From NCBI RefSeq assembly GCF_021310995.1, contig NZ_CP054150.1:1302001-1366000 (forward strand): 64,000 nt of DNA, given 5' to 3'. Source of the DNA: Agrobacterium vaccinii (lineage in GTDB: Bacteria; Pseudomonadota; Alphaproteobacteria; Rhizobiales; Rhizobiaceae). Below the pieces are notes generated by a model, which saw only the letters and a program-made list of their open reading frames with translations, had not been told where the DNA came from and made no database searches. Of the stretch, positions 1 through 64,000 are shown piece by piece; within the stretch, counting starts at the first letter, position 1, and every line of letters begins with the position of its first letter. Position numbers and translations under genes: made by a program.

Positions 1-45
1 CGAGAGATGCGGCTAAGTAAGCGCTAGTTGTCATAGGAGAAGCCC

Positions 46-627
46 TTGCAGAGTCTTAAATATGGACGGTGGCTCAATGAGCCCACAAAAGCAAATTCTT
101 CTGCTAACGAACTTTCCGTAACGACGGACGCCAACACGGATTTTTGGCGCGAGACACACTATGGCTTTGTGCGCGACAGCGGCCACTTCTACGCATTCCA
201 GACCGGTTGCGATTTCACCGCCCAAGTTCGAGTCCAAGCGCATTTTGAACATCTTTACGACCAGGCTGGCCTCATGATCAGGCTCGACGAAAGACGGTGG
301 GTCAAGACCGGGATCGAGTTCTCCGACGGATATGGCTTGCTCGGCAGTGTGTTGACTGATGAAGCCTCCGACTGGGCAACGGGGCGATATGAGGGCAACC
401 CATCAGATTTCTGGATAAGGGTGACCGTCCAGAGCGGCGTTCTAAGAATACAAGCTTCAGGCGATGGGCAGACTTGGCCACTGGTCCGCCTTTGCCCATT
501 CCCAGAAGCGGATCATTATCTAGTTGGCCCAATGTGCTGCACTCCCGAACGTGCAGGCTTGGAGGTAAGATTTAGTGAGTGGCAATTGGGGTCGGCTTTG
601 GGTAAAGACCTCCACGACCTGACGTAA
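46..627 (+). CDS. DUF1349 domain-containing protein (concanavalin A-like fold)
   Basis: A 193-residue soluble protein whose whole length resembles the DUF1349 / YesU-like beta-sandwich family. It has no signal peptide or membrane segment. Typical features are an aromatic-rich jelly-roll core, the stretch LMIRLDERRWVKTGIE near residues 75-90, and a following segment with DFWIRV and a GDGQTW turn. The family is probably carbohydrate-binding or regulatory, and its biochemical role is not established. The start is TTG at 46, chosen because a purine-rich AGGAGA lies 6-7 bases upstream and no better in-frame start is visible. The gene stands alone at the left edge, followed by about 220 bp with no gene. 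It may be accessory, because rhizobial genomes usually have lexA next to moeA here. Confidence 0.75.
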   Translation: MQSLKYGRWLNEPTKANSSANELSVTTDANTDFWRETHYGFVRDSGHFYAFQTGCDFTAQVRVQAHFEHLYDQAGLMIRLDERRWVKTGIEFSDGYGLLGSVLTDEASDWATGRYEGNPSDFWIRVTVQSGVLRIQASGDGQTWPLVRLCPFPEADHYLVGPMCCTPERAGLEVRFSEWQLGSALGKDLHDLT

Positions 628-850
628 CTGCCAATGCGCTTTAAAGAGAAGTCGCAGCGTCGGCTTCTCGCACAGAGGCTAGGAGAGTTTGTCGGGAATG
701 ATGACCGCTTTCACGAACCGCAAACGAAGGCGTGTACGGCCGGTATGAAGGCACAAAACTGGCTTCAGAGTTTCAGATAGGAATTTGCGGTTAGAGCCAA
801 GTGCTGTCTTTAGCTGCACGGCAACAACTGACATTTGAAGTTGGTGTCCG
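628..850. other. Intergenic gap without recognised gene
   Basis: About 220 bp between the DUF1349 gene and the convergent small lipoprotein gene. I see no convincing ORF with a ribosome binding site, no strong terminator hairpin and no repeat. Confidence 0.4.
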
Positions 851-1165
851 TCAATACGTAAGCACAATCTCAAACTCGCCACTCCGACCAACATGATACG
901 GTGCACAACTCTCAATGGCTCGCATTATTGCGTCTTGAGCGTCATAAAGCCTCTGGTCTGAGTCACGTCCTTTGACTTCAACTAGCGTCACCGCTCCGTC
1001 ATGCGTAAGAGCGATTCGTACCGGTACTGAAACCGGCGCTCCGTCATTCCCCCGTTCCATGCACCGCTGCACTTCTTTTGCGAGCCTAATGCTTTCTTCG
1101 CTTGCTTGCGAGCACCCCGCAAACGCAGTGACGACTACGAGAATTACACTTTGCAACAGTTTCAA
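851..1165 (-). CDS. Small lipoprotein with TolA/TonB C-terminal-like domain
   Basis: A predicted 104-residue lipoprotein. I place the start at TTG 1165 because a TGGAG lies 7 bases upstream and this gives a compact signal peptide ending in the lipobox FAGC with Cys18 as the lipidated residue. An ATG at 1234 would give a longer product with an implausible N-terminus. After the lipobox comes a charged linker, then a domain with the pattern of TolA/TonB C-terminal regions: a strand pair around VPVRIALTHDG, then AIMRAIESCAPY. Two cysteines outside the lipobox (in EVQRCMERG and in ESCAPY) could form the disulfide known from the TolA domain III fold. It is an orphan gene, not part of a Tol operon, so a role in the envelope is inference. 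Confidence 0.6.
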   Translation of the reverse strand: MKLLQSVILVVVTAFAGCSQASEESIRLAKEVQRCMERGNDGAPVSVPVRIALTHDGAVTLVEVKGRDSDQRLYDAQDAIMRAIESCAPYHVGRSGEFEIVLTY

Positions 1166-1302
1166 ATGTTTGCTCCACTGTCCCTCTACAACCAGAATGG
1201 TTAGAAGCCGCCGATAATTACCACACCAGTTCAACGGTGTTTAGGATTGGCGTTGAAACGACAGCTCTTGCCAAAATTGGGCAGTACCAATCTATTTGTG
1301 CG

Positions 1303-2523
1303 TTACCGCAACCGCACCACCAAACACTCCCCACCAGCCTCCAACTCTTCCGCAAACGGCGCGCGCACGATCAAACAATCCGACTCCGCCATGATCTTCA
1401 TCATCGACGAATCCTGCTTGGTGAAGGCCTCGACAACCGGCTGACCATCTTCGTGGCCAACGATGCGCGCACGCAGATAATCCTGCCTCTGGTCGTTGGA
1501 CTTCAGCGTCGTGGCGGTCCTGGCTTTGGCTTCGCGAGACGTGATCTGGCGGTGGCTGAGTTTTTGGATGAGGGGTTCCAGAAACAGCAGGCTGCAAACG
1601 AGGCTGGCGACGGGGTTGCCGGGGAGGCCTAGCACCTGCATGGCGCCTATGGAGCCGACCATCAGCGGTTTGCCGGGGCGCATCGCGATGCGCCAGAAGT
1701 CGAGCGTCATGCCCTGCGCCTTCAACGCGGACTGAACGAGATCGTGGTCACCAACCGAGGCTCCACCCAGCGTGACAAGGACGTCGGCCTTGGCGGCGAT
1801 GGCTTTGTCGATTGCGGCGCGGATAAGGGCTTCGTCGTCGGTCACAATGCCGAGGTCGAGAACGTCGGCGCCTGCTTTGCGTGCCAGTGCTGAAACGCCG
1901 AAGGTGTTGGAGGCGATGATCTGCGCTGCGTTGGGCGTGCCACCGGGGGCAACCAGTTCGTCGCCCGTTGCGAGGATAGCGATCAGCGGTTTGCGGAAGA
2001 CGCTGAGCGTCGCGTGGTTCATGGCGGCGACAAGGGTGATGTCGGTGAAGCTCATCTCCGTTCCGGCCTTCAGGCCCGTTTCGCCCTCGATAAAATCCTG
2101 TCCGCGTGGCCTGATGTGCCTGCCTGCGGTCACCGCAAATGTTGTGCGGATTTTGCCGGGCTCCAACACCTCGGCGTCTTCCTGAATGAGAACGGCATCC
2201 GCCCCCGCTGGCACAATGGCACCGGTAAAAATGCGCACGGCTTGGCCTTCGCCAACGACGCCGTCAAAGGCGTGACCGGCGGCTGATTCGCCGATGACAT
2301 CGAGCACGGCACCGATCTGCGGCGCATCGGCAGCGCGCAGGGCGTAACCATCCATAGCGGATGCATCGAAAGGTGGTTGGGTAAGTCGGGCGGTGAGGTC
2401 TTGGGACAGCACGCGGCCATCGGCTTGATCGAGCGTGACGGTTTCCGTGCCGGTCACCGGAATGGCTGCGGCCAGCAAGCGCGCCTGTGCGTCTGCAACG
2501 GGCAAGAGGGCAGGTTTCATCAT
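1303..2523 (-). CDS. moeA: Molybdopterin molybdotransferase MoeA
   Basis: A 406-residue cytosolic enzyme of the family usual length. It inserts molybdate into adenylylated molybdopterin at the last step of molybdenum cofactor synthesis. Recognisable motifs in order are an N-terminal region with DASAMDGYAL near residue 53, the substrate-binding ATGDELVAPGG in the MPT-binding (MogA-like) domain near residue 190, GGASVGDHD near residue 255, MRPGKPLMVG near 280 and GLPGNPVASLV near 300, followed by the small C-terminal beta domain. It lies directly downstream of moaC on the same strand, at the end of the ppiD-trpD-trpC-moaC-moeA run, so co-transcription is likely. Confidence 0.96.
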   Translation of the reverse strand: MMKPALLPVADAQARLLAAAIPVTGTETVTLDQADGRVLSQDLTARLTQPPFDASAMDGYALRAADAPQIGAVLDVIGESAAGHAFDGVVGEGQAVRIFTGAIVPAGADAVLIQEDAEVLEPGKIRTTFAVTAGRHIRPRGQDFIEGETGLKAGTEMSFTDITLVAAMNHATLSVFRKPLIAILATGDELVAPGGTPNAAQIIASNTFGVSALARKAGADVLDLGIVTDDEALIRAAIDKAIAAKADVLVTLGGASVGDHDLVQSALKAQGMTLDFWRIAMRPGKPLMVGSIGAMQVLGLPGNPVASLVCSLLFLEPLIQKLSHRQITSREAKARTATTLKSNDQRQDYLRARIVGHEDGQPVVEAFTKQDSSMMKIMAESDCLIVRAPFAEELEAGGECLVVRLR

Positions 2524-2575
2524 GGGTCCTCTCGCATGTCTTGTGCTGTCGGTTTGCGCCGTAGCGCTGCTTATC

Positions 2576-3058
2576 TCACAGTTTGAAATGCCCGGATTTG
2601 CCGCCGCTCTTTTCCAGAAGGCGGATCGAGCCGATTTCCATGGTCTTGTCGGCGGCCTTGGCCATATCGTAAATGGTCAGGCACGCCACGGAAACCGCGG
2701 TCAGTGCTTCCATCTCCACGCCGGTCTTGCCGGTCAGTTTCACGGTCGCCTCCACGCGCAGGCCGGGCAGGGCGTCGTCTTCTGTAATATCCACGACGAT
2801 CTTGGTCAGAATCAGCGGATGGCACAGCGGTATGAGATTGGGCGTCTGCTTGGCGGCCATGATGCCCGCCAGCCGCGCCGTGCCGATGACATCGCCCTTC
2901 TTGGCGTTGCCGTCACGGATCAGAACCAGCGTTTCCGGCTTCATCTTCACATAGCCTTCGGCCACCGCAACGCGCGTGGTCTCGGCCTTGTCGCCAACAT
3001 CGACCATATGGGCCTCGCCGGAGGCGCCGATATGAGTGAGTTTGGGCTCGGTGCTCAT
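2576..3058 (-). CDS. moaC: Cyclic pyranopterin monophosphate synthase MoaC
   Basis: A 160-residue enzyme that converts 3',8-cyclo-GTP to cyclic pyranopterin monophosphate, the first committed stage of molybdenum cofactor synthesis. The signature [13 protein letters not shown] (residues about 73-85) and the active-site segment [19 protein letters not shown] with the following KAADKTM are both intact. The start is the ATG at 3058 (MSTEPKLTH), whose ATGA overlaps the trpC stop codon. A longer in-frame reading to 3184 would run into trpC and lacks family similarity. The overlap implies translational coupling with trpC. Confidence 0.96.
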
Positions 3059-3870
3059 TCCGCTGCCATGATGTCGTTGCGGCCCGTCAGCAGCATGCGT
3101 GTGGCGGCGGTAACGTCGTCCTTGCGCATCAGGCTTTCGCCAACCAGGAAGGTGGTGATGCCGGATGCCTGAAGGCGCGTGCAATCCTCGAAGGTGAAGA
3201 CGCCGCTTTCGCCCACCAGCAGCTTGTCCTGCGGCACCAGCTTCGCCAACCGTTCGCTGACATCGAGGCTGACCTCGAAGGTGCGCAGGTTGCGGTTGTT
3301 GATGCCCAGCAGCGGCGAGGCGAGCTTCAGCGCGCGCTCGGTTTCTTCCTCGTCATGCACTTCAACCAGCACATCCATGCCCAGCGAGAACGCCTCGTCC
3401 TCAAGACGTTTCGCCTCGTCATCGGAAAGCGATGCCATGATGAGAAGAATGCAGTCTGCACCCCAGGCGCGGGCTTCATGCACCTGATAGGTTTCGAACA
3501 TGAAATCCTTGCGCAGTGCGGGCAGGGCGCAGGCGTTGCGGGCGTTTGTCAGAAAATCCGGGGCGCCTTGAAAGCTTGGCGTGTCCGTCAGCACGGACAG
3601 GCAGGCCGCACCACCAGCTTCGTAGGCCTTGGCCAGCGCGGGCGGATCGAAATCCGGGCGGATGAGGCCTTTCGAAGGGCTGGCTTTCTTGATCTCGGCA
3701 ATCAGGCCGAAGGTGCCGTTGTCCTGTCGACGCTTGAGCGCCTGATAGAAACCGCGCGGTGCGGTCTGGTCGGCAGCCATGGCTTTCAGATCAGCAAGGG
3801 ACACCTTTGCCTTGGCAGCAGCGATTTCCTCGCGCTTATAGGCTTCGATCTTTGTCAGAATATCGCTCAT
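3055..3870 (-). CDS. trpC: Indole-3-glycerol phosphate synthase TrpC
   Basis: A 271-residue TIM-barrel enzyme that closes carboxyphenylamino-deoxyribulose phosphate to indole-3-glycerol phosphate in tryptophan synthesis. The active-site motif [10 protein letters not shown] is near residues 59-68, followed by the family segments [34 protein letters not shown] (catalytic Asn region) and VGESGVFT. The length matches stand-alone TrpC, with no fused TrpF. It sits 9 bp downstream of trpD and overlaps moaC by four bases, so the tryptophan and molybdenum cofactor genes form one transcription unit. Confidence 0.97.
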
Positions 3871-3879
3871 GATAGTGCC

Positions 3880-4893
3880 TTACTCTTCGTTCGATACGGC
3901 AACCAGCCGGTCCAGCGCCGTAGCGGCCCGGCCATCGTCCAGCGCAGAAGCTGCCAGCTTCATGCCATCGGCCAGCGTCTCGGCCTTGCCCGCAACAACC
4001 AGCGAGGCTGCGGCATTGCACAGCGAAATATCGCGATAGGGATTTTTACGACCGCCCAGCACCTCGCGCAGGGCTGCCGCATTGACCACGCCATCACCGC
4101 CCTTGAGGTCATCGATCCCAGCTGCGTCCACGCCGAAATCTTTCGGCGTCAGCTCAAATGTTCTGATCTTGCCGTCTTCCAGCGCGGCCACATGGGTGGT
4201 GCCGGTGGTGGTGATTTCATCCAGACCGCTGCCATGCACGACCCACACACTTTCCGAACCCAGATCGCGCAGCACTTCGGCCAGCGGCACCAGCCAGTGC
4301 GGGGCAAATACGCCGAGAAGCTGTTTCTTTGCGCCTGCTGGGTTGGAGAGCGGGCCAAGCAGATTGAAAATCGTGCGTGTGCCCAGTTCCACCCTGGTCG
4401 GGTTGACATGGCGCATGGAGGAGTGGTGGCGCTGCGCGAACATGAAGCCGAGACCGGCTTCGCCGATGCAGCGGCTGATCAGCTCCGGTTCGATATCGAG
4501 CTTGACGCCGAGAACGGAGAGCGCATCTGCCGTGCCGGATTTGGAGCTGAGCGCGCGGTTGCCGTGCTTTGCCACCGGAACGCCCGTGCCTGCCACGATG
4601 ATGGAGGCCAGCGTGGATATGTTATAGGTCCCAAGGCCATCGCCGCCCGTGCCCACTATATCGATGGCATCGGCAGGCGCGGTGACGGGCAGCATGCGCG
4701 CGCGCATGGAGGACACGGCACCGACGATTTCATCCACCGTTTCGCCACGCACCCGCAGGGCCATGAGAAAGGCACCGATCTGCGATGGCGTCGCCTCGCC
4801 GGACATCAGCACGTCGAAGGCCTGCCGCGCTTCTTCGCGGTTCAGGCTTTCGCCATTGGCCACCTTCGCAATCAGCGGCTTCAATTCAGCCAT
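3880..4893 (-). CDS. trpD: Anthranilate phosphoribosyltransferase TrpD
   Basis: A 337-residue enzyme that transfers phosphoribose from PRPP to anthranilate. The PRPP-binding loop VGTGGDG is near residues 80-86, with [23 protein letters not shown] following, and the conserved LLGPLSNP and HGSGLDE segments are in the C-terminal alpha/beta domain. The length is normal. It starts with ATG at 4893, only 22 bp after the ppiD stop, and is followed after 9 bp by trpC. In this lineage the anthranilate synthase genes lie elsewhere, which fits their absence here. Confidence 0.97.
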
Positions 4894-4915
4894 GTCGTCA
4901 CGTCCCCTGGATGGA

Positions 4916-6808
4916 TTAAAAGGCGGTCATGGCCTGGTCTGCGGCAGCCTGATTGATGGTCACACCATAGTCATTCTGAAGGCGGTTGACCATTTGATCC
5001 AGCATGTCGTCACCGGCAGCAGTCGCCATTGCGGTGACCTGCTGGTCGTTGTTGTCGAGTGCGTCTGATGGCGTTGTGGTGTTGACCTCAGTCACCTTAA
5101 ACAGCACGCGGCTGGAACCATCCGTATCGGGAGCCGTGCCGACAAGACCCTGTGCGCCTGCAAACACGGCGGAAACGGCCTGCTGACCGAGAACCGCGTC
5201 TTCGCTCGTGCGGCGAAGACCCATCTTCGTTTCCACGGCCAGTCCCATCTCACCGGCGATTGCGGCCAGCGTTTCGCCCTTGTCGGCGCGCGCTTTCAGT
5301 TCTTCTGCCTTGGCGGCAAGGGCTGTGCGCTGCTGTTCGGCAGTCCAGTCTGCAACGACCTGTTCCTTGACTTCGGCCAGTGTGCGGTCACGAGGAGGCG
5401 TGATCTGCTGGAGGTCGAACCAGACATAACCATCGCGACCGATATTGACGGCTGGCGCATCGCCACCCTGTTCGGCCTTGAACACTTCGGTCACCAGCGC
5501 TGGCGTCGGCAGACCTTCGACGGCATTGCCCCTTTCATCTTCGCCATTGGCGTCGATGGAATTGACGGTCACAGGCTTCAGCTTGAGTTGCGTTGCCGCA
5601 TCCGACAGGGAGGAGCCGCCGCCACGCAGGTCTTCGTAGCGGTCGTGAACATTGTTCAGCTCTTCAGCGGCATTGGCGGTTGCCAGATTGGTGCGAATTT
5701 CTTCCTTCGCCTCATCCAGCGTCTTCATGCTTTCGTTCTTGATGCCCGTCACGCGCAGGATAACCGGGCCGAAAGCGCCATCGACAACCGGCGAAACACC
5801 GCCATCTTTCTGAATGGCGAAAGCGGCCTCGGCAATCGACTGGTCGGGAATGGTGTCCTTGGTGAACTCGCCAAGGGTCACGTCGGCGGGCTGCTTGCCC
5901 TGATCCTTCACGACCTGGTCGTAAGTGGTGGTGCCAGCCCGAATCTGCGTGGCGGCTGCCTCTGCCATTTCCTTGTCGGCAAATGTCAACTGTTCGATGG
6001 TGCGGCGACCAGCGGTGCGGAAGTTGTCCTTATGGCCTTCGTAATACTCCGAAATCTGCTGGTCCGTGATCGTGGTCTGGTCCGCGATGTCGGATGGCTC
6101 GAGCTTCACATAGGTGAACTTGCGATACTCAGGGGCGCGGTACTTCGCCTTGTTGGCTTCGAACCATGGCGCCAGCACGTCATCGCCAGGGGCTTTGACC
6201 GGGTCGATATTGGCGTTGGACAGCAGCACGTATTCGATGGAGCGCTGTTCATCACGGTACTGCTTCAATGCATCGACCAGAACCTGCGGTGGCTTGAAGC
6301 CATCCGAGATGGCGTCGACGATCTGGCCACGCACGGCAACCTTGCTGCGCTCCTTGACGTAATCGTCTTCATTGAAACCGGCGCCACGCAGACGCTGGCT
6401 GAACAGCGCGCGGTCGAACTGACCGCTCGGCGATTTGAAGGCAGGATCTTCGGCGATCAGCGTCGCGAGGCGATCTTCCGAAAGGCCGAGGTTCATTTTC
6501 GAGGCAAGCTCGTCCAGTGCCGCACCGGCGGAAAGCTGGCTGAAAACCTGGCGATCAATGCCGAAGGCCTTGGCCTGCTCCGTCGTCAGCCGGGTGCCGA
6601 ACTGGCGACCGACATCGGCAAGCTGTCGCTGATAGGCAAAGCGGAACTCGTTCGGCGTCACCGTCTGGTCACCCACCGTCATCACGGCATGCGAACTGGT
6701 GGTTACCAGAGAGGCGGAAACGCCCCACACGCCGAAGGACAAGACGAGGAGGAGAAGAAGAATCTTGGCCGCCAAAGTACGAGAAGCATTTCTCAGGGAA
6801 TCGAGCAT
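4916..6808 (-). CDS. ppiD: Peptidylprolyl isomerase PpiD (SurA N-terminal domain)
   Basis: A 630-residue inner-membrane-anchored periplasmic folding factor. The N-terminus is cytoplasmic and basic ([15 protein letters not shown]), followed by one transmembrane helix (about residues 16-35), a SurA_N-like chaperone segment (about 35-190) and a central parvulin-type PPIC region (about 240-370), then a C-terminal SurA-like part. Family members help outer-membrane proteins mature near the Sec exit. It is the first gene of the ppiD-trpD-trpC-moaC-moeA run, the usual order in rhizobia. The only promoter-bearing gap is upstream, at 6809-7050. Confidence 0.92.
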
Positions 6809-6981
6809 CGCTATGCAAACCTCACAATATCGCCCGTTACGCCGGGTCTATGGGGCTTCCTTAAATCAATCCACCTTGAAATTGAAGGCTAAATTCTGCT
6901 CAAAAGCGCCTGATCGCAAACGAAGGCGTGAGCAATCGCGTTTGCTGGCGGGTTTGATGGTGCGGCAGGTAGAAAGGCACA

Positions 6982-7010
6982 AAAAAACCGCCTCTGAAAG
7001 GGCGGCTCTT
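6982..7010 (-). terminator. Rho-independent terminator upstream of ppiD
   Basis: Reading the minus strand, a GCCGCCC / GGCGG-type stem with a short loop is followed by a run of seven T (seen as AAAAAAA at 6981-6987 on the plus strand). It would end transcription from the 44-codon ORF at 7053-7187 before ppiD. Confidence 0.75.
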
Positions 7011-7015
7011 TGCGT

Positions 7016-7033
7016 CCGGGCAGTTACGCCCGG
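7016..7033. repeat. Short hairpin CCGGGC / GCCCGG
   Basis: A perfect 6-bp inverted repeat with a 6-base loop (AGTTAC), just past the stop codon of the 44-codon ORF and adjoining the terminator. It may extend the termination structure. Confidence 0.4.
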
Positions 7034-7052
7034 CTGGTGAAGTAATTGACGC

Positions 7053-7187
7053 TTAAAATGACTTGCTGCGCGCAAGCATCTCTCTGAAGTGCTCGTCTTC
7101 TTTCTGCGACTCCGTAACTGCGGAGATGACCGAGGCCACGAACATTGCGCTGATGAGGGCCGCAAGCAAAGTCAGAAAGGTAAGCAT
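7053..7187 (-). CDS. 44-residue single-helix membrane protein, unknown
   Basis: An ATG-started 44-codon ORF on the minus strand with CTGGAG 7 bases upstream. The peptide begins MLTFLTLLAALISAMF, a hydrophobic helix of about 24 residues, and ends in a charged tail (TESQKEDEHFREMLARSK). It is followed by a hairpin and a T-tract terminator, so the ORF is framed as an independent short gene. I recognise no family. The charged cytosolic tail and single helix are typical of small regulatory membrane peptides, but no function is claimed. Confidence 0.55.
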   Translation of the reverse strand: MLTFLTLLAALISAMFVASVISAVTESQKEDEHFREMLARSKSF

Positions 7188-7227
7188 AGCATAACTCCAG
7201 AGTTACGTATTTATTACTCCCGCTGGA

Positions 7228-7407
7228 TCAATAGTAATTCATATATTGAGTGCGGGATGTGAGCTGTGGGAAGTCAGGGCCGTTCTGTTCCGGCTTTTGA
7301 CCGTAAAGGCTGAACGTCGTTGCTACCATCGCGATAACCAACATTGTCCAGGCAGTGCTGATCACGCCGATTTTCGCCGAAGTAGACTGTTTTTCTCTGA
7401 TAAACAT
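7228..7407 (-). CDS. 59-residue single-helix membrane protein, unknown
   Basis: A 59-codon minus-strand ORF from ATG 7407 with AAAGGAA about 8 bases upstream. It has a basic N-terminus (MFIREKQSTSAK), a hydrophobic segment IGVISTAWTMLVIAMVATTF (residues about 13-32) and a polar tail ending in YMNYY. It lies 40 bp upstream of the 44-codon ORF on the same strand, so the two may be co-transcribed. No family is recognised. Confidence 0.5.
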   Translation of the reverse strand: MFIREKQSTSAKIGVISTAWTMLVIAMVATTFSLYGQKPEQNGPDFPQLTSRTQYMNYY

Positions 7408-7548
7408 GTGTCCGTTCCTTTACCTGCGATCTGAACGCGCGATACCTGATCCAGTTCCGCGTTATTGTTAAAAATCGATTAGCATCGCGCCTCTGAAGCG
7501 TTGTTGAATGCTTCATTCATCTGGCGTTCAGAAAACCGGCAGTGCACG

Positions 7549-7617
7549 TCAATCCATGAAGACATATTCGACGACAAAGGATGTCGCGATTGTCAGGGCT
7601 ATCATGAATGCCAGCAT
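7549..7617 (-). CDS. 22-residue hydrophobic micropeptide, tentative
   Basis: A 22-codon ORF on the minus strand starting ATG 7617, with GGAG placed 6 bases before the start. Almost the whole peptide (MLAFMIALTIATSFVVEYVF) is one membrane helix, ending in MD. It is short enough that chance cannot be excluded. The support is the well-placed ribosome binding site and its position in front of two further small membrane ORFs on the same strand. Confidence 0.35.
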   Translation of the reverse strand: MLAFMIALTIATSFVVEYVFMD

Positions 7618-7826
7618 GTCCGTCTCCGAGTGGCCAAAGTGACCGTTTGCGATGCGATGAGACGTTTATAGAGATATGCTTTGAAGCCGCGCTGAATGGC
7701 GCGTTCATATGAAGTTCACAGTATTATTGAGGCTGTGCGGCAAAAAGCCTGCCACGTCGAGGTCTTGCGAAGACCTGTCTTACATGACAAAAGGCGGCAC
7801 AACTAACGTTAAATATCGAGAACGGT
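7618..7826. promoter_or_regulatory. Divergent intergenic region before coaD
   Basis: About 210 bp between the small minus-strand ORFs and coaD, which must hold promoters in both directions. I found no convincing -35/-10 pair or known operator to name. Confidence 0.3.
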
Positions 7827-8321
7827 ATGACGACTGCCTTTTATCCCGGATCTTTCGATCCCATGACCAACGGACACTTGGATGTACTGATCCAGTCGTT
7901 GAACGTGGCGTCGCAGGTTATCGTCGCAGTCGGCATTCATCCCGGCAAGGCGCCCATGTTCAGCTTCGAGGAGCGTGCCGAACTTATCCGCCTTTCTTTG
8001 ACGGAAGCATTGCCGGATGCAGCGGATCGGCTGCGGGTCGTTTCCTTTGGCAATCTGGTGGTGGATGCCGCCCGCGAACACGGGGCGAAACTTCTCGTTC
8101 GCGGCCTGCGGGATGGCACCGATCTGGATTATGAAATGCAGATGGCGGGCATGAACCGGCAGATGGCGCCCGATATTCAGACCGTTTTTCTACCCGCCGG
8201 CACGGCATCGCGGCCCATTACCGCCACATTGGTTCGTCAGATCGCCGCAATGGGCGGTAATGTGGAGACGTTCGTGCCGAAAGCCGTGTTGTACGCCCTC
8301 AACAGCAAGCTGAAACGCTAG
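7827..8321 (+). CDS. coaD: Phosphopantetheine adenylyltransferase CoaD
   Basis: A 164-residue nucleotidyltransferase that makes dephospho-CoA from 4'-phosphopantetheine and ATP. The N-terminal motif [17 protein letters not shown] contains the (T/H)xGH nucleotide-binding signature, and [18 protein letters not shown] is the conserved second motif with the Arg contacting phosphate. The C-terminal [14 protein letters not shown] takes the place of the usual ISSSLVREIA. The length equals the family norm. It is followed on the same strand by two cyclophilin genes and the queuosine genes. Confidence 0.97.
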
Positions 8322-8349
8322 TCTCAGCCAATATTCTGGAGCCAATCCG

Positions 8350-8919
8350 ATGAAACTGCTTCGATTTGCCTTTGCAGGCGCCCTGTTCGTCAGCGCCATC
8401 GCCGCCAGCACCTTTGCTTCGGCTGCGGAATTCCTCACCATCCAGCTGAAGGACGGCCCTGTGGTCATCCAGCTTATGCCGGAAGTCGCGCCCAAGCATG
8501 TCGCGCAGATCAAGGCGCTGGCCGAGAAGGGTGCCTACGACAACGTCGCTTTCCACCGCGTCATTCCAGGCTTCATGGCCCAGACGGGTGATGTGCAGTA
8601 CGGCAATATGAGCAAATCCTTCAATGCCCAGCGTGCAGGCACAGGCGGCTCCGACCTGCCGGATTTGCCAGCCGAGTTCTCCAAGACACCGTTCGAGCGC
8701 GGCACGGTCGGCATGGCCCGTTCGCAGGACCCCAACTCCGCCAACTCGCAGTTCTTCATCATGTTCGATCAGGGCTCGTTCCTGAACGGCCAATATACCG
8801 TGGTCGGCAAGGTTGTGTCCGGCATGGAATTTGTGGACAAGATCAAGAAGGGCAAAGGCGGCAACGGTGAAGTTTCCGATCCTGACCGCATGGTCAAAGT
8901 CACCGTTGGCAAGAAATAA
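8350..8919 (+). CDS. Periplasmic cyclophilin-type peptidylprolyl isomerase
   Basis: A 189-residue cyclophilin with a Sec signal peptide (about residues 1-25, ending ASA before AEF), so it acts in the periplasm on proline isomerisation. The catalytic segment FHRVIPGFMAQTGD carries the conserved Arg, Phe and Gln, and [11 protein letters not shown] is the second binding-site motif. It lies 28 bp after coaD and 35 bp before a cytosolic paralogue, with which it shares about half of its residues by eye. Confidence 0.94.
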   Translation: MKLLRFAFAGALFVSAIAASTFASAAEFLTIQLKDGPVVIQLMPEVAPKHVAQIKALAEKGAYDNVAFHRVIPGFMAQTGDVQYGNMSKSFNAQRAGTGGSDLPDLPAEFSKTPFERGTVGMARSQDPNSANSQFFIMFDQGSFLNGQYTVVGKVVSGMEFVDKIKKGKGGNGEVSDPDRMVKVTVGKK

Positions 8920-8954
8920 AACCGGGCGCATGCCCACGTAAAAGGAGAGATACC

Positions 8955-9464
8955 ATGGCCGAGATCAAAGATCCCGAAAACACCCTCATCATGGAAACAA
9001 CGACTGGCAAGGTCGTGATCCAGCTTCTGCCGGAAGTGGCTCCCGGCCACGTTGCCCGCATCAAGGAACTGGTGTCCGAGCAGGCTTACGACGGCGTTGT
9101 GTTCCACCGCGTCATCACCGATTTCATGGCGCAGACCGGCGACGTGAAGTTCGGCAAGAAGGGCGCAGAAAGCTTCAACCCTTCACGCGCTGGCATGGGC
9201 GGTTCCGAAAAGCCTGACCTTCAGGCCGAATTTTCCGCTATCCCGCACGTGCGCGGCACCTGCTCCATGGCCCGTTCGCAGAGCCCGAACTCTGCCAACT
9301 CGCAGTTCTTCATCTGCTTTACAGACAGCCCATGGCTGAACAAGCAGTACACGGTCTGGGGCCAGGTCATCGAAGGCATGGAAGCCATCGACAAGATCAA
9401 GCGCGGCGAGCCCGTGAAAGACCCCGATTCCATCGTCTCCATCCGCCTTGCTTCTGCGGCCTGA
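8955..9464 (+). CDS. ppiB: Cytosolic cyclophilin-type peptidylprolyl isomerase
   Basis: A 169-residue cyclophilin without signal peptide. The active-site segment [14 protein letters not shown] and [13 protein letters not shown] are intact. It starts at ATG 8955 with GGAGAG a few bases upstream. The pair with the preceding secreted paralogue looks like a tandem duplication in which one copy gained or lost the export signal. A strong terminator follows at 9486-9518, closing the coaD-ppi-ppi unit. Confidence 0.94.
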
Positions 9465-9485
9465 GCATAGGATATAAACACTTGG

Positions 9486-9518
9486 CCCGCCTCGCAGGCA
9501 ACTGCGGGGCGGGTTTTG
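9486..9518 (+). terminator. Rho-independent terminator after ppiB
   Basis: An 11-bp stem (CCCGCCTCGCA with TGCGGGGCGGG, one U.G pair) and a 6-base loop are followed directly by TTTT. It lies 21 bp past the ppiB stop. Confidence 0.85.
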
Positions 9519-9536
9519 ATATTCTGGTGCCGTTGC

Positions 9537-9657
9537 TCCCTCATTCCTGTGCTCGTCACAGGAATCCAGCCAGCCCAAGTCCTTGGGCTGAAAAGAGTCT
9601 TCCTGCCGCGCAGACGCGCGCCAACTGGATTCCTGTGACAAGCACAGGAATGAGGGA
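9537..9657. repeat. Long intergenic palindrome (repeat family A)
   Basis: Near-perfect inverted arms of about 33 bp (9537-9569 and 9625-9657, containing ATTCCTGTG / CACAGGAAT) enclose a second perfect hairpin CAGCCCAAG / CTTGGGCTG at 9571-9590. The same inner hairpin and a related GC-rich stretch occur in the element at 13198-13311, so both belong to one dispersed rhizobial family. Confidence 0.8.
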
Positions 9658-9709
9658 AGACGAGAGCGGAGCATCTGAATCATTACTTAGGAACTCTCAG
9701 AGCCCCATC

Positions 9710-10792
9710 ATGCGTGTAGACCTGTTCGACTTCGACCTTCCCGACGACAACATCGCGCTTCGCCCGGCAAGCCCGCGTGACAGTGCGCGTCTGCTCGTGG
9801 TCGATCCGAATGCAGGCAGCATGACGGACCATAATGTCTTCGATCTCCCCAGCTTCCTGAAACCGGGCGATGCGCTCGTCTTCAACGACACCCGCGTCAT
9901 TCCCGCCCAGCTTGAGGGCGTGCGCCTTCGCGAGGGTGCGCCGGAAACGGCTGTTTCCGCCACGCTCCACATGCGCGCAGATGCCAGCCGCTGGAAGGCA
10001 TTCGCGCGTCCCGGCAAGCGCATCAAGCAAGGCGACCGCATACGCTTCGGTTACGAGCGTGACAATGCCTGCGGTTTGGCTTTTCTGGAAGCGACCGTCG
10101 AGGAGAAGGGCGAGGAGGGCGAAATTACGCTCCTGTTCGATGTCTCCGGCCCGGTGCTGGACGAGGCCATCGCCTCCGTCGGCCACATTCCTTTGCCACC
10201 CTATATCGCCGCCAAGCGCCCAGAAGACGCGCAGGACCAGATGGATTACCAGACGATCTACGCCCGCGAAAAAGGCGCCGTCGCCGCACCCACCGCCGGT
10301 CTGCACTTCACGCCCGCTCTCTTCGAAGCCCTGGATGCCGCCGGTATCGAGCGGCATTTCGTAACGTTGCATGTGGGCGCTGGCACGTTTCTGCCCGTCA
10401 AGGCGGATGATACGGAGGAGCACAAGATGCACTTCGAAATCGGCACTGTATCAGAGGAAACGGCGGCCAAACTGAATGCCGTCAAGGCGAGGGGCGGGCG
10501 CATCGTCTGCGTCGGCACCACCTCGCTGCGGCTGATCGAAAGTGCGGCGCGCGACGATGGCCAGATAGCGCCGTGGTCCGGTGCAACCGGCATCTTCATC
10601 ACCCCCGGCTACCGCTTCAAGGCCGTCGATATCCTGATGACCAATTTTCACCTGCCGAAATCCACGCTGTTCATGCTGGTTTCGGCTTTCTGCGGGCTGG
10701 AAACTATGCGCGAGGCCTACAGGCACGCCATCGAAACCGGTTACCGTTTCTATTCCTATGGCGATTCCAGCCTCCTTTTTCGGAAGACCTGA
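9710..10792 (+). CDS. queA: S-adenosylmethionine:tRNA ribosyltransferase-isomerase QueA
   Basis: A 360-residue enzyme that moves the ribosyl part of AdoMet onto preQ1 in tRNA to give epoxyqueuosine. Motifs seen are [12 protein letters not shown] near residue 60, [15 protein letters not shown] near 190, [11 protein letters not shown] near 220 and [20 protein letters not shown] near 310. The start is ATG 9710 ([11 protein letters not shown]), the family-typical N-terminus; the reading frame is open further upstream through the repeat element but that part is not coding. Its TGA overlaps the tgt ATG by one base, so the two queuosine genes are translationally coupled. Confidence 0.97.
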
Positions 10793-11922
10793 TGCAAGAG
10801 AACTTCACCTTCACCCTCAAAGCAACCAGCGATGGCGCGCGTCTTGGCGAAGTGGCCATGCCACGCGGCACCATCCGCACGCCTGCCTTCATGCCAGTTG
10901 GCACCGTCGGAACCGTCAAGGCCATGTATCTGGATCAGGTGCGTGACCTCGGCGCCGACGTCATTCTGGGCAATACCTATCACCTGATGCTGCGCCCCGG
11001 CCCGGAGCGCGTTCAGCGTCTCGGCGGTCTGCATGAGCTGATCCGCTGGCCGCACCCGATTCTGACCGACAGCGGCGGGTTCCAGGTCATGTCGCTGTCC
11101 GGTCTGCGCAAGCTGGATGAAAAGGGTGTGACCTTCAAAAGCCATGTGGATGGCTCGCTGCACCACATGTCGCCGGAACGCTCCGTCGAAATTCAGGGCA
11201 TGCTCGATTCGGACATTCAGATGCAGCTGGACGAATGCATTGCGCTGCCTGCCGAGCGCAAGGAAATCGAGCGCGCCATGGAAATGTCGCTGCGCTGGGC
11301 CGAGCGGTGCCGCGTTGCTTTCGGCGAGCAGCCTGGTAAGGCCATGTTCGGCATCGTACAGGGTGGTGATCAGCCGGATTTGCGCATTCGCTCCGCCGAA
11401 GGGCTGAAGCAGCTCGATCTCAAGGGTTACGCCGTGGGTGGCCTTGCCGTGGGCGAGCCGCAGGAGGTGATGCTGAGCATGCTTGACATTACATTGCCTG
11501 CGCTACCGACCGAAAAGCCGCGCTACCTGATGGGCGTTGGCACGCCAGACGATATCCTGAAATCGGTCGCACGCGGCATCGATATGTTCGACTGCGTCAT
11601 GCCCACGCGCTCGGGCCGCCATGGTCTGGCCTTCACCCGTCGTGGTCGCGTCAACATTCGCAATGCGCGCCACGCCGAAGACATGCGCCCGCTGGACGAG
11701 CAGTCCAACTGCCCGGCATCGCGCGATTACTCCCGCGCCTACCTGCATCATCTGGCTCGCTCCAACGAAGCGCTCGGCGGCATGCTGCTCTCCTGGCACA
11801 ATCTGGCCTATTATCAGGAACTGATGCAGGGCATCCGCAAATCCATCGAAGAAGGCCGCTTTGCCGATTTCTATGCGGAAACCATTGAAATGTGGGCGAA
11901 AGGCGATATCGATCGCATCTGA
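10792..11922 (+). CDS. tgt: tRNA-guanine transglycosylase Tgt, zinc cysteines replaced
   Basis: A 376-residue enzyme that exchanges guanine-34 for preQ1 in GUN-anticodon tRNAs. The active-site motifs [12 protein letters not shown] (catalytic Asp) and [13 protein letters not shown] (nucleophilic Asp) are present. In the usual C-terminal zinc site (CxCxxC...H) this protein reads [21 protein letters not shown], keeping one Cys only, so zinc binding is doubtful while the flanking YSRAYLHHL is normal. The start is the ATG overlapping the queA stop. Confidence 0.96.
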
Positions 11923-11934
11923 TATCGTTTCCTT

Positions 11935-13110
11935 TTGAAACGAGCGCCAGCCGGATCGACTGCATTGCCAACCGCGCCCTATGTTCTCTTCCGCGATGAT
12001 ACGACCGGTTCGGTGACGCTGTTCACCGAACCGGAAGAGATCATCGTTGCGTATGAGCCTGATGAGTTCCCGGTCGCACTGGAGCGCATGCAGCAGGCGC
12101 GCGATGACGGCAAATATCTCGCTGGCTACATGTCCTATGAGGCAGGCTATCTCTTCGAGAAAAAGCTGGCGCCGCTCGCAGACGTCAAACGCGATGTCCC
12201 GCTTCTCTGCTTCGGCGTCTTCACGTCACCGTCGGGTGATATCGCCACGCCTCCCGCAGCCTTGATGCCTGTCGATGATTTTCTGAGCGATATCAAACCC
12301 GCCTGGACGCTGGCGCAGTACCGCGAACAGTTCGGCAAGCTGCATCAGCATTTGCGACAGGGCGATTGTTATCAGGCCAATCTGACGATGCCGATCCATG
12401 CGCGTTGGCACGGCGATGCGTTCACCGCATTCTGGTCGCTGATCGAGCGCCAGCCAGTCAAATACGGCGTGCTGATCGATCTCGGCGGCCCCGTCATCCT
12501 CTCCCGCTCTCCCGAACTGTTTTTCTCGGTCAAGGATGGCTGGATCGAAACGCACCCCATGAAGGGCACCATCCGGCGCGGCAATTCACCCGCTGAAGAC
12601 GCGGCCTTGATCGAGAGCATGTCGCAGGATGAAAAGACGCTCGCCGAAAACCGCATGATCGTGGACCTGCTGCGCAACGACATATCGCGCATCACGCAGG
12701 TCGGCACGCTGGACGTGCCCCGTCTCTTCGAAATCGAGACCTATCCCACTGTTCACCAGATGGTCAGCCATATCAGCGCCAGGCTTCTGCCTGATCTCTC
12801 CATCGCCGATATTTTCGCAGCCCTGTTTCCTTGCGGCTCGATAACGGGTGCACCGAAAATGCGGGCGATGGAAATACTCAGCGATCTGGAGATAGGCCCG
12901 CGCAATGCCTATTGCGGCGCCATCGGCCTAATATCACCAACCGGAGACATGCGCTTCTCGGTCGCCATTCGCACCATCACCCTGTTCGAAACCGGCGCCG
13001 CCACCTTCAACGTCGGCGGCGGCATCGTGTTCGATTCGACTGCGGATGCCGAGTACGACGAGTGCCTGTTGAAAGCGAAGTTCGCGACGGGCGAGAGGCG
13101 GCTGGTTTAG
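11935..13110 (+). CDS. pabB: Aminodeoxychorismate synthase component I PabB
   Basis: A 391-residue chorismate-utilising enzyme of the anthranilate/aminodeoxychorismate synthase family that aminates chorismate for folate synthesis. The conserved core is present: RQGDCYQANLTM, SRSPELFF, THPMKGTIRRG, the AENRMIVDLLRND segment and FPCGSITGAPKMRAMEI (the PIKGT-like and GxITGAPK motifs), then a C-terminal GGGIVFDSTADAEYDEC. The start is assigned to TTG 11935 because the N-terminus (PYVLFRDD) fits the family and no ATG lies close. No strong Shine-Dalgarno sequence is seen. It follows tgt by 12 bp. Confidence 0.85.
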   Translation: MKRAPAGSTALPTAPYVLFRDDTTGSVTLFTEPEEIIVAYEPDEFPVALERMQQARDDGKYLAGYMSYEAGYLFEKKLAPLADVKRDVPLLCFGVFTSPSGDIATPPAALMPVDDFLSDIKPAWTLAQYREQFGKLHQHLRQGDCYQANLTMPIHARWHGDAFTAFWSLIERQPVKYGVLIDLGGPVILSRSPELFFSVKDGWIETHPMKGTIRRGNSPAEDAALIESMSQDEKTLAENRMIVDLLRNDISRITQVGTLDVPRLFEIETYPTVHQMVSHISARLLPDLSIADIFAALFPCGSITGAPKMRAMEILSDLEIGPRNAYCGAIGLISPTGDMRFSVAIRTITLFETGAATFNVGGGIVFDSTADAEYDECLLKAKFATGERRLV

Positions 13111-13197
13111 GTGACAACCATTGCCGTCATCCTTGAGCTTGTCCGACTGCTGTCCGGTTTAAATTGGAGGAAGTTTTGGCGGAAATACTTTCACTTC

Positions 13198-13311
13198 CGT
13201 CACCCCGGCCTTGAGCCGGGGTCCAGCCGACGCGCGTCTGCGCGTCGAGAGAAGTTCCTTCAGCCCAAGGACTTGGGCTGACTGGATACCGCATCAAGTG
13301 CGGCATGACGG
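13198..13311. repeat. Intergenic palindromic mosaic (repeat family A)
   Basis: Nested hairpins: CCCCGGC / GCCGGGG at 13203-13222, CAGCCCAAG / CTTGGGCTG at 13261-13280 and CCGCA / TGCGG at 13289-13303, within outer arms CCGTCA / TGACGG. It shares its central hairpin and the GACGCGCGTCTGCGCG block with the element at 9537-9657. It fills most of the 295-bp gap between pabB and fnrN; no gene is seen there. Confidence 0.75.
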
Positions 13312-13405
13312 ATTTGGGTGAGGTGCTCTTGCCACTCCATAAGGAGCCCGACGATGACGGCAAGTGATAGCCCAACCGTCTTCTGATCGAACATAAACCC
13401 TTCCG

Positions 13406-14131
13406 TCAATCGTTCCCCGCCGCCATATTCAACCCATCCATATCCGGCACAGTAATGTGCCTGTTATTCTCGATCCGTATCACGCCGTCCTTGCGCAGCT
13501 TGGTCATCTGGCGGCTGACGGTCTCTATCGTCAGACCTAGAAAATCCGCGATATCGGCGCGCGAGAGCGGCAGGTCGAAGCAGGAGTGGTCGTCGCTTTC
13601 GGGGTCGATGTGGGTGGCGATGAGGTAGAGGAAGCTTGCAACTTTTTCCTGTGCGGATTTGCGGCCCAGCGTCAGCATCCAGTCGCGCGCTTCGTCCAGT
13701 TCCTTCAGCGACTGGCTGTGCAGCCTGCGCTCCATGCCGGGCACGTCTCCCGCCATCCGGTCCACGACGCGGCGCGGGAACAGGCAGATTTCCACATCCG
13801 TGGCCGCTTCCGCTGTCATGTTGCTTTCCGCCACGAAGGGACGACCGAGGAAGTCGGGCGCAAATTGCAGGCCGACGATTTGCTGGCGGCCATCCGACAT
13901 CATCTTGGACAGCTTCACCACGCCTTTGAGAATGTTGGCATAATAGGGAACGACTTCACCCTGGCCGAGCAGTTCGTGACCGAGCTCGATTTTCTTGCGG
14001 CTGGAATGACGGCTGAGTTCGATAAGCTGATCCGGCTGCAAGACACCGCACAAACCCCCGTGCCGTGCTTCGCAGGCGCGGCAGACAACCGGAATGTCCG
14101 AGTTGTGAATGTTTCGCTGTAAGGTGTCCAT
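13406..14131 (-). CDS. fnrN: Crp/Fnr-family oxygen regulator FnrN
   Basis: A predicted 241-residue transcription factor that activates microaerobic genes when its [4Fe-4S] cluster is intact. From the ATG at 14131 the N-terminus carries Cys17, Cys20 and Cys28 (CRACEARHGGLC, spacing CX2CX7C), and a fourth cysteine (EICLFP, about residue 116) lies in the cNMP-like domain. Together these give the FNR-type cluster ligands that FixK proteins lack. The helix-turn-helix near the C-terminus reads SRADIADFLGLTIETVSRQM, with the E and SR that contact TTGAT half sites. ATGs at 14173 and 14239 would lengthen the N-terminus. It is divergent from hemN, with an FNR box between the two. Confidence 0.9.
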   Translation of the reverse strand: MDTLQRNIHNSDIPVVCRACEARHGGLCGVLQPDQLIELSRHSSRKKIELGHELLGQGEVVPYYANILKGVVKLSKMMSDGRQQIVGLQFAPDFLGRPFVAESNMTAEAATDVEICLFPRRVVDRMAGDVPGMERRLHSQSLKELDEARDWMLTLGRKSAQEKVASFLYLIATHIDPESDDHSCFDLPLSRADIADFLGLTIETVSRQMTKLRKDGVIRIENNRHITVPDMDGLNMAAGND

Positions 14132-14254
14132 AGTGCAGTTCCGATCGCAACCGCCGTAGCGGAAGCGCGCCATCAACTGACTGATGTGCCCGTTCCCCGC
14201 CCTGGCAAGCCGTAATCCCCCACGGCTTTTGATAGGCAATCTTTATGCCCTGAC

Positions 14255-14268
14255 TTGATCGAAGTCAA
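14255..14268. promoter_or_regulatory. FNR/FixK box between fnrN and hemN
   Basis: TTGATCGAAGTCAA matches the consensus TTGAT-N4-ATCAA with one mismatch. It is about 48 bp before the hemN start and between the divergent fnrN and hemN genes, where it could serve hemN activation and fnrN autoregulation. Confidence 0.8.
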
Positions 14269-14315
14269 AGTTGCAAACTGTCGCAGCCTGTATCCGTTAG
14301 TCGCATAATTGATAC

Positions 14316-15686
14316 ATGCTAAGAGGGCATTCTGCTGTGACCGAGCATCTCATCCGCAAATATTCCACCGCCGTCCCGCGCTACACCAGCTATCCCACCG
14401 CGCCGCACTTTCACGAGGGAATCGACTCGAGCGTCTACGTCTCGTGGCTGGACATGCTGGGGGCGGACAACCGCATCTCGCTCTATGTGCATATTCCCTA
14501 TTGCGACAGGCTGTGCTGGTTCTGTGCGTGCCACACCAAGCACACCCTGAAGTACGAGCCGATCGCAGCCTATCTGAAATCTCTGCACCGCGAGATTGAG
14601 TCGGTGAGCCAGCATGTGTCGCGCTCGGCGAAGGTCACGGCGGTGCATTTCGGCGGCGGCTCGCCGACCATGGTCAAGCCTGATGACCTGATTGCGCTGA
14701 TGGACTGTCTGCGTGCCGCATTCTCCTTTGCGCCTGATGTCGAAATCAGCGTCGAGATGGACCCCAACGATCTGGATGAAGGACGCTACGATGCGCTCGC
14801 CGCCATCGGCATGACGCGCGCGAGCCTTGGCGTGCAGGATTTCGATCCGAAAGTACAAAAGACCATCAACCGGATCCAGACCTTCGAGCAGACGAAATCC
14901 GTTGTCGAAGCCGTGCGGGCGAGGGGCGTGCACTCGGTCAATTGCGATATTCTCTACGGCCTGCCGTTTCAGACGTTGGAGACGCTGAAAGATACGGTCG
15001 ACAAGATCATTTCCCTCAGTCCAGACCGCATCGCCCTGTTTGGCTATGCCCATGTGCCGTGGATGAAGAAACACCAGACGATGATTCCCGAGGCGGCACT
15101 GCCGGATGTGTCCGAACGCTATCGCCAGATGACCATGGCCGGGCAAATGCTGATGGCTGCTGGTTACGTCGCCATCGGCATTGATCATTTCGCAAGGCCC
15201 AACGACACACTGGCTTTGGCCATGAAGGACGGCGCTTTGAAGCGCAATTTTCAGGGCTACACGGATGACAGCGCTGATGCTCTGATCGGGCTGGGCGCCT
15301 CATCCATTGGCAAGTTGCCGCAGGGCTATGTGCAGAACATGCCCGCGACAGGTGAATATGAACGCATGGCCGATAGTGGTGAACTCTGTGTAGTGCGCGG
15401 TATCGCGCTGTCGCAGGAAGACCGCGTCCGTGCCTTCGTAATCGAGCGCATCATGTGCGATTTCGCCCTCGATCTCACGGCCCTCGCGAAGCTTTTCGGC
15501 CCGGCAGCAGCGCTTGCCATTGCCGAGGCAAAGCAGTTTGCCGCTGGCGAGCGGGACGGGCTGGTGGCCATGGAGGAGGGCGTCTTCAGGTTGACGGAGG
15601 CGGGCAAGCCCTTCGCCAGAAGCATCGCCGCCACCTTCGATACCTATCTTTCCAGCGGTCGCGGGCGCCATTCGGTTGCTGTTTAG
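14316..15686 (+). CDS. hemN: Oxygen-independent coproporphyrinogen III oxidase HemN
   Basis: A 456-residue radical-SAM enzyme that decarboxylates coproporphyrinogen III without oxygen. The cluster motif is IPYCDRLCWFC (Cys63, Cys67, Cys70, spacing CX3CX2C) followed by AC. The FGGGSPT segment, the LGVQDFDPKVQKTINRIQ block and the C-terminal HemN_C domain are present. A GTG eight codons downstream of the ATG is also possible, since an AGAGGG lies 10 bases before it. The FNR box upstream and the divergent fnrN gene imply induction at low oxygen, in step with the haem-rich cbb3 oxidase encoded at 32-36 kb. Confidence 0.95.
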   Translation: MLRGHSAVTEHLIRKYSTAVPRYTSYPTAPHFHEGIDSSVYVSWLDMLGADNRISLYVHIPYCDRLCWFCACHTKHTLKYEPIAAYLKSLHREIESVSQHVSRSAKVTAVHFGGGSPTMVKPDDLIALMDCLRAAFSFAPDVEISVEMDPNDLDEGRYDALAAIGMTRASLGVQDFDPKVQKTINRIQTFEQTKSVVEAVRARGVHSVNCDILYGLPFQTLETLKDTVDKIISLSPDRIALFGYAHVPWMKKHQTMIPEAALPDVSERYRQMTMAGQMLMAAGYVAIGIDHFARPNDTLALAMKDGALKRNFQGYTDDSADALIGLGASSIGKLPQGYVQNMPATGEYERMADSGELCVVRGIALSQEDRVRAFVIERIMCDFALDLTALAKLFGPAAALAIAEAKQFAAGERDGLVAMEEGVFRLTEAGKPFARSIAATFDTYLSSGRGRHSVAV

Positions 15687-15790
15687 GCAACACTTTGCCC
15701 TGAAAATTCAATGATGCTTCACGAAGCCATTGGCTTTTTTGCGCAAGTTGCCTATGTGGTGCCTCATACATTAAAGACACACGAAGGATT

Positions 15791-16075
15791 ATGGGCGTGA
15801 CAGCTACATTCGACAAGGTTGCAGACATTATCGCTGATACCAGCGAAATCGACCGCGAAACCATTACGCCGGAAAGCCACACGATCGACGATCTGGGCAT
15901 CGACAGCCTCGACTTCCTCGACATCGTTTTCGCGATCGACAAGGAATTCGGCATCAAGATCCCGCTCGAGCAGTGGACGCAGGAAGTCAACGAAGGCAAG
16001 GTTTCGACCGAAGAATACTTCGTTTTGAAAAACCTCTGCGCGAAGATCGACGAGCTGAAGGCCGCCAAGGGCTGA
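15791..16075 (+). CDS. acpXL: Acyl carrier protein AcpXL for very-long-chain fatty acid of lipid A
   Basis: A 94-residue specialised acyl carrier protein that carries the 27-hydroxyoctacosanoic (C28) chain transferred to lipid A in Rhizobiaceae. The phosphopantetheine site is Ser39 in [13 protein letters not shown], and the protein is longer than house-keeping ACP with the acidic helix [13 protein letters not shown] typical of AcpXL. AAGGA lies before ATG 15791. It is the first gene of the acpXL-fabZXL-fabF2XL-fabF1XL-adh2XL-lpxXL cluster, but hairpins and a terminator follow it. Confidence 0.95.
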
Positions 16076-16094
16076 TTTGTCGGGTTCGCCATGA

Positions 16095-16123
16095 GGCGGG
16101 CCGCACAGCCGATGAGGCCCGCC
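16095..16123. repeat. Hairpin GGCGGGCC / GGCCCGCC after acpXL
   Basis: A perfect 8-bp inverted repeat with a 13-base loop 20 bp downstream of the acpXL stop and without a T-tract. It could stabilise the 3' end of the abundant acpXL message. Confidence 0.5.
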
Positions 16124-16130
16124 AAACCCT

Positions 16131-16218
16131 CCGTCATGCTCGGGCTTGTCCCGAGCATCTGCAACCGATCGACTGTTGCGACGTGGTTGGATCCTCGGGA
16201 CAAGCCCGAGGATGACGG
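16131..16218. repeat. Intergenic palindrome (repeat family B, about 88 bp)
   Basis: Arms GTCATGCTCGGGC...GAGCATC and GATCCTCGGGACAAGCCCGAG...GATGACGG each form a hairpin and also pair with each other. A second copy with the same arms and a diverged centre lies at 35629-35714. Confidence 0.8.
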
Positions 16219-16250
16219 GGAGGGTGACACGGCTTTCTTACCAAGACACG

Positions 16251-16279
16251 CCCGCCGATGAGGCGGGTTTCTGTTTTTT
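16251..16279 (+). terminator. Rho-independent terminator in front of fabZXL
   Basis: Stem CCCGCC / GGCGGG with loop GATGA, then TTTCTGTTTTTT. It ends transcription arriving from acpXL, so fabZXL probably has its own promoter in the last 60 bp before 16340. Confidence 0.8.
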
Positions 16280-16339
16280 GCCTCTGCTGTAAAGCAATCC
16301 CAAACCCATCCGCATCCTCGAACTTCTTACGGACGGAAC

Positions 16340-16819
16340 ATGCTTCTAGAATATTTCCAGATGGTTGATAGCATCGAGTCCATCGACAGGTCCGCCCGCA
16401 TTCTCAAGGCGCGCTCCGTCGTGCCCGCCCAGAGCCCTGTTTTCGAAGGCCACTTTCCCGGCATGCCCTTGGTACCCGGCGTTTTGCTCATCGAGACCAT
16501 GGCGCAGGCATCCGGCATGCTGGTTCTCGCCATGACCGATTTCGCCGCCATGCCCTTCCTGATGACCGTCGATGGCGCCAAGATGCGCACCTTTGTCGAG
16601 CCCAATGCGGTGCTCGATATCGAGGCCTATCTGGAGCATGACGGTTCCGGCTTTGCCGTGACCAAGGCCAAGATCACGTCTGAGGGCAAGAAGGTGTGCG
16701 ATGCGCAGTTGAAGCTGCGGACCATGCCGTTTAGCGAGATACCGCTCGGCCCCATTGTGAAGAAGCGCGCCGAAGAGGTTGGGCTTATGGCGGCGATTGC
16801 GGCGGATACGTCGGTTTAA
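16340..16819 (+). CDS. fabZXL: 3-hydroxyacyl-ACP dehydratase FabZXL
   Basis: A 159-residue hot-dog-fold dehydratase of the FabZ/FabA type used in building the C28 hydroxy acyl chain on AcpXL. The signature is FEGHFPGMPLVPGVLLIETM with the catalytic His, followed by AQASGM. It is the second gene of the XL cluster. A long palindrome and about 400 bp separate it from fabF2XL. Confidence 0.88.
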   Translation: MLLEYFQMVDSIESIDRSARILKARSVVPAQSPVFEGHFPGMPLVPGVLLIETMAQASGMLVLAMTDFAAMPFLMTVDGAKMRTFVEPNAVLDIEAYLEHDGSGFAVTKAKITSEGKKVCDAQLKLRTMPFSEIPLGPIVKKRAEEVGLMAAIAADTSV

Positions 16820-16845
16820 GCCGTAGAGAGAGAGTCATAAGGGCG

Positions 16846-17034
16846 CGATGGTGGGTGTGGTTTACCCCCTCTGTCCTGCCGGACATCTCCCCCACAAGGA
16901 GGGAGATCGGCAAGACGCATGCTCTCAAGCTTATTCGAAGCCTTAGAGATGGGCGAGAGGTATCCACGAGTCGATCTCCCCACCTGTGGGGGAGATGTCC
17001 GGCAGGACAGAGGGGGTAAGCCACACCCACCATC
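16846..17034. repeat. RIME-like long palindrome between fabZXL and fabF2XL
   Basis: Outer arms ATGGTGGGTGTGG and CCACACCCACCAT continue into TACCCCCTCTGTCCTGCCGG / CCGGCAGGACAGAGGGGGTA and then CATCTCC / GGAGATG, an inverted repeat of about 45 bp per arm around a spacer of some 90 bp. Related arms occur at 30265-30461 and, decayed, at 28900-28955. The remaining 190 bp to fabF2XL shows no gene. Confidence 0.85.
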
Positions 17035-17225
17035 CTATCCTACACAAAAAGCCCAGATTTTCACCATGAACCTCTGAAAATCCATGCATTGCAGCGCGTC
17101 TTTGACCCTTCGCCATTGCAAAGCCGCATCGTGAGCATTATTCCGCATGGCACATACGGTCATTGGACCGCTTTTTGATGGCTGGCTCGGATCATGCGGT
17201 TGGGAACAGCGACGAAGGATGATGG

Positions 17226-18422
17226 ATGATGAAGTCTGACAATGATGTGGTGATTACCGGGGTCGGTATCGTGACCTGTCATGGTGTCGGTATCGACGCC
17301 CATATTGCGCTGCTGTCGGCAGGCGCTGCACCTGACGCAATCGTCGAAACCGAGAAGTTCGCGCCGTACCCCATTCATCCGCTGCCGGAGATCGACTGGT
17401 CGAACCAGATTGGCCGCAAGGATCAGCGTCAGATGGAAAACTGGCAGCGCCTCGGCGTCTTCGCCGCCGGTCTGGCGCTGGATGATGCGGGCCTGAAGAC
17501 GGACGCAGAAGCCTGCGGCACCATGGACATGATTGTCGCCGCCGGTGGTGGCGAGCGCGATATCAATGTCGATACGCTGATTGTCGACGAAGGCCTGAAG
17601 CGCAACGATCGCGAAGTCATGCTCAACGAAAAGCTGACGACCGAGCTGCGCCCGACGCTGTTTCTGGCACAGCTCTCCAACCTCATGGCGGGCAATATTT
17701 CCATCGTCCACAAGGTGACCGGCTCGTCGCGCACCTTCATGGGTGAAGAGGCGGCTGGTATCTCTGCCGTCGAGACGGCGTTCTACCGCATCCGCTCCGG
17801 CGAATCGAGCCACGCACTTGTCGGCGGTGCCTTCGCTGCCGAACGCCCCGACATGACGCTGCTGTTCGAAGCCATCGGCGCGCATGCGCAGGGTGAATGG
17901 CAGCCGCTGTGGTCGCGTGTGGACGGCGAGGGCGGTGGCATGATCACCGGCTCCGTCGGCGCGTTCCTCGTTCTCGAATCACGCAAGCGCGCAGAAGCAC
18001 GCGGCGCAAAGATTTACGCCCGCATCGACGCGATCGAAGGTGATCGTGGCGCGCGAGACGATGCCAAGCTGGAAGCCCGGCTGGAGCGCCTTCTTGCGCC
18101 TGCAAAGGATGACGCGACAACGGTCGTTTTCTCCGGAGCCAGCGGCTACGATGCCGTGACGGGTCGCGAGAAGGACGTGCTGGCAAAGATGCTGCCGACA
18201 TCTGCCATTCGCGGCTTCGGCGGTGTCACCGGCCATGGACTTGAAGCGCAGTTCCCACTTGGCCTCGCGCTTGCGGCACTTGCACTGCAAAGCGGGGCGA
18301 AGGTTCCTGCCTTCGACACTTCTGTCGAAAAGCCGATGACTTCTGCCGCCATGCAGGCCGTCGTCACCACCGTTGGCCATGTTCGCGGCGAAGGCGTTGC
18401 CGTGCTTTCCACAGATGCTTGA
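17226..18422 (+). CDS. fabF2XL: Beta-ketoacyl-ACP synthase-like FabF2XL, lacking the active-site Cys
   Basis: A 398-residue thiolase-fold protein of the KAS II family, third in the XL cluster. At the nucleophile elbow, where KAS enzymes read TACASG, this protein has VTGSSRTFMGEEAAG, so the catalytic cysteine is missing. The first catalytic His motif (NAHGTST in FabF1XL) is also replaced, by GASGYDAVTG. The second His is kept (GVTGHGLEA). It therefore looks like a non-condensing partner, comparable to the chain-length-factor subunit of type II polyketide synthases, and probably forms a heterodimer with FabF1XL, encoded 12 bp downstream. Confidence 0.88.
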   Translation: MMKSDNDVVITGVGIVTCHGVGIDAHIALLSAGAAPDAIVETEKFAPYPIHPLPEIDWSNQIGRKDQRQMENWQRLGVFAAGLALDDAGLKTDAEACGTMDMIVAAGGGERDINVDTLIVDEGLKRNDREVMLNEKLTTELRPTLFLAQLSNLMAGNISIVHKVTGSSRTFMGEEAAGISAVETAFYRIRSGESSHALVGGAFAAERPDMTLLFEAIGAHAQGEWQPLWSRVDGEGGGMITGSVGAFLVLESRKRAEARGAKIYARIDAIEGDRGARDDAKLEARLERLLAPAKDDATTVVFSGASGYDAVTGREKDVLAKMLPTSAIRGFGGVTGHGLEAQFPLGLALAALALQSGAKVPAFDTSVEKPMTSAAMQAVVTTVGHVRGEGVAVLSTDA

Positions 18423-18434
18423 GGAGTAGACACC

Positions 18435-19721
18435 ATGGCGTCCAGCAATTTCAAGGATCACCTCGGTCGTCCCATCGTCGCCGTTACCGGCATGGGCATC
18501 ATCACGTCATTGGGCCAGGGGCTCGATGATAACTGGGCGGCGTTGACGTCAGGCAAATCGGGCATCCACAAGATCACCCGCTTCCCGACCGACAACCTGT
18601 CCACCAAGATTTGCGGCACGGTGGATTTCATCGAGATACCCAAGCCCAATTCCGTCGAACGCTCCTTCGCCTTTGCGCGTGAAACCACCATCGAAGCCTT
18701 GGCGCAAGCCGGTCTTTCCGGTGATTTCAACGGCCCGCTGTTTCTGGCCGCACCACCCATCGAGCCGGAATGGAGCGCCCGTTTCGAACTTGGCGACCGT
18801 TCTCCACCCGCTGCAAAGCCGGGCGACGCCTATGACCGTTTCATGGCGGCACTGCGGGAACGCCCCGATGCGGCGTTCCACGAGGCAGCCCTGTTCGGCG
18901 CCATCTCGGAGCGTCTCGCAGATCGTTTCGGCACACGCGGCTTGCCCGTTACCCTGTCCACGGCCTGTGCGTCGGGTGCCACGGCCATTCAGCTTGGTGT
19001 CGAAGCCATCCGTCAGGGCCGCACGGACCGTGCGCTGACGGTTGCGACCGATGGTTCGGTCAGTGCCGAAGCCCTTATTCGCTTTTCGCTTCTGTCGGCT
19101 CTCTCCACCCAGAACGACCCGCCGGAAAAGGCCTCCAAGCCCTTCAGCAAGGATCGCGATGGCTTCGTGATTGCCGAAGGTGCCGCAACGCTGGTGCTGG
19201 AATCGCTGGAAGCTGCCGTCGCCCGTGGCGCGAAAATTCTCGGCATCATCAAGGGCGCTGGCGAAAAGGCCGATAGCTTCCACCGCACGCGCTCCTCGCC
19301 AGATGGTGGCCCGGCGATTGCGACGATCCGCGCGGCGCTGGCCGATGCTGGTGTTGCCGAAGGCGATATCAACTACATCAACGCCCACGGCACCTCGACG
19401 CCTGAGAACGACAAGATGGAATATGGCTCCATGCTCGCCGTCTTTGGCGAGGGGCTGAAATCCATTCCCGTCTCGTCCAACAAGTCGATGATTGGCCATA
19501 CGCTGACGGCAGCGGGTGCGGTGGAAGCGGTGTTTTCGCTGCAAACCATGCTGACCGGCACCGTGCCGCCGACCATCAACTATACCAACCCCGACCCGAC
19601 AATTGCGCTGGATGTGGTGCCGAATGTGAAGCGCGATGCGGAGGTTACCGCCGTGCTGTCCAACTCCTTCGGCTTCGGCGGCCAGAACGCAAGCCTTGTC
19701 ATGACGCGGGAACCGGCTTAA
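18435..19721 (+). CDS. fabF1XL: Beta-ketoacyl-ACP synthase FabF1XL
   Basis: A 428-residue KAS II-type condensing enzyme that elongates the AcpXL-bound chain towards C28. The catalytic triad is visible: Cys in STACASGATAIQLG (about residue 180), His in INAHGTSTPENDKMEY and His in KSMIGHTLTAAGA. GFGGQNASLV closes the protein. It lies 12 bp after fabF2XL with GAGGAG-type sequence before the start, which suggests coupled expression of the two thiolase-fold subunits. Confidence 0.92.
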   Translation: MASSNFKDHLGRPIVAVTGMGIITSLGQGLDDNWAALTSGKSGIHKITRFPTDNLSTKICGTVDFIEIPKPNSVERSFAFARETTIEALAQAGLSGDFNGPLFLAAPPIEPEWSARFELGDRSPPAAKPGDAYDRFMAALRERPDAAFHEAALFGAISERLADRFGTRGLPVTLSTACASGATAIQLGVEAIRQGRTDRALTVATDGSVSAEALIRFSLLSALSTQNDPPEKASKPFSKDRDGFVIAEGAATLVLESLEAAVARGAKILGIIKGAGEKADSFHRTRSSPDGGPAIATIRAALADAGVAEGDINYINAHGTSTPENDKMEYGSMLAVFGEGLKSIPVSSNKSMIGHTLTAAGAVEAVFSLQTMLTGTVPPTINYTNPDPTIALDVVPNVKRDAEVTAVLSNSFGFGGQNASLVMTREPA

Positions 19722-19774
19722 TCGGTTTCCCAAATCGAAAACAATAAGAACGCCTCCAGGCGAAGGACTTCATT

Positions 19775-20803
19775 ATGCGCGCCTTGCAACTCGTTGATGA
19801 TCGTAAACTTGAAAGAGTGGACCTGCCCGATCCGGAAGCTCCGGCACCCGGTGAAGTCACGCTCCGGGTCAAGGCCGTGGCCCTGAACCACATCGATGTG
19901 TGGGGCTGGCGCGGTATGGCATTTGCCAAGCGCAAGATGCCGCTCACCATCGGCGCGGAAGCATCCGGTATTGTCGAGGCCATCGGGCCCGGCGTATCCA
20001 ACGTTCTGCCCGGCCAGCTCGTGTCCATCTATGGCGCGCGCACCTGCGGTCGCTGCCACCACTGCGTGGCCGGTCGCGATAATCTGTGCGAAAACGTCGC
20101 CGGTGTTCACGGCTTTCATCTGGATGGCTTTGCGCAGGAAAAGATCAATATTCCCGCCCGCCAGCTCGTTCTGGCCCCGCCGGGCATCGATGCCGTTGCG
20201 GCGGCCCTCGCACCCGTCACCTTCGGCACCGTTGAGCACATGCTGTTCGACAACGCCAAGCTCCAGCCGGGCGAAACCATCCTCATTCACGCTGGCGGTT
20301 CCGGCATCGGTTCGGCGGCCATCCAGCTTGCCAAGAAAATGGGCTGCACCGTCATCACGACCGTCGGTTCCGATGACAAGATCGAGCGCGCCAAGGCGCT
20401 GGGCGCAGACCACGTCATCAACTACCGCGTCGACCGCTTCGAAGGCGTCGTGCGCAAACTGACAAAGAAGAAGGGCGTCGATGTCGTGTTCGAACACGTC
20501 GGCAAGGACACCTGGGCAGGCTCCATGTTCTGCTTGAAGCGTGGCGGTCGCCTGGTCACCTGCGGCTCCACATCCGGCGTTTCCTCGGAAATCAACCTGA
20601 TGATGCTGTTCCAGCAGCAGTTGAAGCTGCTCGGCTCCTTCGGCTGCCGCATGGAAAACATGGCCGATGCCATGCAGAAAATGGCGCGGGGCCTTGTGCA
20701 TCCGGTCATCGATACCGAAGTAACCTTCGATACGATCGAGATGGCGCTGGAGCGGATGGAAAGCCGTCAAGTCTTCGGCAAAATCGTTCTGCGGATGGAT
20801 TGA
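19775..20803 (+). CDS. adh2XL: Zinc-binding alcohol dehydrogenase-like Adh2XL
   Basis: A 342-residue medium-chain dehydrogenase/reductase, fifth in the XL cluster. The structural zinc loop CGRCHHCVAGRDNLCEN (CX2CX2CX7C) is intact, and the Rossmann segment reads HAGGSGIGSAAIQLAKKMG. At the catalytic zinc position the usual Cys is replaced (NHIDVWGWRG), so activity may resemble zinc-independent quinone/enoyl reductases. It is inferred to act in reduction or hydroxylation steps of the very-long acyl chain; its exact reaction is not settled. It overlaps lpxXL by four bases. Confidence 0.85.
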   Translation: MRALQLVDDRKLERVDLPDPEAPAPGEVTLRVKAVALNHIDVWGWRGMAFAKRKMPLTIGAEASGIVEAIGPGVSNVLPGQLVSIYGARTCGRCHHCVAGRDNLCENVAGVHGFHLDGFAQEKINIPARQLVLAPPGIDAVAAALAPVTFGTVEHMLFDNAKLQPGETILIHAGGSGIGSAAIQLAKKMGCTVITTVGSDDKIERAKALGADHVINYRVDRFEGVVRKLTKKKGVDVVFEHVGKDTWAGSMFCLKRGGRLVTCGSTSGVSSEINLMMLFQQQLKLLGSFGCRMENMADAMQKMARGLVHPVIDTEVTFDTIEMALERMESRQVFGKIVLRMD

Positions 20804-21744
20804 CCCTTTTGAAAATGTTTATAACGCGCATTGTCCTGGCGTTCGAGAACTTTCGCCAGTGGCTGAATGCGACGATTGCGTTTAGCGTGCTGAACCTGCT
20901 GAAGCTGTTGCCGGCCGATCCGGCCATCAATTTTGCGGACAGGATGGCGCGCAAGATCGGACCGAAGACGCCGCGCCATAAGCTCATGCTGTTCAATCTG
21001 GCGCGCGCCTATCCCGAGAAGTCGGAAGAGGAGCGTCTCGAGATTGCCCTGGATAGCTGGGGCAATATGGGCCGCCTTGCTGCCGAATACGTCTTTCTGG
21101 ACCGCCTGTTCGATTTCGATCCTGAAAACAGCAAGCCGGGCAGGGTGGAAGTCATCGGCACGGAGACCTTTCTGGAACTGCGCGACAATCCGCGTCCCTT
21201 CATCGTCTTTACCGCCCATTCCGGCAACTTCGAGCTGCTGCCCGTCGCAGGATCGGCCTTTGGCCTCGATGTGACGGTGCTGTTCCGTCCGCCGAACAAC
21301 CCTTACGTGGCAAAGCGCATCTTCGATTTCCGCAAGGAGCGTATGGGCAACCTCGTGCCGTCGCATGCCGGTTCGTCATTTGCACTGGCGCGTCAGCTGG
21401 AAAAGGGCGGCGGCATCGGCGTTCTCGTGGACCAGAAATTCCGCAAGGGCCTGCCCACCAAATTCTTCGGCAACGACGTGCTGACCAACCCGCTTTTGGC
21501 GAAACTGGTTCGTCAGTTCGGTTGCGATGTGTTTCCGGCCCGCTGCATTCGTCTGCCGGACAATCGCTATCGTCTGGAAATCGAACCGAAGGTCGAGATA
21601 CCCTTGAACGAAAAGGGCGCTGTCGATGTTCAGAAGACCGCGCAGCTTCTCAACGACAAGGTGGAGAGCTGGGTGCGGGAATATCCCGGCCAGTGGCTGT
21701 GGTACCACGACCGCTGGCATATCAAAAATCAGGTCGAAGACTAA
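20800..21744 (+). CDS. lpxXL: Lipid A very-long-chain acyltransferase LpxXL
   Basis: A 314-residue LpxL/HtrB-family acyltransferase that transfers the 27-hydroxyoctacosanoyl chain from AcpXL to lipid A at the cytoplasmic face of the inner membrane. The HX4E acyltransferase motif is seen in TAHSGNFELLPVAG, followed by FRPPNNPY and LVDQKFRKG, both family-typical. The first residues give one membrane-associated helix. The start overlaps the adh2XL stop by four bases. It is the last gene of the cluster. Confidence 0.93.
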   Translation: MTLLKMFITRIVLAFENFRQWLNATIAFSVLNLLKLLPADPAINFADRMARKIGPKTPRHKLMLFNLARAYPEKSEEERLEIALDSWGNMGRLAAEYVFLDRLFDFDPENSKPGRVEVIGTETFLELRDNPRPFIVFTAHSGNFELLPVAGSAFGLDVTVLFRPPNNPYVAKRIFDFRKERMGNLVPSHAGSSFALARQLEKGGGIGVLVDQKFRKGLPTKFFGNDVLTNPLLAKLVRQFGCDVFPARCIRLPDNRYRLEIEPKVEIPLNEKGAVDVQKTAQLLNDKVESWVREYPGQWLWYHDRWHIKNQVED

Positions 21745-22082
21745 ACATCTGACGTTGCTTTTTTGCCGTCAACATGCGTTTAGAACAAATGTTTAAAGCG
21801 TCTGATCTGAACCTGCGTTCAGGGCATACGCTTTAGAATAGGCACCTTCGAGGTAATGGTTTGCGATAACATCTCAAGATTGTGAATGTATATTGTTCTT
21901 CACAATTTCTGGGATTTGTTAAAGCCATGCTGCGTGTGTTAATTTATCTTGTGTTTGTAATGGCGGTGCTGTTTCTCGTTACGTCATTTTTTACGGTGAT
22001 ACCATATAACGAGTCTCGTGCCGCTGGGCCGGAGTGTTTTTGAAAGTGCGAATGGCGCGCTGTCATCCGGGGGGGAATCGAG
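21745..22082. promoter_or_regulatory. Intergenic region between lpxXL and the PAS genes
   Basis: About 340 bp, AT-richer than its surroundings around 21880-21990. Apart from the tentative 38-codon ORF it holds only presumed promoter sequence for the PAS genes. I see no repeat or known operator. Confidence 0.35.
21927..22043 (+). CDS. 38-residue single-helix membrane peptide, tentative
   Basis: An ATG-started 38-codon ORF reading MLRVLIYLVFVMAVLFLVTS, one strong membrane helix, followed by FFTVIPYNESRAAGPECF. It lies 40 bp before the first PAS gene on the same strand. The ribosome binding site is weak (GGGAT, then AAAG), so it may be fortuitous. Confidence 0.3.
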   Translation: MLRVLIYLVFVMAVLFLVTSFFTVIPYNESRAAGPECF

Positions 22083-22775
22083 TTGAAAACTTTGATTGAC
22101 TTGTTCTGGCAACGATATTCTGAGCTGAAAGGCGCCGTTGATCGCAACGACGCGCAGAAAATCACGTTGCTGGATCGTGAGCTCGATCCGCTGCTGGAAA
22201 GTATCACCAGCCGCAAGACGAAGAGTTCCGCCGAGGTTCTCGAACAGTTCCGCTTTGCCATCGATCTCTTGAACGAAGAGGCCGAGGACACCGGCTGCGT
22301 ACAGCGCAACTCGGAACTGCTGCGCAAGCTCGTGGACCGCTACATCGGCGCAGGCCTGCCCTATGACGGCGCCACGCCTGATGGCGAATCGGCATCGTGG
22401 AGCCCCTATGTCATTCTCGATGAGGACAGGCTTGACGATCTCGACGAGCGTGTCTTCGTGGTGTCTCCCGGTTATCGCATCAATTACACCAACGCCATCA
22501 ATGCGCTCTGCTATGAGGCAAAGACAAACGATCTCGTCGGTCGCCACATCGCCGAATTCATCGGCATCCACCACTTCCAGCAGGCCCTGAAGGAAAAGCT
22601 CGACGCCTGCTTCAAGGGTCAGCCTGCGAAATATACCTATGCCGAAGACATAGATGGACGCACCGTCGTTCGCTCCTATGAAATGTCACCCTGCTATTCG
22701 CCGTCCTACAAACTTGTTGGCGCGATCATCATCGTCAAGGAACTGGCAGATCGCCGCCACCGCGCTGTCGCTTGA
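22083..22775 (+). CDS. PAS domain protein without output domain (paralogue 1)
   Basis: A 230-residue soluble protein. Residues 1-100 are a helical region (ELKGAVDRN..., LDRELDPLLESI, FAIDLLNEEAED, LLRKLVDRYIGAG) and residues about 120-225 form a PAS fold (VFVVSPGYRINYTNAINALC, LVGRHIAEFIG, GAIIIVKEL). There is no kinase, GGDEF or DNA-binding output. Translation begins at TTG 22083 with a GGGGGG tract about 9 bases before it. The next gene is a clear paralogue with the same two-part layout. The ligand is unknown; such stand-alone PAS proteins are often regulators through protein contacts (inference). Confidence 0.75.
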   Translation: MKTLIDLFWQRYSELKGAVDRNDAQKITLLDRELDPLLESITSRKTKSSAEVLEQFRFAIDLLNEEAEDTGCVQRNSELLRKLVDRYIGAGLPYDGATPDGESASWSPYVILDEDRLDDLDERVFVVSPGYRINYTNAINALCYEAKTNDLVGRHIAEFIGIHHFQQALKEKLDACFKGQPAKYTYAEDIDGRTVVRSYEMSPCYSPSYKLVGAIIIVKELADRRHRAVA

Positions 22776-23328
22776 GCGTCGATCCGGCCTATGTCTTTTG
22801 ACATAGCGGTTTGGCGCGACGACCTGGATATTCTGGCGCAAACGACATCCGGTTAAAGGCGAATTCGTTCTAATATCTTGTTGGCTGTATCTTTGATCTT
22901 TCTTGCCATGACTGTGCTTGAAGCCTGGAATTGACGATTATCAATATAAAAACGGGTCATCCGAGGTTGGATCGACCCGGTGGCGATCTATCCCACTGGT
23001 TTGGGAGTAGTCCGCTTCGGATATTCAGTTCGACCTATAATAAATTTAAATTATGCATTTCTGATCGACAGGTGAAATCTAGTGTATTGACCGAGTCAGG
23101 GTTTTTCGTGTTCAATTTGCTAATGCAACCGAGGGTCTAACTCTCGGAGACTTGTATCGCCAATGCGCTGTTGCTGCCTTATGTTGCGGCTGCCTTCGCA
23201 CTGTCGGTCTGGTCGAAATCGAATCAAAGAGCGTGCGGCGGCAACGGCTCTGGAAGGAAGGACTTTTCCGTATCGCGCGGTATCGGTCTTACGATCATGC
23301 TGATGCATCGGGAAGTGTGTGTGACAGA
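22776..23328. promoter_or_regulatory. 550-bp gap between the two PAS genes
   Basis: It contains a perfect hairpin CTATGTC-TTTT-GACATAG at 22789-22806, 14 bp past the first PAS stop (a weak terminator, no T-tract). The stretch from 22850 to 23110 is AT-rich compared with the genes. Short open frames are present but none has a ribosome binding site or family similarity. Promoter(s) of the second PAS gene are likely here. Confidence 0.4.
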
Positions 23329-24054
23329 ATGGAGGCTCTCTTGCTCGGGCTCTTCGATACGTTTTCGCTGAAGTGCGACCAGCTGAAGCAGGCCGTGGCC
23401 GATGGTCACGATGATCTCGTGCGCATCCTCGACAGCGAGCTCGAGCCGATCATCGCGGATATTCTGTCTTATCGGGCAGAGACCAGCGAGGAAGCGCATA
23501 TGCAGTTGCAGTTCCTCAACGGCCTCATTCGTGAGGAAGCGGAGGACAGATCGAGCGTGATGCGCCGAAGTGCTGCCATGTCGATGTTGATCGACCGGTA
23601 TTTCAAGGCAGCAAAGGAAGCAGGCGACACATTGAAGCCGCCGCCACGCAAGCCGGAAAACCGTCCGACTTTCCTCGTGCAGGAGCAACCCTTGTTGAAC
23701 GAAGCGGTCCTTGACAGCCTGCCGGACCGGGTCGGCGTCATCACGCGGGATTATCGCTATCTCTACGCCAACCACGCCAATGCCGCGTTTCTCGGTCGCA
23801 CGCCGCTGTCCATGGTCGGATGCCATGTGTCCGAATTCATTGGCGAGGAAAGCTTCAAGGCAATGGCAAAGCCCGCTTTCGACAAATGCTTTGGCGGCGC
23901 GATGGTCGATTACCTGCATCGCGGTCGGCGCAACAGCGAGGATTTCACCACGCGTTGCCGCATGACGCCGTTGCGCGGGTCCGGCAAGGAGATCATCGGC
24001 GCCGTGATCGTCCTTCAAAACGTCGGCGAAATGGCCAGCCTCGAAATCGGCTGA
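23329..24054 (+). CDS. PAS domain protein without output domain (paralogue 2)
   Basis: A 241-residue paralogue of the preceding gene. The start at ATG 23329 (MEALLLGLFDTFSLKCDQLK) is chosen because it aligns with the first residues of paralogue 1; the frame is open 59 codons further upstream but that part has no counterpart. The helical half (LDSELEPIIADIL, LNGLIREEAED, SMLIDRYFKAAKEAG) and the PAS half (VGVITRDYRYLYANHANAAFLG, MVGCHVSEFIGEE, GAVIVLQNVGE) keep the same spacing. No output domain is present. The pair probably arose by tandem duplication. Confidence 0.75.
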   Translation: MEALLLGLFDTFSLKCDQLKQAVADGHDDLVRILDSELEPIIADILSYRAETSEEAHMQLQFLNGLIREEAEDRSSVMRRSAAMSMLIDRYFKAAKEAGDTLKPPPRKPENRPTFLVQEQPLLNEAVLDSLPDRVGVITRDYRYLYANHANAAFLGRTPLSMVGCHVSEFIGEESFKAMAKPAFDKCFGGAMVDYLHRGRRNSEDFTTRCRMTPLRGSGKEIIGAVIVLQNVGEMASLEIG

Positions 24055-24058
24055 TCGT

Positions 24059-24862
24059 TCAGCCGCCGAAAAGGCTTCCGATAAAGGCGGTAATGGTGGT
24101 GAAAGCGCCGGAGTCGGCCAAGAGCTTCGTCGCCATCGCAAGGCACGACATCACCAGCAGCGGACGAATGATCTTGGCACCGTTGCTCATGGCAAGCCGT
24201 GAGCCGACCTGCGCGCCTAGAAACTGCCCCAACCCCATGATCAGGCCGAGTTTCCACAGGATTGCGCCGCTCAGCGTGAACACCAGAAAGCTGCCGAAGT
24301 TCGAGCCGAAGTTGAGTAGCTTGGTATGGGCCGTCGCCTTCAGCATGCCGAAACCCGCAAGCCCCACGAAGGCCAGCATATAGAACGATCCCGCGCCGGG
24401 TCCGAACACGCCGTCATAAAACCCGACCAGCGGCACGATGGTCAGCCCGAAGACGAATGGCGTGACGCGCTGGTGGCTGTCCAGATCGTTGAGATTGGGC
24501 TTGAAGGCGAAATAGAGCGCAATCGCGATCAGCAGAAACGGCATGATGGCCCGCAACGTGTCCGGCGGCACGAAGGATGCGGTCAACGCGCCGAAAATAC
24601 CGCCGATGAACGCCATCGCCGCCATCGGAAACTGCTTCTTCAGATCGACATGGCCTCGGCGTGCATAGGCGATCGTCGCCGAGGCCGAGCCGAACTGCGC
24701 CTGCAGCTTGTTGGTGCCCAGCGCTTCCAGCGGCGGAACACCCAGAATGAGCATCGCGGGAATGGCGATCAGCCCTCCACCACCGGCAATTGAATCCACG
24801 AAACCGGCAAAAACGGCGGCGAAAAACAGGATGACAAAGACTTGGAGAGCAAGGTCGTGCAC
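24059..24862 (-). CDS. TauE/SafE-family (TSUP) membrane permease
   Basis: A 267-residue integral membrane protein with about eight helices, of the family that exports sulfite or organosulfur anions. The N-terminal repeat motif FAGFVDSIAGGGGLIAIPAML and the later GFYDGVFGPGAGSFYMLAF are the two characteristic half-repeats, and EALGTNKLQAQFG is conserved after the first. I set the start at GTG 24862 (VHDLALQVF), since the upstream ATG at 24970 adds a charged, non-conserved N-terminus. It is convergent with the PAS gene, ending 4 bp from it. The substrate cannot be told from the sequence. Confidence 0.88.
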   Translation of the reverse strand: MHDLALQVFVILFFAAVFAGFVDSIAGGGGLIAIPAMLILGVPPLEALGTNKLQAQFGSASATIAYARRGHVDLKKQFPMAAMAFIGGIFGALTASFVPPDTLRAIMPFLLIAIALYFAFKPNLNDLDSHQRVTPFVFGLTIVPLVGFYDGVFGPGAGSFYMLAFVGLAGFGMLKATAHTKLLNFGSNFGSFLVFTLSGAILWKLGLIMGLGQFLGAQVGSRLAMSNGAKIIRPLLVMSCLAMATKLLADSGAFTTITAFIGSLFGG

Positions 24863-25057
24863 GGGAAGATTCCAGAGGGGCTGTGATGATGGCTGCTTCT
24901 GGCACCGAAGCCTGCGCCGCGCAATGATTTTCCTGCCCTGCGCAGGCGCCTCTTTCCCGCGCAGAGCCATTGCGTCGATAGCGCGTCCGTTTATGGTGCG
25001 CTCGCTGAATCGCCATCATCTGTGCGATTCTGCCGCTGACGAATTCGAGGACATGGC

Positions 25058-26017
25058 ATGCACAAGGTAATTTTCGACACGGACCCCGGCATTGATGACG
25101 CAATGGCGCTGCTGTTTTTGCAACGGCACCCGCAGATCGACCTCATCGGCGTCACCACCGTCTTCGGCAATGCGCCCATCGATATCACCACCCGCAATGC
25201 GCTGTTCCTCAAGCAGCAGTGGGCCATGACGGCACCCGTCGCCAGGGGCGCTGGCGTCACCTTTGATCCGTCGCGGCCAGAGGGCCATTTCCCCACTTTC
25301 ATTCACGGCGAAGACGGCCTCGGCAATATCGGCGTTCCCGATACCATCGACCTGCCTCTCGATCCGCGCGCGGCCCATCACTTCATCATCGATACCGTGA
25401 AAGCCAATCCGGGCGAAGTGACGCTGATCGCCGTGGGGCGCATGACCAACCTTGCGCTGGCGCTGCGCGAAGACCCCGATATCGCCGCTCTGGTCAAGCA
25501 GGTCATCGTCATGGGTGGCGCTTTCGATATCAACGGCAATGTCAGCCCGGCAGCCGAAGCCAATATTCATGGCGATCCTGAAGCCGCCGATCTCGTCTTC
25601 ACTGCGCCTTGGCGCGTGGTTGTCGTCGGCCTGGATGTCACCACCCGCACGGTCATGACATCGAAATTCATGGACGAAATGGCGAAGGAGGGCGGGGCAC
25701 CCGTCCAGCTTTTGTCAGACCTGTCGCAGTTCTACATCGAGTTCTACAACACGCGCACCGGCGATGGCATGGTGGTGCATGACGCCTGCGCCTGCGTCTA
25801 TCTCACCAACCCCGAGCTTTTCGAAACCCGCAGCGGCGCGGTTCGCGTGGTCTGCGGCGGCATTGCCGATGGCCAGACGATCCAGAAGCCCGATGGCGTC
25901 GGCTTTCCGCCGGGCAAATGGGACGGTCATCCAAGCCAGCTCGTCTGCACCGATATCCAGCCTGAACGTGTGCTTTCGGTCATCAAGGCCGCAATAGTGA
26001 ACGGTCAGCCCGGCTGA
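25058..26017 (+). CDS. Nucleoside hydrolase (IUNH family)
   Basis: A 319-residue enzyme that cleaves the N-glycosidic bond of ribonucleosides for purine/pyrimidine salvage. The calcium-binding motif DTDPGIDDA is at residues 7-15, VIVMGGAFDINGNVSP is the central conserved block, and the C-terminal MVVHDACACVYL holds the catalytic His/Asp. Length and motifs are canonical, with inosine-uridine type the most likely specificity. It is divergent from the TSUP permease with about 195 bp between start codons. Confidence 0.92.
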   Translation: MHKVIFDTDPGIDDAMALLFLQRHPQIDLIGVTTVFGNAPIDITTRNALFLKQQWAMTAPVARGAGVTFDPSRPEGHFPTFIHGEDGLGNIGVPDTIDLPLDPRAAHHFIIDTVKANPGEVTLIAVGRMTNLALALREDPDIAALVKQVIVMGGAFDINGNVSPAAEANIHGDPEAADLVFTAPWRVVVVGLDVTTRTVMTSKFMDEMAKEGGAPVQLLSDLSQFYIEFYNTRTGDGMVVHDACACVYLTNPELFETRSGAVRVVCGGIADGQTIQKPDGVGFPPGKWDGHPSQLVCTDIQPERVLSVIKAAIVNGQPG

Positions 26018-26254
26018 TTGGCCGGTCGCGCTGTCAAACGCGGGCAACTGCCTTGCATTTTCGAAAAAACTCGCGTTATGCAAGTCGCGTGCTGGCCGCA
26101 ACTGCTTCGTGCGTTTGCGAAAACCCATTCGTGTTTTGCAGTGCATGCGCTACACTCATCGATACAGGTCCGATTTGTTCGTGTCGGCTGTGTCTGAACC
26201 GAACAACGAACGTATGTGAGCCGGGTCGTCTGGTTCATTTCCACGAGGAAAGAG

Positions 26255-27475
26255 ATGGAAGAGTTTCACAAGGTCAAGCGTCTGCCGCAGTATGTTTTCG
26301 AACAGGTGAACCGTTTGAAAGCCAGCGCGCGAGCGGGTGGTGCCGATATCATCGACCTTGGCATGGGCAATCCCGACCTTCCAACCCCCAAGGCCATCGT
26401 CGACAAGCTGTGCGAAGTCGTTCAGGACCCGCGCACGCACCGTTATTCCTCGTCCAAGGGTATTCCCGGCCTTCGCCGTGCGCAGGCGGCCTATTACGCC
26501 CGCCGCTTCGGCGTCAAGCTGAACCCGGATACGCAGGTCGTGGCCACCCTCGGCTCCAAGGAAGGCTTCGCCAACATGGCGCAGGCCATCACCGCACCGG
26601 GTGATGTCATCCTTTGCCCCAACCCGACCTATCCGATCCACGCCTTCGGCTTCCTCATGGCAGGCGGCGTCATCCGCTCCATGAATGTCGAGCCCGACGA
26701 AACCTTTTTCGGTCCGCTGGAGCGCGCCGTGCGCCACTCCATCCCGAAGCCGTTGGCGCTGATCATCAACTATCCGTCGAACCCCACGGCCCACGTCGCG
26801 TCGCTGGATTTCTACAAGGACGTCATTGCATTCGCCAAGAAGCATGACCTCATCGTGCTCTCGGACCTTGCCTATTCGGAAATCTACTTCGACGACAAGA
26901 ACCCGCCACCGTCCGTTCTGGAAGTGCAGGGCGCCATGGATGTCGCCGTGGAGTTCACCTCCATGTCCAAGACGTTCTCCATGCCCGGCTGGCGTATGGG
27001 CTTTGCCGTCGGCAACGAGCGTCTCATCAGCGCGCTGACGCGGGTCAAATCCTATCTGGATTACGGCGCCTTCACGCCCATCCAGGTCGCCGCCACCCAC
27101 GCGCTGAATGGCGATGGCACCGACATCGCCGAAGTGCGCAGCGTCTACCGCCGCCGTCGTGACGTGATGGTCGATACGTTCGGCAAGGCTGGTTTCGAAG
27201 TGCCACCGCCTGCCGCCACCATGTTTGCCTGGGCGAAAATTCCGGAAAAATTCCGCCATCTCGGCTCTTTGGAGTTCTCCAAGCTCTTGGTCGAAAAGGC
27301 CGATATTGCGGTCGCACCGGGCGTCGGTTTCGGGGAAATGGGCGATGATTATGTCCGCCTGGCCCTCGTCGAAAACGAGCACAGAATTCGTCAGGCCGCG
27401 CGCAATTTGAAGCGCTTCCTGTCGACTGCGGACGATACGTTGCACAATGTCGTTTCGCTCAACGCCCACCGTTAA
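26255..27475 (+). CDS. alaC: PLP-dependent aminotransferase, AlaC type
   Basis: A 406-residue class I/II fold aminotransferase. The PLP lysine is in SKTFSMPGWRMGFAVGN, with NYPSNPTAHVA and VLSDLAYSEIYFD supplying the ring and phosphate contacts. The sequence is closest in pattern to the glutamate-pyruvate aminotransferases AlaC/YfdZ, found next to hom in rhizobia. The start is ATG 26255 (MEEFHKVKRLPQYVF) with GAGGAAAG upstream; an earlier GTG at 26216 would add 13 unsupported residues. It precedes hom by 65 bp, so both probably act in aspartate-family and alanine metabolism. Confidence 0.9.
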   Translation: MEEFHKVKRLPQYVFEQVNRLKASARAGGADIIDLGMGNPDLPTPKAIVDKLCEVVQDPRTHRYSSSKGIPGLRRAQAAYYARRFGVKLNPDTQVVATLGSKEGFANMAQAITAPGDVILCPNPTYPIHAFGFLMAGGVIRSMNVEPDETFFGPLERAVRHSIPKPLALIINYPSNPTAHVASLDFYKDVIAFAKKHDLIVLSDLAYSEIYFDDKNPPPSVLEVQGAMDVAVEFTSMSKTFSMPGWRMGFAVGNERLISALTRVKSYLDYGAFTPIQVAATHALNGDGTDIAEVRSVYRRRRDVMVDTFGKAGFEVPPPAATMFAWAKIPEKFRHLGSLEFSKLLVEKADIAVAPGVGFGEMGDDYVRLALVENEHRIRQAARNLKRFLSTADDTLHNVVSLNAHR

Positions 27476-27539
27476 GGGCATCAAACCGGGTGGCCGTCTC
27501 AGGCCACCTCTCAATTTTTAGCAAATCAGGAATATACCC

Positions 27540-28850
27540 ATGGCAGATTCATTGAGAATCGGCATAGCGGGACTCGGCACTGTCGGCTCTTCGCTCGTGC
27601 GCATCCTCCAGCAGAGAAGCAAGGAACTTGCGATTACCTGCGGACGCGCAATTGAGATTATTGCCGTCAGCGCACGCGATCGGTCGCGTGATCGCGGTGT
27701 CGATCTCTCGGGTATGACCTGGTTCGATACGCCTGAAGAACTGGCTGAAAAAGCCGATATCGATGTCTTCGTGGAACTGGTCGGCGGTGCCTCCGGTCAG
27801 GCCGAAAAGTCGGTGCGCGCGGCCCTTTCACGTGGTCTCCATGTGGTGACAGCCAACAAGGCGCTGCTGGCAAAGCATGGCGTCGAACTTGCCGTACTGG
27901 CAGAAGACAAGGGCGCATTGCTCAACTTCGAAGCGGCCGTGGCCGGTGGCATTCCCATCATCAAGGCGCTGCGTGAATCGCTCACCGGCAACCACGTGTC
28001 GCGCATCTACGGCATCATGAACGGCACCTGCAATTACATCCTGACCAAGATGGAAAAGGAAGGCCTTTCCTTCGAGGCCTGCCTGAAGGAAGCCCAGCGT
28101 CTGGGTTATGCCGAGGCCGATCCCGCTTTCGATATCGAGGGCAACGATACCGCCCACAAGCTGGCCATCCTCACCACGCTGGCCTTCGGCGCCAAGATTT
28201 CGGCCGATGATATCTACCTCGAAGGCATCACCAACATTTCCATCGAGGACATTCAGGCTGCCGCCGATCTCGGTTACCGCATCAAGCTCCTCGGCGTGGC
28301 GCAGGTTACCGAATCGGGCATCGAACAGCGCGTGCATCCCACCATGGTGCCGCTGGATTCGGTCATCGCGCAGGTGGATGGCGTCACCAATGCCGTGGCC
28401 GTTGAATCCGACATTCTCGGTGAACTGCTGATGGTCGGCCCCGGCGCAGGCGGCAACGCCACGGCGTCTGCCGTGCTAGGCGATATCGCCGACATTGCCA
28501 AAAGCCGCCCCGGCGCCCAAAAAGTGCCAGCCCTCGGCCGCCCGGCAAAATCCCTGACCGAATACCGTCGCGCCAAGATGAAAAGCCACGAAGGCGGCTA
28601 CTTCATCCGCCTCACGGTCAAGGACAAGGCCGGCGTCTTCGCCTCCATCGCCACCCGCATGGCAGAAAACAACATCTCGCTGGAATCCATCGTCCAGCAC
28701 TCCCGAGTCCCCAGCGAAGGCGGCGCCCAGAACATCATCCTGGTCACCCACGCCACCATGGAAGACGCCATTCGCAAGGCCGTCAAAGCTATCAAAAGCG
28801 AAAAATACCTCGTCAGCGAACCCCAGGTCATCCGCATCGAACGGACGTAA
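27540..28850 (+). CDS. hom: Homoserine dehydrogenase
   Basis: A 436-residue enzyme that reduces aspartate semialdehyde to homoserine for threonine and methionine synthesis. It has the N-terminal NAD(P) motif GIAGLGTVGSSL (residues 8-19), the substrate-site blocks TANKALLAKHG, GIMNGTCNYILTKM and GYAEADPAFDIEGNDTAHK, and a C-terminal ACT domain (about residues 350-430, LTVKDKAGVFASIATRMAEN) that normally gives threonine feedback control. A hairpin GGGCGCC / GGCGCCC follows the stop. In related genomes glpX follows hom; here a gene-poor block with an IS110 element follows. Confidence 0.96.
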   Translation: MADSLRIGIAGLGTVGSSLVRILQQRSKELAITCGRAIEIIAVSARDRSRDRGVDLSGMTWFDTPEELAEKADIDVFVELVGGASGQAEKSVRAALSRGLHVVTANKALLAKHGVELAVLAEDKGALLNFEAAVAGGIPIIKALRESLTGNHVSRIYGIMNGTCNYILTKMEKEGLSFEACLKEAQRLGYAEADPAFDIEGNDTAHKLAILTTLAFGAKISADDIYLEGITNISIEDIQAAADLGYRIKLLGVAQVTESGIEQRVHPTMVPLDSVIAQVDGVTNAVAVESDILGELLMVGPGAGGNATASAVLGDIADIAKSRPGAQKVPALGRPAKSLTEYRRAKMKSHEGGYFIRLTVKDKAGVFASIATRMAENNISLESIVQHSRVPSEGGAQNIILVTHATMEDAIRKAVKAIKSEKYLVSEPQVIRIERT

Positions 28851-28856
28851 CGGGCA

Positions 28857-28878
28857 GGGCGCCTATTCGTGGGCGCCC
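28857..28878. repeat. Hairpin GGGCGCC / GGCGCCC after hom
   Basis: A 7-bp perfect stem with an 8-base loop 6 bp past the hom stop. It lacks a T-tract, so it is either a weak terminator or an mRNA end stabiliser. Confidence 0.45.
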
Positions 28879-28899
28879 GCTAGACGCAATGCGCGTCCT

Positions 28900-28955
28900 A
28901 CGGATCGATCTCCCCTTTGTGGGAGATAATGGGCAGGTTGAGGGGTAAGTCCACT
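28900..28955. repeat. Decayed RIME-like half element
   Basis: CGATCTCCCC...GGGAGAT followed by GGGCAGG...GGGGTAAG resembles the right arm of the palindromes at 16846-17034 and 30265-30461, with several substitutions and no partner arm nearby. The following 28956-29150 shows no gene. Confidence 0.5.
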
Positions 28956-29109
28956 CGCAATGGCACCGGAATGACCGATGGTTTGACGTAGGCGCAGGCG
29001 TCGCACCCCTCACCTGAAAACCCTATGAATTGGCATCGCTCATCATGATTTTTTGACCGTTTCGGTAGACCCGGGATGATCGGGAGGCATAACCCGCCTG
29101 TCATGATGA

Positions 29110-30249
<1,140 letters not shown>

Positions 30250-30264
30250 CTGCCAAGACAGTCG

Positions 30265-30461
30265 CTCTGTCCTGCCGGACATCTCCCCCTCAAGGGGGGA
30301 GATCGGCAAGAGGCACGATCACCGCTCCAATTGCAGCCGCCTGAGATTTGGCGCTGGCAATACACGTAGCTGCCCTATGCAACGCTCAAGATGACCGGCA
30401 AGCCCGCGCCCAGCCGATCTCCCCACCTGAGGGGGAGATGCCCGGCAGGGCAGAGGGGGGT
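30265..30461. repeat. RIME-like long palindrome downstream of the IS110 transposase
   Basis: Arms CTCTGTCCTGCCGGACATCT and AGATGCCCGGCAGGGCAGAG pair with a few mismatches, and the adjoining CCCCCTC...GGGGAGATCGGC / GCCGATCTCCCC extend them. The family is the same as at 16846-17034. The spacer of about 110 bp has no ORF of note. Confidence 0.75.
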
Positions 30462-30608
30462 AAACCCCACCCTCCGACCTCACGATACACTCCCCAAAAC
30501 ATCAAAGACAAAAATACTTCCCAGCCGAATCAACAGCTTAAAAGAAATCCAACAAAAAACACCAAAATTCCCCCCGCAACTTTCTCAATGACGCGCGAAT
30601 CACCCGCA

Positions 30609-31431
30609 CAATCTCCCCGTTCCGCCCTCGGATACACCGCAAGGCGTTGCGGCGAGGCGGGACCGGCGCTGGTGGCAAGGAGGTTACGCATCCTCTTTGT
30701 CATCGGGGTCGAGCAGCGATCTCCCCGGTGGGACGGGAGAAAGGTGGCGGCGGTTTCGGACCGGCTGTCGCAGCCTTTCCAATGTCCGGACCGGCCTGGC
30801 ATGTCTGCGCCCCAAAACACCGTTTCGGGTTTTGTGGCGGGTCATGGCGGTCCGGTTTGCCAGCCACCGGGCGTACCGACAGCTCATCGGCACCGGGTCG
30901 AACGCGACCGCAGGGGCTTGAAGCGAAAGTCAGGCGGTACACAGGAACACGCTGCATCTGCCCCGCACTGTTGCGAAACAGCGCGGACGGACCGCAAGGT
31001 TACCATCGGCGAATGTGCCCAGTGGCCACCTTGCGGAGAACGGATCGATGGCTGCGGGCGCTTCGTCAGAATGAAGCCTCCCATCCTCGAAGGCAGATGT
31101 GGCCGAACTGGCAGGCGACAGCTTCGGCAACGAAGCCGCCGTCACCCGGGTGGGTAAGGCCGGACCTTGATTTGTCCGACCGTTCCAACGGCGAGGACCC
31201 CTTGCCCTCCGGGATATGCCAGCCATGGCAAGAGGATCGCTGTTCGGCCAAAAGAGCCGAACGGGGCGCTGCGAGGTGCCATTTTATAGACTACCCAACG
31301 AGGCAACTTACAGCGCCCCGTCCGAAATACCCATGGCCGCGAATGGTTATGGACACTGAGAGAAGGTCAAGCCACGGGCAGGTGCTGCCGCGTGAACGGC
31401 GAAGCTTGCGTGAGGGGTGGCCAGGGTTTTT
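30609..31431 (+). ncRNA. Candidate large structured RNA, 0.7-0.8 kb, family unknown
   Basis: This tract has no credible protein gene but a dense series of hairpins: 30622-30630/30653-30660 with inner 30637-30642/30647-30652; 30674-30683/30692-30701; 30740-30778; 30786-30793/30848-30855 with inner 30809-30818/30829-30838; 30873-30878/30935-30940; 30896-30900/30905-30909; 30963-30986 capped by CTGTT-GCGA-AACAG; 30992-31000/31028-31036 (9 bp); 31060-31064/31073-31077; 31121-31136, GCTTCG-GCAA-CGAAGC; 31161-31165/31174-31178; 31201-31206/31227-31232; 31242-31248/31256-31262; 31262-31271/31311-31320 (10 bp); 31373-31394. GNRA loops and G.U pairs (for example GGCAAGGAGG with CCTCTTTGTC) fit an RNA read from the plus strand. 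TTTTT at 31427-31431 could be its end. The limits are approximate. It is not RNase P RNA, tmRNA or SRP RNA by their conserved sequences. Confidence 0.6.
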
Positions 31432-31465
31432 GATAGCGATGGGATTTGGAGGGTGTGGCTGGGTG

Positions 31466-31668
31466 CAACGCAGCAACCCTCACCATTGTGAGATTGCCAA
31501 AGAAGTTGCCACGCAAAGGGCACAACAGAGCAACCCTCATCCTGAGGTGCCCCACAGGGGCCTCGAAGGACGAGGGTTGCGGGCTTGGGGCAGAGTGCGC
31601 GGCGGATGCTTCGAGGCCTTGCCCTTCGGCCAAAGCACCTCAGCATGAGGGCGGAGGGTGAGGTTGCC
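31466..31668. repeat. Mosaic intergenic repeat, copy 1
   Basis: The unit starts with GCAACGCAGCAACCCTCACC and contains CCTCATCCTGAGGTGCC, CAGGGGCCTCGAAGGACG, GCGGATGCTTCGAGG and a closing CACCTCAGCATGAGG, with inner inverted pairs CCTCA / TGAGG and CCTCGAAG / CTTCGAGG. A second copy follows at 31736-31930. Its translation looks like an ORF in some frames, but it is a well-known type of rhizobial intergenic repeat. Confidence 0.75.
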
Positions 31669-31735
31669 CTCTCCAATACCGGACAAACGCGGAATGCGAG
31701 CAGGTACGAGGAATGCTTGGCGATGATGCAAGCCG

Positions 31736-31930
31736 CAACGCAGCAACCCTCACCACCATGAGAGCCGAAGGAGGTGCCACGCAAAGGGCCGCAACGCAGC
31801 AACCCTCATCCTGAGGTGCCCCGCAGGGGCCTCGAAGGACGGGGGGTGCGGGCTTGGGGCAGGAGTACGCGGCGGATGCTTCGAGGGTCGCTTCGCTCCC
31901 ACCTCAGCATGAGGTTGGTGGGTGAGGTGA
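31736..31930. repeat. Mosaic intergenic repeat, copy 2
   Basis: A direct repeat of the element at 31466-31668 with the same order of blocks (GCAACGCAGCAACCCTCACC, CCTCATCCTGAGGTGCC, GGGGCCTCGAAGGACG, GCGGATGCTTCGAGG, CACCTCAGCATGAGG) and scattered substitutions. The two copies are separated by about 70 bp. Confidence 0.75.
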
Positions 31931-31955
31931 CCGGCTGCACTGAGCAAGGGAGGAG

Positions 31956-31999
31956 GCCGTGGTGCCCCCTAAAATACGCCGTGGTGCCCCCTAAAATAC
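31956..31999. repeat. 22-bp tandem direct repeat (two perfect units)
   Basis: Two identical, adjoining units beginning GCCGTGGTGCCCCCTAAAAT and ending AC, at 31956-31977 and 31978-31999. They lie 60 bp before the FNR box of ccoN. With only two units and no spacer it is not a CRISPR. Confidence 0.85.
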
Positions 32000-32058
32000 A
32001 AAGCTCGATTACGCCGCCCACCCTCCCATCACGTAAACTCCATCCCCAACTCCCCGAC

Positions 32059-32072
32059 TTGATCCAAATCAA
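32059..32072 (+). promoter_or_regulatory. FNR/FixK box of the ccoNOQP operon
   Basis: TTGATCCAAATCAA is a perfect match to TTGAT-N4-ATCAA, 114 bp before the ccoN start. It implies activation by FnrN or FixK at low oxygen. Confidence 0.88.
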
Positions 32073-32185
32073 GGCCACTTGCCCATCTCAGTGGCAAAGC
32101 AGCAGACGACGCGAAAGCACGTTTGCCACTTTCTGCTGGCCCATGCCGCGCGTCGTAACTGCGATGACGTTGGGGGAAACCAACA

Positions 32186-33808
32186 ATGAACTCTGTTTTA
32201 GGAACTGCGATGGTGGCCGTGGGGGCTTTCCTCGCGCTGCTCGGGGCGGCCTTCGCTCACGATGATCTTTTTGCTGCCCATATGTGGATATTGTTTTTCC
32301 TGCTCGTAACCGGCACCGCGCTGATGTTGCGCCGCGCGTCCTTTGCGCCGGTGAAGCCGATCTCGAGAGAGCAGCGCGAATCCGAATATTTCGACGAAGT
32401 CATACGATACGGTGTGATTGCCACGGTGTTCTGGGGCGTCGTCGGGTTTCTGGTGGGCGTCACCATCGCCCTGCAACTGGCCTTTCCGGATTTGAATATC
32501 GAGCCATGGTTCAACTTCGGTCGTGTTCGCCCACTGCACACATCCGCAGTCATTTTCGCCTTTGGCGGCAATGCGCTGATAGCGACGTCTTTCTATGTCG
32601 TTCAGCGGACATCGCGCGCGCGGCTGTTCGGCGGTGATCTCGGCTGGTTCGTGTTCTGGGGCTACAATCTGTTCATCGTCATGGCCGCCACCGGGTATCT
32701 GCTGGGCATCACCCAGAGCAAGGAATATGCGGAGCCGGAATGGTATGTCGATATCTGGCTCACCATCGTCTGGGTCGCCTATCTCGTCACCTTCCTTGGC
32801 ACGATCCTGAAGCGCAAGGAGCCGCACATCTACGTGGCGAACTGGTTCTACCTCGGCTTCATCGTCACCATTGCCATGCTGCATGTGGTCAACAATCTGG
32901 CCGTGCCCGTCTCGTTTCTCGGCGTGAAAAGCTACTCGGCCTTCTCCGGCGTGCAGGATGCGCTGACGCAGTGGTGGTATGGCCACAACGCCGTCGGCTT
33001 CTTCCTGACGGCTGGCTTCCTGGGCATGATGTACTACTTCATCCCCAAGCAGGTGAACCGCCCTGTTTATTCCTACCGGCTGTCGATCATCCACTTCTGG
33101 GCGCTGATCTTCATGTATATCTGGGCAGGTCCTCACCACCTGCATTACACCGCGCTGCCCGACTGGGCGCAGACGCTGGGCATGGTATTTTCCATCATGC
33201 TGTGGATGCCGTCGTGGGGTGGCATGATCAATGGCCTTATGACGCTGTCGGGCGCCTGGGACAAGATCCGTACCGATCCGATCGTGCGCATGATGGTCAT
33301 GGCGGTTGCCTTCTATGGCATGGCGACCTTCGAGGGGCCGATGATGTCCATCAAGGCCGTCAATTCGCTCAGCCACTATACCGACTGGACCATCGGTCAC
33401 GTGCATTCCGGCGCTCTCGGCTGGAACGGCATGATCACCTTCGGTGCGATCTATTACCTGACGCCGAAGCTCTGGGGACGTGAGCGACTCTATAGCTTGC
33501 GCATGGTCAACTGGCACTTCTGGCTCGCCACGCTCGGTATCGTCGTCTACGCCGCCGTCATGTGGGTGGCAGGTATCCAGCAGGGTCTGATGTGGCGCGA
33601 ATATGATGCGCAGGGCTTCCTGGTCTACTCGTTTGCCGAAACGGTCGCCGCACTCTTCCCATACTACGTGCTGCGTGCGCTGGGCGGGGCGCTGTTCCTC
33701 GGGGGCGCGCTGATCATGGCCTACAACGTCACCATGACAATTCTCGGCTACCAGCGCGACGAGGCGGGCTTCAAGAGCGCTACGCCTAAGCTGCAGCCAG
33801 CGGAATAA
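32186..33808 (+). CDS. ccoN: cbb3-type cytochrome c oxidase subunit I CcoN
   Basis: A 540-residue catalytic subunit of the high-affinity terminal oxidase used under microaerobic conditions, with about 12-14 membrane helices binding haem b and the b3-CuB centre. Histidine ligands are seen in [40 protein letters not shown] and [13 protein letters not shown]. The first 60 residues add one helix plus a short arginine-rich link ([13 protein letters not shown]), common in rhizobial FixN. It is the first gene of ccoNOQP, 12 bp before ccoO, with an FNR box upstream. Confidence 0.96.
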
Positions 33809-33820
33809 GGAGAACCAACC

Positions 33821-34552
33821 ATGTCCATTCTTGACAAACATGGCGTCATCGAACGAAACGCCACCTTGCTTCTCGTTGGTTCTCTCGTCGTCGTCGCCAT
33901 CGGCGGCATCGTCGAGATCGCGCCGCTGTTCTACCTCGAAAACACCATCGAGAAAGTCGAGGGCATGCGCCCATACGCGCCGCTGGAGTTGGCCGGTCGT
34001 AACATCTATATCCGCGAAGGCTGTTACGTCTGTCACAGCCAGATGATCCGGCCTTTCCGTGATGAGGTCGAGCGTTACGGCCATTACAGCCTTGCAGCGG
34101 AAAGCATGTACGACCATCCGTTCCAGTGGGGCTCCAAACGCACGGGACCGGATCTGGCCCGCGTTGGTGGTCGCTACTCCAACGAGTGGCACGTTCAGCA
34201 CCTGAGCGAACCAAGGGCCGTGGTGCCGGAATCCGTGATGCCGAGTTACGCCTTCCTCAAGACGACACCGCTCAAGGTTCCCGATGCGTCCATGGAGCTG
34301 AAGGCCAACCGCGCCGTTGGTGTGCCCTATAGCGACGAGATGATCGAAAACGCGGCAGCCGATTTGAAAGCGCAGGCCGATCCCAACGCGGATACGACAG
34401 CGCTGGAGGCTCGTTACCCGAAGGCCAAGATTGGTGATTTCGATGGCGACCCGACCAAGGTCACCGAAATGGATGCGCTGGTCGCCTATCTGCAAATGCT
34501 CGGCACGCTGGTCGATTTCTCGACCTATGACGATGCCGCCGGTTATCGCTGA
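33821..34552 (+). CDS. ccoO: cbb3-type cytochrome c oxidase subunit II CcoO
   Basis: A 243-residue membrane-anchored monohaem cytochrome c. One N-terminal helix (about residues 14-38) is followed by a periplasmic domain whose haem site is [15 protein letters not shown] (CXXCH). [14 protein letters not shown] and the Met in [13 protein letters not shown] supply the rest of the fold and the axial ligand. It passes electrons from CcoP to CcoN. The start has AAGGAG upstream, and the operon continues with ccoQ 11 bp on. Confidence 0.96.
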
Positions 34553-34563
34553 GGAGAAACGCC

Positions 34564-34716
34564 ATGGAAACCTACACCGCCATGCGCCACTTCGCCGATA
34601 GCTGGGGCCTGCTTGTCATGACCCTGTTTTTCGCAGGTGTCGTCGTCTTCACGCTGCGACCCGGCTCCAAGACATCAGCCGACGATGCCGCCAGCATTCC
34701 GCTCAGGGAGGACTGA
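34564..34716 (+). CDS. ccoQ: cbb3-type oxidase small subunit CcoQ (FixQ)
   Basis: A 50-residue protein beginning METYTAMRHFADSWGLLVM with one membrane helix (about residues 13-31) and a short polar tail. It is the small stabilising subunit of the cbb3 complex. GAGGAG precedes ATG 34564, and the stop lies 2 bp before the ccoP start. Size and position between ccoO and ccoP are diagnostic. Confidence 0.93.
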   Translation: METYTAMRHFADSWGLLVMTLFFAGVVVFTLRPGSKTSADDAASIPLRED

Positions 34717-34718
34717 TC

Positions 34719-35582
34719 ATGTCCGATAAACACATTGACGATATCAGCGGCGTCGAGACCACCGGTCACGAGTGGGATGGCATCCGCGAGTTGAACAACC
34801 CCATGCCGCGCTGGTGGGTGTGGACATTCTACGCCACTATCGTCTGGGCCATCGGCTATACCATCGCCTATCCCGCATGGCCGTTGATCAGCGGTTCCAC
34901 GAAAGGCCTTATTGGCTGGCACAGCCGTGCTGATTTCGTGGCTGAAACTGCCGATGCGAAATCGGCGCAGACTGTTTACCTGGAGAAGATCGCCTCGTCT
35001 TCGCTGGAGGACATTCAAAAGGACGGCGAACTCATGCAGTTCGCTGTCGCCGGTGGTGCAGCAGCCTTCAAGATCAACTGCATCCAGTGCCACGGTTCAG
35101 GCGCGGAAGGCGGTAACGGCTATCCAAACCTAAACGACGACGATTGGCTGTGGGGCGGTAATGTCAACGACATCCATACCACGATTACCCACGGTATTCG
35201 TTTTGCGGAAGATGCCGACACACGCATCTCGGAAATGCCAGCCTTTGGTGAAATGCTGAAACCAGAGGAAATTCGTGAAGTCGCCGCCTATGTCGTCAGC
35301 CTGACGGGAACCCCGCGCGATGCGTCCATGGTACAGCCAGGCGCGCAGCTCTTTGCTGACAATTGCGCCTCCTGCCATGGTGACGATGCCAAGGGGAACC
35401 GCGATATGGGCGCCCCGAACCTTGCCGACGCCATCTGGCTCAAATCACACGGTGAGGATGGGATTATCGCCCAGATACGTGCACCCAAGCATGGTGTGAT
35501 GCCCGCCTGGGGAGAGCGCCTTGGCGATACGACGGTCAAGCAGCTGACGCTGTTTGTGCACTCGTTGGGTGGTGGGGAATAG
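34719..35582 (+). CDS. ccoP: cbb3-type cytochrome c oxidase subunit III CcoP
   Basis: A 287-residue dihaem cytochrome c. The N-terminal part has a membrane helix (about residues 33-55, WWVWTFYATIVWAIGYTIAY), and two haem sites follow in the periplasm: CIQCHGSGAEG near residue 120 and CASCHGDDAKG near residue 215. It accepts electrons from the cytochrome bc1 chain and feeds CcoO. It is the last gene of ccoNOQP; the stop is followed by the repeat element at 35629. Confidence 0.96.
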   Translation: MSDKHIDDISGVETTGHEWDGIRELNNPMPRWWVWTFYATIVWAIGYTIAYPAWPLISGSTKGLIGWHSRADFVAETADAKSAQTVYLEKIASSSLEDIQKDGELMQFAVAGGAAAFKINCIQCHGSGAEGGNGYPNLNDDDWLWGGNVNDIHTTITHGIRFAEDADTRISEMPAFGEMLKPEEIREVAAYVVSLTGTPRDASMVQPGAQLFADNCASCHGDDAKGNRDMGAPNLADAIWLKSHGEDGIIAQIRAPKHGVMPAWGERLGDTTVKQLTLFVHSLGGGE

Positions 35583-35628
35583 GGGGAGGCGTTACCAAGT
35601 TAAAAGCGCCGCTCCGATGTTCCCCCGA

Positions 35629-35714
35629 CGTCATGCTCGGGCGTGTCCCGAGCATCTGCTACGTAACAATTTTGGAGACGTGATTGGATCCTCGGGACAA
35701 GCCCGAGGATGACG
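35629..35714. repeat. Intergenic palindrome (repeat family B, second copy)
   Basis: Arms CGTCATGCTCGGG...GAGCATC and GGATCCTCGGGACAAGCCCG...GATGACG, as at 16131-16218, with a diverged centre. It sits between the convergent ends of ccoP and the SRPBCC gene and could serve as a bidirectional stop structure. Confidence 0.8.
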
Positions 35715-35735
35715 ACGGTGAGGTCTAAGCCTGAC

Positions 35736-36137
35736 TCACTTACCCTCCAAAATCTCCTTCAACGTCTTCAAATCCGCAAGTACCGCTGCGGCATCGCGCT
35801 CAAATTCGGCATCGCTCATGCCAGCTAGCTTCAGCACCGTGAATGCCACCTCCGCGCCATCGCCATTGGGCGTAACGCGCAGCGCATTATGAACCTCCAG
35901 CCCGTCTGGCATGGTGACGATATGGTCGATCACGCCGAGGTCGTTCGGTGTAGTGAATTTCACTTTGACGTCACCAAGCGGGCCAGATGCAATCCATACA
36001 TCGCCGCCCTGCTTGAGCCCGCTGGCCAGCCCGGCTGCCCATTCAGGCATTCGCGACGCATCAGACGCGTAGGCGTAGACCTCTCGCCACGGACGTCTGA
36101 TCGAGATGTGGACGATGCGTGCGGTCATGACTGTCAT
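35736..36137 (-). CDS. SRPBCC-family protein
   Basis: A 133-residue protein with the START/polyketide-cyclase (SRPBCC) hydrophobic-cavity fold: ARIVHISIRRPWREVYAYASD at the N-terminus, PEWAAGLAS, a central sheet and a C-terminal helix rich in acidic residues. ATG 36137 has AAGGAGG 5 bases upstream, a strong site. It lies antisense between ccoNOQP and ccoGHIS, which are usually adjacent. The ligand and function are unknown. Its start is about 50 bp from the FNR box of ccoG, so the box could also influence this gene. Confidence 0.8.
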   Translation of the reverse strand: MTVMTARIVHISIRRPWREVYAYASDASRMPEWAAGLASGLKQGGDVWIASGPLGDVKVKFTTPNDLGVIDHIVTMPDGLEVHNALRVTPNGDGAEVAFTVLKLAGMSDAEFERDAAAVLADLKTLKEILEGK

Positions 36138-36186
36138 TTTTGCCTCCTTGCAACACGCGTTTCCGGCTGCGCCACTTTGTCCTCAC

Positions 36187-36200
36187 TTGACCTAAGTCAA
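36187..36200. promoter_or_regulatory. FNR/FixK box of the ccoGHIS operon
   Basis: TTGACCTAAGTCAA fits TTGAT-N4-ATCAA with one symmetric change in each half and is itself a clean dyad. It lies 52 bp before the ccoG start and 50 bp before the divergent SRPBCC gene. Confidence 0.8.
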
Positions 36201-36251
36201 GGATGATTGCCCGGCGAAGTGCCAAAACGCAAAGGAAGAAACCGGACATGC

Positions 36252-37844
36252 ATGACCATGAACATATACACGGCGGATAAAAATGGCGATGGCGCGGATG
36301 CGGTTCAAAGACTGAATGCCGAGCCTGTCAATTCCGCAAAGGTCCGACAGCCACTTTATGAAGCGCGCAGGAAGATCTTTCCCAAACGTGCAGAGGGCCG
36401 GTTTCGACAGTTCAAATGGATCGTCATGCTCATCACGCTCGGCATCTATTACTTGACGCCATGGATCAGGTGGGATCGTGGACTCTACGCGCCGGATCAG
36501 GCGGTTCTGATCGATATCGCCAGCCGCCGTTTCTACTTCTTCTTCATCGAGATATGGCCGCAGGAATTCTTCTACGTTGCAGGGCTGCTGGTCATGGCGG
36601 GCTTTGGTTTGTTCCTGCTGACCTCCGCCGTCGGGCGCGCATGGTGCGGATATACCTGTCCGCAGACAGTGTGGGTCGATCTGTTTCTCGTCGTCGAGCG
36701 CTTTATCGAAGGCGATAGAAACGCCCGGATGAAGCTGGATGCCGGTCCGTGGACATTGACGAAAATTCGCAAGCGCGTGGTCAAGCACGCAATCTGGCTC
36801 ATCATCGGGGTTCTCACCGGCGGCGCGTGGATCTTCTACTTTGCCGATGCCCCGACGCTGGCCATGCAGTTTCTGACCGGCGATGCCGCGATGATCGCCT
36901 ATTACACCGTGGCGACCCTGACGGCGACGACCTATATTCTCGGCGGGCTGATGCGCGAGCAGGTCTGCACCTATATGTGCCCATGGCCGCGCATTCAGGG
37001 TGCGATGCTGGATGAACATTCGCTTGTCGTGACCTATAATGACTGGCGTGGAGAACCACGTTCGCGCCACGCCAAGAAGGCCATGGCCGCCGGTGAACCC
37101 GTTGGTGATTGCGTGGATTGCAGTGCCTGCGTCGCTGTCTGTCCCATGGGGATTGATATCAGAGACGGGCAGCAGATGGAGTGCATTACCTGCGCGCTGT
37201 GCATCGATGCCTGCGATGGCGTGATGGACAAGCTGTCGAAGCCACGCGGCCTTATCGCCTATGCGACGCTTGCCGAATACGAATCGAACATGGCGCTGGC
37301 GACGGGTGACGGCGCGTACGCGATACGTCCATCGAATGTCCGCAAACCGGACGGACGCTTCGTGGATGCCGTCAGGCACTTCGACTGGCGCATCATATTT
37401 CGCCCACGCACCGTGTTTTATCTCACTGTCTGGTGCCTGGTGGGTGTCGTCATGCTCGTGACGCTGGCGACGCGGGAGCGGCTGTCGGTCAACGTGCTGC
37501 ATGATCGCAACCCGCAATATGTGATGGAATCGGACGGCTCGATCCGCAACGGCTACACCGTTCGCCTGCTGAACATGATCGCCCAGCCACGCAAAATCAC
37601 ACTGTCGCTTGAAGGGCTTCCAGACGCGGTCATGAAAATCAATGGCATCTCCGACACGCCCGCCCGCACATTCACCATTGATGTGAAACCAGACGAAGTC
37701 ACCAGCCTGCGGGTGTTCGTCACGATGCCGAACGGCACCGCTTACCGAGCATCCGAAGATTTTCAATTCACAGCGGTCGATGACCAATATTCCGAAACCG
37801 CACACTACAAGGCCATCTTCAACGGGCCGGGAGCGAAGAAATGA
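36252..37844 (+). CDS. ccoG: Cytochrome c oxidase accessory protein CcoG (FixG)
   Basis: A 530-residue membrane iron-sulfur protein needed for cbb3 assembly, thought to reduce copper for the oxidase. It has several N-terminal helices, redox Cys motifs GYTCPQTVWVDLF and CTYMCPWPRIQ, and two ferredoxin-type 4Fe-4S sites (CVDCSACVAVCP and CITCALCIDACD, about residues 300-345). A C-terminal periplasmic Ig-like FixG_C domain follows. I take ATG 36252 (MTMNIYTADK) as start, because an earlier TTG at 36207 would lie almost on the FNR box. It overlaps ccoH by four bases. Confidence 0.93.
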   Translation: MTMNIYTADKNGDGADAVQRLNAEPVNSAKVRQPLYEARRKIFPKRAEGRFRQFKWIVMLITLGIYYLTPWIRWDRGLYAPDQAVLIDIASRRFYFFFIEIWPQEFFYVAGLLVMAGFGLFLLTSAVGRAWCGYTCPQTVWVDLFLVVERFIEGDRNARMKLDAGPWTLTKIRKRVVKHAIWLIIGVLTGGAWIFYFADAPTLAMQFLTGDAAMIAYYTVATLTATTYILGGLMREQVCTYMCPWPRIQGAMLDEHSLVVTYNDWRGEPRSRHAKKAMAAGEPVGDCVDCSACVAVCPMGIDIRDGQQMECITCALCIDACDGVMDKLSKPRGLIAYATLAEYESNMALATGDGAYAIRPSNVRKPDGRFVDAVRHFDWRIIFRPRTVFYLTVWCLVGVVMLVTLATRERLSVNVLHDRNPQYVMESDGSIRNGYTVRLLNMIAQPRKITLSLEGLPDAVMKINGISDTPARTFTIDVKPDEVTSLRVFVTMPNGTAYRASEDFQFTAVDDQYSETAHYKAIFNGPGAKK

Positions 37845-38341
37845 GCGCTGAACACCGCGAAAAGCCGGGCTTCACCTTCACCGGCTGGCACATGCTGACC
37901 ATCATGCTCCTGTTCTTCGGCACAATCATTTCGGTGAATGTGACGATGGCCTGGAATGCGGTGACGAGCTGGAGCGGGCTGGTGGTGCAAAACACCTACG
38001 TCGCCAGCCAGCAGTTTAACGGCAAGGCGGAAGCGGCCAAGGCCCGCGCAGCCAGCGGCATTGTCGGCAAGCTTCATATCGATGGAAATGTGGTGACCTA
38101 CGACGTGTCGCACCCTCAGAGGGGAGCCATCGATACCGACACCGTCACGCTTAATTTTCGTCGCCCGGTTGGTGAGCATCAGGACTTCACGCTGCCGCTG
38201 GCGAAGCAGACGATCAATCTGTTCAGCGCCCAGCACGAACTGGCCGCTGGTGACTGGATTGTCGAAGCCACGGCTTTGAAGGACGGAAAAATCATCGTGC
38301 ATGAGGGCACCCGGATCGATGTGGCGGGAGGCGTGAGATGA
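37841..38341 (+). CDS. ccoH: cbb3 oxidase assembly protein CcoH (FixH)
   Basis: A 166-residue protein with one N-terminal membrane helix (about residues 15-40, GWHMLTIMLLFFGTIISVNV) and a periplasmic beta-rich FixH domain. The typical MAWNAVTSWSGLVVQNTYVASQ segment follows the helix. It supports cbb3 assembly, probably together with the copper ATPase CcoI. Its ATG overlaps the ccoG stop and its stop overlaps the ccoI start, so the operon is tightly coupled. Confidence 0.93.
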   Translation: MSAEHREKPGFTFTGWHMLTIMLLFFGTIISVNVTMAWNAVTSWSGLVVQNTYVASQQFNGKAEAAKARAASGIVGKLHIDGNVVTYDVSHPQRGAIDTDTVTLNFRRPVGEHQDFTLPLAKQTINLFSAQHELAAGDWIVEATALKDGKIIVHEGTRIDVAGGVR

Positions 38342-40620
38342 GCTGCTGCGCGCCCGGAACCGAGATTACGCTTGAACAGGCGGCGCTGAAAAAGGCCCTG
38401 CCGTCCTCGGAAGAGCTGATGCTGTCCAGCCGGGATTTGGGGCAGGGGTTGCGGCAGACCGATCTTGCCGTGCCCGGCGTCTATTGCGGTGCCTGCATCG
38501 TCACCCTCGAGGCGGCTTTGACCATCATGCCGCAGGTGGAGCGCGCCCGCGTTAACCTGTCCTCGAAACGCATTTCCATTGTCTGGAAAGAGGAGGTCGA
38601 TGGTATCAAAACCAATCCGGCCGATCTGGCGCAGGCGGTGGCATCGACAGGTTACGAGACGCATCTGTTCGGATCGGGTCAGGACACGGCGGACGAGATG
38701 CGCAATCAGCTGATCCGCGCTGTCGGGCTGACCGGCTTTGCCGCCGTCAACATCATGCTGCTGTCGATTTCCGTCTGGTCTGGCGCGGATTCTTCCACGC
38801 GTGACATGTTCCACTGGCTTTCGGCGCTGATTGCCGCACCGGCGCTGATCTATGGTGGCCGCTTCTTCTATCAATCGGCGTATAATGCGCTGAGGCATCG
38901 CCGTACGAACATGGATGTCCCAATCGCGCTGGCCATTACCCTTTCCTACAGTGTCTCGATCTGGGAGACGATTCACAACGGCGAACATGCTTGGTTCGAT
39001 GCGACGGTATCGCTACTGTTTTTCCTATTGATCGGCCGCACGCTGGACCATGTGATGCGCGACAAGGCGCGGTCTGCCATTGCCGGACTGGCACGACTGT
39101 CACCCCGTGGTGCGACCGTTCTTCTGGATGACGGCATCAGGGAATATCGGGCAGTGGCCGAGATCGTGCCGGGCGACCGCATTGCGATTGCTGCTGGCGA
39201 CCGGGTGCCCGTGGATGGCCGCGTTATCAGCGGGAACAGCGATCTGGACGTATCCATTGCCAATGGTGAAAGCGCACCGCGCGTGGTGCGGGCGGGAGAT
39301 GATATTCAGGCCGGAACGCTCAATCTGACCGGGCCGCTCATCATGGAAGCGACGGCGCTGTCTCGCGACTCCTTCCTGTCCGAAATTATCGGCCTGATGG
39401 AAGCGGCTGAAGGGGGCAGGGCGCGTTATCGCCGTCTTGCCGACCGCGCCGCGCAATACTATTCGCCAGTGGTCCACCTTCTGGCCCTAACAGCCTTCGT
39501 GGCCTGGGGTGTCTTTGGTGGAGACTGGAAGCAGGCGATGTTGATTGCCATTGCTGTGCTGATTATTACCTGCCCCTGCGCGCTGGGCATTGCCGTGCCC
39601 GTGGTGCAAGTGGTTGCGGCCGGTCGGCTGTTCAAACACGGCATCATGGTCAAGGATGGTTCCGCCATGGAAAGGTTGGCAGAGGCCGACACTGCGCTGT
39701 TCGACAAGACAGGTACCTTGACGCTGGGTCAACCACGGCTGGTGAACGCATCGAACATTGATCCTGAAACGATGGCTATCGCCGCCGGTATCGCTGCAAA
39801 CTCACGCCATCCGTTGTCGCAGACGCTGCACCGCGCGGTTCGCGCGCCATTGCCTGTCTTTACCGATGTAACGGAAATTCCCGGCTCGGGCATCGAGGCA
39901 ACGTCTTCCTCCGGCACCTACCGCCTCGGCAACAGACGTTTTGCCTGTGATGCGCGGGACCAGACGAGCGATTTGCGTTCCACCTCTGAAGTCGTCCTGT
40001 CGCTGGACGGTCGAGAGCTCGCGAGTTTTCGGTTCGAAGACACGATACGTCCGGGTGCCGCAGCGACGATTGCACAGTTGTCGGAAGCAGGATTTTCCGC
40101 TGAGATCGTCTCTGGCGACCGACCAACCGCAGTCGCCGTGCTGGCGCAGCGTATTGGTATTGCCGTCTGGAATGGTGCGTTGACGCCTGCGGAAAAAGCA
40201 GCGCGTTGCGTGGCGCTGGCGGCGGAAGGGCGCAAGGTTTTGATGGTGGGGGATGGCATCAACGACGCACCGGCGCTGGCCGCCGCGCATGTCTCGATGG
40301 CACCGGCCACGGCGGCGGACATCGGCAGGCAGGCGGCTGACTTCGTGTTCATGCGCACCGATCTGCGCTCGGTCGCTTTTGCGGTCGATACGTCGCGCAA
40401 TGCAGGCCGGTTGATCCGGCAGAATTTTGCGCTGGCAATCGGTTACAACATCATCGCGGTGCCGATTGCGCTTGCCGGCTACGCCACGCCGATGATTGCC
40501 GCCATCGCCATGTCGACATCGTCGATCATCGTGGTCGTCAACGCCCTGCGGCTCAATGGTGCGGATCAGTCGGACGTGAATGACGTCGAAAGCAAAACCC
40601 CGGAGATGAGCTTCGCATGA
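38338..40620 (+). CDS. ccoI: Copper-translocating P-type ATPase CcoI (FixI)
   Basis: A 760-residue P1B-type ATPase that supplies copper for the CcoN active site. Near the N-terminus there is a CC pair (MSCCAPG) and a heavy-metal-associated domain with GVYCGACIV. The channel motif is ITCPCALGIA (CPC), the phosphorylation site FDKTGTLTLG, and the hinge MVGDGINDAPALAAAH; the metal-binding C-terminal helix keeps NxxxxxxAxP-like residues. Overlaps with ccoH and ccoS indicate translational coupling. Confidence 0.95.
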   Translation: MSCCAPGTEITLEQAALKKALPSSEELMLSSRDLGQGLRQTDLAVPGVYCGACIVTLEAALTIMPQVERARVNLSSKRISIVWKEEVDGIKTNPADLAQAVASTGYETHLFGSGQDTADEMRNQLIRAVGLTGFAAVNIMLLSISVWSGADSSTRDMFHWLSALIAAPALIYGGRFFYQSAYNALRHRRTNMDVPIALAITLSYSVSIWETIHNGEHAWFDATVSLLFFLLIGRTLDHVMRDKARSAIAGLARLSPRGATVLLDDGIREYRAVAEIVPGDRIAIAAGDRVPVDGRVISGNSDLDVSIANGESAPRVVRAGDDIQAGTLNLTGPLIMEATALSRDSFLSEIIGLMEAAEGGRARYRRLADRAAQYYSPVVHLLALTAFVAWGVFGGDWKQAMLIAIAVLIITCPCALGIAVPVVQVVAAGRLFKHGIMVKDGSAMERLAEADTALFDKTGTLTLGQPRLVNASNIDPETMAIAAGIAANSRHPLSQTLHRAVRAPLPVFTDVTEIPGSGIEATSSSGTYRLGNRRFACDARDQTSDLRSTSEVVLSLDGRELASFRFEDTIRPGAAATIAQLSEAGFSAEIVSGDRPTAVAVLAQRIGIAVWNGALTPAEKAARCVALAAEGRKVLMVGDGINDAPALAAAHVSMAPATAADIGRQAADFVFMRTDLRSVAFAVDTSRNAGRLIRQNFALAIGYNIIAVPIALAGYATPMIAAIAMSTSSIIVVVNALRLNGADQSDVNDVESKTPEMSFA

Positions 40621-40772
40621 ACATGCTGATCTTCCTCATACCGGTCGCGCTTCTGCTGGGGGCTCTGGGCCTTTTCGCCTTCATGTGGTCGCTGAAGAGC
40701 GGCCAGTATGACGATATGGATGGTGCCGCATGGCGGGCGCTGGATGATGGAGATGACAGGCCCGGCCTTTGA
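40617..40772 (+). CDS. ccoS: cbb3 oxidase maturation protein CcoS (FixS)
   Basis: A 51-residue protein: MNMLIFLIPVALLLGALGLF forms one helix, followed by AFMWSLKSGQYDDMDGAAWR, the diagnostic FixS segment. Needed for cofactor insertion into CcoN. The ATGA start overlaps the ccoI stop. The next gene, gnd, is 134 bp away and probably separately transcribed. Confidence 0.93.
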   Translation: MNMLIFLIPVALLLGALGLFAFMWSLKSGQYDDMDGAAWRALDDGDDRPGL

Positions 40773-40906
40773 TCCTTGCTATGGGGCGCCGTCTGAAAAG
40801 CTGACTTGCGTCATCAAAATATAATCGTTTCAGTTCGCGCTAGCCTTGCCGTTTTCACATTAGAGTGCCACAACATCGCCGTTAAAAGCAATTTGGAGAT
40901 ACATCC

Positions 40907-42343
40907 GTGGAACAGGCAGAAATCGGTTTGATCGGTCTTGGCGTAATGGGGTCCAACCTCGCGCTCAACATCGCAGAAAAAGGCAACAAGATTGCTGTTT
41001 TCAACCGAACCCCGGAAGTCACGAAGAAATTTTACGCAGATGCTGGCGAGTTGCAGGGCCAGATCATTCCTTGCGAAACCATCGAAGAGTTCGTCGCAGC
41101 CATCCGCCCGCCGCGCCCCATTATCATCATGATCAAGGCCGGTGAGCCGGTCGATCAGCAGATGGAAATTCTAAAGCCTTACCTCGAAAAGGGCGACATC
41201 ATGATCGATGCCGGAAATGCGAATTTCCGCGATACGATCCGCCGCTTCGAAACCCTTGAGGATACCGACCTGACCTTTATCGGCATGGGTGTATCCGGTG
41301 GTGAAGAAGGCGCGCGCCACGGCCCTTCCATCATGGTCGGCGGCACGGAAGAAAGCTGGAAGCGCGTCGAAAAGGTTCTCACATCCATCTCCGCCAAGTA
41401 CGACAGTGATCCATGCGTAGCGTGGCTCGGCAATGACGGCGCAGGCCACTTCGTCAAGACCATCCATAACGGCATCGAATATGCCGACATGCAGATGATT
41501 GCCGAAATCTATGGCATTTTGCGTGATGGCCTGAACCTCAGCGCCGCCGAAATCGCCGATGTCTTCGGTGAGTGGAACAAGGGTCGCCTGAACTCCTACC
41601 TCATCGAAATCACCGAAAAGGTTCTGCGCGCAGCAGACCCGATCACCGGCAAGCCGATGGTCGATCTCATTCTTGACAAGGCCGGCCAGAAGGGCACAGG
41701 CAAGTGGTCGGTCATTGAAGCGCAGAACATGGGCGTTGCCGCCACGGCCATCGAAGCCGCTGTTGCAGCCCGCATCCTGTCGTCGCAGAAGACCGAGCGC
41801 GAATCGGCTGAAACCATTCTCGGCCTGCCGAAGGCGCTGCCTGCGCCTGCTGACAAAAAGGCATTCATCGCTGATCTGGAAAGTGCACTGCTGGCAGCAA
41901 AGATTGGCGCCTATGCGCAGGGCTTTGCCGTGATGGCGGCTGCGTCCAAGGAATTCGGCTGGGATCTGCCGATGCCGACCATCGCCCGCATCTGGCGCGC
42001 AGGCTGCATCATCCGTTCGCAGTTCCTGGATGAAATCACATCGGCCTTCACCAAGGACCCGCATGTTGCCAACCTGATCGTGACGCCAGCCTTTTCGCAG
42101 ATGGTGAAAGACACGGATGCTCCGCTTCGTCGCGTGGTCTCGCATGCCGTTCTCTCCGGCTTGCCGGTTCCGGCGCTCGCGTCTGCCCTCGGTTATTTCG
42201 ATGCCTACCGCCGTGCCCGTGGCAGCGCCAATCTCATTCAGGCGCAGCGCGACTTTTTCGGCGCACATGGTTTCGAGCGCACCGACGGTGTGGACAAGCC
42301 GCACGGCCCGTGGGGCAGCGGTCTCGACATCTTCGGAAAGTAA
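40907..42343 (+). CDS. gnd: 6-phosphogluconate dehydrogenase, decarboxylating
   Basis: A 478-residue enzyme that oxidises 6-phosphogluconate to ribulose 5-phosphate with NADP. The Rossmann motif GLIGLGVMGSNLALN is at residues 6-20, the substrate motif GVSGGEEGARHGPSIMVGG near 130, and HNGIEYADMQMIAE with the catalytic Lys-His region near 185. Length matches the long dimeric form. It starts with GTG 40907, preceded by TTGGAGA. A strong hairpin terminator separates it from the convergent lacI-type gene. Confidence 0.96.
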   Translation: MEQAEIGLIGLGVMGSNLALNIAEKGNKIAVFNRTPEVTKKFYADAGELQGQIIPCETIEEFVAAIRPPRPIIIMIKAGEPVDQQMEILKPYLEKGDIMIDAGNANFRDTIRRFETLEDTDLTFIGMGVSGGEEGARHGPSIMVGGTEESWKRVEKVLTSISAKYDSDPCVAWLGNDGAGHFVKTIHNGIEYADMQMIAEIYGILRDGLNLSAAEIADVFGEWNKGRLNSYLIEITEKVLRAADPITGKPMVDLILDKAGQKGTGKWSVIEAQNMGVAATAIEAAVAARILSSQKTERESAETILGLPKALPAPADKKAFIADLESALLAAKIGAYAQGFAVMAAASKEFGWDLPMPTIARIWRAGCIIRSQFLDEITSAFTKDPHVANLIVTPAFSQMVKDTDAPLRRVVSHAVLSGLPVPALASALGYFDAYRRARGSANLIQAQRDFFGAHGFERTDGVDKPHGPWGSGLDIFGK

Positions 42344-42349
42344 AACAGG

Positions 42350-42372
42350 AAGGCCCGCGTCAAGCGGGCCTT
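42350..42372. terminator. Bidirectional terminator between gnd and the LacI gene
   Basis: Perfect 9-bp stem AAGGCCCGC / GCGGGCCTT with a 5-base loop, 6 bp past the gnd stop and 3 bp past the end of the convergent gene. Confidence 0.8.
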
Positions 42373-42375
42373 CTG

Positions 42376-43437
42376 CTATGCGCTGAATTTTGGAGCGCGG
42401 CTGGACCAGACCGGTTGGCTGAGGGTCTGTAACCCATCCACCGATTTTCCATCGATACGCGCCAGCAGCGCCTTGGCCAATTCACGGCCCGCCAGCTTGA
42501 TATCCTCGTTCACCGTGTGGATTTCCGGGCGCAGCCAGTTCAGGAAGTCTGCCGACTGCTTGGACACGACGTCGATATCCGTGCCGACCTTCTTGCCGGT
42601 TTCTTCGACGCCCGCGACGAAGGCGATGGTGGACGTGCCGCTGATCGAAACGAGCCCGTCGGGATAATCCGCTTGGCTCATCAGCGTCCGGCTGACCTCC
42701 TTGATCTGGTCTAGGGGTGTGTCGTTGCTGATGATGCCATGCAGCGGAAATTCACTGAGCCCGAAATCTTTGAGGCCCCGCTCGATCCCACGCCGGGCAA
42801 AATCATGATACGAAAACTGTGTCGGTGGCAGAAGCACGGCGATGCGCTTTCGCCCGCACTGCGCCAGCCGCTTCACTGCCTCATAGGCGTAGGCCTCATT
42901 ATCGAAGTCATGATAGGGATGCTCGATGCCCATGTCGGTACGCCCGTGGGTCGCGAAGGGCATGTTGCGCTCCGTCATGAAGCGAACACGCGGGTCATCC
43001 GGCTGCAACTTCGAAATGATCACGCCATCGGCTGACCCCGTATCGAGAATGTACCGGATCGGAATCATCGGGTCTTTGGCGTGGGTGTGTGGCGTGACCA
43101 CGAGATGGTACTGCGTGTTGGAAAGCACTTCGGTAATGCCGAACACCAGTTGTGTGGTGAACCCCATCAGCTCTTCGTCAACACTCAGAACCAGAGCGAT
43201 GACGTTGGTCTTGCCAGTCCGCAGACGCACGCCCGCGCGGTTCGGTTGATAGCCGATCTGCTGGGCAACCTGACGCACCCGCTCCTTGGTCTCTGCGCCG
43301 ATATCGGGAGCATCTTTCAGAGCACGCGAGACGGTGGTGATACCAAGCCCGGTCATGTAGGCAATCGTCTTGAGTGTCGGGCGCTCGTAGCCGGGAAGCT
43401 TCTGTCCGCTCGTTTCAGATTTTATGCTGTTATTCAT
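42376..43437 (-). CDS. LacI-family transcriptional regulator
   Basis: A predicted 353-residue repressor with an N-terminal helix-turn-helix ([20 protein letters not shown], about residues 21-40), the hinge region [12 protein letters not shown] and a periplasmic-binding-like sensor domain for a sugar. The start is set at ATG 43437 ([11 protein letters not shown]), which has GGTGAG 7 bases before it; the ATGs at 43452, 43467, 43500 and 43521 lack such a site. It is divergent from a beta-mannosidase gene, so it probably controls mannoside use; its closest pattern is to AglR-type regulators. The inducer is not known. Confidence 0.85.
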
Positions 43438-43880
43438 GTCGACACTCACCATACATCGCTGGCTCATATGGTAGTTGGCTTTTCTAGGATTGCAAAGCAT
43501 GGAGACTATGGGTGACGACATGTAGGTGAGAAAAACTGCAACGATGTAGTTTCGAAGTGGGTATTCTTGACGCTGAGCGCGTTAGATGCGGATTTTTATC
43601 CGTGATAATTTGAAGAACGATCATACAAAAATCGTTAGAAACGCGAATTAAAAAACTGGAATAATGAACTGATATATTTGAATAATGATATTTTTTTCGT
43701 CAAAAGTTATCACTGCCAAAACAATCTTTCCGCCAACCCGTGACGGTCGGAAAATTTTCCGGTAACGTTGCCATCAGGAGGATATCTGTCGTTTCTTGGA
43801 AGCCATCCGAGTGTCGGTTGGTCACCCATTTGAAGCGCTATCTCACTGTTCTCCATTGGCTGCAAATCGAATGACAGGGC
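43438..43880. promoter_or_regulatory. AT-rich divergent control region, LacI gene / beta-mannosidase
   Basis: A 440-bp gap, strongly AT-rich at 43590-43720. It contains an inverted repeat AACGAT (43616-43621) / ATCGTT (43631-43636) with a 9-base spacer, which is one possible operator. No gene is seen. Confidence 0.45.
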
Positions 43881-46343
43881 ATGAGCATGACATCCTCCTA
43901 CGCAAGCGACGTTGTAATCGACCTCTCGGGGGAATGGACACTTGCGACGGATGACGGAGAGCATGCCACCACGATCACAATTCCAGGCGATGTGCACACG
44001 GCGTTGCGAAGAGCGGAGATCATTCCCGACCCCTATTTCGGGCGCAACGAGAATGACGTGCAGTGGGTGGCGCACCGCGACTGGGTGATAGAGCGCCGCT
44101 TTTACGTCGATCATGCCGATGCGGACTGGTATCTGGACATCGATTATCTCGATACGGTCGCCGTTGTGTTCGTCAACGATACGCCTGTACTTTCCGCCGA
44201 CAATTGCTTCCGCCGCTATCGCCCTGATGTCTCCAACGCGCTAGTGCAGGGCGAGAACGTCATTCGAATTCGTTTCCATTCCAGCATCAAGGCGGGCGCC
44301 GAACGGCAGGCCGCTCAGCCGTTTTACGTGCCTTACCACCCCGGCAACTCTCCCATCCCGCATGGCAATATGCTACGCAAGCCGCAATGCCACTTTGGCT
44401 GGGACTGGAACATCGCGCTGGCGCCGCTCGGGCTCTATGGCACTATCGCGCTGCGGCGTCTGGATACGGCGCGGATCGAACATCTCACGACCACGCAGCA
44501 CCACGTCGATGGCGGGGTGGAACTGCATGTGGAACTGACGCTCCATGCGAAAGCCGCCGCCAGCCTGCCCATCCATCTTTCGCTGGGTGAAGAACGGCTG
44601 CGGCTAGACTGCGGCGTCGGTGCTGGAGAAACTGTGGTCCGGCATGTTTTCTTCGTTGAAGACCCGAAGCTGTGGTGGCCAGCGGGCAGCGGCGAGCAAT
44701 CGCTTTACACGCTGACTGTCGAGCTACCGGATGAAACCGTGACGCGGCAGATCGGTTTTCGAACCGTGGAACTGCTGACGGATAAGGACGAGGCGGGGAG
44801 CCGCTTTGCATTCCGCATCAACGGGCGCGAGATTTTCTGCCGTGGCGCGAACTGGATTCCCGCCGATGCACTGCATTCGCTCAGCAGCCGCGAAAAGACC
44901 GAGGACCTTTTGTCCTCTGCGGTCGAAGCCAATATGAACATGATCCGCGTCTGGGGCGGTGGCTTTTATGAGCAGGACTGGTTTTACGACCTCTGCGACC
45001 GGATGGGTCTCATGGTGTGGCAAGACTTCATGTTTGCCTGCAATCTCTACCCCTGCACCGACGACTTTCTGGACAATGTGGAGCATGAGGTTACCTATCA
45101 GGTCAAGCGCCTGTCCTCGCATCCGTCCATCGCGCTTTGGTGCGGTGACAATGAGCTTGTCGGTGCGCTCACATGGTTCGATCAATCCCGCGACAATCGC
45201 GACCGTTATCTGGTCGCCTATGACCGGCTGAACCGGACAATCGAGAAAGCGCTGAAGAAGGCCGCACCATCAGCGCTATGGTGGCCCTCTAGCCCGGCAT
45301 CCGGTTATATGGACTACGGCGATGCCTGGCATTCGGACGGTTCAGGCGACATGCACTATTGGTCCGTCTGGCACGAGAACAAATCCTTCGACAATTACCG
45401 TGCGGTCAAGCCGCGCTTCTGCTCGGAATTCGGCTTCCAGTCCTACACCTCAATGCCGGTCATCGGCACCTATGCCGACGAAAAGGACATGAATATCTCG
45501 TCGCCGGTGATCGAACTGCATCAGAAGAATGCGGGTGGCAACGAGCGTATCGCGGGCACCATGTTCCGCTATTTCCGGTTTCCGAAGGACTTCCCGAACT
45601 TCGTCTATATCAGCCAGGTTCAGCAGGCACTCGCCATCAAGACGGCGGTGGAATATTGGCGCTCGCTGAAACCACACTGCATGGGCACACTCTATTGGCA
45701 GCTCAACGACACATGGCCGGTCGCATCCTGGTCCAGCCTTGATTATGGCGGCAGCTGGAAAGCGCTGCATTACGCGGCCCGCCGTTTCTTCCAGCCTGTT
45801 ACGGTTTCGGCCATTCCGTCCGAAGACGGCAAGACCGTGAGCTTTTCCACCGTCAACGACACGGCGGAGGCGGTGGACATCGATATGAACATTTTCGCGC
45901 TCTCGACCGATGGAGTTCGCACCCCACTCAAATCGGCCAGCGGAAGCTGCGGGCCGGACGCAGCGGTTACCATGGCGGAAGTCGATCTTGGACAACTGCC
46001 TGCGGGTGCGCTGCTGTCGTGGAATTTCATTGCGTCCAACGGCATGACGGGTGAGGGCCACCATGTGCTCGATACCTACAAGGCACTGGATCTGCAGCCA
46101 TCCGGCCTAGACCTCTCGGTCAGCAAGCTTGACGACGGACAGTTCGAAATCGAGGTCACCGCCAGTGGCCTTGCGCTGTTCGTGATGATCGAAGCTGATA
46201 TGGAGGGCAGGTATTCCGACAATCTCTTCGACCTTGCGGCTGGAGAAACGCGGCGTATCGTGTTTTCACCGAAGTATACGGCAACGACGTCGCGTCCGAA
46301 CTTCTGGATTTTCGACCTCTTTTCGTCTCAATCGCGAGGTTGA
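43881..46343 (+). CDS. Glycoside hydrolase family 2 beta-mannosidase
   Basis: An 820-residue enzyme without signal peptide, so it works on imported beta-mannosides in the cytosol. Layout: an N-terminal jelly-roll sugar-binding domain (about 1-180), an Ig-like domain (about 180-290), a TIM barrel (about 290-640) and C-terminal Ig-like domains. The acid/base Glu425 lies in ALWCGDNELVG and the nucleophile Glu516 in FCSEFGFQSY. The pattern HFGWDWNIALAPLGLYG near residue 175 is typical of GH2 mannosidases. It is divergent from a LacI regulator and followed by an aldo/keto reductase gene. Confidence 0.9.
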   Translation: MSMTSSYASDVVIDLSGEWTLATDDGEHATTITIPGDVHTALRRAEIIPDPYFGRNENDVQWVAHRDWVIERRFYVDHADADWYLDIDYLDTVAVVFVNDTPVLSADNCFRRYRPDVSNALVQGENVIRIRFHSSIKAGAERQAAQPFYVPYHPGNSPIPHGNMLRKPQCHFGWDWNIALAPLGLYGTIALRRLDTARIEHLTTTQHHVDGGVELHVELTLHAKAAASLPIHLSLGEERLRLDCGVGAGETVVRHVFFVEDPKLWWPAGSGEQSLYTLTVELPDETVTRQIGFRTVELLTDKDEAGSRFAFRINGREIFCRGANWIPADALHSLSSREKTEDLLSSAVEANMNMIRVWGGGFYEQDWFYDLCDRMGLMVWQDFMFACNLYPCTDDFLDNVEHEVTYQVKRLSSHPSIALWCGDNELVGALTWFDQSRDNRDRYLVAYDRLNRTIEKALKKAAPSALWWPSSPASGYMDYGDAWHSDGSGDMHYWSVWHENKSFDNYRAVKPRFCSEFGFQSYTSMPVIGTYADEKDMNISSPVIELHQKNAGGNERIAGTMFRYFRFPKDFPNFVYISQVQQALAIKTAVEYWRSLKPHCMGTLYWQLNDTWPVASWSSLDYGGSWKALHYAARRFFQPVTVSAIPSEDGKTVSFSTVNDTAEAVDIDMNIFALSTDGVRTPLKSASGSCGPDAAVTMAEVDLGQLPAGALLSWNFIASNGMTGEGHHVLDTYKALDLQPSGLDLSVSKLDDGQFEIEVTASGLALFVMIEADMEGRYSDNLFDLAAGETRRIVFSPKYTATTSRPNFWIFDLFSSQSRG

Positions 46344-46436
46344 AACGGGGCCGACTTGTCTTTAGCTTCACCACCAACAGAACCAGAGCCTTCACATTTT
46401 CACGAAGGCTGAAATCCATCATAGGGAGGAATATCC

Positions 46437-47471
46437 ATGGCTTGGCAACCCGCTGAGAACCGTTACGCGTCCATGAAATACAATCACTGCGGCAAGACGG
46501 GACTGAAGCTTCCGGCGATTTCGCTGGGCCTCTGGCACAATTTCGGCAATGACACGCCACATGCAACGAAGCAGGCGATTTGCCGCAAGGCATTCGATCT
46601 CGGCATCACCCATTTCGATCTTGCCAACAATTACGGCCCGCCTCCCGGCAGCGCGGAAACGGCATTCGGCGAAATCCTGAGAACGGATTTCGCGGGCTAT
46701 CGCGATGAGTTGGTGATCTCTTCCAAGGCTGGTTACAACATGTGGCCCGGTCCATACGGCGAATGGGGCAGCCGCAAGTATCTGATTTCTTCTTGCGACC
46801 AGAGCCTGAAGCGCATGGGTCTGGATTACGTCGATATTTTCTATTCACACCGCTTCGACCCAGATACGCCGCTTGAAGAGACCTGCGGCGCGCTTGACCA
46901 CATCGTAAGGTCGGGCAGGGCACTTTATGTCGGGATTTCCTCCTACAATTCCCAGCGTACGCGTGAGGCTGCGGCGATCCTGAAAGAGCTGGGTACGCCT
47001 TGCATCATTCATCAGCCCAGCTACTCGATGATCAATCGCTGGATCGAAGAAGACGGTCTTGTGGATACGCTGGAAGAACTCGGCATCGGCTCCATCGTTT
47101 TCTCGCCGCTGGCGCAGGGCATGCTAACAGCGAAATATCTTGGCGGCGTGCCGGATGCCAGCCGCGCCAGCCAGGGCAAGTCGCTGAACCCCGCCTTCCT
47201 CAATGAACGCAACATCGAGAACATTCGCGGGCTCAACGCCATTGCCGAACGCCGCGGACAGACCCTGGCGCAAATGGCCATTGCCTGGGTGTTGAGAGGT
47301 GGCCGCATTACCACCGCGCTCATCGGTGCCAGCCGCCCAGAACAGGTGGAAGATTGCGTAAAGGCGCTGGATAAACTCGATTTCACCGCCGAAGAACTGG
47401 CCGAAATCGATCGTTTCGCAAAGGACGCGGATATCAACCTCTGGGCCAAATCCGCGGAACGGGCGAAGTGA
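46437..47471 (+). CDS. mgrA: Aldo/keto reductase, L-glyceraldehyde 3-phosphate reductase type
   Basis: A 344-residue TIM-barrel NADPH-dependent reductase. The catalytic tetrad is visible as Asp/Tyr in THFDLANNYGPPPGSAE (about residues 60-76), Lys in VISSKAGYNMWPGPYG and His in IFYSHRFDP. The sequence, with NNYGPPPGSAE and MWPGPYGEWGSRKYL, follows the YghZ/MgrA type that reduces L-glyceraldehyde 3-phosphate and methylglyoxal. GGGAGGAA lies before the ATG. It sits 93 bp after the beta-mannosidase gene; a shared sugar-catabolic role is inference. A strong terminator follows. Confidence 0.87.
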   Translation: MAWQPAENRYASMKYNHCGKTGLKLPAISLGLWHNFGNDTPHATKQAICRKAFDLGITHFDLANNYGPPPGSAETAFGEILRTDFAGYRDELVISSKAGYNMWPGPYGEWGSRKYLISSCDQSLKRMGLDYVDIFYSHRFDPDTPLEETCGALDHIVRSGRALYVGISSYNSQRTREAAAILKELGTPCIIHQPSYSMINRWIEEDGLVDTLEELGIGSIVFSPLAQGMLTAKYLGGVPDASRASQGKSLNPAFLNERNIENIRGLNAIAERRGQTLAQMAIAWVLRGGRITTALIGASRPEQVEDCVKALDKLDFTAEELAEIDRFAKDADINLWAKSAERAK

Positions 47472-47478
47472 AATAGAA

Positions 47479-47508
47479 GCCGCCCCGACACAATCCGGGG
47501 CGGCTTTT
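47479..47508 (+). terminator. Rho-independent terminator after the aldo/keto reductase
   Basis: Stem GCCGCCCCG / CGGGGCGGC with an 8-base loop, followed by TTTT, starting 8 bp after the stop. Confidence 0.88.
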
Positions 47509-47646
47509 CCACCAAATACTAAATATGAACTTTAAGTGATCGATCTAAATTGCTGCGATCATTACGGATTTGTAATTTCCGAATTCAGTTTCCGTTCATT
47601 GTTGTGACGATATGGTCTGTTCATCACTTCACGAAAGGAAACACCG

Positions 47647-47976
47647 ATGAAAAAGTTCTTCTCCATTCTTCTTGCCGCCACTGTTCTTGCTGCGCCAATG
47701 GCGGCGCAAGCGCAGAGCCGCCATGACGACCGCCCCGGCCACCGGACGATGGAACGGACGGTCACCACCAAGAAGGTGATTATTAAGAAGCATCGTTGGG
47801 ACCGTGGTCAGCGCCTAGCGGCGAAGGATCGCCGTCACTTTGTTGATCGCCGCGATTATCGTCGCCATAACCTGAGAGAGCCCGGTCGTGGCCAGCGTTG
47901 GGTGCGCGTCGACAATCAGTATCTGCTGATTAACGCCGTGAACGGCCTCATTATCGGCCTGTCCAACGCGCGCTAA
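47647..47976 (+). CDS. RcnB-family periplasmic protein
   Basis: A 109-residue exported protein. The Sec signal peptide ends near AAQAQS (residue 23). The mature part is very basic (many Arg, His, Lys; KKVIIKKHRWDRGQRL, DRRDYRRHNL) and ends with VRVDNQYLLINAVNGLIIGL, the conserved RcnB core. RcnB of enterobacteria limits nickel/cobalt efflux; rhizobial copies are numerous and not characterised. AAAGGAAAC precedes the ATG. It stands alone between terminator and the zinc-linked GTPase gene. Confidence 0.82.
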   Translation: MKKFFSILLAATVLAAPMAAQAQSRHDDRPGHRTMERTVTTKKVIIKKHRWDRGQRLAAKDRRHFVDRRDYRRHNLREPGRGQRWVRVDNQYLLINAVNGLIIGLSNAR

Positions 47977-48092
47977 ATCACCCGAAACTTGCTCCTGCGG
48001 CCATGGATCATATCCATGGCCGCAGTCGTTTCCGGGGATCGCTTCGTCCGTCACGGCAGTGCATTGAAAACGTGAGGCTGGTGTGTCTATCG

Positions 48093-49298
48093 TCATGCGG
48101 CCTGTCTGTTCCAATCGGGGAAGGGGTCGGTAAGGGAACGCCAGGCCTTCGGCGCAAAGGTCGCCGCGTCGATAAGGCACGCATCCAGCGCCAATCGGAG
48201 TTCGGCTTCACTCATTGGGTCGGCGCCGATGAACACGATTTCCTGTCGCCGGTCTCCCCATGTGTCATCCATGTAGGGCGCCAGCATGCGTGCAAAGCCC
48301 GGGTCTTCCGGCCAGTGCTGCTTAGGGACGGATGACCACCACAGTCCCATCTTACCCGTTTTTACCAAGGCACCTGCCTGACTGATCTCTCCGACATGAT
48401 CAGGTCGTGTTGCGAGCCAGAAGAAACCTTTGGCGCGGATCACGCCCGGCCAATCCCGGTTGATGAAGGCGTGAAAACGGGCGGGGTCGAATGGACGCTT
48501 TGCGCGGTAGACAAAGGAGCGGATGCCGTATTCTTCCGTTTCCGGGATGTGACCCTTGAAGCCGTGCAACTCCTTGAACCACAAGGGATGTGTCTCCGCC
48601 TCCGCGAAATCGAAGAGTCCTGTGCCCAGAACCGTCTTCAGATCGACCTTGCCCTGATCAGTCTCGATGAGTTTTGCATCCGGGTTGAGGCCGACGACGA
48701 TCTTTCTTGCAGCATCGCGCTCAGCAGCCGTGGCGGTGGATACCTTGTTCAGCACGACCACGTTTGCAAATTCGATCTGCTCAACCAGCAGGTCCACCAA
48801 GGTCCTGCTGTCGCCATCTCCCGCCGTCTCGCCACGGTCGGCCAGAAAGTCTGCCGAGCCATAATCTTTCAGCAAATTGGCGCAATCCACCACCGTCACC
48901 ATTGTATCGAGCTTGGCAACGTCGGAAAGGCTCTGGCCATTCTCATCACGAAAATCGAAGGTAGCGGCCACGGGCAGGGGCTCAGCGATGCCCGTTGATT
49001 CAATCAGCAGATAATCGAACCTGTCCTGCTCGGCCAATTGCCTGACTTCATTCAAAAGATCATCCCGTAGCGTACAACAGATGCAGCCATTGGTCATTTC
49101 GACAAGCTGTTCCTGAGTGCGGGAAAGATTGGCGCCGCCATCGCGGATCAGCGCCGCATCGATGTTGACCTCGCTCATATCGTTGACGATCACCGCAACG
49201 CGCAGTCCCTCACGATTCCCGAGGATATGATTGAGAAGCGTGGTTTTTCCAGCGCCCAGAAATCCAGACAGAACGGTAACGGGCAATTTCCCAGTCAT
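48093..49298 (-). CDS. COG0523-family GTP-binding metallochaperone (CobW/ZigA-like)
   Basis: A 401-residue P-loop GTPase with Walker [14 protein letters not shown] (about residues 11-23), the metal-binding CXCC motif [13 protein letters not shown] near residue 75, and a C-terminal CobW_C domain. The start ATG 49298 has GGAG 7 bases upstream; a longer reading to 49337 would run through the Zur-type box. That palindrome (49312-49326) just before the start puts the gene under zinc control and supports a zinc-allocation role of the ZigA/YciC kind rather than cobalamin synthesis. Confidence 0.9.
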
Positions 49299-49311
49299 AA
49301 TGGCACTCCAT

Positions 49312-49326
49312 TGTAATAGTATTACA
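49312..49326. promoter_or_regulatory. Zur-type palindrome before the COG0523 gene
   Basis: TGTAATAGTATTACA is a perfect 7-1-7 dyad 14 bp before the start codon. A closely related box lies between znuA and znuC. Confidence 0.75.
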
Positions 49327-49376
49327 TGTATGGGCACAATGAAGGGCGGCGTAAGCCACCCTCCTCAAAGTCGATC

Positions 49377-50369
49377 TCAGGACAGGCAATCTTTCAGCGA
49401 TGTCGCGATGCCACGCATGAGCTTGAAGTACAGATCAGGACCGGCATCCAGCGTGCCAGCTTCCGGGTCGAGCGTGCCCGACTTCGCATTCGTGCCTTCA
49501 ATGACGACATTGACCAGCTTCGGCTCGAACTGCGGTTCTGCGAAGACGCAGGTCGCGTTCAGTTCCTTTACCTTGGCATGAATCTGCTTGATGCGGTCAG
49601 CACCCGGAATGGTCTCCGGGCTGACCGTAATCGAACCGGCTGTCTTCACGCCGTAGCGATGTTCGAAATATTGGTAGGCATCATGGAATACGACGAAGGG
49701 TTTGTCCTTGATGGGGGCAACGGTCGCTGTAATCTCAGCATCCAGCGCGTCGAGCTTATCCACCAGTTTCAGGGTATTGTCCTGATAGGTTTTCGCATTG
49801 CCGGGATCGGCGGTGATCAAGGTCTTCTCGATTTCGACGGCCATGGCTTTCGCATTGGTCGGATCGAGCCACAAGTGCATGTCATACTCACCCTCATCGT
49901 GATCATGGCCGTCATCGTGGCTGTGATCATGAGCATGCTCTTCTTCATGCTTGTGATCGTCACCCTCTGCATGGTCATGGCCTTCGTGCTCACCATGGTC
50001 GTGCGCCTCGAATGGGCCACCCTCACGAAACGGCAGCTTCTCGACGCCCTTCGCCTCGTCGAGCTCGACGACCGTAGCCTTGCCAGCCAGCGAATGAAGT
50101 GGCTTCTCCAGAAATTTCTCAAGGCCATCACCCACCCAGAAGACAACATCCGCGCCTTCGATAGCTCGCGCGTTGGATGGCTTCAGCGAATAGGTATGGG
50201 GAGACGCGCCGCCTTCCACGATCAATGCCGGTTCGCCGACACCCTGCATGATGGCCGCGACGAGAGAATGAATAGGTTTGATAGAAACCACCACATTCGG
50301 CGCGGCCATGGCGTTGGACGATGCGATCATGGCTGCGGAGGCGAGAAGAAGGGTGGCGATTGTTTTCAT
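49377..50369 (-). CDS. znuA: Zinc ABC transporter substrate-binding protein ZnuA
   Basis: A 330-residue periplasmic zinc receptor. The signal peptide covers about residues 1-22 (ends AMA before APNVVVS). The zinc ligands are in VSIKPIHSLV, GGASPHTYSLKPS and FHDAYQYFEHRYG. A His/Asp-rich loop of about 45 residues (near 115-160, with HDHGEHEGHDHAEG and HDHSHDDGHDHDEG) is typical of zinc-specific members. It is divergent from znuC across a Zur-type box. Confidence 0.95.
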   Translation of the reverse strand: MKTIATLLLASAAMIASSNAMAAPNVVVSIKPIHSLVAAIMQGVGEPALIVEGGASPHTYSLKPSNARAIEGADVVFWVGDGLEKFLEKPLHSLAGKATVVELDEAKGVEKLPFREGGPFEAHDHGEHEGHDHAEGDDHKHEEEHAHDHSHDDGHDHDEGEYDMHLWLDPTNAKAMAVEIEKTLITADPGNAKTYQDNTLKLVDKLDALDAEITATVAPIKDKPFVVFHDAYQYFEHRYGVKTAGSITVSPETIPGADRIKQIHAKVKELNATCVFAEPQFEPKLVNVVIEGTNAKSGTLDPEAGTLDAGPDLYFKLMRGIATSLKDCLS

Positions 50370-50394
50370 GCGGTATGCTCCACTTGTATGGATA

Positions 50395-50409
50395 TGTTAT
50401 GTTATTACA
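50395..50409. promoter_or_regulatory. Zur-type box between znuA and znuC
   Basis: TGTTATGTTATTACA, a 15-bp dyad matching 13 of 15 positions of the box at 49312. A second, weaker dyad (CGTAACGCTATAACG, about 50416-50430) follows. Both lie in the 100-bp divergent promoter region of znuA and znuCB-zur. Confidence 0.75.
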
Positions 50410-50472
50410 TATGTTGCGTAACGCTATAACGTATGCGATAGCCATGTGCAACACCGACAAACGGAAAAATAC

Positions 50473-51390
50473 ATGCTTCACTCTCCGGTCAAAACCGACG
50501 GAAAACTGGTCTCTCTTTCCAACGCTGGCGTGCAGCGCGCGGGGCGCTGGCTGGTGCGTGGCGTGGAGTTTTCCGTGGGCAGAGGCGAGATCGTCACGCT
50601 GATCGGCCCCAACGGATCCGGCAAATCCACCAGCGCGAAAATGGCGACCGGTGTGCTGAAGCCAGATGAAGGACATGTCGAGCGCATCGCCGGGTTGAAG
50701 GTCGGCTATGTGCCGCAGAAGCTTTCCGTTGACTGGACCATGCCGCTGACCGTTCGGCGGTTGATGACGCTGACCGGACAATTGCCCGCCCGCGAAATCG
50801 ACGCCGCACTCGACGCAACCGGCATTTTGCATCTGGCCAGGGCCGAAGTGCAGCATCTCTCGGGCGGCGAATTTCAGCGTGCATTGCTGGCGCGGGCCGT
50901 GGCCCGCAAACCGGATTTGCTTGTGCTGGACGAGCCCGTGCAGGGCGTAGATTTTTCCGGTGAAATCGCGCTTTATGACCTCATCAAAACCATTCGCAAC
51001 ACCACCGGCTGCGGCATTTTGCTGATATCGCATGATTTGCATGTCGTGATGGCGGAAACCGATACCGTCATCTGCCTGAACGGCCACGTTTGCTGCCGCG
51101 GCACACCGCAGGTCGTCAGCCAGAGTCCTGAATATATGCGTCTGTTCGGTGGCGCAGCCGGACGTGGACTTGCCGTTTACAGCCATGATCACGACCATAC
51201 GCATCTGCCCGATGGACGCGTACAACATGCCGATGGATCCGTGACGGACCATTGCCATCCGCACGACGGGCACCACCACGAACCCCACGACCATGCGCAT
51301 CAGGACGACTGCGGCTGCGGCCATGATCACGACGATGGGCACCATCATGCCGGGCACGCGGCTCATGCACCGGGAGCAAAGCATGTTTGA
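50473..51390 (+). CDS. znuC: Zinc ABC transporter ATP-binding protein ZnuC with His-rich tail
   Basis: A 305-residue ABC ATPase energising zinc import. Walker A is LIGPNGSGKSTSAK (about residue 50), the signature LSGGEFQRALLARAV (about 135) and Walker B LLVLDEPVQGVD. After residue about 240 the protein carries a tail with more than 15 His (runs such as DHDHTHLPDG, HPHDGHHHEPHDHAHQ, GHDHDDGHHH), which could bind zinc in the cytosol. The start is ATG 50473; an upstream GTG at 50446 is less likely. It overlaps znuB by eight bases. Confidence 0.94.
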   Translation: MLHSPVKTDGKLVSLSNAGVQRAGRWLVRGVEFSVGRGEIVTLIGPNGSGKSTSAKMATGVLKPDEGHVERIAGLKVGYVPQKLSVDWTMPLTVRRLMTLTGQLPAREIDAALDATGILHLARAEVQHLSGGEFQRALLARAVARKPDLLVLDEPVQGVDFSGEIALYDLIKTIRNTTGCGILLISHDLHVVMAETDTVICLNGHVCCRGTPQVVSQSPEYMRLFGGAAGRGLAVYSHDHDHTHLPDGRVQHADGSVTDHCHPHDGHHHEPHDHAHQDDCGCGHDHDDGHHHAGHAAHAPGAKHV

Positions 51391-52201
51391 CGATTTCTTC
51401 GTGCGGGCCATGGTTGCGGGAATCGGTGTCGCTCTAATGGCGGGGCCGCTGGGCTGTTTCGTCGTCTGGCGGCGTATGGCCTATTTCGGTGATACGATGG
51501 CACATTCGGCGTTGCTCGGCGTGGCGATTTCGCTGCTGTTCCAGATCAATCTGATCGTCAGTGTCTTTATCGTCGCGTCCCTGGTGTCGCTGATCCTGTT
51601 GTTTCTGCAAAGGCGCCAGGCCCTGTCTGCCGATGCCCTGCTGGGCATTCTTTCGCATTCGGCGCTTGCCTTCGGGCTCGTCATCGTCGCCTTCATGACC
51701 TGGGTCCGCATCGATCTCGTGGCGTTCTTGTTCGGGGATATCCTGGCGGTCACTGTGTTGGATATCCAGCTGATATGGGGTGGTGGCGTGGTGGTTCTGC
51801 TCGCGATTGCTTATTTGTGGAAACCGCTGCTCGCTTCCACAGTCAATGCCGAGCTGGCGGAGGCCGAGGGCATGCGGCCAGAGCGGTCGAAACTGTTGTT
51901 CATGCTGCTGATGGCCCTCGTCATTGCCATCGCCATGAAAATCGTCGGCATCATGCTGATCACGTCGCTGCTCATCATTCCGGCAGCAACGGCGCGTCGC
52001 TTTTCGTCCACGCCGGAAGTCATGGCCGTTTTGGCATCACTCATCGGTGCGGTCGCGGTCTTTGGCGGGTTGATGGGCTCGCTGCATTACGATACGCCGT
52101 CAGGACCATCCATCGTCGTTGCAGCCGTGCTGCTGTTCATTTTCAGTCTCTTGCCAGCGCCCAAATTTGCGCGAAATGCAGAGCAGGGAGGTCGCCCATG
52201 A
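51383..52201 (+). CDS. znuB: Zinc ABC transporter permease ZnuB
   Basis: A 272-residue membrane permease with about eight helices, of the ABC-3 family. It starts at ATG 51383 (MFDDFFVRAMVAGIG), with CGGGAG 7 bases before it and inside the end of znuC. The conserved GCFVVWRRMAYFGDTMAHSALLG segment and the late GIMLITSLLIIPAATAR block are family markers. Its stop overlaps the zur start (ATGA), so the importer and its regulator are translated together. Confidence 0.95.
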   Translation: MFDDFFVRAMVAGIGVALMAGPLGCFVVWRRMAYFGDTMAHSALLGVAISLLFQINLIVSVFIVASLVSLILLFLQRRQALSADALLGILSHSALAFGLVIVAFMTWVRIDLVAFLFGDILAVTVLDIQLIWGGGVVVLLAIAYLWKPLLASTVNAELAEAEGMRPERSKLLFMLLMALVIAIAMKIVGIMLITSLLIIPAATARRFSSTPEVMAVLASLIGAVAVFGGLMGSLHYDTPSGPSIVVAAVLLFIFSLLPAPKFARNAEQGGRP

Positions 52202-52602
52202 CCAGTTTAAACCTCACGCGCAACCAGTCTCTGGTTTACGATGCGCTCACGCGTTCGCAGGCGCCGCTCAGTGCTTACGTCATTCTCGACAAATTGCGGG
52301 ACAGCGGTTTTCGTGCGCCTTTGCAGGTCTATCGCGCGCTGGAGAAGCTTATCGAACTCGGTATCGTGCACCGGTTGGAGAGCCTCAACGCTTTCGTTGC
52401 ATGCTCGCACACGCAAACGGATTGCTGCACGCACCACCACGGCACGGTCGCATTCGCCATTTGCAACGCCTGCGGTCAGGTCACGGAATTTCATGATCAC
52501 CAGATCGATCATCGTCTGGGTGATTGGGTCAAGAACCAGAAGTTCAAGGCGGAAAAAACCACGATCGAAATACGTGGACTTTGCGAAGCCTGCGCCGCCT
52601 AG
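52198..52602 (+). CDS. zur: Zinc uptake regulator Zur (Fur family)
   Basis: A 134-residue Fur-family repressor that shuts zinc uptake genes when zinc is bound. The winged-helix N-terminus (NQSLVYDALTRSQAPLSAYVILDKLR) and the structural zinc cysteines CNACG and CEAC are present. CSHTQTDCCTHHHGTVAF carries further metal ligands. The start is the ATG overlapping the znuB stop, with GGGAGG upstream. Its TAG shares the palindrome CTAG with the stop of the convergent next gene. Confidence 0.94.
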   Translation: MTSLNLTRNQSLVYDALTRSQAPLSAYVILDKLRDSGFRAPLQVYRALEKLIELGIVHRLESLNAFVACSHTQTDCCTHHHGTVAFAICNACGQVTEFHDHQIDHRLGDWVKNQKFKAEKTTIEIRGLCEACAA

Positions 52603-53126
52603 AGCGGCTGCAAATCTCTGGCAAAGCGCCGCCAGTTCTCGACATACTTGGCGGCGGATGTCTTGAGGGACTGAACCGCCGCATCATCAAGAGTGCGGAT
52701 GGCCCGCGCCGGTGACCCGACGATCAGAGAATTGTCGGGAAATTCCTTTCCTTCGGTAACCAGCGCATTCGCGCCGATAAGGCAGTTCTTGCCGATCTTC
52801 GCGCCGTTCAGCACCGTGGCACCCATGCCGACCAGTGTGTTGTCGCCGATGGTACAGCCATGAATGATGGCGTGGTGGCCAATGGTGCAGCCTTCGCCAA
52901 TCGTAGCCGGAAAGCCGGGATCGCTGTGCACCATCACACCTTCCTGAATATTGGTGCCGCGTCCAACGGTGATCGGCTCATTATCGCCGCGCAACGTGGC
53001 GCCGAACCAAATGCCGACATCCTCGCCGATGGTGACAGACCCGATGATATTGGCATCGGGCGCGACCCAGTAGCTGTCGGGGGCAGGGGTTTGCGGCGCA
53101 CGTTCGCCCAGACGATAAAGGGGCAT
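52599..53126 (-). CDS. Gamma-carbonic anhydrase family protein
   Basis: A 175-residue left-handed beta-helix protein built of hexapeptide repeats (about residues 22-130). The metal-binding histidines are seen in VMVHSDPG and in GHHAIIHGCTIGDN, as in Cam/YrdA-type proteins. Whether it hydrates CO2 is uncertain, as many YrdA-like members are inactive in vitro. It ends on the same CTAG as zur on the other strand and begins 15 bp past the end of the FAH-family gene, so those two form a unit. Confidence 0.92.
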   Translation of the reverse strand: MPLYRLGERAPQTPAPDSYWVAPDANIIGSVTIGEDVGIWFGATLRGDNEPITVGRGTNIQEGVMVHSDPGFPATIGEGCTIGHHAIIHGCTIGDNTLVGMGATVLNGAKIGKNCLIGANALVTEGKEFPDNSLIVGSPARAIRTLDDAAVQSLKTSAAKYVENWRRFARDLQPL

Positions 53127-53141
53127 GGCCTGTCCTCTACG

Positions 53142-53831
53142 TTATACGACTTTAACGGACAGCGTGCCGACGCCATCAACACCACACGTCATGACGTCAC
53201 CCTTGACGATGGGGCCGACACCAGCGGGCGTGCCAGTCATGATCACATCGCCAGCAGCCAGCGTGAAAAGCTTGGACAGTTCGGCGATGATCTCAGCCGT
53301 CTTCCAGATCATCTGGTCGAGATCGCCGGACTGCTTTCGCTCGCCGTTGACGTCCAACCAGACAGCACCTTTGTCAGGGTGGCCGATTTTCGAGGCGGGA
53401 ACGAGGGGCGAAACGGGGGCGGAAGCCTCGAAAGCCTTGGCACCTTCCCATGAACGGCCCATCTTCTTCAGGGTGTCCTGCATATCACGGCGCGTCATAT
53501 CGATGCCGACAGCATAGCCCCAGACATGTGCGAGCGCGTTGTCCACCGCAATGTCGGAGCCGCCACTTTTCAGCGCAACGACGCATTCAACTTCGAAATG
53601 AACGTTCGAAGACAGTGCCGGATAGGGAAAATCCTGACCCGTCGGCAAAAGGTTTTCAGCGTTTTTCTGGAAAAAGAACGGAGGTTCGCGCGATGGATCG
53701 TGACCCATTTCGATGGCGTGGTCCGCATAGTTCCGCCCCACGCAATACACCCGGCGGACCGGAAAAGTCTCGCTGCTGCCTTCAACGGGCAACAGGACGG
53801 ATGGTGGAACGGGAATAACGGTCGCGGACAT
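53142..53831 (-). CDS. Fumarylacetoacetate hydrolase-family protein
   Basis: A 229-residue member of the FAH superfamily, which cleaves or decarboxylates beta-diketo acids with Mg2+. The motif VYCVGRNYADHAIEMG, the metal ligands FEVECVVALKSGG, and the C-terminal ITGTPAGVGP-like MTGTPAGVGPIVKGD are all present. The start is ATG 53831 with AGGAG 6 bases before it; the open frame runs further upstream to 53930 without support. The substrate could be an acylpyruvate or oxaloacetate; the sequence does not tell. Confidence 0.9.
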   Translation of the reverse strand: MSATVIPVPPSVLLPVEGSSETFPVRRVYCVGRNYADHAIEMGHDPSREPPFFFQKNAENLLPTGQDFPYPALSSNVHFEVECVVALKSGGSDIAVDNALAHVWGYAVGIDMTRRDMQDTLKKMGRSWEGAKAFEASAPVSPLVPASKIGHPDKGAVWLDVNGERKQSGDLDQMIWKTAEIIAELSKLFTLAAGDVIMTGTPAGVGPIVKGDVMTCGVDGVGTLSVKVV

Positions 53832-53967
53832 GGTGAGCTCCTGATTTCTGTCTTCGGTTGTCCCGCGATTCTGCCTGGAATTCCAGTTCAAAAAACACTG
53901 GCGTGGGAAAACTGGCATTATCCCGCGCATTGCGATAGAAGCCGGACGTTAAGAGGTTTCACGAGAC

Positions 53968-54978
53968 ATGTACCAAAAAGCACGCGCCAATGGCGGCAAA
54001 ATCTTCGCAGTCGCACCGATGATCGACTGGACCGACACGCGATGCCGTTTTCTGCACCGGCAGCTATCCAGCCATGCGCTGCTCTACACCGAAATGATCG
54101 TGGCGGACGCGATTATCCACGGGCAGCGGGAAAAGCTGCTAGGCTATCATGTGCAGGAGCATCCGGTCGCCCTTCAGCTTGGCGGGTCCGATCCGGCAAA
54201 GCTGTCGGAGGCTGTGCGGATTGCTGCAGACTTCGGTTACGACGAAATTAATCTCAACGTCGGCTGCCCATCGGACAGGGTTCAATCAGGCACATTCGGT
54301 GCATGCCTCATGCGCGAGCCGGAAACGGTTGCGCGCTGCGTGTCCGCGATGAAATCTGTCGCCACCGTGCCGGTGACTGTAAAGTGCCGTATCGGTGTCG
54401 ATGATCAGGACCCGGAAATCGTGCTGCCTGATTTCATCGCCCGCGTGGTGGCAGAGGGCGCCGACGCAGTCTGGGTCCACGCCCGAAAAGCATGGCTTCA
54501 GGGGCTGTCGCCAAAGGAAAACAGAGACGTGCCGCCGCTGGACTACGACCTCGTCTACCGGATGAAGCAGCGAAATCCCGACGTTTTTATCGGCATCAAC
54601 GGTGGAATCACCGATCTCGATCAGGCCGAAGAGCATCTGAAACACATGGACGGGGTGATGCTTGGCCGCGCTGCCTATCACAACACCTCCATCCTCGCGG
54701 ATGTCGATCACCGCATTTACGGCGCGCCGGAAAGCGTGCCTGACTGGCTGGCGCTGCGAGATAAAATGATGGATTACGCAGCCGACTACATCGCCAATGG
54801 CGGTCGTCTCAACCACGTCACCCGTCACATGGTAGGGCTGTTTCAGGGATTGCCCGGTGCGCGCAGATTCCGCCAGATTCTGTCGAGTGACTCGACCCGC
54901 GCAGGTGCTGGCCCGGAAGTGATCGCGGCGGCCTTTTCCGCCATCAATTTCGATGCGCAGGAGCCCCTGGCAGGATAG
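53968..54978 (+). CDS. dusA: tRNA-dihydrouridine(20/20a) synthase DusA
   Basis: A 336-residue FMN enzyme that reduces U20/U20a in the tRNA D-loop. The N-terminal APMIDWTDTRCRFLHR, the catalytic-Cys segment LNVGCPSDRVQSGTFGACLM (about residues 95-114) and VKCRIGVDDQD plus HARKAWLQGLSPKENR are DusA hallmarks, with GRAAYHNTS near residue 230 for phosphate binding. It is convergent with the DUF72 gene, 25 bp apart. Confidence 0.95.
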   Translation: MYQKARANGGKIFAVAPMIDWTDTRCRFLHRQLSSHALLYTEMIVADAIIHGQREKLLGYHVQEHPVALQLGGSDPAKLSEAVRIAADFGYDEINLNVGCPSDRVQSGTFGACLMREPETVARCVSAMKSVATVPVTVKCRIGVDDQDPEIVLPDFIARVVAEGADAVWVHARKAWLQGLSPKENRDVPPLDYDLVYRMKQRNPDVFIGINGGITDLDQAEEHLKHMDGVMLGRAAYHNTSILADVDHRIYGAPESVPDWLALRDKMMDYAADYIANGGRLNHVTRHMVGLFQGLPGARRFRQILSSDSTRAGAGPEVIAAAFSAINFDAQEPLAG

Positions 54979-55003
54979 CGACACGTCGTGTGTCGCACCA
55001 ATA

Positions 55004-55804
55004 TCAAACCAATGTTTGCAGCATCTTAGCGCCATTGGGAGCATTGACCTTGCCGCCCGTGATAAAAAAGGCAAAGACATCGCGTGGCTTTTTCTCTGCT
55101 TTTCGATCCGGCGCGATCAGCGGAAGGTCATCCGGTACCGAACCTCCAGCATAGGTCTTCAAGCGTTCGCCCCAGGCTTTTACATCCTTCTCAGGATAGC
55201 AGGTTTCGATGTCGTCCTCGCCTTTTTGCAGGCGGCAATAGACGAAGTCAGCCGTCACATCCGGCAACATCGGATAGTCGTGGTGGTCGGCGCAGACGAC
55301 TGCGACCTTGTGTTTTGCCAGGAGCTCGATGAATTCTGGAACCTGAAAGCTCGGATTGCGGACCTCCACGACATGCTGCAACGCCAGTCCGTCCTGCTTT
55401 TCCGGCAGGAGTGCCAGAAAGCGAGCGAAGTCTTCCGGCTCGAATTTCTTGGTCGGCGCAAATTGCCACAGGATCGGGCCTAGATGATCGCCCAGCTCCG
55501 TCAGGCCTTGTGTGAGAAATTTCGCCATCGATTCACCCGCCTCGGCCAGCACCTTGCGGTTCGTCACGAAGCGGCTGGCTTTGAGCGAGAAAATGAAGCC
55601 ATCTGGTACTTCCGACGCCCATTTCGCGAATGTCTCAGGCTTCTGACTACCGTAGTATGTGCCGTTGACCTCGATAGCGGCCAACTGACTGCTGGCGTGT
55701 TCGAGCTGACGTCGCTTCGGCATCTTCTCAGGATAGAATGTGCCTTCCCAAGGCTCGAAGGTCCAGCCGCCAATGCCGGTGCGGATCGTGCCAGTCTTGC
55801 TCAT
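55004..55804 (-). CDS. DUF72 domain-containing protein (YecE-like)
   Basis: A 266-residue TIM-barrel-like protein of the DUF72/YecE family. Family signatures are GIGGWTFEPWEGTFYPEKM at the N-terminus, EVNGTYYGSQKPETFAKWA, FIFSLKASRFVTN and LGDHLGPILWQFAPTKKF. The biochemical function of the family is unknown; its TIM-barrel suggests an enzyme. It ends with GKVNAPNGAKMLQTLV. It lies downstream of uvrA on the same strand with a 40-bp gap. Confidence 0.88.
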   Translation of the reverse strand: MSKTGTIRTGIGGWTFEPWEGTFYPEKMPKRRQLEHASSQLAAIEVNGTYYGSQKPETFAKWASEVPDGFIFSLKASRFVTNRKVLAEAGESMAKFLTQGLTELGDHLGPILWQFAPTKKFEPEDFARFLALLPEKQDGLALQHVVEVRNPSFQVPEFIELLAKHKVAVVCADHHDYPMLPDVTADFVYCRLQKGEDDIETCYPEKDVKAWGERLKTYAGGSVPDDLPLIAPDRKAEKKPRDVFAFFITGGKVNAPNGAKMLQTLV

Positions 55805-55846
55805 TCTTCTCTCCCGTAAATGCCTGATCCCGGTGCAGAGGGCGCG

Positions 55847-58768
55847 TTACTCCGCTGCCTCAATCTTTCGGTCGGAACGACGCTCCAGCAGTTCTTTCAG
55901 GAAATGACCGGTATAGGAGCGCTTCTCCTTGACGATCTGTTCCGGCGTGCCGGTTGCCACGATCTCACCGCCGCCGGTACCGCCTTCGGGACCGATATCG
56001 ATAACCCAATCCGCAGTCTTGATGACTTCGAGATTATGTTCGATGACGACGACGGAGTTGCCCTGATTGACCAGTTCATGCAGCATTTCCAAGAGCTTGT
56101 TGACGTCGTGGAAATGCAGGCCGGTTGTCGGCTCGTCGAGAATATAGAGCGTGCGGCCCGTTGAACGCTTGGATAGCTCCTTCGCCAACTTCACGCGCTG
56201 CGCTTCACCACCCGACAGGGTGTTGGCCTGCTGCCCAACCTTGATGTAGCCAAGTCCGACGTCGAATAGCGACTGCAGCTTGTCACGCACGGCAGGCACA
56301 GCCGCGAAGAACTCCACACCTTCTTCGACCGTCATATCCAGAACGTCGGCGATGGATTTGGACTTGAAAGTCACATCGAGTGTTTCACGATTGTAGCGCT
56401 TGCCGTGGCAAACGTCACAGGTGACGTAAACGTCAGGCAAGAAGTGCATCTCGATCTTGATGACGCCATCACCCTGACAGGCTTCGCATCTACCACCCTT
56501 TACGTTGAAGGAGAAGCGGCCCGGCGCATAACCACGCGCCTTGGATTCCGGCAATCCAGCAAACCAGTCGCGGATTGGCGTGAAGGCGCCAGTGTAGGTG
56601 GCCGGGTTGGAGCGCGGTGTGCGACCGATGGGTGACTGATCGATATCGATGACCTTGTCGATAAATTCGAAGCCATCGATGCGGTCATGTTCGGCGGGAA
56701 TTTCGCGTGCGCCCATGACGCGTCGCGCCGCGGATTTATACAGCGTCTCAATCAGGAATGTCGACTTTCCGCCGCCCGAAACGCCAGTCACCGCAGTGAA
56801 GACGCCAAGCGGGACGGAGGCGGTGACATTCTTCAAATTGTTGCCGCGTGCACCGACGACCTTGACTTCCTTACCCTTCTTGGCCTTGCGGCGCTCACTG
56901 GGAACCGCCACGCCAAGTTCGCCGGAAAGATACTTGCCGGTCAGCGATTTCGGGTTGGCCATCACCTGCTGCGGCGTACCTTCGGCAATCACCTCACCAC
57001 CGTGAATACCAGCGGCGGGACCGATATCGACAACGTAATCCGCCGTCATGATCGCGTCTTCATCATGCTCGACAACTATGACGGTGTTGCCGATATCGCG
57101 AAGATGTTTCAGCGTTTCCAGCAGACGTGCGTTGTCACGCTGGTGCAGGCCGATCGATGGCTCGTCGAGAACGTAGAGAACGCCTGTCAGACCAGAGCCG
57201 ATTTGCGAGGCGAGGCGAATACGCTGGCTCTCACCACCGGACAGGGTGCCGGAATTTCGCGACAGGCTCAAATAATCCAGCCCGACATCGTTGAGGAAGC
57301 GCAGGCGTTCGCGGATTTCCTTCAGGATACGAACGGCGATCTCATTCTGTTTGGCATTGAGCGATTCCGGCAAAACCTCGAACCAGTCGCGTGCTACGCG
57401 GATCGACATTTCCGTGACCTGGCCGATGTGCAGCTTGTTGATCTTCACCGCCAGGGCTTCCGGCTTCAGGCGATACCCGGCGCAGGCCGGGCAGGGTGCT
57501 GCCGACATGTAGCGTTCGATCTCTTCACGCGCCCATGCGCTATCAGTCTCTTTCCAGCGGCGCTCGAGGTTTGGAACGATGCCTTCGAAGTTCTTGACCG
57601 TCTTATAGGAGCGAGCGCCGTCCTGATATTCGAACTCGACCTTGTCGTCAGTACCGTGAAGAATGGCCTTTTTCGCGGCATCCGTCAGGTCGTTCCAGCG
57701 GCTCGAAAGCTTGAAACCGAAGGCTTTGCCAAGGGCTTCCAGCGTTTGATTATAATAGGGTGACGATGATTTTGCCCAAGGTGCCACGGCCCCATCTTTC
57801 AACGTGCGGGCAGGCTCCGGCACGATGAGTGCAATATCGACTTTCTGCTGCGAGCCAAGGCCATCGCAAGTGGGGCAAGCACCGAACGGATTATTGAAGG
57901 AAAACAAGCGCGGCTCGATCTCGGAGATCGTGAAGCCCGATACGGGGCAGGCAAACTTTTCCGAGAAAAGCACCCGCTCATGGGTTTCGTTGAGCGACTT
58001 ATTGGCCGATCCACCCGCCGATGTTTCCTCTGGCGGCAGGGGCTTGTCGGCAAATTCTGCAACAGCCAGACCGTCTGCGAGTTTCAGGCAGGTTTCGAGA
58101 CTGTCCGCCAAACGCGCTGCCATATCTGGCCGCACAACGGCGCGGTCCACGACGACATCGATATCGTGCTTGTATTTCTTGTCCAGCGCCGGGACATCGG
58201 CAATTTCGTAGAATTGGCCATCCACCTTTACGCGCTGGAAGCCCTTCTTCATCAGTTCGGCCAGCTCTTTTTTATATTCGCCTTTACGACCTCTGATCAT
58301 GGGCGCAAGAATATAGAGCCGCTTGCCCTCCTCGAACGCGAGGATGCGGTCGACCATCTGGCTGACGGTCTGGCTTTCGATGGGCAGCCCGGTCGCTGGC
58401 GAATAGGGAACGCCGACACGCGCAAACAGTAGGCGCATGTAGTCATAGATTTCCGTGACAGTTCCGACCGTCGAGCGCGGGTTGCGCGAGGTCGTCTTCT
58501 GTTCGATGGAAATGGCCGGCGACAGACCTTCGATCTGATCCACGTCGGGCTTCTGCATCATTTCCAGAAACTGCCGGGCATAGGCCGAAAGGCTTTCGAC
58601 GTAGCGACGCTGCCCCTCCGCATAGATCGTGTCAAATGCGAGAGAAGATTTGCCGGAGCCCGACAGCCCAGTCATGACGATCAGCTTGTTGCGCGGCAAA
58701 TCCAGATCGATGCCTTTGAGGTTGTGCTCGCGGGCGCCACGGATCGAAATCGTCTTTAATTCACTCAT
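55847..58768 (-). CDS. uvrA: Excinuclease ABC subunit UvrA
   Basis: A 973-residue damage-recognition ATPase of nucleotide excision repair. Two ABC ATPase halves are present, Walker [14 protein letters not shown] (about residue 30) and [13 protein letters not shown] (about 650), each with an [16 protein letters not shown] signature, and zinc fingers CPVSGFT...CPTCDG and CEACQG...CDVCHG. The start is ATG 58768 ([11 protein letters not shown]); a TTG four codons earlier is less likely. It is divergent from ssb with an SOS box between them, so damage induction through LexA is expected. Confidence 0.97.
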
Positions 58769-58894
58769 GAGGAGGCTCAAAATACTCGTTGGGAGGCGTA
58801 GGCTCTTATGTAATGACCGAAACCGGCGTGTCGAGGTATATTAAGATTTTCGTATGCTTTTCGATGCGCTTGACTCACTCGATTGCCTTTAATA

Positions 58895-58909
58895 GAACAA
58901 ATGAAGAAC
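58895..58909. promoter_or_regulatory. LexA/SOS box between uvrA and ssb
   Basis: GAAC-AAATGAA-GAAC on the plus strand, which reads GTTC-N7-GTTC on the uvrA strand, the direct-repeat SOS box of alphaproteobacteria. It is 126 bp from the uvrA start and 147 bp from ssb. Confidence 0.82.
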
Positions 58910-59056
58910 GATTGACAAGTGTCTTCACAGGACAAAAACATTCCTTGTGGATTGTCGTTCCATCCGGTGCCCTTCCGGCGCAAGGATGGTCTATGGTGAA
59001 TGAGATTTTGAACAGTATGAGGCTGGCCATGACGGCTGGTAGACAGGATTGAAGAG

Positions 59057-59581
59057 ATGGCTGGCAGCGTAAACAAGGTTATTCTGGTTGGAAATGTCGG
59101 CGCTGATCCCGAAATTCGCCGCACGCAGGACGGTCGCCCCATCGCGAATTTGCGGATTGCCACGTCTGAAAGCTGGCGTGACCGTAACTCCGGTGAACGC
59201 CGCGAAAAGACCGAATGGCACACCGTCGTGGTTTTCAACGAAGGCCTTTGCAAGGTCGTCGAGCAATATGTGAAGAAGGGTGCCAAGCTCTATATCGAGG
59301 GCGCGCTTCAGACCCGCAAATGGCAGGACCAGACCGGCGCCGATCGTTACTCCACGGAAATCGTGTTGCAGGGCTTCAACTCCACGCTGACCATGCTTGA
59401 TGGTCGCGGTGAAGGCGGCGGTGGTGGTGCAGGCCGTGGCGGAGACGATTTCGGTGGCGGCGGCGGAAATTACGGCGGCGGCAACGATCAGCCATCGTCC
59501 TCTTCGCGCGGTGGCGCATCCCGCGGCGGCCAGCCAGCAGGCAATTTCAACAATGACATGGACGACGATATTCCATTCTGA
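59057..59581 (+). CDS. ssb: Single-stranded DNA-binding protein SSB
   Basis: A 174-residue OB-fold protein that coats single-stranded DNA during replication and repair. The OB domain spans about residues 4-115 ([40 protein letters not shown]). A Gly-rich linker follows (residues about 120-155), then the acidic tail MDDDIPF that recruits partner proteins. The start ATG 59057 has GAAGAG upstream. It is divergent from uvrA with an SOS box in between. Confidence 0.97.
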
Positions 59582-59607
59582 TTTTTGAACCATAGCAGGG
59601 GGACAGC

Positions 59608-59871
59608 ATGACCGAGACGACGACAACGACGCGCCAGCCATCGACTTGGCGCATCGTCCTTGCAGCGATTCTGGATTTCTTTACGGCCTTCTGGGTATTC
59701 GGATATCTCGTTGCTGTTGTGTCCGGCGGACGCACGGAAAGCGGTTTCAGCCTGCAGGGCATGCCTGCGCTTATTCTCTTTGCGCTCATCGTTGCCTACT
59801 TTTTGGTCTTCAATCGCTACTTGGGCGGAACGATCTGGAAGCGCATTTTGAAGGCGAGGCGGTCCGACTGA
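59608..59871 (+). CDS. Small membrane protein, RDD-like
   Basis: An 87-residue protein with two membrane helices (about residues 17-40 and 50-70). The first contains ILDFFTAFWVFGYLVAVVSGG, the second PALILFALIVAYFLVFNRYLGGTIWKRIL, which resembles the last part of RDD-family proteins (G-T-x-W-K-R). The N-terminus is a Thr-rich cytosolic tail. It follows ssb by 26 bp with AGGGGGACAGC upstream, so it may share the ssb transcript. Function unknown. Confidence 0.7.
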   Translation: MTETTTTTRQPSTWRIVLAAILDFFTAFWVFGYLVAVVSGGRTESGFSLQGMPALILFALIVAYFLVFNRYLGGTIWKRILKARRSD

Positions 59872-59959
59872 ACGTTTACTGACGCTGAGGGGCACGCAGG
59901 CCATTAGGTTCGGTCTGTTGCTTCATTGGTCTGTTAGATGAAGTTTCGGTTGGCGGCGT

Positions 59960-61108
59960 TTATTTGCCAGCCTTGTCCGCCAACATTCCCACCATCACGT
60001 CCGATTGGGAAATGATGCCAGCAAGTTTTTTGTTGCTGTCTACGACAGGCAGATAATGCAGGCCCTGTTCCGCCAGCATAATGATGGCGTCCTCTATCGG
60101 CGTCTCCGGTGAGACGGTTTTGACCGGCGATGTCATGATGTCTTTGACGGTGCCATTCGGCGCGCTGCGTCCTGAAAAGATCAGCCGGATGCGCTGAAGA
60201 AGCCCGATCACCGGGCGGCCACTCGTCCAGCTTGCCTTTTCCAGAAAATCCGTCTGCGTCACAATGCCGACCACCTCGGCTGTGTCGTTGGTCACCGGTA
60301 GAGCCTTGAAATGGTGGTCGCGCATCAGGTCGTGCGCGGTTTTCAGAGAGTCGTCCGGCGCCACACCAACGACGTCGCGTGACATGATGCTCGCGCAATC
60401 CAGATGGGTCGTGCGGCGTCTGTAGGAGCGCAGTTCGGTACGGCGCAAAATCGTTTCGAGATCGTCGCGATCGATGTCGATGACCTGATCATACTCCCTC
60501 AAGACATCATCAAGATCATCTCTGGAAAAGCCGATACGCTGGATAGGTGAGGGGTCTTTCGTGCCATGGCTGGCGGGGACGGAGCGGACGACGTGAGGGT
60601 AACGACGGCCTGAGATGTTGTTGAAGATCACAGCGAGGGCGAGAAGCGCTACGGAGTTTCCAGCCACTGGCCACAGCACGAAGCCGTAACCCAATCCTTG
60701 AATGGCTGATCCACCCAATACCGCAGTCAGTGCAACAGCGCCGCTGGGCGGATGGAGGCAACGCAGCGTCATCATTGCAGCAATGGCGATGCTGATCGCC
60801 AGTGCTGCCGCCAAGAAGGGGTCTGCGACCAACATCGCGACGGTTACGCCCACAAAAGCGGAAACAATATTGCCGCAGAGAATGGACCAAGGCTGCGCAA
60901 GCGGGCTTGAGGGAACGGCGAACAACAGCACGGCGGAGGCGCCCATGGGCGCAATAAGGGCTGGCAACGCGGCATTGTCGCCAACTGCCCAGTGCCCGAT
61001 AAGGCCTGTTACAAGAATTCCGAGTAGTGCCCCGGTCGCGGAGCGAAGACGCTCCTTATAACTGACCGGCATTGTCTCCGGCACAACGCGGCGTAACGGA
61101 TTTAGCAT
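59960..61108 (-). CDS. HPP-family membrane protein with two CBS domains
   Basis: A 382-residue protein. The N-terminal half (about 25-175) is an HPP integral membrane domain with four helices and the signature LRCLHPPSGAVALT. The C-terminal half carries two CBS domains (about 245-300 and 320-380; CASIMSRDVVGVAPDDSL and VKDIMTSPVKTVSPETPI), which usually bind adenylates and adjust transport. HPP proteins of other organisms have been linked to nitrite transport in chloroplasts and cyanobacteria; the substrate here is unknown. The neighbours ssb and marC give no clue. Confidence 0.88.
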   Translation of the reverse strand: MLNPLRRVVPETMPVSYKERLRSATGALLGILVTGLIGHWAVGDNAALPALIAPMGASAVLLFAVPSSPLAQPWSILCGNIVSAFVGVTVAMLVADPFLAAALAISIAIAAMMTLRCLHPPSGAVALTAVLGGSAIQGLGYGFVLWPVAGNSVALLALAVIFNNISGRRYPHVVRSVPASHGTKDPSPIQRIGFSRDDLDDVLREYDQVIDIDRDDLETILRRTELRSYRRRTTHLDCASIMSRDVVGVAPDDSLKTAHDLMRDHHFKALPVTNDTAEVVGIVTQTDFLEKASWTSGRPVIGLLQRIRLIFSGRSAPNGTVKDIMTSPVKTVSPETPIEDAIIMLAEQGLHYLPVVDSNKKLAGIISQSDVMVGMLADKAGK

Positions 61109-61128
61109 TCTGAAACTCTCGTGTGTCG

Positions 61129-61758
61129 TTACGACGCAATAACAGATTTCACGCCGTCCACCACGAACTGCACCGAAAGCGCTGCCAAAAGTACGCCCAG
61201 CAAGCGGGTTAGGATGGCGCGGCCGGTGTTGCCGAGAAAGCGGTCCAGACGGTCGGCAGCGAGCAGCGCGAGAAACACCAGCAGCATGCTGAAGGCGAGG
61301 ATGAGAATAAAGATGATCTTGTCGAACGTCGTCTGCATCGAGCCTGAGATCAGCACGGTTGCGGAGATCGCACCGGGACCGGCGATCAACGGGAGCGCCA
61401 AAGGAAAGACGGCGATATTCTGGATGTGATCCAACGTGATCGCCATTTCCGACGTCTTTTCCTTACGCTCCTGCCGCTTTTCGAAAATCATTTCAAAGGA
61501 AATCCAGAAGAGCAGAAGGCCGCCGGAGATGCGGAAGGCACCCAGAGATATACCGAGGAGTTCCAGAATGGACGAACCGAACAGAGCAAACATGGCGAGA
61601 ATGGCAAAGGCGATGATCGAGCCTCTCAGCGCCACCTGGCCGCGCTGGGCCCGCGTCATGCCAACCGTCAGCGCCAGAAACACAGGCGCAAGGCCGGGTG
61701 GGTCGAGTGTCACCAGCATCGTTGTCAGCGCGTTGATGAGAAGTTCGGTGGTTGCCAT
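61129..61758 (-). CDS. MarC-family membrane protein
   Basis: A 209-residue protein with six predicted helices, of the MarC/NAAT family. Conserved parts are LVTLDPPGLAPVFLALTVGMT near the N-terminus, FRISGGLLLFWISFEMIF and FPLALPLIAGPGAISATVLIS in the middle. E. coli MarC was once linked to drug resistance, a role later withdrawn, so the function is unknown. It lies 20 bp before the HPP-CBS gene on the same strand, so both may be co-transcribed. Confidence 0.92.
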   Translation of the reverse strand: MATTELLINALTTMLVTLDPPGLAPVFLALTVGMTRAQRGQVALRGSIIAFAILAMFALFGSSILELLGISLGAFRISGGLLLFWISFEMIFEKRQERKEKTSEMAITLDHIQNIAVFPLALPLIAGPGAISATVLISGSMQTTFDKIIFILILAFSMLLVFLALLAADRLDRFLGNTGRAILTRLLGVLLAALSVQFVVDGVKSVIAS

Positions 61759-62011
61759 GGTGTCCCCGTTTCAGCGCTTGCAAACCCCGTGCATTGGCAG
61801 GAGTTTCGACGTCTTGTTTTGCGTGATGGTAGGTAAGTCACGCCCGGTTTGAAACCCCGCCCGAGCCGTTTTCGCCCACCACCTTGATAAAACTGTGTAT
61901 CGTCTTGCAAATGACGCAAAAGACTGTTCAAAACGCCCTTGGAAATTGGCGCTTTAGCACTGTTTCCGCTATAAAAATCCATCCGATTCTTAACATAGAA
62001 TGTGATCCGAT
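61759..62011. promoter_or_regulatory. Intergenic region before gyrA
   Basis: 250 bp between the divergent marC and gyrA genes. The last 110 bp are AT-richer (TATAAAAATCC, ATTCTTAACATAGAAT) and should hold the gyrA promoter. No repeat or operator is recognised. Confidence 0.4.
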
Positions 62012-64000
62012 TTGACTGACCAGAGCCCCCCAGGCGGCGGAAAGCTTCCGCCAGGCATTGAGCCGATTTCCATCATGGAGGAAATGCAGCGGTCGTATCT
62101 CGATTACGCCATGAGCGTTATCGTCAGCCGTGCGCTTCCAGACGTCCGTGACGGACTGAAACCCGTTCATCGCCGTATTCTTTATGGGATGAATGAACTC
62201 GGCCTCGACTGGAACAAGAAATACGTCAAGTCCGCCCGCGTAACCGGTGACGTGATGGGTAAATACCATCCGCACGGGGACTCGGCGATTTACGACGCGT
62301 TGGCACGTATGGCCCAGGACTGGTCGCTGCGCATGCCGCTGATCGATGGCCAGGGCAATTTCGGCTCCATTGACGGCGATCCGCCAGCTGCCCAGCGTTA
62401 TACCGAGTGCCGCCTCGAGAAGGTGGCGCACGCGCTGCTGGATGATCTCGACAAGGAAACGGTCGATTTCCGCGACAACTACGATGGCACCATGACGGAG
62501 CCGGTCGTGGTTCCCGCCAAGTTCCCCAACCTTCTCGTCAATGGCGCAGGCGGCATCGCCGTCGGCATGGCGACCAACATTCCTCCGCACAATCTGACCG
62601 AAGTCATCAACGGCTCCATCGCGCTGATCGACAACCCGGAGATCGAGTTGCCGGAACTGATGGAAATCATTCCCGGCCCGGATTTCCCGACAGGCGCCTT
62701 CATTCTCGGACGCTCGGGCATTCGTTCGGCTTACGAAACAGGCCGTGGTTCCGTCATCATGCGCGGCCGTGCGACGATCGAGCCGATGCGTGGCGACCGC
62801 GAACAGATCATCATCACCGAAGTTCCCTTCCAGGTGAACAAGTCGTCGATGATCGAAAAGATGGCCGAACTGGTCAAGGACAAACGCGTCGAAGGCATTT
62901 CCGACCTTCGCGACGAGTCCGACCGCCAGGGTTACCGCGTGGTGGTCGAGCTGAAGCGTGATGCCAATGCCGAAGTCATTTTGAACCAGCTTTACCGTTA
63001 CACGCCATTGCAGACGTCTTTCGGTTGCAACATGGTGGCGCTGAACGGCGGCAAGCCGGAGCAGATGACGCTGCTGGACATGCTGCGCGCTTTCGTTTCC
63101 TTCCGCGAAGAAGTCGTCAGCCGTCGTACCAAGTACCTGCTGCGCAAGGCGCGTGACCGCGCGCATGTGTTGGTGGGTCTGGCGATTGCAGTCGCCAATA
63201 TCGACGAGGTCATTCGAGTCATCCGTCAGGCACCTGACCCGGCAACCGCGCGTGAGCAGTTGATGACACGCCGCTGGCCTGCCTCGGATGTCGAAAGCCT
63301 GATCATGTTGATCGACGATCCGCGCCACCGCATCAACGAGGACAAGACCTATAATCTGTCCGAAGAGCAGGCGCGCGCCATTCTCGAATTGCGCTTGGCA
63401 CGTTTGACGGCTCTCGGTCGCGATGAAATCGGTGACGAGCTGAACAAGATCGGCGCCGAGATCAGTGAATATCTCGATATTCTGTCGTCCCGCATTCGCA
63501 TTCAGCAAATCGTCAAGGATGAGCTGGCAGCGGTGCGTGATGAGTTCGGCACGCCGCGTCGAAGCCAGATCGTCGAAGGCGGCCCTGATATGGACGATGA
63601 AGACCTCATCGCCCGCGAAGACATGGTCGTGACCGTATCGCACCTCGGCTACATCAAGCGCGTGCCGTTGACGACCTACAAGGCGCAGCGTCGTGGCGGT
63701 AAGGGTCGCTCCGGCATGGCAACGCGCGATGCGGACTTCGTGAACCGGCTGTTCGTGGCAAACACCCATACGCCCGTTCTGTTCTTCTCCTCGCGCGGTA
63801 TCGTCTATAAGGAAAAGGTCTGGCGTCTGCCTATCGGCACCCCGCAGTCCAAGGGCAAGGCACTGATCAACATGTTGCCATTGGCGGCTGGCGAGCGCAT
63901 CACCACCATCATGCCATTGCCGGAAGACGAGACGACGTGGGAAACGCTGGACGTGATGTTCTCGACCACGCGTGGAACGGTTCGCCGTAACAAGCTCTCC
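62012..64000 (+). CDS. gyrA: DNA gyrase subunit A, 5' part (cut by window end)
   Basis: The first 663 codons of the gyrase A subunit, which cuts and reseals DNA during supercoiling. The reading frame starts at TTG 62012, since an in-frame TGA lies at 62003-62005 and the peptide from TTG ([11 protein letters not shown]...) agrees with rhizobial GyrA N-termini. The catalytic tyrosine is Tyr130 in PAAQRYTE. In the quinolone-resistance region [15 protein letters not shown] keeps the Ser and Asp of the sensitive form. The C-terminal beta-pinwheel begins around residue 530 ([19 protein letters not shown] is its GyrA box area). The 3' end lies outside the window. Confidence 0.96.

Follow-up and report, generated by a model that had tools for sequence, protein, structure and literature searches.

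The window analysed here is a 64-kb stretch of the Agrobacterium vaccinii genome. It contains a structured RNA element of about 815 nt at positions 30616 to 31431 of the plus strand, between two ORFs whose labels we assigned by eye from their sequence: an IS110-type transposase ORF that ends at 30249, and a ccoN-like oxidase subunit ORF that starts at 32186. The presumed 5′ end of the element is set by a −10-like box, and the start may fall a few nucleotides inside hairpin P1. The presumed 3′ end is set by a T tract. The limits of the original prediction, 30609 to 31431, closely fit the conserved element. The parts of the locus are as follows.

30540 to 30612, plus strand: upstream region, A/T-rich, with TTTCTC (30581-30586) and a −10-like CACAAT (30607-30612), conserved among Agrobacterium copies
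30616 to 31431, plus strand: structured RNA element, with three more copies in the same genome that are 91-94% identical (28-copy alignment)
30617 to 30666, plus strand: P1, the 5′ hairpin, with near-invariant GGATACACCG and a GCGT loop (56-sequence alignment A1)
30670 to 30706, plus strand: P3 hairpin with loop TACGCA (A1 helices 3 and 4; loop table)
30707 to 30721, plus strand: 5′ strand of the long-range core helix P4/P5, 15 bp, partner 31235-31249
30722 to 31234, plus strand: variable interior, expanded in Agrobacterium, holding the other stems of the original prediction (span comparison, 126 hits)
30873 to 30940, plus strand: helix GTACCG / CGGTAC-ACAGG (by-eye comparison with the compact form)
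31235 to 31249, plus strand: 3′ strand of the long-range core helix P4/P5, partner 30707-30721
31256 to 31324, plus strand: short closing helix GCCG (with 30664-30667) and P6, the 3′ hairpin GGGGCGCTG..CAGCGCCCC (alignment A2)
31366 to 31431, plus strand: 3′ tail, CACGGGC..GCCGCGTG and terminal GGCC..TTTTT (31427-31431), conserved in Agrobacterium copies

The IS110-type ORF (29179-30249) lies about 360 bp upstream of the RNA. The 3′ end of this IS110 was found twice in another locus of the same genome (L034; 85% and 99%), which makes it a repeated element in A. vaccinii. Among 20 loci carrying the RNA (three from the same genome and 17 from other genomes), the IS110 end is present at one, an own-genome locus where it lies about 1 kb and 8 kb from the RNA copy. 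Because the IS110 end occurs at just one of the 20 loci, its position next to the window RNA is incidental. The RNA has a set of intergenic palindromic repeats on either side (30265-30461 and 31470-31930), and these are found again around many of the same 20 loci. Further downstream, CGTGGTGCCCCCTAAAATAC forms a direct repeat of two copies with 2 bp spacing (31958-31999). The sequence TTGATCCAAATCAA (32059-32072), about 110 bp ahead of the ccoN-like ORF, is one that we take from its motif to be a FixK/FNR-type box. A tRNA/tmRNA scan of the 64-kb window found none.

The boxes upstream of P1 have a family consensus of TTTTCCCCGC for TTTCTC and TAYAAT for CACAAT. Close to P1, 112 of the 120 sequences compared have a −10-like hexamer, whose A and T are fixed by the search pattern. 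Upstream of the hexamer by about 20 nt is a C-rich box that the search did not fix; its best position has C in 106 of 112 sequences. Because a sigma-70 scan finds no consensus promoter match, we only infer that the conserved box is a promoter. At the other end of the element the T tract is kept in the Agrobacterium copies and would serve as a terminator; a terminator pattern scan at the 3′ end scored none.

Structure, strand and coding potential

The element folds more stably than expected from its composition. The plus strand has a folding energy of −420.2 kcal/mol, and 20 dinucleotide shuffles average −360.3 (sd 10.65), which gives z −5.62; for the minus strand, a near mirror image, z is −3.97. 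Sets of 28 of the 32 Agrobacterium copies were used for structure and tree analysis, omitting the double copies of genome G033 (L045 and L046) and two incomplete copies (L044 and L058). RNAalifold runs used 27 copies, omitting L061, which contains N. The resulting structure has 244 pairs, with 6006 of 6387 cells paired (94.0%). Homologues with compensatory changes are present, with two-sided changes in 61 of the 244 pairs compared with 17-24 in five column-shuffled alignments. Read on the minus strand, the same structure pairs in 85.1% of cells because G.U turns into A.C, and the plus strand is favoured, as had been predicted. The minus strand refolded freely is also structured (225 pairs, 91.3% of cells paired, 49 two-sided pairs).

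With all remaining column pairs as background, 13 of the 244 structure pairs in the Agrobacterium alignment lie above the 99.9th percentile, where 0.24 would be expected. The corresponding cross-genus figures are six of 31 pairs for the 5′ alignment (A1) and one of 13 for the 3′ alignment (A2), with five of the 13 above the 99th percentile. Most of the top 100 covarying column pairs lie outside the structure, which accounts for eight in Agrobacterium, nine in A1 and five in A2; we put the others down to shared ancestry and alignment noise. Two-sided cells in A1 number 184 against 79.6 in shuffled alignments. Structures slid along the alignments pair in 41-56% of cells, compared with 92.3% (A1) and 93.5% (A2) in place.

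Compensatory changes are found in most stems of the original prediction and in the long-range helices, which bears out its claim that structure is under selection. Five of its features were compared with the sequence, and all five lie where the prediction places them. The 10-bp stem (CGGGGCGCTG at 31262-31271 with CAGCGCCCCG at 31311-31320) is present; it pairs in 275 of 278 cells in the 28 copies and is invariant within the genus (0 of 10 pairs two-sided), while between genera it varies and compensates. The 9-bp stem (CCGCAAGGT at 30992-31000 with ACCTTGCGG at 31028-31036) pairs in 179 of 197 cells, with two-sided changes in four of nine pairs. The helix with G.U pairs at 30674-30683/30692-30701 pairs in 245 of 269 cells (eight of 10 pairs two-sided). 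Both GNRA loops, GCGA at 30973-30976 and GCAA at 31127-31130, are also present. The stem of the first pairs in 218 of 254 cells (seven of 10 two-sided), and that of the second, extended to 14 bp, in 249 of 352 cells (seven of 14 two-sided) with a mostly unpaired base.

The terminal hairpins are supported across genera. P1 pairs in 97.2% (outer) and 95.5% (inner) of cells in A1, with two-sided changes in seven of 18 pairs, and P3 in 80.7% and 83.9% of cells, with two-sided changes in all eight counted pairs. The P6 region pairs in 93.5% of cells in A2, with 11 of 13 pairs two-sided; two-sided cells total 70, and shuffled alignments average 19. The P1 loop GCGT and the P3 loop TACGCA form a candidate loop-loop contact with too few consistent changes to claim it: GCGU in P1 and ACGC in P3 are nearly invariant, and one group of five sequences shows the consistent change to ACGU with ACGU. 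The window core helix (30707-30721/31235-31249) pairs in 378 of 420 cells in the 28 copies, with three of 15 pairs two-sided. Over 56 sequences, the long-range helices pair in 89% of cells with 69 two-sided cells, in a structure taken from the same alignment as was counted. When 5′ and 3′ halves were re-paired between sequences 500 times, long-range pairing averaged 82.9% (maximum 84.7%) and two-sided cells numbered at most 29.

Long open frames occur in single copies, of 304 codons in the window copy and 300 in L050. These frames differ among the 10 copies compared, and 449 of 470 indels relative to the window row, counted per row with shared ones repeated, are not multiples of three. The copies share no conserved reading frame, in agreement with the original view that the segment holds no credible gene, and we rejected a protein gene on these grounds. 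That the element is decayed coding sequence or a chance GC-rich fold is scarcely credible. GC-rich DNA does fold well, and a 333-codon ORF runs across the window copy. The frameshifting indels and unshared frames argue against decayed coding sequence, and the excess of two-sided pairs over the shuffled alignments against a chance fold.

Copies, taxonomic range and size forms

DNA search finds four copies in the A. vaccinii genome. The window copy is at 1332500 (plus), and the other three, all near full length, are at 2920364 (minus; 94% identical to it), 296816 (plus; 91%) and 1239433 (minus; 91%). A DNA match is present in 16 of 101 genomes (A. vaccinii and relatives); 13 of the 16 belong to the genus, and the match in one of these 13 is very weak. 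Copy number in relatives runs from one to at least 11. To extend the range we used two covariance models, R1 for the 5′ part of the element and R2 for the 3′ hairpin. R1 matches 11 of 39 genomes of the genus Agrobacterium, and 42 of 297 genomes drawn from the Rhizobiaceae in the wide sense, representing 17 of 109 genera, with at least 194 matches in all and from one to at least 12 per positive genome. In an order-level draw R1 matches three of 297 genomes, all three of them Rhizobiaceae, and in a class-level draw of 289 genomes it matches the A. vaccinii genome only. Searches outside the family used R1 alone with stricter filters, so weak distant relatives may exist there.

R2 reaches forms whose 5′ hairpin sequence differs. 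It matches 63 of the 297 family genomes (30 of 109 genera), including all 42 that are positive for R1. R2 also weakly matches the reverse strand of P6, so that its counts per genome can be too high. Of its six matches in the A. vaccinii genome, four are the copies already described, one is the reverse strand of a P6, and one is a partial match on contig 2 (L298:779-833; 41.6 bits), about 0.3 kb from the contig end. In genome G110, R2 finds 11 matches with E≤1.2e-5, rising to 15 with E≤0.001. Contig 1 of this genome carries very many copies of a distant form whose P1 is different (GATCATGACGG), and the strong matches in the first 2.4 Mb are mostly on the plus strand. R1 recognises distant forms weakly or not at all (L272, 35.7 bits; L264, 17.6 bits; L269, no match), and their proposed homology is based on overall layout together with the upstream box and the 3′ hairpin.

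A pattern scan of named genomes found at least 119 stretches, and 118 of the 119 carry rhizobial names: Agrobacterium rubi, A. rosae, A. bohemicum, Rhizobium, Neorhizobium, Shinella, Ciceribacter, Xaviernesmea, Pararhizobium, Aliirhizobium and unnamed Rhizobiales. Neorhizobium galegae, Shinella granuli and Rhizobium giardinii are among the species named. The exception is a Roseovarius MAG in which 52 nt of the element stand at the end of a 3.9-kb contig, perhaps a contaminant. By covariance search, then, the RNA family appears confined to the Rhizobiaceae in the wide sense. It is patchy within them, and the patchy range (11 of 39 congeners; 42 or 63 of 297 genomes in the family) shows that lineages can dispense with the RNA.

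Some copies are on plasmids, and several are at contig ends. An isolated fragment of the central domain, 77% identical, lies beside SIR2 and AAA ATPase genes on Agrobacterium fabrum plasmid pAtN33_94 (L078:3001-3118) and is probably a decayed copy. A 43-nt DNA match on a Phyllobacterium plasmid was not accepted as a member, as its 3-kb surroundings hold no R1 or R2 match. From the neighbouring IS110 it had been suggested that the RNA could be mobile or phage-derived. This suggestion is not supported: in addition to the single IS110 end among 20 loci, the Agrobacterium form has no DNA match in 50,697 phage records. One IMG/VR contig carries the 5′ part. In that contig (L204:479-593) the 5′ segment is full, with an R1 score of 93.4 bits, and the 1044 bases contain no 3′ hairpin.

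The forms of the element have in common P1 with its near-invariant GGATACACCG, P3, the long-range helices and P6. A 3′ hairpin accompanies 126 of 168 P1 hits in the loci compared, some of which cover the same place twice; of the 42 hits without one, many are cut off by the end of the locus. Measured from P1 to the 3′ hairpin, compact forms span 260-337 nt, middle forms 345-516 nt and Agrobacterium forms 596-720 nt. Spans of 792-880 nt occur in a single draft genome with duplications (G033), whose double copies, joined by N or abrupt repeats, look like draft-assembly artefacts. We propose that the helix at 30873-30940 corresponds to the GTGCC..GGCACACA hairpin of compact forms, enlarged by a loop insertion.

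Genomic sites and concerted evolution

Several sites recur in two to five Agrobacterium species, and not every species has every site. The intergenic sites are old, and among 127 further loci some are common to different genera. The side and strand of the neighbouring gene relative to the element are constant for uvrB (identified by Pfam) at 13 of 13 loci, one of them (L107) with a uvrB match spanning 54 residues only. They are likewise constant for genes that we assigned as clpB (7 of 7), cysK (6 of 6) and ftsY (7 of 7); these counts include three places counted twice (L104, L110 and L125). Elements at these four kinds of site range from 295 to 712 nt across genera. At the clpB site, Agrobacterium forms are 609-705 nt and that of Rhizobium halophytocola is 369 nt. 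Orientation is not conserved at the window site, where hom is upstream on the same strand here, and downstream on the opposite strand in L040 and L071. No neighbour gene is common to all or most copies in either the Agrobacterium loci or the 127 further loci, and uvrB, the commonest, is near only a minority of them.

In a maximum-likelihood tree of the 28 Agrobacterium copies, genome labels require 12 changes compared with a shuffled mean of 20.6, and none of 200 shuffles was as low. Site labels, which we assigned from neighbours and of which 'hom' joins two copies of different orientation, require 21 changes compared with 21.5, and 99 of 200 shuffles were as low. Because the sequences group by genome and not by site, the Agrobacterium copies are homogenised within each genome, as rRNA operons are. 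Ectopic gene conversion is the simplest cause of this uniformity.

The main rival to an RNA gene is a non-autonomous mobile element in which the structured RNA or the hairpin ends serve the element's own movement, with the hairpins as recognition ends and the interior as cargo; HEARO/IscB and IS200-type ends are analogues. Its appeal is that the element is multi-copy, patchy and intergenic at sites not all common to all species, occurs on plasmids and once on a viral contig, and has conserved ends around a variable interior. The reading is weakened by the sites common to different genera, where the same neighbour keeps the same side and strand. It also fits poorly with Agrobacterium sequences that follow genome instead of site, and with compensatory changes that extend into the interior and across the long-range helix. 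Overall we consider it unlikely. As to a nuclease partner, the compact RNA has a small GIY-YIG ORF (94 aa in L083) nearby in L081-L084, which are two Rhizobium and two Shinella plasmid records. It is near only these four searched loci, at two sites in all, which speaks against a mobile element and led us to reject a GIY-YIG-associated one.

Gene order around one site differs between species. clpB is near DUF4167 in 16 of 30 loci (L218-L247), of which 15 are from congeners with no R1 match and one (G030) has the element; the gap in the 15 congeners is roughly 0.35-0.4 kb. In relatives of the clade with no element at the DUF4167-clpB site, clpB is not within reach, and no clean empty junction was found there. 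The order is kept in congeners outside the clade that have no RNA, and is not found in clade members lacking it there, as if copies promoted rearrangement. This variation and the copies at contig ends would suit a DNA-level element, such as a recombination or chromosome-organisation site in which the hairpins are fortuitous. Such a function does not predict that the plus-strand structure pairs better on its own strand (94.0% against 85.1%), and the fixed orientation of the promoter-like box also argues against it. We regard a DNA-level element as very improbable.

Relation to known RNAs and proposed role

At gathering score, Rfam yields no family for the window or for nine related loci. GOLLD, ROOL, OLE and HEARO, all of them Rfam families, give no match at E≤5 across window positions 30250-32190, and none at E≤0.5 in six compact- or middle-form loci and six distant-form loci. 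Since there is no Rfam match, the element is not filed under any of the four. Sub-threshold matches to miRNA models, HOTAIR_3, BLV_package, SorX, WsnRNA46, cold-seep-1 and BcKCsr2 looked unrelated and were discarded, as was one to DUF3800-IV downstream of a distant copy. With no model matching at gathering score or plausibly below, the RNA is of no known family by the Rfam check, as had been suggested. No description of it was recognised in open-licence full texts.

Covariation-supported structure over hundreds of nucleotides with no ORF would place the element among large ornate bacterial non-coding RNAs. It resembles GOLLD, ROOL and OLE in kind, and appears to be a member of none of them. 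It is near 0.8 kb with many helices and no known function, like GOLLD; large and ornate without a known partner, like ROOL; and hundreds of nucleotides long with conserved nucleotides and helices, like OLE. Phages and prophages are the described setting of both GOLLD, which often lies close to tRNA islands, and ROOL (PMC12286853), whereas the rhizobial family occupies ordinary intergenic sites with ordinary chromosomal genes as neighbours, has sizes from 260 nt, and ranges over one alphaproteobacterial family; the 64-kb window has no tRNA. OLE, according to published abstracts, occurs in Gram-positive species, while 118 of the 119 record titles listed for the rhizobial RNA are rhizobial. HEARO differs in that the rhizobial RNA has no constant nuclease ORF as neighbour, judged by neighbour comparison. 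In sum, what separates the rhizobial RNA from all four is its multiple, homogenised copies, its elastic size and its restriction to a single bacterial family. GOLLD, ROOL and OLE form RNA-only homo-oligomers (dimers or nanocages). The IS110 bridge RNA invites comparison through the IS110-type element upstream of the window copy; bridge RNA is about 0.2 kb, and the rhizobial RNA is far longer and does not lie inside an IS110 end.

SmelA075 and SmelA099 are described as multi-copy rhizobial sRNA families with varying numbers of hairpin modules (PMC3927594). Like the present element they have several copies per genome, rhizobial hosts and modular hairpins; we set them apart by their description as sRNAs of varying module number. 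They lend some plausibility to a base-pairing regulatory RNA, a sponge or multi-target sRNA whose structure merely presents loops. Conservation that sits in long helices and internal loops, a size of 0.3-0.8 kb with a closed core, and the lack of any short repeated exposed motif recognised by eye make this reading improbable.

We conclude that the window segment is probably the gene for a large, independently transcribed, trans-acting non-coding RNA of a new family. The original call of a large structured plus-strand RNA of unknown family is sustained by covariation, strand preference, the lack of a conserved ORF and the lack of an Rfam match. Transcription would start beside P1 from the conserved TTTTCCCC/TAYAAT box. 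As no obligatory cis partner was found, a trans-acting role is the best guess, and the RNA might serve as a structural or catalytic scaffold, in a ribonucleoprotein or an RNA-only assembly, and not as a cis-regulator. A structural RNA may be needed in quantity, in which case copy number and gene conversion would keep dosage high and sequence uniform, as for rRNA genes. The interior would be an elastic peripheral domain that has grown in Agrobacterium. More tentatively, the family could represent a new class of family-specific structural or catalytic RNA, encoded by genes that are kept at old dispersed sites and homogenised like rRNA operons, with a universal frame of P1, core helix and P6 around an exchangeable interior.

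If so, a major RNA machine of rhizobia and their relatives would have gone unnoticed so far. Few large ornate bacterial RNAs are known, most of them without function. Here, cultivable hosts, a strong covariation model, size variants, and presence or absence in close relatives make structure and function directly testable. The rRNA genes are otherwise the familiar case of dispersed copies that evolve in concert, which allows the need for dosage or uniformity to be tested here. The size variants show which part of the RNA is indispensable. In G021, a genome of four contigs, a 432-nt form occurs alongside forms of 649-720 nt with the same upstream sequence, box and 3′ tail.
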